This document shows, piece after piece, positions 1-38,841 of a stretch of 38,841 nucleotides of DNA (within the stretch, counting starts at the first letter, position 1; every line of letters begins with the position of its first letter). Position numbers and translations under genes: made by a program. The notes beneath the pieces are model-generated. The model did no database searches, was not told where the DNA came from, and worked only from the letters and a program-made list of their open reading frames with translations. The stretch spans positions 178 to 39,018 of the forward strand of contig JAVHLK010000044.1 of the NCBI GenBank assembly GCA_031082285.1, written 5' to 3'. The stretch is from Desulfomonilaceae bacterium. Its GTDB lineage: Bacteria; Desulfobacterota; Desulfomonilia; Desulfomonilales; Desulfomonilaceae.

Positions 1-932
1 TGGGATCCGTAACTATGAAAGTATCCGGAATTGGGTACGTACATGGACGCGAAGTACCCATGGTCGTGGAGCGTCTTGATCATACCCGAATTGGTGCGCT
101 GATCCTCCCAGCTCATGATGCTGCCGCCGGGGAAATACGTGCCGGTGAAGTAACTGGGAAGCGACCCGCACGTGAAGACGTAATTGGATCGGGTGTTCTT
201 GAAAAAGGTGAATCCCTCGAACGCGTCGAAAGCGTCCAGTTTCTTGACCGCGTCCAAGAATACCAGGCTGCTGTACTGATCGAAACAGAGCTGATACACA
301 TTTCCCGTTGGTGCCGGATTCTCCGTAATGAATGGACGGGTCTTCTTCTCGTAAAACGTGTATCCCCCTCCCTTGACGACGATATTCGAGCCGATGTTGG
401 CCGCGAAGTACAACGCTTGGGAAGCCACCAGCACAATAACGAAGGGAACCCCGATGGTGGTCGCCCATCGGGTCGGTATCCGGATTCCCGTCCACAGACA
501 CACGCCCAGGAGAACGAGTTCCACGATGGTGAAAAACGGCGGCGACCACGGGGTTATCTGTGACGGTCCGGATGTCAACGCTCCAATCTGAAGCGGTGCG
601 AAGACGTCCGCCAGCACGAGATAAATCCCGAAAAAAAAGAGAAGAACAGAAACCCGAGCGCGAACCCGCGGTTGCAGCAGCAGCACGGGCAAGAGCAGGA
701 GAAACGCAATTACGGCAGTGATGATGCCGACCGAGGGACCAAAGAAATTGTCGCTGAAATCCGTCTGGTTTGGAATGAACACCGCGAACGGTATGAGCAC
801 GAACGCGACAAAGATGGGAAACCATGCGATCAACAGATAGGACGCATTCTGTCGGGCACCGATCGATGACGAGGCCGATCGAGTCTCTCGGTGCGCCGAT
901 TCAGATCCTTTCGTACGGTGAGTTCGCTGCAT
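1..932 (-). CDS. Membrane-anchored sulfatase-fold protein, 3' end outside window
   Basis: Read in the frame that stays open to the window edge, about 310 residues are visible and the C-terminus is missing. Several hydrophobic segments fill roughly residues 27-170 (for example FPIFVAFVLIPFAVF and VIAFLLLLPVLLL), so the N-terminal half is a polytopic membrane domain. The region after about residue 215 begins a sulfatase/alkaline-phosphatase-superfamily domain: NVYQLCFDQYSSLVF supplies the first metal-binding Asp, and NYVFTCGSLPSYFTG carries the candidate nucleophile Thr near residue 254. In known relatives (LTA-synthase/EptA-like enzymes and membrane sulfatases) this fold transfers or hydrolyses phospho- or sulfo-groups outside the membrane. 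The ATG at 932 has AGGGA upstream at normal spacing. The substrate cannot be told, because the remaining metal ligands lie outside the window. Confidence 0.8.
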   Translation of the reverse strand, partial: MQRTHRTKGSESAHRETRSASSSIGARQNASYLLIAWFPIFVAFVLIPFAVFIPNQTDFSDNFFGPSVGIITAVIAFLLLLPVLLLQPRVRARVSVLLFFFGIYLVLADVFAPLQIGALTSGPSQITPWSPPFFTIVELVLLGVCLWTGIRIPTRWATTIGVPFVIVLVASQALYFAANIGSNIVVKGGGYTFYEKKTRPFITENPAPTGNVYQLCFDQYSSLVFLDAVKKLDAFDAFEGFTFFKNTRSNYVFTCGSLPSYFTGTYFPGGSIMSWEDQRTNSGMIKTLHDHGYFASMYVPNSGYFHSYGS

Positions 933-1345
933 ACAACTATTCCCTAAAACCTCCGGGCCGGCCCGGTACGAGGTCGAGTCCGGACCGCTTTCCGAACCCG
1001 ATGGGAATGGGGTCACGCTTGACATATTGGCATTTAGTTCAGATCTTCTCTCCCCTCTCACGTTCCCCCTCCGGACAGGGATTCGTTTCCGCACCTTTGC
1101 GCAGACGATGGACCGTGTGACTGAGGCTGCTCAGATCACGGATCAGTCGCGATGAGAGGTTGATCGGGGCCGGCTGATCTTCGTGCCACACGAGAAGGGC
1201 GATCTCAGTGCCGAGACGCGAATATCGAATCGCTTGACGCCTTCTTCCAACAGAACGTAGAAACGACTCCGGTTCGACGCGCCACGCAAATACCAATACG
1301 TCAAGCCGGACCCCTATACGGCCTTTTCATAACTGGAAACTCGGG
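933..1345. other. Non-coding stretch holding a repeat element
   Basis: No convincing gene is visible between the sulfatase start and the 3' end of the FadH-like gene. Most of the stretch is the inverted-repeat element described at 1009-1316. A short minus-strand reading frame (1039-1296) ends inside the repeat and looks fortuitous or decayed. Confidence 0.6.
1009..1316. repeat. About 308-bp element with 27-bp terminal inverted repeats
   Basis: The left end (1009-1035) reads GGGGTCACGC followed by TTGACATATTGGCATTT. The right end (1288-1314), read on the minus strand, is GGGGTCCGGC followed by TTGACGTATTGGTATTT. The two ends match at 23 of 27 positions. Related single copies occur at 9578-9665 and 10447-10516. 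The ends resemble the GGGGTC-AGG-CTTGACAT sequences often found beside IS200-like/REP-associated Y1 transposases (recalled, not searched). No intact transposase lies between them, so this is probably a non-autonomous or decayed copy. Confidence 0.6.
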
Positions 1346-3349
1346 CTAGAGTTCGCATGCCAGTGTAAAGCCGGCCTCGACGGCATGTCCGATGCGACCG
1401 CACTTTGCTGCGTCGCCGATGACGCGTACGTCGACCCCGGAGTTCTCCAGGGCCTTTGCCAGGGAATTCTCCGGCCGTGCTCCCATGGCTAAAACCACCG
1501 AATCCGCGGTCAGGGTATGGTCATTCCCCGCGGCGTCCGTGTACACGACCTGATGTTCGGAAATCTCCTTCATGGTCGCCTCGGTTATCAGTTGGATTCC
1601 CCGGAGCTTTAATTCCTTGAGCAATACCCACCGAGTGGACGGTCCCACGTCCTGAGCCATTTTTCGCGCCATTTCGATCACGGTGACCTTCTTGACCCCG
1701 TTAACCATGAGATTCCTGAGCACGTCGGGAGATTCCGCGTCGTGCAAGGTCAGGAAGTAGAGTTGCTCGGGCGAGATCGTGCCTTTGGTTGCCAGAAAGA
1801 TTGCCGTCTCGAGCCCCACCGATCCTCCGCCGACCACCACCACGTCCTTGCCTGTTTGCGCATTGCCTTTGAGCACGTCCCAGGCCTGATACACGTTCGC
1901 CGCGTCCACCTCTTGGATCGGAGGCTTGAAGGGAGCGGCTCCCGTGGCAACGACCACGACGTCGGGCTTTTCACGGTCCACCAGCTCGGGGGTAACCTCA
2001 ACGCCCAAACGCACGTCCACCCCGGTCTTACGGAGCATGGCCGCGTAGTATTCCGTGATATAGCGAAAGTCCGGCTTGTGAGTGGCCGCAGCCGACCACG
2101 GTATCTGGCCGCCGATACACGCTTCTTTGTCGCACAACACGACCTTGTGACCCCGTTCGGCCGCGACGGTCGCGAGTTCGCAGCCGGCAGGACCACCGCC
2201 TGCAACGAGAATCTTCTTCGGCGTACCGGCCGGTTGATACTCGGTTTCAGCTTCCCTCCCCGCCCGTGGGTTTACTACGCATCCCACGGGACGCAGTTGG
2301 AAAACATGGTCAAAACACCGCTGATTACACGCCACGCATCGACGCAGTTCGTCCGTCCGGCCTTCTCGCGCCTTCTTGACAAACTCCGGATCCGCGATCA
2401 GACCCCGAGCCACGCCGACGAGGTCGGCCACCCCTTCCTTCAGAACCTCCTCGGCAATGAAGGGATCGTTGATTCGGTTGCAGCCCACGACCGGAACATC
2501 AACACTTTCCTTGATTCCTCCAGCCAGGTACACGTAGCCGGCCTGTGGGAGATCCATGGTTATTTGAGGCACGCGGCTTTCGTGCCATCCCCCGGTTACA
2601 TTGATGCAGTCAGCGCCCGCCTCGGCAGCCGCCGCCGCGAAACGTCGCGACTCCTTGTTGGTGTGACTGTTCGGTACGAAGTCATTGCCCGCCACTCGGA
2701 CGACCACGGCCATCTCCGGCCCCGCTTCCGCGCGGACCCGACGGATGGTTTCCAGCCCGAACCGCATCCTGTTTTCCAGGGTGCCGCCGTACTCGTCCTC
2801 CCGGCGGTTCGTCTGCGGGGAAAGAAACTGGCAAACGAGATACCCGGCCGAAGCGAGCACTTCCACCGCGTCGAATCCCGCCTGTTTGGCTCTTCGGGTT
2901 GCCGACGTGAAATCCTGCTGGACGCGCTCGATGTCTTCGAGAGTCATGGCGGTGGTGCGAGCACGGCTGAAGCTGCTCGTATACTCCGACGGAGCCATAA
3001 CGGGGAGCCCTTTCATTCCGCAGAATGAATAAGCGCCGGCCATGTACAGCTGAACCGCACACTTGGCTCCCTCCGCGTGTATCGCTTGCACGAACCTCGT
3101 GAGGCCGGGTATGTTCCGATCGTCCTTAATGGACAACATGAAATCCATGCCCGATGCCTGGTCGTTGATGTCCGCACCGCCGATGATGATGAACCCCGCG
3201 CCTCCGCGGGCGCGAGCACGATAAAAATCGATGAAGCGATCGGTCACGTCGCCGGTCGGCGTGTAATTCAGGTGCATGGCAGTCATGACGACTCTGTTAT
3301 CCAGAGAAACAGGGCCGATGTCGATGGGCTCGAAGAGTCTGGAAATCAA
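1346..3349 (-). CDS. FadH-like 2,4-dienoyl-CoA reductase (flavin/Fe-S oxidoreductase)
   Basis: The 667-residue protein has the size and three-domain layout of E. coli FadH (about 672 residues). An FMN TIM barrel (about 1-330) is followed by a four-cysteine motif at C338, C341, C345 and C357 that should hold a 4Fe-4S cluster, then by FAD (VAGGGPAGCE near 382) and NAD(P)H (VVVGGGSVGLE) Rossmann motifs. Tyr170 in SAGYL and His256 in GWHES match the catalytic Tyr/His pair known for FadH, which favours dienoyl-CoA reductase over a generic old yellow enzyme. The start is TTG at 3349, preceded by GGGAGG at good spacing. It lies 16 bp after the crotonase gene and is the last gene of that operon. The enoyl or dienoyl thioester substrate is inferred. 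An enoate reductase role remains possible. Confidence 0.88.
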   Translation of the reverse strand: MISRLFEPIDIGPVSLDNRVVMTAMHLNYTPTGDVTDRFIDFYRARARGGAGFIIIGGADINDQASGMDFMLSIKDDRNIPGLTRFVQAIHAEGAKCAVQLYMAGAYSFCGMKGLPVMAPSEYTSSFSRARTTAMTLEDIERVQQDFTSATRRAKQAGFDAVEVLASAGYLVCQFLSPQTNRREDEYGGTLENRMRFGLETIRRVRAEAGPEMAVVVRVAGNDFVPNSHTNKESRRFAAAAAEAGADCINVTGGWHESRVPQITMDLPQAGYVYLAGGIKESVDVPVVGCNRINDPFIAEEVLKEGVADLVGVARGLIADPEFVKKAREGRTDELRRCVACNQRCFDHVFQLRPVGCVVNPRAGREAETEYQPAGTPKKILVAGGGPAGCELATVAAERGHKVVLCDKEACIGGQIPWSAAATHKPDFRYITEYYAAMLRKTGVDVRLGVEVTPELVDREKPDVVVVATGAAPFKPPIQEVDAANVYQAWDVLKGNAQTGKDVVVVGGGSVGLETAIFLATKGTISPEQLYFLTLHDAESPDVLRNLMVNGVKKVTVIEMARKMAQDVGPSTRWVLLKELKLRGIQLITEATMKEISEHQVVYTDAAGNDHTLTADSVVLAMGARPENSLAKALENSGVDVRVIGDAAKCGRIGHAVEAGFTLACEL

Positions 3350-3365
3350 GGTAACCTCCCGTAAA

Positions 3366-4199
3366 TCATGCGCCTTTGAACTTTCCTTCGCGCTTTTGCA
3401 GGTGAGCGGCCATGGCCTCCATCACGTCTTCCGAAGGCAGGATCATGCTGGAACGGGCCGCATTGTAATCCAAGGCTTGATCCAGGGGAACTTCTTCGTT
3501 GAAGAGGAAGACGTCCTTCGCACCCTGAACCGCCAAAGGCGGATTGGCCGCAATTTCCCGGGCCATTTCCTCGGCTTTCCGATGGAGAGTCTCCGTGTCG
3601 GGATACACGTCGTTGACCAGATTGATGGCAAGGGCACGGGCCGCATCGAAACGATGTCCCCGGAATGCTATCTCGCGGGCATGCCCCTGACCCACGACCT
3701 TGGGCAAACGCTGCAGGCCGCCTACATCGGTGATGATGGCGAGCCGGGCCTCGGGCAGGCCGAAGACCGTGTCTTCGGAACACAATCGGATATCGCAGCA
3801 CAGTACCAGTTCAAGGCCGGCTCCAAGGCAGTGACCGTGTATGGCTGCAATGGTGGGGAGCGGAAGCCGTTCAAGCCTCGTGTGGATTGCCTGAATCCTT
3901 TTTACTTCCTTATAGAAAGTCGTCTTTTGGGTTGCGGTCGGCGGAGTCGTGATCATGGGTATGAGCTCGTTGTCCGGGCTCAAGTCCAGGCCCGCGCAGA
4001 ACGACTTGCCGGCTCCCCGTACCACGATCACCCGTGCATCGCGGTCCTCTTCAGCCGCGGCAACGGCCTGGTCGATCGCGTTCCACAAAGCGAGGTTCAA
4101 CGCATTTCTCTTTGCCGGCCGGTTGAGCGTAATGAACCCTACGCTCTCCTCGCGATGGTATGACGCAAGGTGATCCTGCATCGATGTGTGAACAACCAT
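3366..4199 (-). CDS. Crotonase family, dienoyl-CoA-isomerase-like
   Basis: This 277-residue enoyl-CoA hydratase/isomerase has the oxyanion-hole segments SFCAGLDL and HGHCLGAGLEL. Acidic residues are at Glu130 (GLEL) and Glu150 (LPEA), the two hydratase positions. Asp158 in TDVGGLQRLPKVVG matches a segment typical of delta3,5-delta2,4-dienoyl-CoA isomerases (ECH1 type). A mammalian-type isomerase would have Asp at position 130, so both hydratase and isomerase activity are possible. The ATG at 4199 has AAGGAG ten bases upstream; the internal Met7 has no ribosome site. It sits 39 bp after the radical SAM gene and 16 bp before the FadH-like gene. Isomerase plus 2,4-dienoyl-CoA reductase would be a sensible pair for moving double bonds in unsaturated acyl-CoA. 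Confidence 0.88.
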   Translation of the reverse strand: MVVHTSMQDHLASYHREESVGFITLNRPAKRNALNLALWNAIDQAVAAAEEDRDARVIVVRGAGKSFCAGLDLSPDNELIPMITTPPTATQKTTFYKEVKRIQAIHTRLERLPLPTIAAIHGHCLGAGLELVLCCDIRLCSEDTVFGLPEARLAIITDVGGLQRLPKVVGQGHAREIAFRGHRFDAARALAINLVNDVYPDTETLHRKAEEMAREIAANPPLAVQGAKDVFLFNEEVPLDQALDYNAARSSMILPSEDVMEAMAAHLQKREGKFKGA

Positions 4200-4238
4200 A
4201 TGTGTGCCACTCCTTCATCAACCTATGATCGGTAATTT

Positions 4239-6632
4239 CTATTCACGAAGACCGAGTTCAAAACTTCCATGCAGTATCGGTGATTTGTGCGCACCGGATT
4301 TGGCCGCCAGTTGGCGGTCCAACGCCGCCACGACGCGAAGATCCATGACATGGTGGTCCAGAGACGGAATGCGTTGCGAGTCGGGCCGTGCGGCCTTAAG
4401 GCATGCGAGAAGGATTTCCTGATACTCGAGATCCCCGACCTCCGGGATGGTTGCAAGAAGTTCCATGGCCTCGTGGGCCTTCTCACTATTCAGCAGGCAT
4501 CGTACCCGCTTCAACACCATGGTCGGAAGTTCGTTCCCCATTTTTTCGTAGTATTCCAATGCCCACAAGCACTTGCCGGAGGCCGACAGCGTATCGGCCA
4601 GCGCGTTCAATGCCTTGGGCTGCGATTCGAGCATATGGGCGAGGTTTTCGATTTCCTCACGTTTACCGAGCTTCGAGAGTTTGTGAACCAGCGTCAGAAA
4701 ATGACTCGGAGTGCGTGCCAGCTTCGTTGGATCAATGTCCCTGAGGGTCAGGTAATAGAGGATTTCGTTCTGGTCCTTGAGAACATCCAGGTCGGAAAAA
4801 TGATATTGATTGCGAATGTCAAGGGATCGAATTTCCTCGATCGACCCCGCCTGGAGAGTCTTGAAGACCTTGTGGACCTTGGCTTGGACCTCGACTTCTT
4901 TTCCCCGCAACTCTTCCTGGTGATAGTCTTCGGGAAATCCGAATGTGAAGGAGGTCTCTTCTCCGCCCGAAACCCCTATGAGTCCTTCTTCAAACGATGC
5001 AAGCAGCAGACCGCGTCCCAGAAGAACGTCCCAGTATTTGCCCGATATTCCCGTAAACGGTACTCCGTCGATGTAGCTTCGGGAATCGAAGATCACGCGA
5101 TCCATAGATCCCGCGGGCTGGTCGGTTTCCTTGAAGAAACCCAGAGCCGAGATCAGCTCTTCCACCGGCATGTCGTCATCCGAACAGACTCGTTCGTATC
5201 CCGACAGAAATTGTTTCATCAGCTCAAATTCTTCGATTGCGCTGCACGCCAGGGTCCCATAGGCATGAAACACGGGGTCGAGTTCCAGGTCTCGCCGATT
5301 GGACAGAAGAAAATCCAGAATCTCGAAAATCCTCTGTTTATAGTACACGTCAAGTTTCATCTGTTCGTTTGCAAGGACCCACATGTTTCGCACTTTGCGA
5401 ATATCGTCGCGATGCATTTCCGTAGTTTCGTACTGATCCCCCACGGAAAAGTAGCTCGGCCGGTACACGGGAAGCGGTCTAAACCCATAGCGTTCGGGAT
5501 TCTTCTCATAGATGGACCCGAAGTAGAGCTGCATCTGTTGGGAGCCTGAGTTCGATTCTATGGGAATGTCGAGCGAGCGCACAAACTCCATGGTCTGCCG
5601 GGCATCGGCCACGGTCTCGCCGGGAAGACCGAATATGGAGAACAGCTCGGTGGAAAGTCCCAATGATTTCGCCACACGGATATTCTCCGCCAACTGTTCC
5701 AGCTCGATGCCCTTATTCGTTTGTTTCAGTACGCCCGGGCTGCCCGACTCCAGGCCGAAGGCAATAGTGTCCGCTCCCGCGTCGCTGAGCTTCTTCAACA
5801 TGGCCGCATCGACGAGATCGCTGCGCGTTTGGCACCAGAAACGCGTCGTAATGCTCCGTCGGATCTTTTCCGCAAGGAGTCTCTCGGTTCTGTCTCGGTC
5901 GTCCGTGAAATTGGGATCCGCGAACCAGAACCGTCCGATCCCTTGGCCGGCGAGCATCTCCATTTCCGCGGTTACTCTCTCGATGGAATGGTAGCGGATC
6001 TTGCCTTTACAAATGCTCGGCGTGATGCAGAACCGACACACGTGCCTGCATCCCCTGGAAGAGAGAAGTATCGCGGTGTCCTTACCTTCCAAGTTCAGTG
6101 TTTCCGTCAAGTACGGCGACGGGTAGACATCGAGATCCTCCGGTCGATCCGGTCCCGGACCCGTATCCACGATTCTGCCCTTGCATTTGCAAGATATTCC
6201 CCGGACGGACTCCAAGTCTTCCCCTGCATTGAGCTTCGCGGCCATCTCAAGCATGACGACTTCGGCTTCCCCTCGCACGAGCGCGTCCACATCCACCAGT
6301 GCCTCGAGGGCTTGTGACGGCATCGAGATCGCCTGAGGCCCCCCGAGGACCACATGGATGTGTCGATGTCTCGACTTGATGTACCTGCAGAGAAACCGAA
6401 TCCGATGCATGGTGCTCTGGTATGCGGTAAAGCCGATGACCTGCGGATCGACACGGCGTATCCACATCTCCAGGCTCCGCAGGGTCAACGGTCGGTCCAG
6501 CAGATCGTCCAGAATGATGCCCTTCCAACCTGCGCTCTTCAGCGCGGCCAGAATATAGCCCGTGGAAATGGGAATGCTCTCGGAAGACTCGAAGCCCACA
6601 TCGTGATTTACATTGATGAACAGAAAAGACAC
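4239..6632 (-). CDS. Radical SAM protein with embedded FKBP/trigger-factor PPIase domain
   Basis: This protein has 797 residues. Residues 1-130 resemble the cobalamin-binding Rossmann domain of B12-radical SAM proteins (ISTGYILAAL, GFTAYQST, VVLGGPQ), but the DxHxxG cobalamin motif is absent. The radical SAM core starts at C195-x3-C199-x2-C202 in SSRGCRHVCRFC and continues to about 400 (FADPNF, GLESGS, FGLPGET). Residues about 508-592 match an FKBP domain of trigger-factor type: MDRVIFDSRSYIDGVPF, FEEGLIGVSGGEE and FPEDYHQEELRGKEVE. The remaining 200 residues are helical and repeat-like. The start is GTG at 6632 with AAGGGGA just upstream. It is the first gene of an operon with the crotonase and FadH-like genes. 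The radical reaction and substrate are unknown; the PPIase part suggests a protein or peptide partner. Confidence 0.85.
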   Translation of the reverse strand: MSFLFINVNHDVGFESSESIPISTGYILAALKSAGWKGIILDDLLDRPLTLRSLEMWIRRVDPQVIGFTAYQSTMHRIRFLCRYIKSRHRHIHVVLGGPQAISMPSQALEALVDVDALVRGEAEVVMLEMAAKLNAGEDLESVRGISCKCKGRIVDTGPGPDRPEDLDVYPSPYLTETLNLEGKDTAILLSSRGCRHVCRFCITPSICKGKIRYHSIERVTAEMEMLAGQGIGRFWFADPNFTDDRDRTERLLAEKIRRSITTRFWCQTRSDLVDAAMLKKLSDAGADTIAFGLESGSPGVLKQTNKGIELEQLAENIRVAKSLGLSTELFSIFGLPGETVADARQTMEFVRSLDIPIESNSGSQQMQLYFGSIYEKNPERYGFRPLPVYRPSYFSVGDQYETTEMHRDDIRKVRNMWVLANEQMKLDVYYKQRIFEILDFLLSNRRDLELDPVFHAYGTLACSAIEEFELMKQFLSGYERVCSDDDMPVEELISALGFFKETDQPAGSMDRVIFDSRSYIDGVPFTGISGKYWDVLLGRGLLLASFEEGLIGVSGGEETSFTFGFPEDYHQEELRGKEVEVQAKVHKVFKTLQAGSIEEIRSLDIRNQYHFSDLDVLKDQNEILYYLTLRDIDPTKLARTPSHFLTLVHKLSKLGKREEIENLAHMLESQPKALNALADTLSASGKCLWALEYYEKMGNELPTMVLKRVRCLLNSEKAHEAMELLATIPEVGDLEYQEILLACLKAARPDSQRIPSLDHHVMDLRVVAALDRQLAAKSGAHKSPILHGSFELGLRE

Positions 6633-6671
6633 TCGATCCCCTTTTCGGACGGTAGTTTCCGTGAATCAGTC

Positions 6672-6701
6672 ATCATACCACTAAGTCCGTACTGCGCTCA
6701 A
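6672..6701 (-). promoter_or_regulatory. Predicted sigma-70 promoter of the radical SAM operon
   Basis: On the minus strand a -35 TTGAGC (6701-6696) is followed after 18 bp by a -10 TATGAT (6677-6672), five of six matches to TATAAT. It lies about 40 bp before the GTG start at 6632. Confidence 0.55.
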
Positions 6702-6712
6702 CATCATGTTGA
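6698..6712. promoter_or_regulatory. 15-bp perfect palindrome between divergent promoters
   Basis: TCAACATCATGTTGA is a perfect 7+1+7 inverted repeat. Each arm overlaps the -35 box of one of two divergent promoters, so one bound dimer could control both the radical SAM operon and the SEC-C membrane gene. The regulator is not identifiable here. Confidence 0.55.
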
Positions 6713-6738
6713 CCGTGCCCGAGGGCCGCTGGTATAGT
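6709..6738 (+). promoter_or_regulatory. Predicted sigma-70 promoter of the SEC-C membrane gene
   Basis: TTGACC (6709-6714), an 18-bp spacer and TATAGT (6733-6738) give five of six matches at each box. Transcription would start near 6745, which excludes the ATG at 6706 as the translation start and supports the one at 6826. Confidence 0.6.
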
Positions 6739-6825
6739 GACCGCTTCACGACCCTGAACGAATCTCGTGAGACAAATCGAGCACTTCGGACATTTGTCGA
6801 CACACGAAATCGGAAGCATGTACGT

Positions 6826-7122
6826 ATGAAAAAAATCAAGAGCCCGTGGTACGGAGTAGTCTGGATAGTCATCTGGACTGCAGCCCTCGTATGGTTCCTC
6901 TCATCGGGGATGTTCAATCAACGGGAGAGTATAGGTCTGATTCTCGTATGGGCGATCATGGTGGGAATCACCGTGTTCCTCTTGATCCAACACCTGCGCG
7001 TGCAGATGAAGCAAACGCGTGAGCCCGTCAAACCCGCGAACGTCAAACCGAGTCTGAACGGCCCGTGTCCCTGCGGTTCGGGCAAAAAGTACAAGAGGTG
7101 TTGCGCGGGGAAGGAAGGCTGA
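6826..7122 (+). CDS. Small two-TM membrane protein with C-terminal SEC-C zinc motif
   Basis: The 98-residue protein has two hydrophobic segments (YGVVWIVIWTAALVWFL and IGLILVWAIMVGITVFLLI) followed by a charged linker. It ends in NGPCPCGSGKKYKRCC, the SEC-C zinc-binding motif known from the C-terminus of SecA and many unrelated proteins, where it binds zinc and contacts ribosomes or SecB. The ATG at 6826 is chosen over one at 6706 because the earlier codon overlaps the promoter and because GGAAG precedes 6826 by nine bases. The motif should face the cytoplasm if both ends are inside. It is divergent from the radical SAM operon and shares its control region. A function beyond ribosome, Sec or zinc contact cannot be assigned. 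Confidence 0.8.
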   Translation: MKKIKSPWYGVVWIVIWTAALVWFLSSGMFNQRESIGLILVWAIMVGITVFLLIQHLRVQMKQTREPVKPANVKPSLNGPCPCGSGKKYKRCCAGKEG

Positions 7123-7157
7123 CGGCTTTCTCCCGCGCCATCGAATGTCAATGCCCG

Positions 7158-7658
7158 TCAGCGGCCTCTGCTCTGCGATGCCTCGATGATCCGAATGACT
7201 TCCTGCCTGGCTTGAGGCATCCTCCACCCTCGTTTCATCAGGCACGTGAGATACTGCCGAGCGTACCATCGCATCTGGTTTGGATCTTGAGCCGTGGCGA
7301 TGAGGCCGGGGAATTGGGAACAGTCGGGCGGCTCTTGCGGTTGTGGCGGCTGTGAGTCCGGTACCTGCGGTCTTGCGGCAGTCGCCGGAACCCGGCGGGC
7401 GTCCCGCCTTACCGGGGGGGGTGACGGCGGAGAAACCGCGGGCGGTGTCCGTGGCGCGGTCGGTCGAACTCCCGACGGCCGATAATCCGGCTCCGGGTCG
7501 TCATCGGCACCCGACGAAATGGGTTTTCCCCTGTCGTCGAACTCAGGGGCTTGCGGCGCCTCGTACGGAAACCTTTGGCTGGCGGCCTGTTCGGTTGCGA
7601 CGGCTCCCAAGGACATGAGCAGTCCCACGAACGCACAGATCGCAATCACCCTAATCAT
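7158..7658 (-). CDS. Secreted proline-rich protein of unknown function
   Basis: The 166-residue protein begins with a signal peptide (MIRVIAICAFVGLLMSLGAVA, likely cleaved after ATEQA or nearby). Residues about 30-110 are low-complexity and rich in Pro, Ser and Arg (SPPSPPPVRR, SQPPQPQEPPD). A short ordered C-terminal part carries two cysteines (DCSQF and LTCLMKRGW) that could form a disulfide. GGAGA lies seven bases before the ATG at 7658. It is convergent with the SEC-C gene, and the IS1380 element lies just upstream. I recognise no family. Export and an extended linker or wall-spanning segment are the only firm predictions. Confidence 0.65.
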   Translation of the reverse strand: MIRVIAICAFVGLLMSLGAVATEQAASQRFPYEAPQAPEFDDRGKPISSGADDDPEPDYRPSGVRPTAPRTPPAVSPPSPPPVRRDARRVPATAARPQVPDSQPPQPQEPPDCSQFPGLIATAQDPNQMRWYARQYLTCLMKRGWRMPQARQEVIRIIEASQSRGR

Positions 7659-7742
7659 GGTTGGATCTCCGATTCATTGAGCGGGGGAAGTTAGCACAAC
7701 TGGAAAAAAAATGCCAGATAGGTCGGGGGCCATGATCCTCCA

Positions 7743-9575
7743 CCTAATTTTCGCGGAAGTGGTTTGATGGGTCGCCGGCCCCTCAATGCCCCCGTGATGA
7801 TGTTCCCCCCTTCATGCGAATCGAGCTCGGTGCCACGTCAGCCCCATTCGTATGCCGAATTGCCTCTACTTGGACAAAGTTCAGGCGCACGTCCCCCCTT
7901 AGTCCACTTTCCCCCCCATTTGCGCTGCATTTCCCCAGGATACGGCGCTTTGACTAGCCCGAGTCGCAAAAGCTTAGAATCCTCCTTCTCATTTGAAATA
8001 GTGTATCGTTCGACGGGTGCCCCCCAACCAGTCGAACCTTCAGGGTCCGAGCACCATAGAGCACTCGAGCCGGCAGCTTGATGAGCCGAAACCGTATGGC
8101 CTTCATACGCTTGCCCACCCATGTTCCCCCCAGAACCAAACGCTTCATCGCCGAGTTCAGGTTCAAGGCCAGGATCATGATGTGCCACCATGCTGCATTC
8201 ACCCCAAAATTTCCTGAAGGAAGCCTGCCTCCTGCCAGATCTTCCTTCATGATCGAATGGGCCTCCTCGGATTTGCCACAGCGCTCCCGATGCCACCAAA
8301 TCAGCTCGTCTCCAGGAAGGTCTCGATTGGTCACCAGCCCGAACACCTTGTGCTTCACCGACCCAAAGTTCATGGTCGGAAACGGCAGAGAAGGTTGATC
8401 GTCCAGGTCCGGCAGAGCGGGCTGCTCAAGAGGCTCTCGAATCGCCAGGTACCGGAAGGTCGGAGCATTTTTCTTCCGAGCCATTTCCGCGGGGACAAAG
8501 CAGACCTCAGCATATTCCTGACCCGAATCTACCAAGCCATCCTCGGTTTTACGCCACAACCGGCTCCACTCAGGCTCCTCAACCTCGGAGACCGCCTGTT
8601 TGAAGGATTCCGTCACCTTGGCGCCAATGCAAAAGTCGATCACCCCGAAGCGCGGCTTATGCGGATCAGCGCAAAACTCCATTAGATCGTGCTGATACCC
8701 TGCCGTGTCCGTGCGCAGATAGACCTTCGATACCCCACCAGGCAGCATACCCAACCCCTCGGAAAGCACGCGAACATTGTCCGTACCTGCCCAGACATTC
8801 CCGTCTCGAAACTCCGAGTGGAGGATCAGATCCTGTTCCGCCCAGTACACCTGCAGAGGCTGATACGCCTTGTGTCCCTTGTAGCAATACAGCGCTTCCC
8901 TTTTGTTTGTCTCCACCACGGTCGCATCCAGATCCAGGGTCGCTACCTCTTGCGGAGAGCGCCTTTGAACGGAGCCTACAAAATCTCCAGTTACCCCTAT
9001 CAAGGCCTTGAGATGCTCGTTGGGAGCAGGAATAAAGGAACCTTCCTCCGGTCTTAGCTTCTCCTGCTCAGGATCATGAAAATTACTCAAATAGCGGCCT
9101 GACGAAGACGGAGAAGGCACTGACCTCGATTGTCCCTTACGCATCCTCTTCTCCAATCCCCGTCTCTCTCGACGCGATTTTCCAAACCCCACAGACTTTC
9201 GCAGTACCCGACAAAAACCCTCATCTGCTTCCAGAATGTCCAAGTCGCTCAGGCCTTGACCGTCAGCCAGATTCAGGTATATCAATGACATGATCGTCTC
9301 AGCGTCGGACCAACCCTGCTCTGGACGAATCTTCAGGCGGTTCTCGACGGCCCTGCTCAATCCCATCACGTATCCAAATTCGAGATACGGGAGAAGACCA
9401 GCCATCGCTGTCATCCCCCCGGACTTCTTCTGAACTTCGTACTTGAAAGGAAAGAGACCTTGCTTCATACTAATATGCACCTCGTTGGTGATAGAGCTTT
9501 TGTGCAAAAATGATTCTATCTCCCTGAAACCACAGGGTCAACGAGGTTTTTCATTTTTTTTGATGCGCGATTAGG
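7743..9575 (-). mobile_element. IS1380-family insertion sequence, ends approximate
   Basis: The element is defined by its IS1380-type transposase. Candidate ends are CCTAATTTTCGCGG at 7743 and, on the minus strand, CCTAATCGCGC from 9575. They share CCTAAT and a CGCG-like patch but are only weakly matched overall. No clear target duplication is seen. The right end abuts the dispersed repeat copy at 9578. A length near 1.8 kb is normal for the family. Confidence 0.6.
7954..9507 (-). CDS. IS1380-family transposase
   Basis: This is a 517-residue DDE transposase. The three acidic positions lie in TLDLDATVVETNK, in YLRTDTAGYQHDL and in ERCGKSEEAHSIMKEDLAGG, followed by the typical NAAWWHIMILALNLN segment. 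It is uninterrupted and of full family length, so it may still be active. The start at 9507 is uncertain; Met14 (MKQGLFPFKYEV) also resembles family N-termini. It lies inside the predicted IS borders and is not part of the neighbouring operons. A second copy is not seen in this window. Confidence 0.9.
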   Translation of the reverse strand: MHKSSITNEVHISMKQGLFPFKYEVQKKSGGMTAMAGLLPYLEFGYVMGLSRAVENRLKIRPEQGWSDAETIMSLIYLNLADGQGLSDLDILEADEGFCRVLRKSVGFGKSRRERRGLEKRMRKGQSRSVPSPSSSGRYLSNFHDPEQEKLRPEEGSFIPAPNEHLKALIGVTGDFVGSVQRRSPQEVATLDLDATVVETNKREALYCYKGHKAYQPLQVYWAEQDLILHSEFRDGNVWAGTDNVRVLSEGLGMLPGGVSKVYLRTDTAGYQHDLMEFCADPHKPRFGVIDFCIGAKVTESFKQAVSEVEEPEWSRLWRKTEDGLVDSGQEYAEVCFVPAEMARKKNAPTFRYLAIREPLEQPALPDLDDQPSLPFPTMNFGSVKHKVFGLVTNRDLPGDELIWWHRERCGKSEEAHSIMKEDLAGGRLPSGNFGVNAAWWHIMILALNLNSAMKRLVLGGTWVGKRMKAIRFRLIKLPARVLYGARTLKVRLVGGHPSNDTLFQMRRRILSFCDSG

Positions 9576-9577
9576 GG

Positions 9578-9665
9578 GGGCCAAGCTTGACATATTGGCA
9601 TTTATGTCGGGTCTTCTTTTATCCTCTCAAGCTCCGCCGCCGGCCGAGGATTCGTTTCCCCACAT
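9578..9665 (+). repeat. Dispersed repeat copy 2
   Basis: GCTTGACATATTGGCATTT is identical to the 1009 copy. Similarity continues for about 80 bp, through TATCCTCTCAAGCTCCGCCG to GGATTCGTTTCC. It directly follows the right end of the IS1380 element. Confidence 0.65.
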
Positions 9666-9761
9666 GCACGTGTGCGGCAGACTATTCCGCGAGACTCGTA
9701 AAACGTCATTCTTGCGCGTCTCCCTCCCTCCCTGACGGTCGCCGTTAACCCAATGGTCACT

Positions 9762-10055
9762 TCAAGTCTGTGGAACTGAAGGTGTCTGTTGCGCCCCGTG
9801 CAGCACCGCCAGTATGTCGATCTGTTCATCTTTGACTCGATAGATAATTCGGTACGGCGGCTCAATCACTTCCCGAATGTCGTCTCGTCTGTATTCCGGA
9901 ACGACTCTACCGGATCTCGGAAACAGACCTACTTGCTCGGACCTGTGAGTCAAACGATGGATCAGACGGTCTGCGTAAGGCTTTGAGTTCTGAGTGACGT
10001 ACTCGTGGATGGAGTGAAGATGATTGATGGCGGTATCCGTCCAGTGAACTCTCAT
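9762..10055 (-). CDS. ParE/RelE-family toxin
   Basis: The 97-residue protein has the ParE fold signature: MRVHWTDTAINHLHSIHEYV at the start, RSGRVVPEYRRDDIREVIEPPYRIIYRV in the centre and IDILAVLHGAQQ at the end. The conserved Arg and Tyr of the PYRIIYRV strand are present. Family members either poison gyrase (ParE) or cleave mRNA on the ribosome (RelE); the EPPYRIIYRV pattern fits the ParE branch. Its ATG overlaps the antitoxin stop by 4 bp, which indicates translational coupling. The final nine or so residues are poorly conserved in type. Confidence 0.85.
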   Translation of the reverse strand: MRVHWTDTAINHLHSIHEYVTQNSKPYADRLIHRLTHRSEQVGLFPRSGRVVPEYRRDDIREVIEPPYRIIYRVKDEQIDILAVLHGAQQTPSVPQT

Positions 10056-10240
10056 GCCTTCAGCCCAAACCGTGACCTTACTTTCTTTACGTCCACGGTG
10101 CGGCCGGCCTCACTGTCGGCGAGTCCTGACTCGACGGCCTGCCGGACGTAGATCCGGTACATGAGGTCGTCCCAGGAAGCATCGTCCGGAAGATCTTCTA
10201 CCAAGTGTAATGCCTCATCTTTGATTCCCGTGGTTTCCAT
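10052..10240 (-). CDS. Antitoxin of the ParE-type pair
   Basis: The 62-residue protein METTGIKDEALHLVEDLPDD... has the helical, acidic N-terminus and the segment SWDDLMYRIYVRQAVESGL that usually precedes ParE/RelE toxins in such pairs. I start it at ATG 10240 because AAAGGAGA lies about ten bases upstream; a longer frame reaching 10294 has no ribosome site. It overlaps the toxin start by 4 bp, in the usual antitoxin-first order. DNA binding and autoregulation are expected from the family but no operator is evident. Confidence 0.8.
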   Translation of the reverse strand: METTGIKDEALHLVEDLPDDASWDDLMYRIYVRQAVESGLADSEAGRTVDVKKVRSRFGLKA

Positions 10241-10713
10241 AGCGAGACTTCTCCTTTCGTTGACCAACCGACCCGACGGTTTCGACTTGAGCATTCTTCT
10301 CTACAGCATGATCAGCCACGAGAAAGGCTCGATCCCCGGTAATCCCGTAACGATCCTTCATGGGCTGACATTGAGGCCCGAAAAGGAGGATCGGTATCCT
10401 GGGCACTCATACTATAACAAGACCGGATCTGATAGTCCAATGGACCGGGGGCCAGGCTTGATATATCGGCATTTAGGTCGGGGCTTCTCTTATCCTCTCA
10501 AGCTCCGCCGCCGGTACCCTCGGACCCAGTTGGTACGACAAGTTTGCACATTCCGAAGGGTTGCAGCGTCCCGTTATGAATCGGAATCCCTGTTGACTGA
10601 AAGCATCCGGAACCTCCTCGGCTCCACATGTTTTATGTGTTGCAGGATCGCGTCGAAGTGACTATATGTGTAGGACCGAGTAAGAAGAGCGGCCGAGTCC
10701 GGGAGTAAAGCCC
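10241..10713. other. Intergenic stretch with repeat copy 3
   Basis: Apart from the repeat at 10447-10516 I see no gene. The last 30 bases include GGGAG before the ATG at 10714. No clear promoter could be picked out. Confidence 0.5.
10447..10516 (+). repeat. Dispersed repeat copy 3
   Basis: GGGGGCCAGGCTTGATATAT then CGGCATTTAGGTCGGG and TATCCTCTCAAGCTCCGCCG match copies 1 and 2, but the copy lacks the final GGATTCGTTTCC part. Confidence 0.6.
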
Positions 10714-11199
10714 ATGGTCACCAAAGATATTGTGGACGGAAAGCGCATTCTCGCGGTGGACGACGAGCCGGAGATTCTCGAAATCATCCAGGAAGCATTG
10801 GATCATTGTGTTGTCGTAACCGCGAGTAGTTTCGAGGAGGCTTCGAAGGAGATCGCGGATCACGAATTCGATCTCGTAATCTTGGACATCATGGGAGTGA
10901 GGGGTTTCGACCTGCTCAAGAGATGTCGAGATCGCAAGATGCCGGCGGCAATGCTCACTGCTCACGCCATCGATGTCGAGAGCCTCAACAAGTCCCTCCG
11001 TCTCGGTGCGGTCTCGTTTCTCCCGAAAGAGGAGCTGGTACGCCTCCCGGAACTCGTTACTGAGATCTTTGAAAGCGTCGAAGCGGGAAGAAGTCACTGG
11101 CCTCAGTTGTTCAAACGCCTTGGGCCGTTTTTCAAGACGCGGCTCGGCGTAGTGTGGGAGGACCTTGAAAAGCCGACCTATCCCGATCACTACTACTAA
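10714..11199 (+). CDS. Single-domain response regulator (receiver)
   Basis: This 161-residue CheY-like receiver has acidic pair D16-D17 (AVDDEPE), phosphoacceptor D58 (LVILDIMG), T82 (MLTAHA) and K105 (FLPKEEL), so all phosphotransfer residues are intact. No output domain follows. The last 40 residues (SHWPQLFKRLGPFFKTRLGVVWEDLEK) are a family-specific tail. GGGAG precedes the ATG. It is convergent with the sigma-54 activator gene and their stop codons overlap. No histidine kinase is adjacent, so its partner is unknown. It may act in a phosphorelay or by protein contact. Confidence 0.9.
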   Translation: MVTKDIVDGKRILAVDDEPEILEIIQEALDHCVVVTASSFEEASKEIADHEFDLVILDIMGVRGFDLLKRCRDRKMPAAMLTAHAIDVESLNKSLRLGAVSFLPKEELVRLPELVTEIFESVEAGRSHWPQLFKRLGPFFKTRLGVVWEDLEKPTYPDHYY

Positions 11200-12998
11200 T
11201 TGACGGAATCCCACGTTCCCTTCATGCAGGTGAGGCCATATCTTTGGATCTTATTTATGAGCCCTTGCCGTGAGAGTCCCAGTTGTTTCGCGGCCAGGCT
11301 CCTGTTTCCATTTGCCTGCTCCAGCGCCTTCTCCACCATTTTCATCTCCAACTCTTCCACGGCTTCCTTCAACGTGGGCGATTCGTTGATCGGTCTATCC
11401 CGCACCACCCGTTCCAGGCTCTTGGTAATGCGAGGGGAAAGGCACCGGACCGAGATGTATCCGCCCTCCGCGGTGAGGATGTGTGCTCGTTCGATCTCAT
11501 TTTCCAGCTCTCGAATATTCCCGGGCCACGGATGACACATGAGCAGATCCAGCGCCGCAGGGTCTATTCCTTTCACGACCTTGCCGGTGTGTATCATGAG
11601 CTTGTCCAGAAAGTGACTCACGAGAACGTGGATATCATCCGGCCTCTCCCGCAGCGGTGGAATAGTGATGGGGAAGACGTTTATCCTATAAAAGAGGTCC
11701 TCTCTGAAACGGCCCTGGTCGATGAGTTGCGGGAGATCGCTGTTGGTCGCGGCAAGCACTCGCACATCGACCGTTCGCGCGCTGCTCTCGCCTACCGGTC
11801 GTATCTCTCCCATCTGCAATGCCCGCAGAAGCTTCACCTGCATGGCGGGAGACATTGCTTCAATTTCGTCGAGAAAAAGCGTCCCTCTGTGAGCCGCCCT
11901 GAAGACTCCCTTGTGGTCGGCAATCGATCCGGTGAACGAGCCTTTCTTGTGGCCGAACAGTTCGCTTTCAATGAGTTCGGACGGTACCGCGGCGCAATTC
12001 AGTGAGATGAAAGGCTCATCCGCTCGACGGCTCAGTCTCTGAATGGTCCTGGCGACGAGTTCCTTCCCGGTTCCCGATTCCCCTTGAATCAGCACCGTCG
12101 TATCAGTCGGTGCGACCTTGCGTATCAGCGCGCGGACGTCCTGCATGGGGTCGGCATTTCCCACGATCTCATCGAATGGTTTCCTGCTTCTCAATGCAGT
12201 CTTCAATCCCACGTTTTCTTCTTTCAGGAGCGACGCTTTCTGTCTGAGATGGTCCCATTCGATGGCATGCTCCATGGCTCGTGCGGCCTGAGACGCCAAG
12301 ATTTCCAAGATTTCCAGATCGGTCGTGGTGAACACCCCGGCTCGTTTATTGAGCACCTGAAATACCCCGATCGTCGGGCCGCCGGGGCAGCGCAGAGGCA
12401 CACAAAGCAGACTCTTTGTCGTATACCCGGTCCTGGGATCCACTCCTTTGTTGAAACGAGGGTCCTTGTACGGATCCGCGATGTTCAAAGACTCCGCGTG
12501 GGTGAACACCCACCCGGCGATACCCGTTTGCCACGGTATTCGAATCTGGTCGTGCGCGAGGCCCACCCCCAGATGGGAATAGAGTTCCTGGGTCTGGTGG
12601 TCCGCGAGGAAAATCGTGGCGCGCTCAGCGTTCATCATCGTAGGAGCTTCCCTCAAGAGAAGCTCGATGAGGGAACTCATGTTGGTCTCGTTGCTTATGA
12701 GAATACCCATTTTGAAGAGCAGGGAAATCCGCTCCAGAAGAGATCCCAAGGGGTGGCTGATACCGCTGTTTCCTCCCGTGCCTTGTTCCATTCCGAGAGC
12801 TTCCTTGAGAAGCGTGATGTCCACATGCATGGTGATGGCCTGGATCAGGTCGTCCACGGACACTTTTCCCCGGGACAACAAGATCTCGTGAAGCGGCGCC
12901 CCCGTCACTTTCGACTCTTCCCTCGCGGCGACGAAGTCTTCCTTCTTGACTTTCCGCGTCTCCAAGAGGAGCCTTCCGATGGAATTATGGTCTATCAC
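11196..12998 (-). CDS. GAF-domain sigma-54-dependent activator
   Basis: I start the gene at GTG 12998, preceded by AGGGAGAG at good spacing, giving 600 residues; a longer open frame upstream has no ribosome site and odd composition. Residues 1-60 resemble the GspE/MshEN N-terminal helical domain. A GAF sensor domain spans about 95-245, and the AAA+ domain about 270-510. The AAA+ domain has Walker A GESGTGKE (306-313), Walker B GTLFLDE (D377, E378) and the sigma-54 contact loop written GSFTGS (353-358) in place of GAFTGA. A Fis-type HTH ends the protein (NGNRSLAAKQLGLSRQGLINKI). It opens transcription at sigma-54 promoters on a signal sensed by GAF. It lies downstream of the dikinase-like gene on the same strand, with a 211-bp gap. 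Confidence 0.9.
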   Translation of the reverse strand: MIDHNSIGRLLLETRKVKKEDFVAAREESKVTGAPLHEILLSRGKVSVDDLIQAITMHVDITLLKEALGMEQGTGGNSGISHPLGSLLERISLLFKMGILISNETNMSSLIELLLREAPTMMNAERATIFLADHQTQELYSHLGVGLAHDQIRIPWQTGIAGWVFTHAESLNIADPYKDPRFNKGVDPRTGYTTKSLLCVPLRCPGGPTIGVFQVLNKRAGVFTTTDLEILEILASQAARAMEHAIEWDHLRQKASLLKEENVGLKTALRSRKPFDEIVGNADPMQDVRALIRKVAPTDTTVLIQGESGTGKELVARTIQRLSRRADEPFISLNCAAVPSELIESELFGHKKGSFTGSIADHKGVFRAAHRGTLFLDEIEAMSPAMQVKLLRALQMGEIRPVGESSARTVDVRVLAATNSDLPQLIDQGRFREDLFYRINVFPITIPPLRERPDDIHVLVSHFLDKLMIHTGKVVKGIDPAALDLLMCHPWPGNIRELENEIERAHILTAEGGYISVRCLSPRITKSLERVVRDRPINESPTLKEAVEELEMKMVEKALEQANGNRSLAAKQLGLSRQGLINKIQRYGLTCMKGTWDSVN

Positions 12999-13209
12999 TG
13001 GTACTCTCCCTGGTCTCCACCCTCGGGACTGAAGTCCGAGGCGCATTCTCGAAAGACCCTGCACGAGAAGTCGTACGGAAAAATGGGGCCTGAGGCGGGC
13101 ACGCGAGCAAGGTCGGGACTCGTCGTTCGCAGCGCCCGAGACGATCCGCGGCAACGGCCCTTCCACGACGGTCCCCTATCTTACCGCAACCAATGCGAAT
13201 AGGTCCTGT

Positions 13210-16200
13210 TCATGCCGTTCCATAGAGGGCTATTTCGCCTGTTTGGCCGTGAATAATCATTTTGGTGCCCACGATCACGTCGAGATCGTTGAATCGAACC
13301 TTTTCCGGTTGTCCCGCAAATTTCACGACCTGACGCACCTGCCCCACATACACCTTGTCCAGAGACTTGGCAATGTCCGCAGCATGAGCTCCCCTGCCGC
13401 CGAGTCGGCTGACCAAGGCCGTCGGCACGGGCAACGAGAAAACCTCCTCCATGATCTCCTCGGGAACCGGGTCGTTGACCACGAAGATGAATCCATTGAG
13501 TTGTTCCGATACGGGCAAGCGTTCGTTCATGGAATCGATAATGGACTGAGCTCGGTTGATGTGCCGATAAGGAGCAATCTGATTGCGGTCCGTAACCAAG
13601 ATGCCGCGGAAGATTCCTCCCGACACTCCCGTACCCTGTGCAATGACGCGATATCCAAATGACTTCAAAGCAGGAATTCTCTCGCGTCGTTCCCGGTCTT
13701 TGCGAATCTGGAGGACGAACACCCGACCTTTCTCGATCGTGTATTCGAGTCGCACGTCAAAATGAAGTTTCTCCGCGGTCCTGAACAGGACTTGGGAAAG
13801 GTCCTTCCAAGCCTGGGGCATGTCTCCGGCAAGCGTTTCTTCACGTTTCCAGTGGTCGTGCACGGGTATTGTGGACACCTTTCCGTCGACCACATCGGTA
13901 CCTTGATCGCCCAGAGCGAAATCACCTCTTATTTGCATCGTGAACGGATTGTACGAAATCACTCCTGTCCCGGAAGATTCCAGTTCCACATTTCCGTACA
14001 CCATGTGCTGAACGATCACCGGGGTACGCCACTCACCGTCGATACCCGCTGCCCGGCGATACTTCTGGGCCGCGGGCCCCTGAGAGGAGTGGGACACTAC
14101 GACCGCGCAATGGATGAGTATGTCGAGAAATCTGCCCTGATCCAGCAGTTCGACAACCTTGGGAGCGAGCTGCCCTACACGTTCCTTGTAGTCGAATGCA
14201 AGGGTTTTCATCTGTTCTCCGGTCATCTCCGCTTTGCGCAGGACCTTGAACTGGGCCTTCCTCCTGTCCATCAACTCTTGAAATTCATCACGTTCCGCAT
14301 CGAATGCGGCCTGACTGAACTCCTGCAGGAATCGCCGATAGCAATCGTAGGCGAACCACGGGCCGATAGTCTCACTGAGCCGTTCGGCGATGTCATCGTT
14401 GATCCCGACATTGGTAATGGTGGTCATCATGCCCGGCATGCTTATCCGAGCGCCCGATCTCACGGAAAAGAGCGCGGGGTTGCGGCGGTCGCCCAAGGAT
14501 TTGTTCCACTGCTTGCCCAGTGTTTCCACCGCGGATTCAAATTTGGCACGAAAGTCGGGGTCCGAGACCATCTGTTCCGGTTCCCCAAGAACCTGATCGG
14601 TAGAGATGACAAAGTAAGGGGGCGTGTTTTCCGCAAACCTCAGGAGCGCTGCCTTCAAGCCGATGCGGCAAGGCGAGATCTCCTCGGGTGTGGGAAAGTA
14701 AAAGGGAGCACAGCGCAAATGAGTGCCGGGATCGGACGTAACTCGTCGGCCGGATTCCGCGAGGCGCTGGTTGAGGAACAACTCAATCTTGTCGATGAAC
14801 GTTTCCAAGACCCGCAAGTTGCCGTCCCTTGCCTGGAGATCCGAAATGTACAAGGTTTTAAGATAGTTCTTGAAGAAATCCGATTCGGGAACGTGCTTCA
14901 AAGTCGTCAAATCTCTGAGTTTGCGCGGAAGCCTGTCCATCGGGTAGGTGGAAAGGAAATTCTCGAGAGGACCTTCGAACCAGCTCCGGTACGCGGAATG
15001 CACGTCGTCGAGCTCTTTCTTGATGGATTTGAGCAGGTCCCGTACCTTGTCAAGGGTAAGCCCGAGCCTCCCCGACAGCCGCAGATCTCTGCCCGCCCTC
15101 TGAAGATAGTAGCTGGAATGCCCGTTGACCGCGACGCCTTGCACCAGATGATCCAGGAAGATGAGCGCATCGGGCAAGTTGTCAAGACTGATTCCATCGA
15201 ACCGGCTGTTGCTGATGCTGGTCGCCAACGTCTCCTGCAACGCTTCCAACCGGAGGTCCTTGGTGAATGCCTCGAAACGCTCTTCGATATAGGCAGCCTT
15301 TTGCGCGTATGCATGACCCGCCTTCTTTGCCCGCAGAATAATCGGAGTTGCAGGCTGTTCCAGGTGCATACGCTCCATCTCCGCCGCGTAATTCTCCGCG
15401 CCCTCCGTGATGGTCACCGGTGCCGGCAATGGGTCGCGGAGGTCGGGCGTAAGAAAGTTCTCCTTTATTTCCCGCCGTTCCGAGATAATCCTTTCGAGAC
15501 GTGCCAAGTCCTCTTCCACCGTGGATCCGGTCGATCGCTCGGTTGCAATGAAGTACTTGTTGTACAGGCCCGCAATGAGGTCGATCACATCCAGTACCAT
15601 TCGTTTGGAGAACTCGGGCAGGCTCGGATCGTCTCGATACCTGGAAGTATCAACCGAAACCAGTGCGGACAGACCGTCATTGTGGACCAGGTCGATCTTC
15701 CCATCGGCAAAAATCGTGCGGCAAAGATTCCGAATTCCTTCGCTTTCCGACGGGGAACACCAACTGTCCATAGAAAGATAAGGGAGAGACTCCGAAGGCA
15801 TCCATTCGGAAATGACCTGCGGATCTCCGGTTGAAAAGTACTTGAGGATGCCTCCGGCAAAATAGAAATTCTCTATGCTCCCCCGCCAGTGGATGTCTCC
15901 CCTGAGTTTTCCGAGAAAGTTCCCGATCGGTCTGACGCCTCGATTGGCAAGCTCCCGGGCCAAACCCGCGGCCGTGAGCCTCAACGTATCCAGTGGTCCG
16001 ATGTCTTTCAACGAGTACGGTATCGCTTTGATCAGAGTCCTCACCAGGAAATGAGTCACCGAGGCATTTGCGCGCAACAGGCTTGAGATGTGGTACTGAA
16101 TCAAGTCCTCGTCGCGAAGCAGGGTCCTTCCGATTTCGATCTGCACGATCAAGTAGGGAATGAGCCGATGCATGATTCTCGGATTGGATGCCGTGATTGA

Positions 16201-17676
16201 CAGGAGAGTCTTGATCTGGTGTGCGTGTGCCTGGTTGGCCTCCACATCTTCCGCCAGCACCAACGGTTCCCCCGTGTCGTCGTCTTCGACGGTGTACTTG
16301 GTTTCCAGCGGCCGGAGGAGCGGACGCCGGAGCACATGGTCGATGAGCTCCTGGGCCATCAGGAAGTACCGTTCCCTCCCGAATGTGACGCCCAGAGATT
16401 CTATTGCGGTCAAGGCCGAGATTATCTGCCCGACGTCATTCGAGGAATAGGCCGTCTCGAGGAACATCCCGGCGAAGCCGTTCACCAGCTGCTTTGACGC
16501 CTGTTTCTCCGACTCTTCCAGTTGCAGGACGATCCGGCACACGCCGTCGATCAGGATCCGTTTGACTTCGGGCTTATGAACCTCCAGGATCTGTGATGCC
16601 AGCAGCTCGGCAAACGCGGTTTGAACCGCGGTCGGCAACAAGTGCACCATGTCCTGGAACGCCCGCACGATCGAGCACCATTCATCCCCGACGCTCTTGA
16701 CAAATTCGATGCCTTCGGCAATCTCTTCGGGATCCGGCTCCGACGCAGCATTCAGCATTCGCTCGTATGCAGTCCTCCGCCTCTCGATTCCCTCGGTTCC
16801 GCGCAACGCCACCTTGTCCAGAATATCGGTCCGAAAGCGTTGCTCTTGGGTGAAATCCGATTCCTGAACCGCCGCGTCCAACTTGACCAGGAGTTCGGCC
16901 GGATAGGGCCGGATTTCCTCCAGTGCCGTGATCAAGGCTCGAATTTGCGCTCGGGCCGAGAGTTTCTCAAGACCGGTCTCTTCCTCCCGGGAGTGCTTCC
17001 GTAAGGCCGATCCAATGCTCTTGATCTCCAGTACGCGTCTTTCGAGTGAATTGATGGGCCTGGCGAACGCGGTGTTCGCGAGAAAATCCACCCCTCTTTC
17101 CACAAACGGCAGATACGATTGGAGTAAAGGATTGCTCGACGTTTTGAGAAGACTCTCCACGAACCGTGAAAGCGCGTATTCTCCTTCGGATCGCGCGTCC
17201 GGATCGAATGGCTGCGTAATGGACGCAAAAAAGAACCCGAGCACGATGTCCATGAGCAGCGGGAGTCGATCCTTGACCGATTCGTCGTCCCTTTCCAGGA
17301 CGTACCGGGAAAGGACCTGCACCACATCCAGCCAGTTGGGGATCTCATGCAGTACCGGAATGAGATACTCCGCGATGGCCTTCCTGCGTCCCTTGTACGA
17401 AGTCAGATCGACGAGGTATTCGAGGGACTCTCGCGGAAACCTCGAATAAACGATAATCCCGGAATCCTCTTGCCTGAGATCGACCAGGTATGGAGCGGCG
17501 GATCCGCCGGTGCGGTCGAGTATCATCAGGACGCGCGGGAGGTTTTCCAGGACAAGGGTACTCTCGTCACGGATTTCGGCACCCGCCTCTCGGGCGAGCG
17601 AAACCAATCCTGCGATTTGGTAGGGATTGAGGGGTTCCTTTGTGCTCAATTTTCGAATGAGATCTCTGATGTCCAC
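13210..17676 (-). CDS. Giant PPDK-like protein without PEP/pyruvate domain
   Basis: This protein has 1488 residues. The C-terminal third is pyruvate-phosphate-dikinase-like. The ATP-grasp nucleotide-binding part has FSVRSGARISMPGMMTTITN (about 1070-1090), HMVYGN and RLEYTIEKGRVFVLQ. It is followed by a swivelling phosphohistidine domain, LVSRLGGRGAHAADIAK, with candidate His1431. The protein ends there, so the PEP/pyruvate TIM barrel of PPDK or PpsA is absent. The first 1000 residues are largely helical and I recognise no domain. The start is GTG 17676 with AAGGG upstream. An ATP-dependent phosphotransfer through histidine to another acceptor, as in glucan water dikinase or rifampin phosphotransferase, is a reasonable inference. 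It lies between two sigma-54 activator genes; the double-PAS one is divergent. Confidence 0.8.
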   Translation of the reverse strand: MDIRDLIRKLSTKEPLNPYQIAGLVSLAREAGAEIRDESTLVLENLPRVLMILDRTGGSAAPYLVDLRQEDSGIIVYSRFPRESLEYLVDLTSYKGRRKAIAEYLIPVLHEIPNWLDVVQVLSRYVLERDDESVKDRLPLLMDIVLGFFFASITQPFDPDARSEGEYALSRFVESLLKTSSNPLLQSYLPFVERGVDFLANTAFARPINSLERRVLEIKSIGSALRKHSREEETGLEKLSARAQIRALITALEEIRPYPAELLVKLDAAVQESDFTQEQRFRTDILDKVALRGTEGIERRRTAYERMLNAASEPDPEEIAEGIEFVKSVGDEWCSIVRAFQDMVHLLPTAVQTAFAELLASQILEVHKPEVKRILIDGVCRIVLQLEESEKQASKQLVNGFAGMFLETAYSSNDVGQIISALTAIESLGVTFGRERYFLMAQELIDHVLRRPLLRPLETKYTVEDDDTGEPLVLAEDVEANQAHAHQIKTLLSITASNPRIMHRLIPYLIVQIEIGRTLLRDEDLIQYHISSLLRANASVTHFLVRTLIKAIPYSLKDIGPLDTLRLTAAGLARELANRGVRPIGNFLGKLRGDIHWRGSIENFYFAGGILKYFSTGDPQVISEWMPSESLPYLSMDSWCSPSESEGIRNLCRTIFADGKIDLVHNDGLSALVSVDTSRYRDDPSLPEFSKRMVLDVIDLIAGLYNKYFIATERSTGSTVEEDLARLERIISERREIKENFLTPDLRDPLPAPVTITEGAENYAAEMERMHLEQPATPIILRAKKAGHAYAQKAAYIEERFEAFTKDLRLEALQETLATSISNSRFDGISLDNLPDALIFLDHLVQGVAVNGHSSYYLQRAGRDLRLSGRLGLTLDKVRDLLKSIKKELDDVHSAYRSWFEGPLENFLSTYPMDRLPRKLRDLTTLKHVPESDFFKNYLKTLYISDLQARDGNLRVLETFIDKIELFLNQRLAESGRRVTSDPGTHLRCAPFYFPTPEEISPCRIGLKAALLRFAENTPPYFVISTDQVLGEPEQMVSDPDFRAKFESAVETLGKQWNKSLGDRRNPALFSVRSGARISMPGMMTTITNVGINDDIAERLSETIGPWFAYDCYRRFLQEFSQAAFDAERDEFQELMDRRKAQFKVLRKAEMTGEQMKTLAFDYKERVGQLAPKVVELLDQGRFLDILIHCAVVVSHSSQGPAAQKYRRAAGIDGEWRTPVIVQHMVYGNVELESSGTGVISYNPFTMQIRGDFALGDQGTDVVDGKVSTIPVHDHWKREETLAGDMPQAWKDLSQVLFRTAEKLHFDVRLEYTIEKGRVFVLQIRKDRERRERIPALKSFGYRVIAQGTGVSGGIFRGILVTDRNQIAPYRHINRAQSIIDSMNERLPVSEQLNGFIFVVNDPVPEEIMEEVFSLPVPTALVSRLGGRGAHAADIAKSLDKVYVGQVRQVVKFAGQPEKVRFNDLDVIVGTKMIIHGQTGEIALYGTA

Positions 17677-18017
17677 GGTTCACCCTTCGAACGAGCCCAT
17701 CTCGGCTCAGTGTACACGTGATGAGTTTCGTTGAAAAGGTTAATTCATTACGGAAATTACCGCAACACAAACACCCCTCGACCCGACCTGAACTATTGCG
17801 TTGCCTCATCCGGAGCGGACATGCTCGGGAACATCGTGCGTCGACACCCTGATCCGGGGAGGCTTCCTCACCCGGCACAGGTCTTACGCGCCCAAGTGGC
17901 GCCCCACTCCGGTCGGGCGTTCTTGTCATTGTCCAAGGGGAATGGTATCGTATTAACCTCTTATATCAATGCGCGTTCGAGAATGTGACCGAATGGAGCG
18001 CGGTTCGGTGATGAATC
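17677..18017. other. Divergent intergenic region
   Basis: This separates the dikinase-like gene and the PAS activator gene. Apart from the plus-strand promoter at 17923-17951 I see nothing. No -24/-12 sigma-54 motif was found by eye. Confidence 0.5.
17923..17951 (+). promoter_or_regulatory. Predicted sigma-70 promoter of the PAS activator gene
   Basis: TTGTCA (17923-17928), a 17-bp spacer and TATCGT (17946-17951). It is placed about 67 bp before the ATG at 18018. Confidence 0.45.
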
Positions 18018-20015
18018 ATGATGGACGCCGGAGCCTTTGGCGGTTACCGGGAGGAGACAGTGGAAGAGTCCGTGCGGGACTTGAGAGCCGACTCTGAGGC
18101 ACCATTCGAGCCGGCCGGCAGCCGTGTAGTTGCAGAGGTGAAGGCCGCGGTCACGGCACGACGTTATAGCACGGAAGAGGCCCTTCAAGAAAACGAGGTG
18201 CGATATCGGAAGCTCTTGAACGCCATTCCTGACGGCGTGGTCGTGTACGATCCTCAAGGCGGGGTAACGTACGTCAACGACAGTTTTGTCACGCTGTTCG
18301 GGTGGTCCGAGGAGGAACTTCGCGGTCGCTCCATAGATTTCGTACCTCCCGACGAGAATCACGGAACCCATGAAGCATGGGTAAAGGCTTCTGAAGGGGA
18401 GGCGAGCCTACTGGAGACCAAGAGGCTGACCAAGGATGGAAGACTCTTGGACATTCAGCTCAGGACCGCGGTTCTGCGAGACCGTGACGGCATGATTACC
18501 GAGAGTATTGTCTTTCACCGGGACATCACCCGGCGGAGGAAGTCTCACAAGGCCCTGAAACGGGCTCACGACGAACTCGAAAAGCGGGTCGCGAAACGTA
18601 CCAAAGAGCTTGCCGAAATGAACGAGCAGCTCATGAGAGAAATTGCCGACAGGAGAGATGTCGAGAACAGGCTCAAAGAGGGTGAAGAACGGTTCAGGGC
18701 GGTCTTCGAGACCGCGCAAGACTGCATCTTCCTCAAGGACGGGAATTTCGTCTATACCCACGTCAACCCGGCCTTTCTCAAAGCACTGGAGCTCCCGGAA
18801 GCTCAAGTCATCGGCAAGACCGACAACGATCTCTTCCCGGCCAATGAAGCGAACTACATCAAAGACCTGGAGAATCGCGTCATGGAAGGACAGGTTATGG
18901 GCTCGTCCTACAATCTGTCGACCCGACACCGGGCCAAGACGTTTCATTGCATTCGGGTTCCGTTGAGAAACGAGTCGGGAGAGACCACCGGCATCTGTGG
19001 CATTGCCAGAGACGTGACGGAACAGAAAGCTCTGGAGCGACGTTGCCCGCACTCGGTGACCAAGTACGGATCCGTCGTCATGGAGGCGACCCTCGAACAC
19101 CTCCGGCTGGCGGCGGCCGGCGACAGCATCGTTCTTCTCGTCGGGGAGAGCGGCAGCGGGAAGGACTACCTCGCTCAGTTTCTTCATGACCATTCGAGGC
19201 GCTCCGGAGGACCGTACTTTGCCATCAATTGTGCCGCGTTGGCTGCTTCCGTTGCAGAGTCAGAGCTCTTCGGGCATGAAGCGGGTTCCTTTACCGGGTC
19301 TCGCGGCAGGAAACGCGGGCTGTTGGAAATGGCTGAAGGCGGCACGCTCCTGTTAAACGAAATCGGTGAACTCTCTCAGGAATTGCAGGCCAAGCTGCTG
19401 ACTTTTCTGGACACGCACTCGTTCACCCGCGTGGGGGGAGAGAGGACCGTCAAAGTCAACACCCGAATCGTTGCGGCCACCAATCGCAACCTGGAGAGTG
19501 AAATGGCCGCCGGCAGGTTCCGAGAGGACTTGTACTATCGCCTCAATGTCATGTCGGTCCGTGTGCCTCCCTTGCGGGAGAGGAAGGAAGACATACCGTT
19601 TCTCACACGGGACCTGGTCGAGACTCTGTCGAGGAAGCTTGGAAGGGCCGTTCCGCCTGCAGTGGACGACTCTGCTCTGGAGATACTCTCCCGGTACGAC
19701 TGGCCCGGAAATGTCCGCGAACTCAGGAACATACTGGAGCGATCTCTGATTCTGGGGCGATCCGACGTGATTACGGCCGACCACATCAGCATCCCGCGGT
19801 CAAAGACGAAAGCCGAGGTGAACGAGAAAGAGATACCCGTTTCCGTGAACGTTTCGGACCACCGATCCATGAACGAAGCGCTTGAGAGCGCCAAGCGCCT
19901 CATGATCGCCTCGGCCTTGAGGCGCTGCAAGGGCAACGTATCCGCGGCGGCCCGGATGCTGGGTATATCTCGAGACGCGCTTCGCTACCACAAGAAGGCG
20001 TTGGACATGGACTAG
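18018..20015 (+). CDS. Double-PAS sigma-54-dependent activator with altered Walker B
   Basis: The 665-residue protein has PAS1 (about 57-175, NAIPDGVVVYDPQGG, then FHRDITRR), a coiled coil (176-220), PAS2 (221-340, FRAVFETAQDCIFLKDG, then GIARDVTEQ), an AAA+ domain (350-585) and a Fis-type HTH (NVSAAARMLGISRDALRYH). Walker A is GESGSGKD. The sigma-54 loop is GSFTGS (423-428). Walker B reads GTLLLNEIGEL, with Asn447 where almost all family members have Asp, so ATP hydrolysis may be slowed or lost. The arginine-finger region FREDLYYRLNVMSVRVPPLRER is intact. The start at 18018 lacks a strong ribosome site. A terminator follows the stop directly. The signal could be redox, a ligand or an aromatic compound; the PAS domains do not show which. 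Confidence 0.9.
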   Translation: MMDAGAFGGYREETVEESVRDLRADSEAPFEPAGSRVVAEVKAAVTARRYSTEEALQENEVRYRKLLNAIPDGVVVYDPQGGVTYVNDSFVTLFGWSEEELRGRSIDFVPPDENHGTHEAWVKASEGEASLLETKRLTKDGRLLDIQLRTAVLRDRDGMITESIVFHRDITRRRKSHKALKRAHDELEKRVAKRTKELAEMNEQLMREIADRRDVENRLKEGEERFRAVFETAQDCIFLKDGNFVYTHVNPAFLKALELPEAQVIGKTDNDLFPANEANYIKDLENRVMEGQVMGSSYNLSTRHRAKTFHCIRVPLRNESGETTGICGIARDVTEQKALERRCPHSVTKYGSVVMEATLEHLRLAAAGDSIVLLVGESGSGKDYLAQFLHDHSRRSGGPYFAINCAALAASVAESELFGHEAGSFTGSRGRKRGLLEMAEGGTLLLNEIGELSQELQAKLLTFLDTHSFTRVGGERTVKVNTRIVAATNRNLESEMAAGRFREDLYYRLNVMSVRVPPLRERKEDIPFLTRDLVETLSRKLGRAVPPAVDDSALEILSRYDWPGNVRELRNILERSLILGRSDVITADHISIPRSKTKAEVNEKEIPVSVNVSDHRSMNEALESAKRLMIASALRRCKGNVSAAARMLGISRDALRYHKKALDMD

Positions 20016-20517
20016 GGGCGATCCCCCCACCATGCGGGATCGAAGGTGGGGGTTTTCCACCCACGCAACTTCTCGGAATGCCGAGTCTTTCAGATGAACC
20101 CGAACAGGGTGGGGGAGATACCCCCATAGCACCGCGCCGCCTGACTACTTGCCGACCCCCATTCTTAATCCAACGCGCACTCACCAACAGATTGAAATTG
20201 CAGGACAATCCGAAAACGCACAGGAACCTCGCCAATGTGGCACCGATCTTGCCTCTATCGGCCCGCAGGATGTACTGGTGCCGTGCACGGGTGATGTGAT
20301 TACCGGGCGACGGGAACCGCTGCGGAGGTCAGAGACAGGAGGTAGTGCTCCATATTCAGCCCTGTGTACTACTGCATCAACACAGCCTCACAAGACGGTC
20401 GCCCCCCTCACACACTGAAGGGGGCGAACAATTTCAAGAACACCCATCCCGAATCCGGTGCAGACGGCGGCCAATCAACCGCGCTCCGGTTCATCGTGGG
20501 GAATCACCCGGCGTTTT
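20016..20517. other. Intergenic region with several hairpins
   Basis: After the terminator at 20025-20057 there are further small hairpins: CTCGG/CCGAG near 20070-20085, TGGGGG/CCCCCA at 20110-20126, and GCCCCC/GGGGGC near 20400-20426. The last could serve as the end of the minus-strand gene that stops at 20518. No convincing coding region was found. Confidence 0.5.
20025..20057 (+). terminator. Rho-independent terminator after the PAS activator gene
   Basis: CCCCCACC (20025-20032) pairs perfectly with GGTGGGGG (20046-20053) around a 13-base loop and is followed by TTTT. It starts ten bases after the stop codon. Confidence 0.7.
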
Positions 20518-21285
20518 CTATGCGTCGGAAAAAGGCAAGTCCCCGAGGGAAGACGGGTCGAGTTCAGGCATGCAGAGCTGACACCGGCACTTGCCATCCG
20601 CCATCAAAGGCCCGTAGCGCGTGTCCAGCTCCCTTAACGCGGAGAGCTCGCCACGTTCGTAAAATGAGTCGGATAGTCCCGCATCCAATTCAAATAGCCT
20701 GCTCCCCTCCCATTCAGGGTCCGTACTCCCCGGCCCGCCTCCCACGTACATGGCGTAGCCCAATTTCCCCAGCGGCAGAAATTGCCTCGGAAACGTCTCG
20801 GCCATCCCGGCGTCATCCGGCGCAAAACCGAAATGGTTCAGATACTCTTCCTTGATTCGCTCGTGAGACTCCGCGTAGTATGTCTCGGCCCAATGGGTCC
20901 CCAATTCCGCGGAGACCTCCGCGGTTCCCGCACAGCCGGAAAAGGTGATCTGTATATAGTATTCGGGCGATGACACCTCGGGATTCTGCTCTCCTCTCAC
21001 AAAAACGGATAGTACGCCGCCTCGAAGGTAGTCCAGGAAGACCCTGGTGGCCGGCCACGGCTGCGACACTCGCTTACGCAGATAGTGCCGAAAATCCTCG
21101 GCAAGAACCCGATACTTGTCCGCGGGCAGCTCAATCATTCTTCTGCCGCCGCCCAGGTCCATTACCTCGGGCTTGTAGAACCGTTGCCTGCCCATGATTC
21201 TGTCCATCAAGGTTCGCTCAATCGGTTCGGGATGCAGCGAGGCTTCCGCAAGCTTGCCCCGGATCAAAAACGCGTTTCCTCCCAT
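20518..21285 (-). CDS. Unrecognised 255-residue protein
   Basis: The ATG at 21285 follows GGAGG at six bases, so translation is well supported. The product looks soluble: no signal peptide or membrane segment is evident. An early segment (RFYKPEVMDLGGGRRMIELPADKYRVLAEDFRHYLRK) looks ordered and may be a small alpha/beta domain. The middle has YYIQITFSGCAGTAEVSAELG, and the end carries a CRCQLC cluster that might bind a metal. I do not recognise the family. The gene is divergent from the crotonase gene at 21459, with about 170 bp between them, and stands alone on its strand. Confidence 0.65.
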   Translation of the reverse strand: MGGNAFLIRGKLAEASLHPEPIERTLMDRIMGRQRFYKPEVMDLGGGRRMIELPADKYRVLAEDFRHYLRKRVSQPWPATRVFLDYLRGGVLSVFVRGEQNPEVSSPEYYIQITFSGCAGTAEVSAELGTHWAETYYAESHERIKEEYLNHFGFAPDDAGMAETFPRQFLPLGKLGYAMYVGGGPGSTDPEWEGSRLFELDAGLSDSFYERGELSALRELDTRYGPLMADGKCRCQLCMPELDPSSLGDLPFSDA

Positions 21286-21355
21286 TCCGGTCCTCCACTC
21301 GAGACAGTCGGTTCGCTGATTATACCAGAATGCTTACCGCCATGGGCTTTCAATG

Positions 21356-21385
21356 TTGACTGCGGTGACGATAGTGCACTATGTT
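21356..21385 (+). promoter_or_regulatory. Possible promoter of the second crotonase gene
   Basis: TTGACT (21356-21361), an 18-bp spacer and TATGTT (21380-21385). It lies 73 bp before the ATG at 21459. Confidence 0.4.
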
Positions 21386-21458
21386 CCAAATTTGCGCCAT
21401 GAAGCACTAAGGAATCGAGTGAACAAAGAGAGAAACCTCGAACTGCAGGAGGTAGGAT

Positions 21459-22247
21459 ATGGACAAGAATAGACTTACCGTCGAAACCGACGGCCATGTC
21501 TTGATGATAGGACTGAACAACCCGGAGAAACTCAATTCGTTTGATATCGCCATGTATCATGATTTGGGTCGAGCGTACGGGGAGCTGAACCGATCGCCGG
21601 ATCTGCGCTGCGGCGTGCTCTTTGCTCACGGCGATCACTTTACGGCAGGGTTGGATCTCACCCAATGGGCATCCGCGTTCGCTCGGGGGAGTTTCCCGGA
21701 CCTCCCGGAAGATGCGGTCGACCCCATGGGTTTTGACGAAGACACCCGTCTCCGGAAACCCCTGGTGATGGCCGTGCGAGGAATATGCTTCACCATCGGC
21801 CTGGAGTTGCTCCTGGCGACCGACATTCGCGTCGCGGCAAAGGATGCGAGATTCTGCCAGCTCGAAATCAAGCGAGGCATCTACCCGGTGGGCGGCGGGA
21901 CGGTGAGGTTGATTCAGGAGGTTGGTTGGGGCAACGCGATGCGCTATCTGCTGACGGGTGATGAGATTACCGGTGAAGAAGCGTTCCGCATGGGATTGGT
22001 GCAGGAACTCACGGAGCCGGGCGACGAGCTCGACCGTGCCATGGCGATCGCTCACACTATTGCCAAACAGGCCCCGCTGGGAGTCGCGGCCACGCTTGCG
22101 TCGGCCCGGCTCGCTCGAGCTCGGGGAGAAGGGGCTGCCTTGGCCCGCCTTATGCCGGACCTGGTCGCCATGATGGGCAGTGAGGATGTTCAGGAAGGAA
22201 TCCGATCCTTCATAGAAAGGCGGGAGGCAGTGTTCAAGGGGAGGTAG
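21459..22247 (+). CDS. Crotonase-family enoyl-CoA hydratase/isomerase
   Basis: The 262-residue protein has the crotonase oxyanion-hole motifs HFTAGLDL (about 60-67) and GICFTIGLEL (108-117). Both hydratase glutamates are at expected places: Glu116 in GLEL and Glu136 in QLEIKRG. It ends with the usual SEDVQEGIRSFIERREAVFKGR motif. An AGGAGG ribosome site lies about six bases before the ATG. It acts on an acyl-CoA thioester in the cytoplasm, adding water across or moving a double bond; the chain cannot be read from sequence. It stands alone between an unrecognised gene and the envelope cluster, and it is clearly diverged from the crotonase at 3366. Confidence 0.9.
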   Translation: MDKNRLTVETDGHVLMIGLNNPEKLNSFDIAMYHDLGRAYGELNRSPDLRCGVLFAHGDHFTAGLDLTQWASAFARGSFPDLPEDAVDPMGFDEDTRLRKPLVMAVRGICFTIGLELLLATDIRVAAKDARFCQLEIKRGIYPVGGGTVRLIQEVGWGNAMRYLLTGDEITGEEAFRMGLVQELTEPGDELDRAMAIAHTIAKQAPLGVAATLASARLARARGEGAALARLMPDLVAMMGSEDVQEGIRSFIERREAVFKGR

Positions 22248-22370
22248 GTCTGATTCAATCCTACACCTCAATAACCGCGGAGCGAAAAATTGGAACCCGA
22301 AGACCCGAAAAACGAGGCGCCTTGAATTTGCCGATTTTCGGAAGCTCCCGTCGGTTGGAACACCACCGAG

Positions 22371-23942
22371 TCAATATTCCTCCCGTACGAGGACGAGTTC
22401 GACTCTGGGGAGTCTGTACTGCCACGATCGCAGTAATTCATCATCCTTTTTCGGCAGCGGCTCGGTCCCGCCCAGCCCGACGGCTCGCATCCGGTTGGGG
22501 TCTATGGAATGGGTCACGGACAAGTATCGTGTTACCGCGCCGGCCCGTTCCAGAGATAATCGTTGATTCTCCTCGGGATCGCCTTTCGTTCCCGTGTGGC
22601 CCTTTACGATCAAGCGAAAATTCGGATAATGCGCAAAGAGTTGCACCGCCTTGTCAAGGACTTCCTTCCCGAGCATGTCGAGATCCGAGGATCCGTGCTG
22701 AAACATGACGGGATCGAGCTTAAGCTTGCCGACTTCCGTCAGCCGGTTCCATTGCTCGTCGGTAAGCGGACTGAACGTCGCTTTTTCCTGCTTGACGAAT
22801 GATCCCGATCGCTGTTCATCCGCGGGTGAGGTGAAACCGGTTACCCCCGTGAGAAAGAGCTCTTCGAGATAACGTGAATAGGTCAGTCGGTAGGGATCGC
22901 CGCCGGGCAGAGGATCGCGGGAAAAATCTCCCGCATTCATGAGGACCTTGACCGCGGATTCCACGGCACTGACTAAACCGTCTTCCGATGCTCCACCGGG
23001 AGGGGATATTCCGAACCATTGCTCGCAGTTCTGTGTGAGATTCACCCACTTGACGCCTTTGAGCATGGAATCCACCGCGTGCTCGGTCAAGCCCGTCTCG
23101 GCCTTGACCTGCTCTCGCAACTGTTGAGGGGCCTCCTGATACTTCTTCAGCGCTCTGAAGTAGTTCGCAAGAAGCGTCTTCACCGCTCCCGGATTCTTCT
23201 CCGAGTATTTCCTGTGTACGATGAGCACGTCCACGATCAGTTTCTCCGTGTCTTCGGTTCCGAGAAGTTTGATGATGCCCGGATGAGCCAATGCCCTGGA
23301 CACGTCGGGCTCCCACATGATGGCGACATCGGTGGTGCCGGCCAGGAGCCTGTTGAGAGCGTCTGCGGATCCTCTGGTCTCGATGCGATAGTCATCGTCA
23401 CGTGGGAGCAATTCGGGAACGCTGAAATGATATGCCGCGGCCTTTGCAAGATGGTGGCTCGGGCTTCCCGGCGTGAAGGCTATCCTCGCGTCGCTCCTTC
23501 CTTTGAGTGCGTCGAGGTTTGCCGCCTCATCTTTCCTGGCGAGAATGGCGTCTCCCCCTTTTGATTCGTCCACCACCATAATGATTGTGCCCGGAAAACC
23601 GAGACCCGCGGCGTTCAAGATGTAGGAATCCACCGTCGCGACTGCGAAGTCGATCTCTCCCGCCTTTAACCGGGCCATGCGCGCGGGGTAATCGGCATCG
23701 TCGTCTTCCGTGGCGAGCACCCACCCGGACCGGTGCATGAGCTTCTTCATCTCGGGCGATCGCAGGATGAAATACCCTATCCAATTGTCGAGCGCGACGG
23801 TTATCTTGCCTTTGGTGCGGCCGGCGTCACTCGTTGCCCGCTGTTTCGCGTCTTGAAAATACGGCAACAGATACCAGGCTCCAACGATCGCGATTATCCC
23901 CAGGACGAGAAGGATGAGCGCACCAACGATCCTCTTGTTCAT
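22371..23942 (-). CDS. Membrane-anchored solute-binding protein fused to OmpA domain
   Basis: From ATG 23942 (AGGGGAA upstream) the protein has 523 residues. A single N-terminal membrane anchor (residues 5-24, VGALILLVLGIIAIVGAWYL) lacks an obvious cleavage site. Residues about 46-345 form a periplasmic solute-binding domain of the NrtA/SsuA/TauA type (KITVALDNWIGYF, LKAGEIDFAVATVDSYI, DVAIMWEPDVSRAL). Residues about 405-520 are an OmpA C-terminal domain (LIVKGHTGTKGDPEENQRLS then LERAGAV), which in the family binds peptidoglycan. In GHTG the Asp that normally contacts diaminopimelate (GHTD) is Gly; the Arg of LERA is kept. It is the last gene of the cluster, 49 bp after the vWA gene. No ABC permease or ATPase is nearby, so a sensing or tethering role is more likely than transport. 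Confidence 0.85.
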   Translation of the reverse strand: MNKRIVGALILLVLGIIAIVGAWYLLPYFQDAKQRATSDAGRTKGKITVALDNWIGYFILRSPEMKKLMHRSGWVLATEDDDADYPARMARLKAGEIDFAVATVDSYILNAAGLGFPGTIIMVVDESKGGDAILARKDEAANLDALKGRSDARIAFTPGSPSHHLAKAAAYHFSVPELLPRDDDYRIETRGSADALNRLLAGTTDVAIMWEPDVSRALAHPGIIKLLGTEDTEKLIVDVLIVHRKYSEKNPGAVKTLLANYFRALKKYQEAPQQLREQVKAETGLTEHAVDSMLKGVKWVNLTQNCEQWFGISPPGGASEDGLVSAVESAVKVLMNAGDFSRDPLPGGDPYRLTYSRYLEELFLTGVTGFTSPADEQRSGSFVKQEKATFSPLTDEQWNRLTEVGKLKLDPVMFQHGSSDLDMLGKEVLDKAVQLFAHYPNFRLIVKGHTGTKGDPEENQRLSLERAGAVTRYLSVTHSIDPNRMRAVGLGGTEPLPKKDDELLRSWQYRLPRVELVLVREEY

Positions 23943-23991
23943 GTTGTTTCCCCTGCAGGGCACGCGGCCGGTCGACGACCGATCGTCGCGA

Positions 23992-24759
23992 TCAATTGCC
24001 GAAATCGGTCACGTCAAAGGTCTCGGCCTCGGCCAGCACGTCCTGCAAGCCTTTGCGGAGAGACGCGGGATCCATTGCCGTTCGGTAATAGGTGCGTCCC
24101 GGTTGATTCAGCGAGTGCTTGTCGCCGATACAGAACCCGATGGTATGGATGATGATGGGAGTCCGTGCAAGGATTGTATTGACCGTCTTGAACAGCCTAC
24201 GAGGGTCATTGGCTATGCCGTCGGTTACCACCACGATGTGGTATTCGCCGTACCCCAACTGCCGCCGAGCCTGGGGCGTGAGCATGTCGTGAGCTCTCGT
24301 GGCTGCCTTGGTCAACGGAGTGGTGTCGCCGGGTATGATGCGATTGATGACGTCGAAGAAGCGGTTCGAGTCGAATGCGCCCAGCGGGATCTCGGACCAC
24401 CCGTTGTTGTGGAATGCCACGAGACCCACATTCGCGTCCGGCGGAACGCTCTTGGCCCATTCCATGAAAGCGTCTCGTGCAACCTCGTACTTCCGTCTCC
24501 CCCCGGCGCATTTCGTTTCGGCCATGCTGCCCGAACCGTCAAATATAACGACATAATTCTTTGCAGTGAGGTGCTCGGCGACCTCGTCCTTGCCGCCTTC
24601 CTTTCCCAGGTACGGCCACGGCTTCTTCTCCGCGGCAGGCTCGGCTGCAGGTCGTTCCACGGCCCGCTTGTCGACGGGCCGGCCGGAGTCCCCGCGACAT
24701 CCGCCGATACAGGGAATTATGAGGAGCATTCCGATGAGGAGACAGACGGCTCTATTCAT
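23992..24759 (-). CDS. Lipoprotein with von Willebrand factor A domain
   Basis: The 255-residue protein starts with a lipoprotein signal (LLIGMLLIIPCIGGC, acylated Cys21). A Pro/Ala-rich linker (30-48) leads to a vWA domain (about 68-245). The MIDAS metal site is complete: D74-G-S76-G-S78 in FDGSGSM, Thr146/147 in PGDTTPL and Asp180 in VVVTDGIAND. vWA domains bind a partner protein through the metal ion, so a scaffold or chaperone-like role at the membrane is likely. Its gene lies between two solute-binding/OmpA fusion genes, 21 bp after one and 49 bp before the other, which suggests a complex. It has two cysteine pairs that might form disulfides. Confidence 0.88.
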   Translation of the reverse strand: MNRAVCLLIGMLLIIPCIGGCRGDSGRPVDKRAVERPAAEPAAEKKPWPYLGKEGGKDEVAEHLTAKNYVVIFDGSGSMAETKCAGGRRKYEVARDAFMEWAKSVPPDANVGLVAFHNNGWSEIPLGAFDSNRFFDVINRIIPGDTTPLTKAATRAHDMLTPQARRQLGYGEYHIVVVTDGIANDPRRLFKTVNTILARTPIIIHTIGFCIGDKHSLNQPGRTYYRTAMDPASLRKGLQDVLAEAETFDVTDFGN

Positions 24760-24780
24760 GGCTCACCTCCCTCCGCCGAA

Positions 24781-26505
24781 CTATTCCAGCGGTTTGAAGA
24801 CCGATTCCTCCGCCTCGACTTGTATAATCCTGAAGGTTACCCGCATGTTCGATCGCCACTCTTCTTTCGTCTTGGGAGGGCACGGGTCGTCTCCGCACAT
24901 CCCGGATTTCGGTTGCATGATGCCGTGTCCCACAACGGTGAACTGGGTGGGATCCAGAGAAACCCCCTTGGATTGAGAATGCTCCATCACATTGTCCCTC
25001 ACCGCCGCGGCTCGGGTGAGGCTCAGATTCTTCGCAGCCTGCTTGACGCGCTTGAGCACTACCTCTTGGCCGCCCTCCTTCTTCTTACGCAGGTAGCCCA
25101 TGGGATCGCTGTGACCTTCCACAATGATGATCGCTCCTCCATAGGTGGAAGCAAGGTCCACGACTCGTTCGAATTCGTCGGCATACATGTCCGCGGAAAA
25201 GGTATTCTGGTTCGGTTGGAAGAGGATCTCAAAGGAGAAGAGTTCTCCTTCTCCCAATGCTCCTTCGGCTCTCTTCTTCTCGATGACCTTGGCGACTTCT
25301 TCCGCCTTGAATCTCGGGGCTTCGATATCGGCCACGCCGGCCAGTCCCTCGCGCAACCGATCGTAGTTCCACCCTGCCTGTGACAATTGGATGCTGCGTG
25401 GGAGCAGACCGAGGCTCACAAAGGTAGACTGAATGCTCCGAGTGAGGTTGGTCATGTTTCGGGGCCAATTCGGGTCTCCGAAGAACTTCACGTTGCCCGC
25501 AAACCCGACATACTCGCAATCGCCGTACAAGGCCTCGGCGTCTCCGGTGGCCTGCTCGCTGTCGAGGAGTATCTTCGCGGACGCGGTTATCATGTCCTTG
25601 AATTCGTCCATCCGACCCTTTCTGTCCTTGAACAGTTGTTTTAGTTCCTGCTCGGCACGTAACAGGCAGTGTACAAACGTCCTCACCCGGTCGCGGTGTG
25701 CGTTCAGATAGTCGGTCCTGACCGCATACACGTCGGCAATTATGCGGTTGGCGGTTTTCGTGGACATGAGGATCTTGGCTCCCTTGACCGACCCTTCCGC
25801 GCCGGTACCCGTAGTCCCCTTGGACGTGAGCATGAGGCCGTCCGGTATGATCACAAACGCCGCGTCCACCTCTTTGCGGGTGAAGGCCTCGGCAGGACTC
25901 TTGTCCGTTCCGGTGAGATCCTCGGTCCACAGGATCTTGACGTCCTTGGTGGAAAGCCCCGCATCTTTGAGAATTGTGCCCAGATAATCCACATGCGGGC
26001 CGTAAGCCTGCAATGCAACCGTCTTTCCCTTCAAATCCTTGACGGTTCGAATCCCCTCCTTGACGACAAGGCAATCGCCCCCCGCGGACCAGGTCATCTG
26101 GTAGATGACCACGGGCTTTGTCCCGGGGTCCTTGTCAAGGACATCGGCAGCCATGTTGATCATGCCCATAGTGCCTCGGAGGTAGGGCGTCTTACCCTGA
26201 ATAAACAGTTCCACCTGCTTCTTGAAATCGTCCATCCGGGTCAGCTTCACCTTGAGATTTGCCTTGGCGAATATGCTCTCCGGCTTCGTCGCGAGCGCGT
26301 TGCCGTTTGCCAGGATGGTGGCGATATCTCCGCCCCACGTAATCAACGGGACGAGGACCTCGTCGCTCGGTTGCACTTCGCCCACGCCGACTTTTATCAC
26401 TTGGGCAAGGGGAGCCAACTTGACTTCTTGCGGTCCGGCCTGTGCGATTGCACCGACAAGAACCAACAATACGGATCCCAATAGGAACTCGCTCATTCTT
26501 CTCAT
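24781..26505 (-). CDS. Periplasmic solute-binding protein fused to OmpA domain
   Basis: The 574-residue protein has a cleavable signal peptide (ends AQAG at 21-24). A solute-binding domain follows (about 35-400: LVPLITWGGDIATILANGNA, DLKGKTVALQAYGPHVDYLG, TRKEVDAAFVIIPDG). A helical segment leads to an OmpA C-terminal domain (about 425-565). There the peptidoglycan-binding Asp in VEGHSD and Arg in NLSLTRAAAV are both present, unlike the paralogue at 22371. GGGAGGGAAG precedes the ATG. It lies 137 bp after the lytic transglycosylase and 21 bp before the vWA lipoprotein. Fusion families of this sort are sometimes labelled phosphate ABC transporter substrate-binding/OmpA (recalled, not searched). 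The ligand is unknown. Confidence 0.87.
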   Translation of the reverse strand: MRRMSEFLLGSVLLVLVGAIAQAGPQEVKLAPLAQVIKVGVGEVQPSDEVLVPLITWGGDIATILANGNALATKPESIFAKANLKVKLTRMDDFKKQVELFIQGKTPYLRGTMGMINMAADVLDKDPGTKPVVIYQMTWSAGGDCLVVKEGIRTVKDLKGKTVALQAYGPHVDYLGTILKDAGLSTKDVKILWTEDLTGTDKSPAEAFTRKEVDAAFVIIPDGLMLTSKGTTGTGAEGSVKGAKILMSTKTANRIIADVYAVRTDYLNAHRDRVRTFVHCLLRAEQELKQLFKDRKGRMDEFKDMITASAKILLDSEQATGDAEALYGDCEYVGFAGNVKFFGDPNWPRNMTNLTRSIQSTFVSLGLLPRSIQLSQAGWNYDRLREGLAGVADIEAPRFKAEEVAKVIEKKRAEGALGEGELFSFEILFQPNQNTFSADMYADEFERVVDLASTYGGAIIIVEGHSDPMGYLRKKKEGGQEVVLKRVKQAAKNLSLTRAAAVRDNVMEHSQSKGVSLDPTQFTVVGHGIMQPKSGMCGDDPCPPKTKEEWRSNMRVTFRIIQVEAEESVFKPLE

Positions 26506-26642
26506 GGACGCTTCCCTCCCGAGCAGACTATTGATGGTGCGGGTTCGGCATTCCGCTCGAACCGGCCGAAACCTGCCGGCATGACGGTTGGTTTAAGGAT
26601 CGGACTTTCCCCCGCCGGCGTTTCCACGTGCAGATATCCGGG

Positions 26643-27905
26643 TCAGTGAAGCAGCGAGAGGCGATCTCGCTTGGCGTCTTTTCTCGTCGGCGCCTTATTG
26701 CCGACGGGGATGAGAATACGTTCCCCGGCGCGAAGGCTTCGGCGGAAATTGACGTCCGGATTGAGGCCGGCCAATTGGGAGCGGCTCACGTGATAACGTC
26801 TCAGAATGCGTGAGACGTTGTCTCCTCTGTCGACTATATGGACGATGTGGGATTTCCCGTTTTCGGTGGGCAGGGTCTCGAGCTTGCGTGCCAGCAAGGT
26901 GCTTCTGCCTTGGGGAACTCTCAATTCAAAGGGCGGACCGTCTGAAGGAGTCACTTTTCTGAACAGTGCGGGGTTCATTTCAGCAAGACGCTCGTAGGGC
27001 ACCCCGGCTGCCCAAGCGAGTTCCTTGAGCGAAAGGCGCTTCCGTATTTCTACAATTTCATGGTCTTTTTTCCGCGTCTTGAGCCTCAATGGAGAGAAGC
27101 CGTATTTGCCGGTATTCTTTGCTATCAGTGCCATGGCCTGAAATCGCGGGAAAAACTCTCTCGTCTCGCGCTTCAGCCTGGGGCTCGAGCAAATTTCGTC
27201 ATACTCGCTCGCATCCTCTGCACAGAGCACCTTATTGAGCTTGTTCTCGCCCGAGTTGTAGGCGCTGAGCGCAAGTCGCCAGCACCCGAACATACCGTAC
27301 AGGTCTTTCAGATAGAGCATGGCCGCTTCCGTGGATCTTCGGGGGTCCAGTCGTTCATCGACCCACCGGTCCACGCGCAGGCCGTAGCTCCTGGCGGTGG
27401 CGGGCATAAACTGCCACATTCCCAGCGCGTTTGCAGGCGAACGCGCCTCCGGATTCGCGCCGGATTCCAGCATGAACAGGTATCCGATGTCCTCGGGGAG
27501 ACCATGTTCCCGAGCCACTTCCTGAACCATCGGCAGGTAGTGCACGGCACGGTCCAGGTACTTCCTCATCGTTTCTCGCTGTTCATAGGCATAATGGCGA
27601 ATGAAGCGTCGCACGCGAGGAGCGTCCGCGTCGTTGGGGAGCGGTGGATAGGATGCGACTTTGCTGGTGACGGATACTTTCTTCCGTAACGGATCCTTTG
27701 CCGTTTCGGTCAATGTTGCAAGGGCGCTGGAGAAGACGTTGGCTACGCGGCCGGTGGGACGAAGTTCACTCTTGACCACGGTGGAGGCTGTACTACATCC
27801 ACCCAGCATGAAAACCCACGCGCACAGAAACCCAAAAGCAGCGCTCAACGTTCCGGTCCGGCTCCAAAAAGCGCCGGCGGCCCTTTTGTGGTCACCGGGA
27901 ATCAA
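26643..27905 (-). CDS. MltD-like lipoprotein lytic transglycosylase with LysM
   Basis: The 420-residue protein has a lipobox VFMLGGC (Cys37). An SLT family 1 domain follows (about 120-225) with catalytic Glu147 in LFMLESGANP, and NALGMWQFMPATARSYGL, WVDERLDP, STEAAMLYLKDLYG and ALSAYNSGE. After a weaker LysM-like region near 290-335 comes a clear C-terminal LysM (about 353-402: HIVDRGDNVSRILRRYHVSR). MltD-type enzymes cut glycan strands and release anhydro-muropeptides in the periplasm. The start is TTG 27905 with GAGGAGG seven bases upstream, and a strong promoter lies before it. It may be the first gene of the solute-binding/vWA cluster, though a 137-bp gap follows. Confidence 0.9.
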   Translation of the reverse strand: MIPGDHKRAAGAFWSRTGTLSAAFGFLCAWVFMLGGCSTASTVVKSELRPTGRVANVFSSALATLTETAKDPLRKKVSVTSKVASYPPLPNDADAPRVRRFIRHYAYEQRETMRKYLDRAVHYLPMVQEVAREHGLPEDIGYLFMLESGANPEARSPANALGMWQFMPATARSYGLRVDRWVDERLDPRRSTEAAMLYLKDLYGMFGCWRLALSAYNSGENKLNKVLCAEDASEYDEICSSPRLKRETREFFPRFQAMALIAKNTGKYGFSPLRLKTRKKDHEIVEIRKRLSLKELAWAAGVPYERLAEMNPALFRKVTPSDGPPFELRVPQGRSTLLARKLETLPTENGKSHIVHIVDRGDNVSRILRRYHVSRSQLAGLNPDVNFRRSLRAGERILIPVGNKAPTRKDAKRDRLSLLH

Positions 27906-27965
27906 TCTTGCGCCTCCTCACATTACAGAACAATCACAAACCCGTACCGCATCATGGCACAAGCA

Positions 27966-27993
27966 ATAATAGCATAGCCTGGAAGCCTGTCAA
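27966..27993 (-). promoter_or_regulatory. Strong sigma-70 promoter of the envelope cluster
   Basis: On the minus strand TTGACA (27993-27988, six of six) is followed after 16 bp by TATTAT (27971-27966, five of six). It lies about 60 bp before the TTG start of the lytic transglycosylase. Confidence 0.65.
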
Positions 27994-28156
27994 TGCGAAA
28001 AGACTCTCGATGAGCGGCTTTCGTGTCATGAGTCGCTTCCATGCCCTCGTTTCGGTAACTCGGGCGACGTGAATGTGCGTTATGGGAAAAGAGAAGAGTC
28101 GTCCGCGGGTAGATCCCGACGGTAAGTCCGTCACGGGTCCCGTCGCGACCGAATCC

Positions 28157-28858
28157 TCACGGAAAGGTCATGACGACTTTTCTCGCAGGAGTCTCCAGAA
28201 TTCCCCCCACGGACTCGAGGACCGCGCCGGCGCTCAACAGTCCCGCGTGGGTCGAAGGATCCATCAGGACGATACGATTGGGGAATTCACCCGCGTTCCA
28301 TGTGATGGATGCGACGGAGCGACCTTGCTCGGACCATAGCCGCACTTCAACCTGCCTGTCGAAGGACATTCCCTTTTCCTCATGCCGTTCGCCGACGGCT
28401 TCGACGGACGATCTGGCGAACGCCAGTCCCTGGACCAGGACAAGCTCCGCGAGATGAGGATCCATGGAGAGCGGTGGGAGCGGGTCCTGACATTCCCACT
28501 TCAGCTTCACGCCGTGACCGACGAACTGCTGCCCCATCAGACCATACACGCTTTGAAACGACGTCTTGAGGTCTCGCTTGCCTGAAACCAAGGACTTGGG
28601 TTGGCTGAATCCCCGAACCGTCTCAACGATGTGAGTCGCCCTCTGTACTTGAGACGACACGATGCCCAAGCGGTCGGTGAGAAAAGATTTTTCCTCGTCG
28701 GCCAATAGGCTTCGTTGTACGCTCAACTGAACGACCTGAGACGCGATCATGATTGCATTGAGCGGTTGGGCGATCTCATGGGCGAATCCTCCGAAGACCT
28801 CGCGCAATGTGACGAGCCGGAGAACTTCCTCTTGGGATAGTAAGGCGCCGGCGTCCAT
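28157..28858 (-). CDS. Histidine-kinase-like protein with degenerate ATP-binding domain
   Basis: From ATG 28858 (GGAGG five bases upstream) the protein has 233 residues; a longer frame to 29107 has no ribosome site and runs through the promoter. A HisKA-type dimerisation domain has an intact H-box, FAHEIAQPLNAIM, with His27. The following region aligns only loosely with a HATPase domain. The N-box (ELVLVQGLAFARSSVEA) has no Asn, and the DxGxG box reads ITWNAGEFP. Only the final GG-L part (GLLSAGAVLESVGGILE) is recognisable. It lacks a sensor domain. It may be a phosphotransfer or dimerisation protein rather than an active kinase, or a diverged kinase using another nucleotide mode. No receiver gene is adjacent; the lone receiver at 10714 is far away. 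Confidence 0.75.
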   Translation of the reverse strand: MDAGALLSQEEVLRLVTLREVFGGFAHEIAQPLNAIMIASQVVQLSVQRSLLADEEKSFLTDRLGIVSSQVQRATHIVETVRGFSQPKSLVSGKRDLKTSFQSVYGLMGQQFVGHGVKLKWECQDPLPPLSMDPHLAELVLVQGLAFARSSVEAVGERHEEKGMSFDRQVEVRLWSEQGRSVASITWNAGEFPNRIVLMDPSTHAGLLSAGAVLESVGGILETPARKVVMTFP

Positions 28859-28891
28859 AATACCTCCGCGCTGGACAGGACAGTACCGGAT

Positions 28892-28922
28892 CGACATCGC
28901 GTATGGCCGGTACACCGGTACA
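28892..28922. promoter_or_regulatory. Operator-like direct and inverted repeats
   Basis: GTACCGG, then two exact tandem copies of CCGGTACA. They lie 34-65 bp upstream of the kinase-like start, downstream of the possible promoter, where a bound regulator would block transcription. Confidence 0.4.
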
Positions 28923-29124
28923 TACCTGAATAATACACCATATCCGAATGATCTCGTATTGCAAGTTCTTCCTGATGCGTACATATTCACGCACACGCAG
29001 CGCTCTTTGTATGAAAATCCCCTTTCTTCTCGTACCCCAGGCTCCGCCCTGACCATGTCCCATAACTTTTGGCCGGGCACCGTAAACATCGGTTGCCTAT
29101 AGGCCAACCGATTCGAGATGTTGA

Positions 29125-29280
29125 CCTACCAGTGCCCCGGCAGGGGCTTACCGTGACTAGTCCCGCGGGACGCGGGAAAGCAATCTCAATGCTTCATGAA
29201 AGGCTGAGATTGCCGTGACCTCCCGTAGGGGCGGCCCCCTGTGGCCGCCCAGGGTAGGCACGGGGGCCTACCCCTACAGG
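29125..29280. repeat. Block of palindromic intergenic repeats
   Basis: Two adjoining structures are visible. GCAATCTCA (29180-29188) pairs with TGAGATTGC (29205-29213). Then GTAGGGG (29225-29231) pairs with CCCCTAC (29271-29277), enclosing GGGCGGCC/GGCCGCCC and GTAGGC/GCCTAC stems. GTAGGGGC-type cruciforms are common dispersed repeats in many bacteria (recalled). The block could also end transcription from either side. Confidence 0.6.
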
Positions 29281-29310
29281 CAATGACAAACGTGAAGGTG
29301 TCCGCAGTAT

Positions 29311-30135
29311 TCAAGGGCCGACACTATAGTTACCGGTCCCGGAAACCAGGAACGTCGTCCAGGGTGGGTCGGTTCTGCCGTCCATGAATCGGTAACCTTG
29401 ATCCAGAAAGAGACCCTGGAGAACATTTGCCTGCTGCTCGTTAATCCCCGAGACAATCCAGTGTCTGTGAATTGCCGCGTTCTTCAACGGTACGATATCT
29501 CTCAGCACATTGAATGGAAGATTTGCGGCCACCAGATCGAACGGCTCTTCAAGAAACAGCCTCGCCTCCCCTTCGTACACCGTGATCCTTGAGGACATGG
29601 AGTTGATCGCAACATTTTCATGTGCAGTACGGACCGCCAACCGGTTCTTGTCCACTGCGACAATCCGCTTGATCCCCAGAGCGGCCCCGGCCAATGCAAG
29701 AATCCCCGTCCCGGTACCGAGGTCAAGCATGGATTGGATCGTCTCCGATTCAACGAGATCTCGCATGTACGTGAGGCAAGCAGCTGTTGTTGGATGATTT
29801 CCGTCGCCGAAGACCACCGAGGGATCCAAAACAACGCTTCCGGTGGGCGGCGCGGGATGATCCCGCCTGACGAAGTGAATGCCGGCCAACATGATTCCAC
29901 TCGCAGGAAGCCCCGTTTGCCAGTCCTCATACTTCATTTCATGACGGGAAACCAGATCGCTGCGTCCGCGGCACACAATATCGTGCACAAAACCGTCTTC
30001 CTGCTTCATGAAGAAGAGGTATGCGAATTCATCCTCGTTCCAGAGACCGACATAAGAAGAAGGTGGACAATGAATATCGTGGAGCGCTTCCCCACGGACT
30101 TCATAAATGTAGAGCAAGGTATCCGGGGGAATCAT
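29311..30135 (-). CDS. PrmA-like SAM-dependent methyltransferase
   Basis: The 274-residue protein resembles ribosomal protein L11 methyltransferase. It has DPSVVFGDGNHPTTAACLTY (104-123, matching FGTGxHPTT), motif I MLDLGTGTGILALAG (136-150), acidic motif VDKNRLAV (161-168), a motif-IV segment AANLPFN (203-209) and a late IVSGINEQQ segment. PrmA has ANIL at motif IV; the NLPF here is closer to the (N/D)PP(F/Y) of N-methyltransferases, so the acceptor may be a different protein amino group. The N-terminal 95 residues do not obviously match the L11-recruiting domain. The ATG at 30135 has only a weak GAGGG upstream. It stands alone on the minus strand. Confidence 0.75.
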   Translation of the reverse strand: MIPPDTLLYIYEVRGEALHDIHCPPSSYVGLWNEDEFAYLFFMKQEDGFVHDIVCRGRSDLVSRHEMKYEDWQTGLPASGIMLAGIHFVRRDHPAPPTGSVVLDPSVVFGDGNHPTTAACLTYMRDLVESETIQSMLDLGTGTGILALAGAALGIKRIVAVDKNRLAVRTAHENVAINSMSSRITVYEGEARLFLEEPFDLVAANLPFNVLRDIVPLKNAAIHRHWIVSGINEQQANVLQGLFLDQGYRFMDGRTDPPWTTFLVSGTGNYSVGP

Positions 30136-30273
30136 GTCCGTGCCCTCGTTCGGGAATGCCCCTCACACAGGGATGGATTTCCAAGACTTTGCACGCAATG
30201 TCATCCGGTTCTCACGAAGAGACAAGACCGAGCATTCATCTCCTCACGAGGGTGTGTTCCAATGAACCTCGAG

Positions 30274-30864
30274 TCATTCCTCCGTTCTTATCTCACTCAC
30301 CTCGCGCACAATTGACAGATAGATTTCCAGCGCTTCGAGTAAGTCACTTTTCGCGTCCGCGATATAGGCAATTTCCTCGGCCGAAAGATGCTCCCGTGCC
30401 AGAAGCATGTCGATCTTCCTGTTGATATGGATGATTTGCTCCGGTGCGGCAAGGTCTCCCATGTCCAGATCCGGGACTTCCGTCTCCTCAACTTCTTCGT
30501 CCGGTTCGGCATTCTGTTGGGCAATGTGGTCGATCCAGCCGTCGACTTCCTTCCATTTGCTGATGGTAGCAGGGCTCACACCGACTTTGGAAGCCAGTTC
30601 CTTGTTTGTGATATTTCCTCCCTCGTCCATATAGAACCTGAAGGCCTTGTCACGAGCATCTTTCTTTCTCACAGCCGTACCTGCACTCTCTTTTTTGCCG
30701 ACGTTCTCCATCTCTTTCAGCTTCTCTTCCCACTGATCGTCACGTTTCCATCTGCCGACGGTTAGCGGATTAACGGTTACAGCTTTCGCTATTTCCCGGT
30801 TCGTAATTTTTCCTCGAGCCTTGAGAAACTTCTTTTCGGCCTGAATGCGAGCTTCCTTCTTCAT
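30274..30864 (-). CDS. Terminase-small-subunit-like protein with duplicated HTH
   Basis: The 196-residue protein carries two copies of a helix-turn-helix of the phage terminase small subunit type. The first is KITNREIAKAVTVNPLTVGR followed by WKRDDQW; the second is NITNKELASKVGVSPATISK followed by WKEVDGW. They are separated by about 45 basic residues. After an acidic linker (EPDEEVEETEVPDLDMGD) comes a helical C-terminus that may oligomerise. GGAGG precedes the ATG at 30864. No large terminase subunit, portal or other phage gene is in the window, so this is either a prophage remnant or a domesticated DNA-binding protein. The region upstream is more AT-rich than its neighbours. Confidence 0.75.
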   Translation of the reverse strand: MKKEARIQAEKKFLKARGKITNREIAKAVTVNPLTVGRWKRDDQWEEKLKEMENVGKKESAGTAVRKKDARDKAFRFYMDEGGNITNKELASKVGVSPATISKWKEVDGWIDHIAQQNAEPDEEVEETEVPDLDMGDLAAPEQIIHINRKIDMLLAREHLSAEEIAYIADAKSDLLEALEIYLSIVREVSEIRTEE

Positions 30865-31211
30865 ACCTTGTTCCTCCCGAATCTCCCTGAAGGACTCCGG
30901 ATCTCAAACGCACTTCAATAGTGAGGGACCTATTGCCTATTATGTGCACACTTGCTGTGCCTACATAACATGCCGTTTGCGGGAATGCAAAGCAAATTGT
31001 AAAAAAAACGCCAATCTTTTCGGTGAAAAAAGTGAAACGACGAACAGAGCCGGTTTTTTGTGGACAATATCTCACGGTATTTTAGGTAGTTGTAACCACG
31101 CGGCACTGAGGTTGACTTGACCTTTTACTGTCGCTCATGTGTTGACCTGCATGGAAACGGGCCTTCCCCGGGTATGTCGAACTTCCATTTGTTTCGCTCA
31201 TGTGTGCTGTT
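30865..31211. other. AT-richer intergenic stretch
   Basis: Between the terminase-like gene and the ScmC-like gene I see no coding region. Base composition drops in GC around 30900-31120, with A runs near 31000. A short GCACA/TGTGC inverted repeat lies near 30945-30960. This may mark foreign DNA. Confidence 0.4.
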
Positions 31212-32198
31212 TCAGCGGCGACCATCGAGCGCGTGCTCAACCTCATTCCAGAACGATCCGTTCAGGTTCACCCGCAAGGTAAACGACGGCACGCTTCGAG
31301 CCAATAGTGTTGCATTACCGAAGAACATCTTTCTCATTTCCCGGGCCCGGTCTCGCCTTAGTCCGTCCCGCGTCGTCACGTAAGAGGCGGATCGGGCAAG
31401 CGCGATTGCGGCCTGGCCTTGCCCCATGGGTATGGCTTTGTCATGGTTCGCCTGCTCGAGGAAAAACACCCCGCGGAGTGGCGCCCCTCTCTTCACGTTC
31501 CAGGTTGCGGCCCATCGGCCGTCCATGTGATCGCTCCACGTGGGCAGCGGGTGGCCGAAGAACGTGCCTTCTCCCCCGGGTATTACCAACGCAAGGTCGT
31601 CCGACAGGGCATTCCACGGCTGGGGGAGGCGTCGGCAACACGTCGATTTTCCATGTCCCCCTCCGGCGACGAGCAAGACCCCCGTCCATTCACGTTCGAT
31701 CAGGGCGCAATGAAGCGGCAGGCCCCCGCCCTTGGCCAGGCCCGGATAGACCGCCTGCATTGAGTACCACATCTGAAGAACCTCGCCGGCATAATGCCGT
31801 GCGGACTCAAGTTCACACAGGACATCCGGAATCTCTTGGTGATGCCACAATCTTACCGAACCGAAATCCTCACGCGTCCACCCGACCCGCGGGATGTGTG
31901 ACGCGTCGAACGTGTTCAGCAGGTGGACGGGCGACATCCTACGGTCCCATCGCCGATTGGTCTTCGCACAGTAGATCACTCGGGGGGCATTGCGGACTGC
32001 AGGGACCAGTTGCATGATCAGTGCGAGTTTTTCCAGCCATGAAGCCGCGGAGGAGGATGCTCTGAACGTCCAACTCAATTCGCCTGCCGGCTTCAGGTCG
32101 TACCCAATGTACTGGTGGTGTGCCACAATCACTTCACGAACCCCAACCGAAATCTCGACAATGGGTCCCTTGCCCCTCACACGATCCCGGCACGGCAC
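31212..32198 (-). CDS. scmC: ScmC-like HPr-kinase-related P-loop protein
   Basis: The 328-residue protein matches my recollection of the SynChlorMet cassette protein ScmC. It shows FGSVRLWHHQEIPDVLCELE, a YAGEVLQMWYSMQAVYPGL segment, GGGLPLHCALIE, and the P-loop LLVAGGGHGKST (175-186) followed by CCRRLPQPWNALSDDLALV and GHPLPTWSD. The P-loop and DD pair are those of HPr-kinase-like folds. The SynChlorMet cassette is a predicted peptide-modification locus with PqqD-like and two radical SAM/SPASM partners. None of those is adjacent here, so this copy is an orphan unless the radical SAM gene at 34283 serves it. The start at 32198 has no strong ribosome site, and a later start is possible. Confidence 0.7.
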   Translation of the reverse strand: MPCRDRVRGKGPIVEISVGVREVIVAHHQYIGYDLKPAGELSWTFRASSSAASWLEKLALIMQLVPAVRNAPRVIYCAKTNRRWDRRMSPVHLLNTFDASHIPRVGWTREDFGSVRLWHHQEIPDVLCELESARHYAGEVLQMWYSMQAVYPGLAKGGGLPLHCALIEREWTGVLLVAGGGHGKSTCCRRLPQPWNALSDDLALVIPGGEGTFFGHPLPTWSDHMDGRWAATWNVKRGAPLRGVFFLEQANHDKAIPMGQGQAAIALARSASYVTTRDGLRRDRAREMRKMFFGNATLLARSVPSFTLRVNLNGSFWNEVEHALDGRR

Positions 32199-32636
32199 TC
32201 GAGAGAGTCATTTCCTGCGCGTTGCGGTCATGTCCCGAATTCGGGACGATGCGATTAAGCTCATGCATCCCGAGAGATTCCGCGCCGTGCGTTGATATGT
32301 GCCTGACGCATCCATGAGAGTGCCTCACGAAACGACCGAGCAGGCAATTGCAGGAGCGAAAGACACGCGATCGACCGTGTGAATCCGAGTGCGGCCTATC
32401 ATACCAGCATACGCGTCACGCGAAAATGTCCCGCTTCTGCCTGCTTGTCGATTGCATGGATATGTTGCCCGGTTTTCCATTCCCGAAAAAACTGGTAATC
32501 TGAGTCAGCTTCTCATCGCGGGGATGTACCGACTCTTGCCGGAACGGACGAGCTGCCGGTGCGGCCTGAAAGGGGCACTCGGCGGGAGAGGTTTCGGGGA
32601 CCCACGACCATCAACCGGCCTCTGGTGTAGGATGCA
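32199..32636. other. Divergent intergenic region
   Basis: This separates the ScmC-like gene (minus) and the MBL gene (plus). No precursor-peptide-like reading frame with a good ribosome site was found on either strand; a minus-strand frame at 32134-32328 overlaps the ScmC start and looks fortuitous. Confidence 0.4.
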
Positions 32637-33446
32637 ATGATCAAGTCGGAAAGAATCGGCGAAATTCGGAAATTTCTTCTGGCACGCACGCTTGCCGGTC
32701 GCGCCGTGTACTTCACGACCGCTTACTTCGTTGACGGTCTCATGGTGGACACCGGGTGCGTCTTCACGATCCGAGAATTGGTCGACGCTCTTGACGGTCT
32801 GGAGGTCGCCACCATCGTCAACACCCACAGCCATGAGGATCACACGGCGGCCAATTCAGCGCTTCAAGCCAAGTACGGAGCGGAGATTTTGGCTCATACG
32901 GACGCACTCCCCATCCTGGCCGATCCCCGGCTGAAACCGCTCAGGCCTTATCAGCACGTCATGTGGGGCCGGCCGCCGTCATCGAAAGGGTCGCCCATAC
33001 CGCCCTACTTGGAGACAACACGCTACCGATTTCAGGTGATCCACACCCCGGGCCACAGTGCGGACCACATTTGCCTGTTCGAGCCGGACCAGGGGTGGCT
33101 CTTCGTCGGAGACGCATATGTCGGGGGATTTGACCGCTCTCTGCGCGCAGACTACAATATATGGCAGATCATCGACTCGCTCAAGAAACTGGCGTGGCTC
33201 AAGCCTGCGGTGCTTTTCCCCGGAAGCGGTACGGTGCGATCAAACGCCTATGAGGAATTGGCCTCGAAAATCGATTACTTGGAGACCATGGGCCATCGAG
33301 TGGACGAGCTTTACCGGAAAGGGTGGAGTCGCCGAAGAATTCGCAGGAAGCTCTTCGGACCCGAGATGTTCATCGCTTACTTCACACTGGGACATTTCAG
33401 TGGGAGGAATCTGGTGAGGTCTTATATTGAGGACCGCGCCGGCTGA
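32637..33446 (+). CDS. Metallo-beta-lactamase-fold hydrolase
   Basis: The 269-residue MBL-fold protein has the metal-binding motif H64-S-H66-E-D68-H69 (NTHSHEDHTA). Further ligands lie in HTPGHSADH and in the bridging Asp of FVGDAYVGG, so a two-metal active site is intact. The C-terminal extension (GWSRRRIRRKLFGPEMFIAY) is a helical part seen in stand-alone family members. GTAGGA lies close before the ATG. The fold hydrolyses thioesters, lactones or related bonds; the substrate is unknown. It is the first of three plus-strand genes, 117 bp before the HdeD-like gene. Confidence 0.88.
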   Translation: MIKSERIGEIRKFLLARTLAGRAVYFTTAYFVDGLMVDTGCVFTIRELVDALDGLEVATIVNTHSHEDHTAANSALQAKYGAEILAHTDALPILADPRLKPLRPYQHVMWGRPPSSKGSPIPPYLETTRYRFQVIHTPGHSADHICLFEPDQGWLFVGDAYVGGFDRSLRADYNIWQIIDSLKKLAWLKPAVLFPGSGTVRSNAYEELASKIDYLETMGHRVDELYRKGWSRRRIRRKLFGPEMFIAYFTLGHFSGRNLVRSYIEDRAG

Positions 33447-33563
33447 GCCGAAACCGCGGGCGAGGCTTTGACGGCGAGCAGCGGAAGACCTTCCGCTGCA
33501 TGGTCGGCGACAGCATAGGCATACGGCGAATGAATAAACGACGTTGCTCAAGGGAGGTACGGT

Positions 33564-34169
33564 ATGGCGCCAAACAACACGACCGACGTGGCGAAGTCGG
33601 AGGACGCGGTATTCGGTGACGTGCAACGGAATTGGGGATGGTTTCTGACCCTGGGAATTCTGTCCTTGGTCCTTGGAACCGTTGGGATCGGAATGTCCTG
33701 GGGATTGACCATTGCCGGCATCCTGATTTTCGGAATCCTCATCCTTGTGGCCGGCCTGATACAATTGGTGAACGCATTCAGGTGCAAAGGCCGAAAAGAA
33801 ATTCTCCTGCACCTGATCATGGCGGTCCTGTACCTACTTACGGGAGTGATGGTAATCGCCGCTCCCATGCTCGCCGCCATGGTCTTCACGCTCATGCTCG
33901 CCTGCCTGCTGATTCTCGTGGGTATCATTCGCGCACTCATGGCCTTTGAGTTGCGAGGCTTCTCGAACCGGATCGTTCCCCTCATCGGAGGAGTCGTCTC
34001 GATCGTCTTGGGGCTGATCATACTGGCCGAATGGCCGATTTCAGGGCTCTGGGTCATTGGTCTGTTCATTTCAATAGAACTCGTGGTGAACGGCTGGTCG
34101 TACATTTTTGTCGCCCTGGCCGCCAGGCAAGCCGGAAAGGCTCCCGCCGGCCCTGGCCGAGGCGCCTAG
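33564..34169 (+). CDS. HdeD-family (DUF308) membrane protein
   Basis: The 201-residue protein has a hydrophilic N-terminus and then six hydrophobic segments in paired repeats (FLTLGILSLVLGTVGIGMSW, LTIAGILIFGILILVAGLIQ, LLHLIMAVLYLLTGVMVI and so on). WFLTLGILSLVLG and LLTGVMVIAAP are typical of the DUF308/HdeD family, known from acid-stress membrane proteins in enterics. AGGGAGG precedes the ATG at 33564. A short alanine/glycine-rich tail follows. It lies between the MBL and radical SAM genes, with no obvious functional tie. Stress relevance is only by family. Confidence 0.88.
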   Translation: MAPNNTTDVAKSEDAVFGDVQRNWGWFLTLGILSLVLGTVGIGMSWGLTIAGILIFGILILVAGLIQLVNAFRCKGRKEILLHLIMAVLYLLTGVMVIAAPMLAAMVFTLMLACLLILVGIIRALMAFELRGFSNRIVPLIGGVVSIVLGLIILAEWPISGLWVIGLFISIELVVNGWSYIFVALAARQAGKAPAGPGRGA

Positions 34170-34170
34170 A

Positions 34171-34195
34171 GACCGCCTACCGGTCAGGGGGTTTT
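34171..34195 (+). terminator. Weak terminator-like hairpin
   Basis: GACCG/CGGTC around a five-base loop, followed by AGGGGGTTTT, begins just after the HdeD-like stop. The stem is short, so this is tentative. Confidence 0.3.
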
Positions 34196-34282
34196 GACGA
34201 CAATGCAGGGAAGGCCCTATATTCCGTGTTGTGTTGCGGTGTCCCGAAGGGGCGCGTAACCGAAGCGTGAGGAACCCGCAGA

Positions 34283-35740
34283 ATGAGCCGACCGTACCTC
34301 AAGCTCAAGATGGAAAACGAGCAAAGGCTCCTGGCAGAGATAAGAGCCAAGGAACCACGTTTGACCGCATTTCCTCCTAGGTGCACCTTCGAGATCTCCT
34401 GGCGATGCAACTACCGGTGCAAGAAGTGCACATATTCCAAGCTGACTCGCCCAGAGGGCTTCTCGGCAACCAATTACCCGGAATGGAACTGGGACGATAT
34501 CGAAAGGATCGCGGAAGAATACTTTCCGACCTGCCGTCTCACCCAGAGCACCTTGCTGGGTGAACCGTTCCTTTCTCCCCAGCTGGGGAACTTGATGAAT
34601 CTGTATCGGCGCTTCGGAGTCTATTACCGCCCCACGACCAATGGTTCGCTCCTTACGGAAGATAAGTTGGATACCGTCAACGGAGTTGTTGACTGGCTTA
34701 AATGCAGCTTTGACGGTCACACTGCCGATCTGTACGAGAGACTTCATCTCAACGGCAACTTTGCCGCGGTGGTACGCAACCTCAAGACATTCTCGCAGTA
34801 CCGCCGTTACATGACCCCCTTCCCGTGGTTCAGGATAGGAATGGTCCTGATGAGAAGCAATATGAACCACCTGAAGGAGTATGCCGATTTCGTATTTCAG
34901 GAGATCGGGGTCGACGAAATGGAGATCATGGCCCTGAATTATGCGAACGACCAGATGACCGACGAGTTCTATTGGGATCTGGAGGACGATGTGAACGCGC
35001 GGCTTGACGAGCTGGTGGAGCACTGCATCGACAAGAAATACCGACTCAGACTCCCCTTTGCAAGGATGCCCCGTATGGACGGTACATGGAACGGCCCCAC
35101 CGGCCGCCGGCGCGCGGACGAGATTGCCCGGTCTCAACCGGCCGCGGACAATTCCGGGTACGAGGCGTACTCGGAAGAGGTTCGGGTAGGAGATATTTTT
35201 GGAAACAGGCAGACCCTCGAGAAGGGATACGTATGGAGCAACGAGATGAGGATCTCGAGAATCGAGGGCGTGGATGGGAGTTGGGTGGGAATCTGTCCCG
35301 CTCTCAATCGCCCGTTCTTCAAACCCCCAACGGTCGAATCCGACGGCAAGGACTGGATCAAGGTCGAGAGTTGCGGCAGCTGTTCGACCTATGTCTTCGG
35401 AAATCTCAAGGAACGGTCGTTCTCGGACATTTACGCGTCTCCCATGTACCGGCAGGTCCGTACGTTTCTCTACAACCGGTACGACATTCCCAGAGACGAT
35501 TGGATGATCCCGTGTAAGCACTGCCTGTGCGTGGACCCCGTGTATCGTTATGAAAGCAATGGGGTCCCAAACGTGGGTTTGCGTTTCTTTCCCGGAGCCG
35601 ACTTGTATCGCCCCCCGCGGAACACCTTCAACCAGAGCGGTTTGCTGAGAAGAACGTGGGATTACTGGCGTCAACACGGATTTGCTTCAACGGTACGGAC
35701 GGCCGTCCGATTCATCGGCGACCGTTATGGACGCTCTTAG
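34283..35740 (+). CDS. Radical SAM protein with C-terminal auxiliary cysteine clusters
   Basis: The 485-residue protein has the radical SAM motif C42-x3-C46-x2-C49 in RCNYRCKKCTYSK, followed by LLGEPFLSP, TNGSLLTED and LKCSFDGH, as in SPASM-type enzymes. The C-terminal part carries Cys338, Cys364 and Cys367 (ESCGSC) and Cys411, Cys414 and Cys416 (PCKHCLC), which could hold one or two auxiliary Fe-S clusters. The spacing is not that of classic PqqE. GAGG lies upstream of the ATG at 34283. SPASM enzymes modify peptides, proteins or small molecules; no precursor gene is visible. It lies about 2 kb from the ScmC-like gene, on the other strand, which may or may not be meaningful. Confidence 0.85.
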   Translation: MSRPYLKLKMENEQRLLAEIRAKEPRLTAFPPRCTFEISWRCNYRCKKCTYSKLTRPEGFSATNYPEWNWDDIERIAEEYFPTCRLTQSTLLGEPFLSPQLGNLMNLYRRFGVYYRPTTNGSLLTEDKLDTVNGVVDWLKCSFDGHTADLYERLHLNGNFAAVVRNLKTFSQYRRYMTPFPWFRIGMVLMRSNMNHLKEYADFVFQEIGVDEMEIMALNYANDQMTDEFYWDLEDDVNARLDELVEHCIDKKYRLRLPFARMPRMDGTWNGPTGRRRADEIARSQPAADNSGYEAYSEEVRVGDIFGNRQTLEKGYVWSNEMRISRIEGVDGSWVGICPALNRPFFKPPTVESDGKDWIKVESCGSCSTYVFGNLKERSFSDIYASPMYRQVRTFLYNRYDIPRDDWMIPCKHCLCVDPVYRYESNGVPNVGLRFFPGADLYRPPRNTFNQSGLLRRTWDYWRQHGFASTVRTAVRFIGDRYGRS

Positions 35741-35782
35741 TGCTTCTTGGCGGAAAAGTAGAGCCGTATTTGCCGAAAGAGA

Positions 35783-35836
35783 GCCGGTGTTGGTAGCGCC
35801 GGCCTCCGTGCCGGTATTGGTAGCGCCGGCCTTCCC
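35783..35836 (+). repeat. Two-copy 27-bp tandem repeat
   Basis: Copies start at 35783 and 35810. Both contain TTGGTAGCGCCGGCC, and each also contains an internal GCCGG palindrome pair. It lies about 40 bp after the radical SAM stop and resembles REP-like intergenic sequences. Confidence 0.5.
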
Positions 35837-36051
35837 GTGTTCGCGGGACATTCTTCTTGGTGGAGCGGGAGTCTCTGCCCGCCATTAGTTTGGCATGCAG
35901 AGACGCCCGCCCCTGGAATCGGGACGCTGCAAACTTCGTTCAGATACAGAGCACATTGGATTCGGCCGGCACGTATGTGTTATTACAAGGATATGGTCTA
36001 GCACTCGATACAGTCCACAACAGAGCGGTGGATACTGAGCCCGAAAAAGTC

Positions 36052-36080
36052 TTGACTCCGCGGGGTCGATTGCTTATTCT
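36052..36080 (+). promoter_or_regulatory. Predicted sigma-70 promoter of the sugar kinase gene
   Basis: TTGACT (36052-36057), a 17-bp spacer and TATTCT (36075-36080). If used, the transcript would have a leader of about 290 bases before the kinase start. Confidence 0.5.
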
Positions 36081-36146
36081 CCTGCCTTGCCGCAACCGGA
36101 AATTTTTTTTGTTTCTTTCTTTCGTATTTTGGAGGGTTGAGGGTTA

Positions 36147-36193
36147 CCCCGTCCTGGAAGGAATTATCCGGCGAGCGGTCTTTCAGGACGGGG
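36147..36193 (+). promoter_or_regulatory. Large hairpin in the leader of the sugar kinase gene
   Basis: CCCCGTCCTG (36147-36156) pairs perfectly with CAGGACGGGG (36184-36193). A smaller CCCCGT/ACGGGG hairpin follows near 36224-36236. This may be an RNA control element or a mobile palindrome; no known riboswitch consensus was recognised. Confidence 0.4.
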
Positions 36194-36374
36194 CATACAT
36201 ACCCGGATTCCCGCGCCGTCCCCGTAACGGGGCAGTCTGCACCTAAGACAGGCTCGGAGAATCTTTCCCGATGACGACCGGCAGCAACCACCGGCAATTC
36301 CCGGAGCTTCCCTATCTCCCGCCGTCCGTGGCCGCGTTCCTTTCACATAAGAAATCCGGTCGTAAAGGTGAACC

Positions 36375-37364
36375 ATGATAATCACGCGAACGCCGCTCAG
36401 GGTAAGCTTTTGCGGCGGAGGAACCGACCTCCCGTCGTACTACCGAGAGCAACAAGGAGCCGTAGTAAGCACGACGCTCAACAAGTACATATACATCACC
36501 GTCAATAAGCTCAGCCGGTACTTTGAACACCGTATCCTGCTGAAATACTCGCAGACCGAACTGACGGATTCCGTTGACGCGATTCAGCACCCGATCATTC
36601 GCGAGGCAATGAGGATCGCGGATGTTGTCGACGGTGTGGAAATCACCTCCATGGCGGACATTCCGGCCGGCACGGGGCTCGGGTCCTCGAGCGCGTACGC
36701 GGTGGGGCTTCTGCATGCCCTCCACACGTTCAAAGGCGAATACGTCTCTGCAGGGCAACTGGCCCGGGAAGCATGCGAGATAGAGATAGGCCGCCTCAGA
36801 GATCCCATCGGTAAGCAGGACCAATACATCGCCGCGTACGGGGGAATCTGCCACATCCGATTCAATCCGGACGAGTCGGTCTTCGTGGATCCGGTCATTT
36901 GCTCGTACGCGACAAAGAAAGCTCTACAGGGCAACCTGCTCATGTTTTACACCGGGATCACTCGTCGGGCCGGCGACATCCTCAAGGTCCAGAACGAAAC
37001 GACCCGCCTGAACATGGAGGCACTTACCCGAATGAGAGACCTCTGCAGAGAACTCATGGACGTGCTCAAGGATGCGAGGTCTCTGAACCGATTCGGCGAA
37101 GTCCTTCACCGGGCCTGGCTGTATAAACGTGATCTTGTTCAAAACATCAGTAATGATTCAATAAACGAGTACTACGAGAAAGCGAGAAGTGCCGGAGCCA
37201 TTGGGGGGAAATTGCTGGGTGCGGGCGGCGGAGGATTTCTCCTGTTCTACGTGGAACCTCAGAATCAGGACAATGTGCGCACGGCCCTTCGTGATCTCCA
37301 GGAGCTGCCTTTCCTTTTCGAGCCCCAAGGAAGCAAGGTTCTCTACATCTCTGACGACTTCTAG
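36375..37364 (+). CDS. hddA: GHMP kinase, D-glycero-D-manno-heptose-7-phosphate kinase-like
   Basis: The 329-residue GHMP-family sugar kinase has the N-terminal motif RTPLRVSFCGGGTDLPSYY, typical of HddA-like kinases. The phosphate-binding motif is IPAGTGLGSSSAYAVGLL (about 97-114), and the C-terminal motif is GGKLLGAGGGGFLLFY. HddA phosphorylates heptose-7-phosphate at C1 on the way to GDP-heptose for S-layer or polysaccharide glycans. The gene stands alone, without the isomerase, phosphatase or guanylyltransferase partners, so the exact sugar is uncertain. The ATG at 36375 has AAGGTG close upstream. A long structured leader precedes it. Confidence 0.82.
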   Translation: MIITRTPLRVSFCGGGTDLPSYYREQQGAVVSTTLNKYIYITVNKLSRYFEHRILLKYSQTELTDSVDAIQHPIIREAMRIADVVDGVEITSMADIPAGTGLGSSSAYAVGLLHALHTFKGEYVSAGQLAREACEIEIGRLRDPIGKQDQYIAAYGGICHIRFNPDESVFVDPVICSYATKKALQGNLLMFYTGITRRAGDILKVQNETTRLNMEALTRMRDLCRELMDVLKDARSLNRFGEVLHRAWLYKRDLVQNISNDSINEYYEKARSAGAIGGKLLGAGGGGFLLFYVEPQNQDNVRTALRDLQELPFLFEPQGSKVLYISDDF

Positions 37365-37616
37365 CCTGAGATCCCCTCAGGGGCCGTCGGTCCGTTGCGA
37401 TCCATCGTACGTGCCGCAAGTCCGCTCCAAAAGGCAGTTTTCTGCCCGGTCCGGCTTGGAGTCGAGACGGCTCGTCCGACCGGTTCAGCCTCGAGACCTG
37501 TGGAGCGTACGCGCCTCGTCCCCTCGGCGGAGCCCCGGGGGGCCGCCAACGGACAAGGTCTTTCATGCATCGCCTTGAAATTGTGAAGCTTTACTTCGGC
37601 GTGTGGCACTGCGGCC

Positions 37617-37937
37617 TTATGCCATGTCTACCCACTCGGGTATCTTCTCACCGACCAGATAGACCTCCACATGTTCAGGTGCTGCAAGGTATTCATCCTC
37701 CAACTTCTTGACGAAGTTCTTTCGCTTTTCATTACCGTGCCAGTCCTCCCAGCGTTTCTGGCTCACCCACGTGCTGATCACTACCAGCTTGTTGGGGTTG
37801 TCGGCGCTAATGATGGTCTCGCCCGACAGATAGCCTTTGCGGAGCGTTGCCATGGATCTGAGCTTCATAAGCAGCTTATAAGCCTCGTTCAACTTGTCCT
37901 TCCTGAACTCCCTGGTAATCAACACTTTGATCGCCAT
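37617..37937 (-). CDS. Antibiotic biosynthesis monooxygenase-fold (ABM) small protein
   Basis: The 106-residue dimeric ferredoxin-like alpha/beta-barrel protein reads MAIKVLITREFRKDKLNEAY, then MATLRKGYLSGETIISADNP, then VVISTWVSQKRWEDWHGNEK. The W-x3-RWEDW pattern is typical of the ABM family, which includes quinol monooxygenases and heme-degrading proteins. No residue set here allows a choice between these. An AAGGGGGC ribosome site precedes the ATG, and a good promoter lies upstream. It stands alone, convergent with the GHMP kinase. Confidence 0.85.
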   Translation of the reverse strand: MAIKVLITREFRKDKLNEAYKLLMKLRSMATLRKGYLSGETIISADNPNKLVVISTWVSQKRWEDWHGNEKRKNFVKKLEDEYLAAPEHVEVYLVGEKIPEWVDMA

Positions 37938-37996
37938 TGCCGCCCCCTTTCGTGGTTACGTCCCTGCGTCCGGGCACTGTTGACCGTTCAGTAATA

Positions 37997-38025
37997 AGTA
38001 TAACACTTCAAACCTCGGCAGCCAA
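37997..38025 (-). promoter_or_regulatory. Predicted promoter of the ABM gene
   Basis: On the minus strand TTGGCT (38025-38020), a 17-bp spacer and TATACT (38002-37997), with a TGT just before it that makes an extended -10. It lies about 60 bp upstream of the start. Confidence 0.55.
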
Positions 38026-38330
38026 AATCAGGTTCCGCGTAACTGATTTCGGCATTTGCCACGAAAACGGGAAACAAGGCACGGATATTCCGCGGCCGAT
38101 TCACCATAATCCGCGCGAGTACAGGGATCCGCCGCAGCCTTCCCACAAAGAGAAAGAGAGATATGGATCGGCAGGAGTACACTACTGTAAATGGTTTTTT
38201 CCCGTCCGATCCCGCCGCCGGTCGTGATGAAAAAAACTTCGTCGCTCGCACGGCCGGCGATTCAACCGCTGATTGCTCCATGCCGACTTTTATGCTTGAG
38301 GGAGGGCGATTCCGTGTGGTAACAGTATAG

Positions 38331-38373
38331 TTGGGTTGCAGTGACGGTCGGAAAGAACTGCCGACAAACCCAA
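38331..38373. promoter_or_regulatory. Two-part hairpin upstream of the last gene
   Basis: TTGGGTT (38331-38337) pairs with AACCCAA (38367-38373), and inside it GTCGG (38347-38351) pairs with CCGAC (38361-38365). Function unknown. Confidence 0.35.
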
Positions 38374-38654
38374 TCCGATATTTGGGCGTCGAACGGTGAA
38401 ATGACCGGTAACGACCATGGGCATGGGGGATGAGGTGCACGGGCATGTTCGTGGCACCCACATTTCGGATCAAACTTCCGGTGATTGCTCTCACCTTTTG
38501 CCGCATAGCCGTGAAGAACCACCAAACCGATCCACTGGGACGGGAGTGTTGCCGCCCATTCGATCTGCGAGATGCAAGCCGAGAAGCGGATCTCTTGAGA
38601 CCAATGAGAGGCCGTGCAACGCGGATTGATTGAGCAAGAAACCGTGTGGAATCC

Positions 38655-38841
38655 ATGACGAAAAAGGACAACGTACCGTCTCACGGGAGATCTGAACAAG
38701 CCATCGATCCAAGCATTTTACGATCGACTCAGGAACCGACCCAAACCATCGATCTTGACAGTCTGTTCACCAAAGACATCACGGCTTCGGGCAGCTTCGA
38801 TCTCGGCCGCGTAAGGGACATCTCATTTGGTAAGCTGCTGG
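38655..38841 (+). CDS. N-terminal fragment of a probable signalling protein, cut by window end
   Basis: The frame opens at ATG 38655 and runs off the edge after 62 codons. It begins MTKKDNVPSHGRSEQAIDPS and continues with LDSLFTKDITASGSFDLGRV and RDISFGKLL. The SGSFDLxxVRxxSFGKLL pattern is familiar from the start of PAS-containing sensors in Deltaproteobacteria (recalled). An in-frame GTG two codons earlier is an alternative start. No strong ribosome site is seen. The domain content cannot be confirmed from this piece. Confidence 0.55.
   Translation, partial: MTKKDNVPSHGRSEQAIDPSILRSTQEPTQTIDLDSLFTKDITASGSFDLGRVRDISFGKLL

Follow-up and report, generated by a model that had tools for sequence, protein, structure and literature searches.

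C-methylation is the default reaction of the B12-type radical SAM fold class, and AprD4, which has the same fold, does not methylate. CysS, OxsB, TsrM and TokK are cobalamin-dependent and are not known to bind cobalamin through the classical His-on motif. Proteins are also substrates: both YcaO and radical SAM enzymes of the B12 type modify methyl-coenzyme M reductase (MCR). In the literature searched, we found no paper on a radical SAM enzyme joined with an FKBP domain, nothing relevant on YcaO joined with Dsr or DsrC, and no report of Dsr modification by a radical SAM enzyme of this kind. A term search of PMC11406059, PMC10591310 and PMC10504309 turned up no Dsr gene that is described as encoding a radical SAM enzyme, a YcaO or a TPR protein.

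The window, the whole stretch of 38,841 nucleotides that was analysed, comes from a Desulfomonilaceae bacterium and encodes a radical SAM–FKBP protein of 797 residues on the reverse strand (4239–6632, (−)). The reading frame is open from a GTG start at 6632 to its stop, and it has end-to-end homologues in Desulfobacterota. The sequence AAAGGGG just before the GTG is a plausible ribosome-binding site. The AF2 model, built on the family alignment, has a pLDDT of 91.9 and a pTM of 0.88, and residues 1–405 make up the Rossmann domain and the radical SAM barrel. The N-terminal domain (residues 20–128; 6249–6575, (−)) is of the B12-binding type; PF02310 matches it above its cut-off (2.9e-14), and together with the fold match this gives the protein an N-terminal domain of the type found in cobalamin-dependent (class B) radical SAM methylases. 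The radical SAM core (residues 191–351; 5580–6062, (−); PF04055, 1.3e-24, and fold matches) contains the CxxxCxxC [4Fe-4S] motif C195-C199-C202 (6027–6050, (−)), which is invariant in all 35 alignment rows and identifies the protein as a member of the superfamily. Foldseek and VIA-align match the core to CysS, AprD4, OxsB, MgmA, TsrM and TokK; RimO and MiaB are also among the fold matches. Against the named NCBIfam B12 radical SAM equivalogs (ApyD, HpnJ, BchE, the MCR glutamine methyltransferase and others), the best score was 116.8 bits for a cut-off of 750, and the rest were also far below theirs. Thus no equivalog was reached at cut-off, and the view of the initial annotation that no standard family has this architecture agrees with both the profiles and the literature searched.

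The initial annotation had also pointed out that the N-terminal domain lacks the cobalamin motif DxHxxG. A scan of the first 190 residues found the motif in 0 of 35 family members, and Tyr71 of this domain is invariant in the same alignment. The absence is therefore real; it says little about cobalamin, because the best-matching structures, including CysS, OxsB, TsrM and TokK, are cobalamin-dependent enzymes that are not known to use a His-on motif. We dropped the motif as a test for B12, since it is uninformative for class B radical SAM enzymes. Cobalamin binding and methyl transfer by the 797-residue protein are putative activities, and the absence of DxHxxG in 35/35 members is not diagnostic for the class.

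Residues 499–594 (4851–5138, (−)) form an FKBP domain of the trigger-factor type. Pfam FKBP_C (PF00254) matches residues 508–585 with 1.4e-4 and 22.5 bits, above the cut-off of 21.1. The NCBIfam trigger factor model TIGR00115 (tig) covers residues 491–591 with E=1.4e-20; its score is below the whole-protein cut-off because the FKBP domain alone is shared. A phmmer search of residues 496–598 against the PDB returned trigger factors only, one of them a chloroplast form; in 1t11 and in 1w26, 90 residues align without gaps. The domain modelled alone by AF2 has a pLDDT of 92.8. VIA-align 2 superposes residues 499–594 on the E. coli trigger factor (1w26) with Z 15.1 and 1.3 Å over 96 residues, and the first ten Foldseek hits of the isolated domain are all trigger factors. 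Since the profile match and the predicted fold were both found, neither of the two outcomes that would speak against the central proposal of the initial annotation, an FKBP domain of this type inside a B12-radical-SAM-like protein, occurred. Pfam found neither Trigger_N nor Trigger_C in the 797-residue protein, which does not qualify as the chaperone trigger factor; the true trigger factor of this genome is a separate gene (G000:C188). A recent copy of that gene as the source of the domain is not supported, as the identity is 22%. More than 30 end-to-end homologues with the same domain order, from independent assemblies, rule out a fusion or assembly artefact.

The FKBP domain is flanked by helices on both sides in the AF2 model. 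The first TPR-like block comprises residues 408–495 (5148–5411, (−)), where the homologue L050 has TPR_19 and TPR_14 matches at the corresponding place. The second comprises residues 598–776 (4305–4841, (−)), with TPR_19 and ANAPC3 matches in homologues and PPR and consensus-TPR chains in the profile search. No TPR repeat exceeds the Pfam cut-off in the window protein itself. In L050 the repeats before and after the FKBP domain pass the TPR cut-offs, and the domain thus appears to be inserted in a TPR-like solenoid. Because matches of the core filled the VIA-align list, its rows for the two helical blocks are left out.

We compared the catalytic pocket set (Tyr26/Phe168, Phe36, Asp37, Phe46, Trp59/Phe198, Tyr82/Tyr221 and Phe99) with the family; the E. 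coli trigger factor position equals the position in the 797-residue protein minus 349. Phe198 corresponds to F547 and Tyr221 to Y570, and both are kept in 35/35 members. Positions 194 and 195 are hydrophobic in nearly all members, F, V or I occurs at the Phe233 position, and P, T or L at that of Asp37. The wall aromatic Phe168 (Tyr26 in FKBP12) is replaced by C, S or I in all 35. The trigger factors of the phylum also vary at the same pocket positions. Identity to distant clades is 31% for the FKBP domain and 20–22% for its helical flanks, so that the domain has evolved more slowly than they have. A partly kept pocket that has lost its wall aromatic throughout suggests a domain that binds a client or peptide and in which isomerase activity is reduced or changed. 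The initial annotation had taken the PPIase part to imply a polypeptide substrate or partner. This is reasonable, because the domain is slow-evolving and part of the peptide pocket is kept; active prolyl isomerization should not be assumed, given the lost aromatic. The same loss, together with one member in which the region is degenerate, could be read as a sign that, irrespective of the enzyme's function, the domain survives as a relic spacer and has no part in handling a client. The strict conservation of the Phe198 and Tyr221 equivalents and the slow evolution of the domain argue against this, and we regard it as quite improbable.

Scanning 84,980 species genomes for homologues yielded 59 loci. 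The full-length form, with the same domain order from end to end, is carried by one clade of Desulfobacterota. Desulfomonile and relatives carry full-length proteins with 58–65% overall identity to the window protein, a second full-length group (L035, L037 and L038) has 38%, and the full-length proteins of Desulfobulbales and Desulfobacterales have 33–36%. The sister clade is a core-only radical SAM protein of about 410–440 residues, found in Desulfofervidus, Thermodesulfobacterium, Acidobacteriota and others. Directly 3′ of the core-only gene, and usually overlapping it, lies a gene for a TPR protein with four conserved cysteines; it is present at nearly all loci with enough downstream sequence. 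The profile of this TPR partner scores about 180 bits on the YcaO genes of the lineage f19 (see below), and the partner and the TPR tail of the YcaO-TPR protein have a common TPR module. TPR repeats accompany each of the two sister forms, either fused or supplied by the neighbouring gene. In a maximum-likelihood tree the core-only form splits off with support of 99/97 and the full-length form with 97/89. The outgroup branches are long, and the tree gives no order for the full-length and core-only states. The 97/89 clade includes L092 (1480–3831, in genome G246), the member whose FKBP region is shrunken and degenerate. In two loci from MAG contigs (L028 and L052), a stop codon within the radical SAM portion splits the gene into two reading frames, either by sequencing error or because these are pseudogenes. 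The helical flanks, the two-gene sister form and the dsr link described below were all absent from the initial annotation.

Downstream of the radical SAM–FKBP gene in the window, at a distance of 39 bp, is an enoyl-CoA hydratase/isomerase gene (3366–4199, (−); PF00378, 2.8e-49), followed by a gene for an old-yellow-enzyme (OYE) type NADH:flavin oxidoreductase that resembles 2-enoate/dienoyl-CoA reductases (1346–3349, (−); PF00724, 7.8e-74, and PF07992). This three-gene synteny is conserved within the Desulfomonile lineage only, which rules out the pair as general partners of the family. The synteny would suit an enzyme acting on a metabolite of a CoA-thioester or redox pathway together with the hydratase and the reductase. 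Neither neighbour was found at other loci of the family, and it is hard to see what a chaperone-type domain would do in such a pathway, so that we consider this function very improbable. No single operon is conserved family-wide, and the gene context differs by lineage. A DDE transposase gene (7954–9507, (−)) and a ParE-type toxin gene (9762–10055, (−)) lie upstream of the radical SAM–FKBP region. The window also encodes a 1488-residue protein (13210–17676, (−)) whose only Pfam match is a PPDK_N ATP-binding domain close to the C-terminal end.

The family co-occurs with dsrA. Among 395 genomes of the phylum, 35 are carriers by score (14 full-length and 21 core-only). With dsrA called present below 1e-60 and counts tallied by hand, it is found in 32/35 carriers and 158/360 non-carriers (Fisher 2e-8), and at the family level in 11 of 12 carrier families compared with 43 of 95 non-carrier families (p=0.002). 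This co-occurrence is confounded by a common anaerobic lifestyle and by phylogeny. Of the three carriers without dsrA, two have genomes that are 73 and 80% complete. The other is the complete genome G246, in which no DsrA was found and whose copy is the degenerate L092, a single case. Most dsrA-positive genomes are without the gene, which is thus not needed for Dsr in general. In the same phylum sample, genomes with YcaO-TPR also have dsrA in about 145/149 cases (hand count).

In several lineages the gene is physically linked to dsr genes. These were named by similarity to the cluster at L141 (G020), where dsrA was found with TIGR02064. From gene order and recognized sequences, we take the following genes there to be dsrB, dsrD, dsrN, dsrC, dsrM and dsrK, in this order from dsrA. 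A core-only gene and its TPR partner lie 1.1 kb upstream of this dsrA, with one opposite-strand nitrilase-like gene between. In lineage f19 (L035, L037, L038, L086–L090 and L151), the order is YcaO-TPR, the full-length gene and, 36–81 bp downstream and convergent, dsrC; for L035 the coordinates cover just the dsrC side together with a YcaO further away. Both C-terminal cysteines are present in the DsrC proteins that were checked. In L045, L060 and L061, dsrAB, with dsrD and/or dsrN, is 4–6 kb downstream of the full-length gene. A CxxCxxCC protein is encoded upstream at these loci, and a PrmA-like methyltransferase, a small TPR protein and YcaO (L045 and L061) between the full-length gene and dsrAB. 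L046 and L064 have dsrN 3–4 kb from the full-length gene. The CxxCxxCC gene adjoins the full-length gene in five Desulfobacterales loci and is near it in L064. Under a rough null of three dsr clusters in 3 Mb with a reach of 8 kb, and with lineage counts that are our own judgement, linkage in 3 of 12 lineages has a p of about 8e-4, or 5e-3 with laxer assumptions.

The fetched flanks of the window locus and of all Desulfomonile relatives contain no dsr genes, and neither do the flanks of most Desulfobulbales members. The dsrAB contig of the window's own genome carries homologues of the CxxCxxCC protein, about 1.3 kb from dsrB, and of cluster c8, both of which accompany the full-length gene elsewhere. 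No YcaO was found in this genome, which rules out YcaO as a universal partner. YcaO with a C-terminal TPR tail adjoins dsrC in three further lineages with no radical SAM gene nearby (L155, 8960–11379; L159, YcaO at about 8642–10333 and dsrC at 10498–10884; L160, 8454–10757). A different B12-type radical SAM protein of about 587 residues is encoded between dsrN and dsrMK at L158 (2767–4530; G290:C67), with dsrAB about 10 kb on, and similar paralogues are found 11–16 kb from dsrA in several other genomes.

We infer from these observations a protein substrate, its place in the Dsr system, the type of chemistry and the role of the FKBP domain. At close to even probability, the protein is a protein-modifying radical SAM enzyme with a B12-type domain whose client most likely belongs to the Dsr system (DsrA/B, DsrC or a maturation protein associated with them) and is modified as MCR is in methanogens. 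The helical, TPR-like solenoid would dock the protein client. The FKBP domain would hold a client segment, possibly one containing proline, and offer it to the barrel, by binding rather than by efficient isomerization. The Rossmann/TIM-barrel core would carry out the SAM radical chemistry, with C-methylation as the default and a non-methylating reaction possible. In some lineages, the client may be modified jointly with neighbouring enzymes such as YcaO. We prefer this reading because it joins TPR docking, the chaperone-type domain, the co-occurrence and linkage with dsr and the neighbours from protein-modifying families (YcaO and PrmA-like).

In the main rival reading, the enzyme would act on siroheme or on a different tetrapyrrole that DsrAB requires, and the FKBP and TPR parts would dock it onto apo-DsrAB or a siroheme-handling protein. 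One of the linked dsr genes is dsrN, a siroheme gene that resembles cobyrinate amidases; some B12-type radical SAM enzymes act on tetrapyrroles, and BchE is among the best NCBIfam matches. A polypeptide is indicated instead by the TPR solenoid and the FKBP domain of trigger-factor type, as well as by the protein-modifying families next to the gene, and we judge a tetrapyrrole substrate unlikely. The trigger-factor domain, the fold matches to RimO and MiaB and the variable gene context in Desulfobulbales would also fit a RimO-like enzyme that modifies some other protein or a general translation client, such as a ribosomal protein or nascent chain, with no special tie to Dsr. The narrow and patchy distribution (about 14/395 full-length genomes in the phylum) is unlike that of a housekeeping role in translation, and the dsr association would be left unexplained; we think this rather improbable. 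The preferred reading, a Dsr-system client, can be extended. Sulfate reducers may modify the Dsr system post-translationally with a dedicated set (radical SAM-TPR-FKBP, YcaO-TPR and the PrmA-like methyltransferase), a bacterial parallel to MCR maturation in which the trigger-factor domain is the client clamp; we offer this wider scheme tentatively and hold it to be somewhat doubtful. A chaperone-type domain that binds peptides within the radical SAM enzyme itself would be a new means of bringing a protein client to the site of radical chemistry. Should the Dsr link prove true, a major enzyme system of the global sulfur cycle would carry modifications unreported in the literature searched, and these could be checked by mass spectrometry of known proteins.

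The Rossmann and radical SAM core of CysS, TokK, OxsB, TsrM and AprD4 superposes on about 400 residues within 1–485 (Z 23–33), and the Y-x-x-N loop of CysS and TokK is kept in most family members. These enzymes differ in identity (approximately 17–20%), in their C-terminal parts, in having no FKBP or TPR and in acting on small molecules. MgmA, the MCR glutamine C-methyltransferase (TIGR04014; 9ccb), has a core of the size of the bare sister form (Z 27.8) and is a radical SAM enzyme that acts on a large redox enzyme. It is archaeal and has neither FKBP nor TPR, and the window protein scores 90.6 bits against the TIGR04014 cut-off of 360. MCR modification would be the nearest functional parallel; MgmA is among the best core fold matches. 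The likeness to the PPIase domain of trigger factor extends to sequence as well as fold (32% identity over the superposed residues), whereas the ribosome-binding N-domain, the chaperone C-domain and the Phe168 aromatic have no counterpart in the window protein. FKBP51 and FKBP52, among the Foldseek hits, combine FKBP and TPR in one chain; they are eukaryotic, lack a radical SAM domain and have a PPIase that is not of the trigger-factor type. Taken singly, the core fold and the FKBP domain are already known; within the reach of the methods used, their union and the link to dsr are new.

Follow-up and report, generated by a model that had tools for sequence, protein, structure and literature searches.

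Two OmpA-fused solute-binding proteins and a vWA lipoprotein in a Desulfomonilaceae bacterium: a possible half of a split envelope system around an ABC importer

The window analyzed here is a stretch of 38,841 nucleotides from a Desulfomonilaceae bacterium (GCA_031082285.1, contig JAVHLK010000044.1) in which two solute-binding proteins (SBPs) fused to OmpA-like domains are encoded on either side of a vWA lipoprotein. Do such proteins form a complex of their own at the cell wall, or do they belong to a transporter encoded elsewhere? The original prediction was a wall-tethered complex, lacking a permease, that senses a small ligand, recruits partners through vWA, and perhaps guides the lytic transglycosylase encoded next to it. 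We arrive at a different reading, to which we give about an even chance: the three genes encode half of a split, eight-part envelope system built around an ABC importer of the TauABC/NrtABC type, to which the SBPs hand solute.

The four consecutive open reading frames lie on the minus strand, separated by gaps of 137, 21, and 49 bp, as had been described. The first encodes an MltD-type lytic transglycosylase lipoprotein (26643..27905, 420 aa, SLT and LysM domains), a neighbor that is judged to lie outside the system. It is followed by SBP1-OmpA (24781..26505, 574 aa), which contains a signal peptide, an NMT1/TauA-type solute-binding domain, and a C-terminal OmpA-like domain; in Pfam it matches NMT1 and, weakly, OmpA (21.0 bits against a cut-off of 27.2). 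The vWA lipoprotein (23992..24759, 255 aa, Pfam domain vWA) has the lipobox IGGC and an intact MIDAS site (DGSGS, T147, and D180). The last gene encodes SBP2, or TM-SBP2-OmpA (22371..23942, 523 aa), which consists of an N-terminal membrane anchor, a TauA/SsuA-type solute-binding domain, and a C-terminal OmpA domain. The start of SBP2 was set at the ATG at 23942 because nearly all relatives begin at that position (MNK... or similar), and the 49-bp gap is measured from there and not from the GTG at 23963. Counted from the GTG the protein has 530 aa, and this is the frame in which Pfam gave NMT1_2 and OmpA. AlphaFold2 models back both SBP folds (pLDDT 86.4 for SBP1 and 87.5 for SBP2); the nearest solved folds are TauA and SsuA, with TauA the best match. 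These predicted folds would narrow the ligand to the TauA/SsuA class only.

The residues expected to matter for function are unevenly kept. The intact metal site of the vWA lipoprotein is borne out across 39 sequences, in which D74, S76, and T147 are present in 39/39 and S78 and D180 in 38/39. Cys84 and Cys210 of this protein occur together in 29 of the 39 homologues and are both missing from the other 10, and they probably form a disulfide. The Asp and Arg of the OmpA-like domain, which we take from work on AbOmpA to be the diaminopimelate-site residues, are kept in SBP1 (GHSD467 and R498) and in its homologues (Asp 37/37, Arg 36/37), which makes peptidoglycan binding by this domain probable. 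SBP2 differs in that the Asp is found in only 2 of the 34 readable sequences (Arg 34/34) and is replaced by Gly in the window. Peptidoglycan binding had been proposed for both fusions; it is doubtful for SBP2.

The three genes keep company far beyond this family. SBP1-vWA-SBP2 recurs with its gene order unchanged in Desulfobacterota, Spirochaetes, Nitrospinota, KSB1, Nitrospirota, gammaproteobacteria, and Vibrio megaplasmids. The vWA gene follows SBP1 in 26 of the 27 related loci and SBP2 comes next in 24 of the 27; the misses are contig ends (within SBP1 in L028, ~30 bp after vWA in L019, and ~520 bp after vWA in L023). This neighborhood exceeds chance, and the co-occurrence of SBP-OmpA fusions with vWA lipoproteins, which had been thought possible, is found across phyla. 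The distances of SBP1 and SBP2 are also correlated (Spearman 0.93), while those of a further component, c2, correlate poorly with the other parts (0.16-0.42). The counts leave out L040 (the same record as L005, with matching gene coordinates), the SBP1 fragment of L028, L003 and L004 (matches to the SBP domain only), and ATPase or permease matches of less than 50% identity. Frames of 863-874 aa that suggested a fused SBP1 in spirochaetes were rejected as artefacts of an upstream open frame in a GC-rich locus; the L092 frame, inspected by eye, has no fused domain.

Relatives usually have the parts in one operon, arranged as SBP1-OmpA, vWA, TM-SBP2-OmpA, c2, TelA, SBP3, permease, and ATPase, and most complete loci include a full importer together with the SBP that belongs to it. 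A divergent spirochaete locus carries SBP, TM-SBP-OmpA, permease, ATPase, vWA, XpaC, and TelA. Among 17 genomes whose loci are cut short or have no permease, permease orthologues (51-74% identity) were found in 11; four gave no match (L006, L008, L023, and L026) and two gave only paralogues of 32-33% identity (L024 and L029). Some of the genomes without the permease may be incomplete MAGs, but it may also be that SBP1 and SBP2 do not need this importer.

The absence of an ABC permease or ATPase holds for the window and does not hold for the system, as many relatives encode both within the operon. The genome that contains the window has c2, SBP3, permease, and ATPase clustered on a different contig (C222), where BPD_transp_1 and ABC_tran adjoin SBP3 and c2. 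Two of the three same-family relatives that were read (L040 and L042) have SBP1-vWA-SBP2-c2-SBP3-permease-ATPase in one run; in the third (L041) the run extends to SBP3, and contig C262 carries the permease and ATPase. Since the window's genome has one half on each of two contigs, co-transcription is not required. An ABC unit elsewhere that uses these binding proteins, which would count against a permease-less complex, is indicated at the level of gene linkage. TelA (PF05816) gave 0 matches in the window's genome and is also missing from three carrier relatives of the same family, although it is present in most other carriers; it follows that TelA is not essential.

The best reading of the system is a TauABC-type importer that has gained two additional, tethered solute-binding domains, an adaptor of the vWA type, and a partner resembling XpaC/TelA. 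From these parts and their gene linkage, which are observed, we infer the following roles. SBP1 would sit on the peptidoglycan and SBP2 would reach from the inner membrane towards it, and their conserved binding domains would capture a small solute, or measure it, and deliver it to the importer formed by SBP3, permease, and ATPase. Because this importer is of the same family as that of the urea/guanidine-carboxylase operons, the first candidate ligand would be a small solute that is rich in nitrogen or polar in some other way, and probably not guanidine for catabolism here. The vWA protein would be a metal-dependent (MIDAS) adaptor that holds the SBPs together, and c2/TelA would connect the complex with the membrane or the cytoplasm, for example by gating import according to the state of the envelope. 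More tentatively, the whole may be a trans-envelope machine in which the importer is wired to peptidoglycan through the OmpA-fused SBPs and the vWA adaptor, and in which an arm of the TelA/XpaC type senses the state of the wall or membrane and gates transport.

Several observations bear on whether other readings fit better. Guidance of the transglycosylase by a wall complex is suggested by adjacency in the window only (the 137-bp gap). MltD adjoins the block in 0/27 related loci, an orthologue is present in 17 of 18 family genomes although SBP1 is present in only 4 of the 18, and in the three other family genomes with both (G305, G307, and G308) they are on different contigs. Thirteen family genomes that lack SBP1 retain MltD, and its gene has a promoter-like site upstream. 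The set, in turn, is linked to an ABC unit. MltD was therefore rejected as a member of the system and is a bystander next to the block, which makes the guidance model very improbable. What survives of it, supported by gene order across phyla and correlated divergence, is a conserved ligand-binding set, tethered in part to the wall, together with its vWA partner. A dedicated uptake system for guanidine (or urea), derived from a guanidine-carboxylase importer by the addition of extra capture proteins, has more in its favor. The NCBIfam family TIGR03427 covers the importer found in carboxylase operons for urea (now guanidine), and all six SBP3s tested exceed its cut-off of 333.9 bits (440-495 bits; 488.5 for that of the window's genome). 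SBP3 shares 57.5% identity with the SBP from an Azospirillum urea-carboxylase operon, and the genes after it are a permease and then an ATPase, as for the TIGR03427 importer. Most conserved motif residues are common to 23 SBPs of the system and 7 from carboxylase operons. In the SBP3 tree, however, the 23 system sequences are separated from the 7 carboxylase-operon sequences by a 100/100 branch, with that of the window's genome inside the system clade beside members of its own family. The only position fixed differently is 46, adjoining the conserved Trp45 of GWxPW, which is E (22/23) or Q (1/23) in the system and M in 7/7 carboxylase SBPs. The window's genome has no urea/guanidine carboxylase over the cut-off, no guanidine-I riboswitch was found in five genomes, and 135 kb from seven sources gave no riboswitch of any kind. 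Guanidine uptake proper is accordingly an unlikely explanation.

A possible but less favored alternative to the split importer is a ligand-gated sensor or regulator of envelope stress, in which the tethered SBPs measure solute or wall state, the vWA/TelA arm transmits it, and transport is secondary or the ABC unit is the signaling output. To our knowledge, TelA and XpaC have been tied to tellurite, nisin, and envelope stress and have no agreed function. TelA lies directly after c2, a membrane coiled-coil protein, in relatives, and a genuine XpaC (PF10112) is a neighbor in some spirochaetes (L092 and L094-L097). A table row in PMC3139573 gives the XpaC-TelA pair as part of cell-envelope stress responses in Gram-positives, and a discussion passage in PMC12791056 also connects the pair with such stress. 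The likeness to the Firmicutes pair is incomplete: c2 gave no PF10112 match over the cut-off in nine genomes searched and a Pfam scan of three c2 proteins returned no family, leaving c2 unsupported as an XpaC, and here the pair is tied to a transporter and the window's family has lost TelA. Domains of the SBP type can serve as regulators instead of shuttles, and the SBP2 model resembles those with a regulatory role in NrtC/CmpC (Z about 25), but TauA scores higher (Z 30.1). The linked importer with its own SBP, the dispensability of TelA in this family, and the lack of a constantly linked regulator gene among the conserved neighbors also argue against a sensor.

The importer reading is best placed by comparison with known systems. 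Like TauABC, SsuABC, and NrtABC, the set has a permease, an ATPase, and SBP domains of the NMT1/THI5-like type, three in all; it differs in that SBP1 and SBP2 carry OmpA domains, SBP2 being also membrane-anchored, and in the addition of vWA, c2/XpaC, and TelA. SBP2 resembles the OmpA-domain stator-type anchors (MotB, PomB, ZorB, and Pal) in combining an N-terminal membrane helix with a C-terminal OmpA domain, as in MotB. Unlike these, it holds an inserted whole solute-binding domain, has mostly lost the peptidoglycan-site Asp, and has no MotA-like partner among the conserved neighbors. Anti-phage defence was considered and set aside, PADLOC having given only a weak ZorB match that is limited to the OmpA domain. 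If the importer reading is correct, SBPs held at the cell wall, and so not free to diffuse, would depart from the usual ABC shuttle model, and a trans-envelope machine would explain the role of TelA as coupling envelope stress to the transporter. By linking TelA/XpaC with a vWA lipoprotein, SBPs tethered to the wall, and an importer of defined type, the set offers a concrete complex to study. The company that the three genes keep with an importer and a stress-linked protein in many unrelated bacteria points to an uptake or sensing machine across the envelope that is undescribed in the open-licence PMC full texts searched.

On Vibrio plasmids the eight genes are contiguous in all three records read (six records cover at least 80% of SBP1), which makes the system accessible in cultured organisms, Vibrio rotiferianus AM7 being one such carrier. 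NCBI names SBP2 on these plasmids 'phosphate ABC transporter substrate-binding/OmpA family protein', a label that names no system; its NMT1/TauA-type fold does not support phosphate.

On re-reading the sequence, the four minus-strand ORFs of the original prediction were borne out. Pfam scans identified SLT and LysM domains in the lytic transglycosylase MltD (26643-27905), an NMT1 domain and a sub-threshold OmpA domain in the binding protein SBP1 (24781-26505), a vWA domain in the lipoprotein (23992-24759), and NMT1_2 and OmpA domains in the second binding protein, SBP2 (22371-23942). The sequences show a signal peptide in SBP1, a lipobox (IGGC) in the vWA protein and an uncleaved N-terminal helix in SBP2. 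The SBP2 start codon should be the ATG at 23942, as an MNK start is common to its relatives.

The SBP1-vWA-SBP2 block is real. SBP1 was used to scan genome contigs, and the 77 pattern matches obtained gave 26 loci, to which one from a sampled genome of the same phylum (G252) was added. Downstream of SBP1, vWA was found in 26 of these 27 loci and SBP2 in 24, the misses being contig ends; it had been supposed that SBP-OmpA fusions and vWA lipoproteins may co-occur in other genomes, and they do. The carriers include Desulfobacterota, Spirochaetales, Nitrospinota, KSB1, a Chromatiales MAG, a Nitrospirota magnetotactic bacterium and one Parcubacteria MAG. Its conservation across phyla indicates that the block is under selection as a unit. 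Its distribution is patchy, with SBP1 matching 4 of 297 sampled genomes of the phylum (only 2 over the whole protein), 4 of 42 in the class, and 11 of 247 genomes around a spirochaete carrier (6 across the whole protein). SBP1 and SBP2 divergence are correlated (Spearman 0.93 over 35 loci), as are those of vWA (0.70-0.72) and SBP3, a third binding protein (0.77-0.80); this is no more than supportive, as orthologous housekeeping proteins would correlate too.

The transglycosylase, which had been tied to the set, is rejected as a member and is a neighbor only: none of the 27 loci has it next to the block, and in G305, G307 and G308 it lies on other contigs than the block. MltD orthologues occur in 17 of 18 family genomes versus 4 of 18 for SBP1. 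Upstream of MltD is the region's best promoter-like site, a consensus match only.

Neighbor clustering and domain scans placed c2 (a membrane coiled-coil protein of about 285 aa with no Pfam match), TelA, SBP3, a BPD permease and an ABC ATPase 3' of SBP2. Among loci that extend far enough past SBP2, BLAST detected c2 in 20 of 21, and clustering placed it in the last (L025); TelA was detected by BLAST in 18 of 21 and by HMM in L016 as well. SBP3 is present in 14 of 17 such loci and the permease in 9 of 11. A permease was sought in 17 genomes whose locus is truncated or has none alongside (L015, whose locus does have one, is among them); 11 have an orthologue (51-74% identity), two (L024, L029) have only 32-33% paralogues and four gave no match at the threshold used.

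In the window's own genome, contig C222 carries, on one strand, c2 (132371-133231), SBP3 after it (131279-132349), the permease (130181-131014) and the ATPase (129214-130113). The same-family loci L040/L005 and L042 have SBP1-vWA-SBP2-c2-SBP3-permease-ATPase in one run without TelA, and in L041 the run reaches SBP3, with the permease and ATPase on another contig. TelA was found neither in the window's genome nor in those of these relatives, and the C222 SBP3 groups with same-family members in the tree. Given the C222 partner set and the unbroken run in family relatives, the window therefore holds one half of a split operon. That ABC permease and ATPase genes are lacking, as stated in the original prediction, is true only of the window; the genome has both on C222 beside SBP3.

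Of six records that cover 80% or more of SBP1 (43.7-44.1% identity), three Vibrio megaplasmids (L109, L110, L118) were examined. In these the order is ATPase, SBP1, vWA, SBP2, c2, TelA, SBP3, permease in one row, with PRTRC genes beside the operon and, in L109 and L110, an RctB-type initiator nearby. In the spirochaete loci L092, L094, L095 and L096, a true XpaC (PF10112, E 5e-24 to 5e-32) adjoins SBP2, on the opposite strand in L094-L096 and with a radical SAM gene between the two in L096; TelA was not found by BLAST in these four stretches. The divergent spirochaete locus L097 has an SBP, a TM-SBP-OmpA protein, permease, ATPase, vWA, XpaC (E 2e-35) and TelA (E 8e-117). c2 itself has no XpaC match, so it is a positional counterpart of XpaC and not a supported homologue.

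As in L096, a radical SAM gene (TIGR01210 type, RaSEA-like) neighbors the system in 6 of the 27 loci (L006, at 6979-8001, L011, L024, L026, L029, L030); two of the proteins scored 108 and 139 bits against TIGR01210, under the cut-off of 212. The Nitrospinota loci L019 (8736-10425) and L020 (9789-11469) have two tandem vWA genes. The operon of L013 (8001-17746), in a Parcubacteria-labelled record that could reflect transfer or mis-binning, has an opposite-strand AAA ATPase gene (PF00004) between vWA and SBP2, and its genome also has a permease (55% identity).

The OmpA-domain Asp and Arg, which we take from A. baumannii OmpA work to be the diaminopimelate-binding residues, are present in 37 of 37 and 36 of 37 aligned SBP1 homologues, respectively; in SBP2 the Arg is present in 34 of 34 and the Asp in only 2. 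The vWA metal site (MIDAS) is intact, as had been described. Cys84 and Cys210 are both present in 29 of 39 vWA sequences and both missing in 10, the pattern expected of the disulfide that they probably form; as spirochaetes make up most of the ten, the losses amount to few events. Several vWA relatives have an N-terminal hydrophobic helix in place of the lipobox, which suggests inner-membrane anchoring.

SBP3 belongs to TIGR03427, the binding-protein family of the urea/guanidine-carboxylase operon importer, in 6 of 6 tested. All seven plasmid relatives of SBP3 examined are in urea-carboxylase operons (six have an annotated uca gene, and the seventh has UAAP1/2 and atzF). According to a review (PMC12186494), bacteria that use the guanidine carboxylase pathway take up guanidine through ABC transporters. 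Most of the conserved motif residues are common to the system SBP3s and the carboxylase-operon proteins, but the two groups lie on opposite sides of a 100/100 branch, and one position in the GWxPW motif is E (22) or Q (1) in the former and M in 7 of 7 of the latter. No urea/guanidine carboxylase was found in the window's genome and no guanidine-I riboswitch in the five genomes searched. The ligand is therefore more likely to be some other, related small solute than guanidine for catabolism.

We favor a TauABC-type importer with extra tethered binding proteins, at roughly even probability, over a stress sensor, which is possible but rather doubtful. The SBP1 fold is nearest to TauA (Foldseek, E 1.8e-14), as is that of SBP2 (Z 30.1, 287 residues, 2.5 A), which also resembles NrtC and CmpC in their regulatory domains (Z about 25); those domains set a precedent for the use of an SBP-like fold as a sensor. 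Any mechanism past gene content, linkage and motif conservation we infer. No description of this gene set was found in the open-licence PMC full texts searched.

Elsewhere in the window (all minus strand), the 255-aa protein at 20518-21285 has no Pfam or NCBIfam match at E 0.001, and the sole Pfam match at E 1e-8 in the 1488-aa protein at 13210-17676 is PPDK_N, in its C-terminal part. The gene at 30274-30864 encodes tandem terminase-small-subunit-like HTH domains (PF10668; NF040601 under cut-off), and its nearest scanned neighbors are not phage genes. A DDE transposase (PF13701, E 7e-28) is encoded at 7954-9507.
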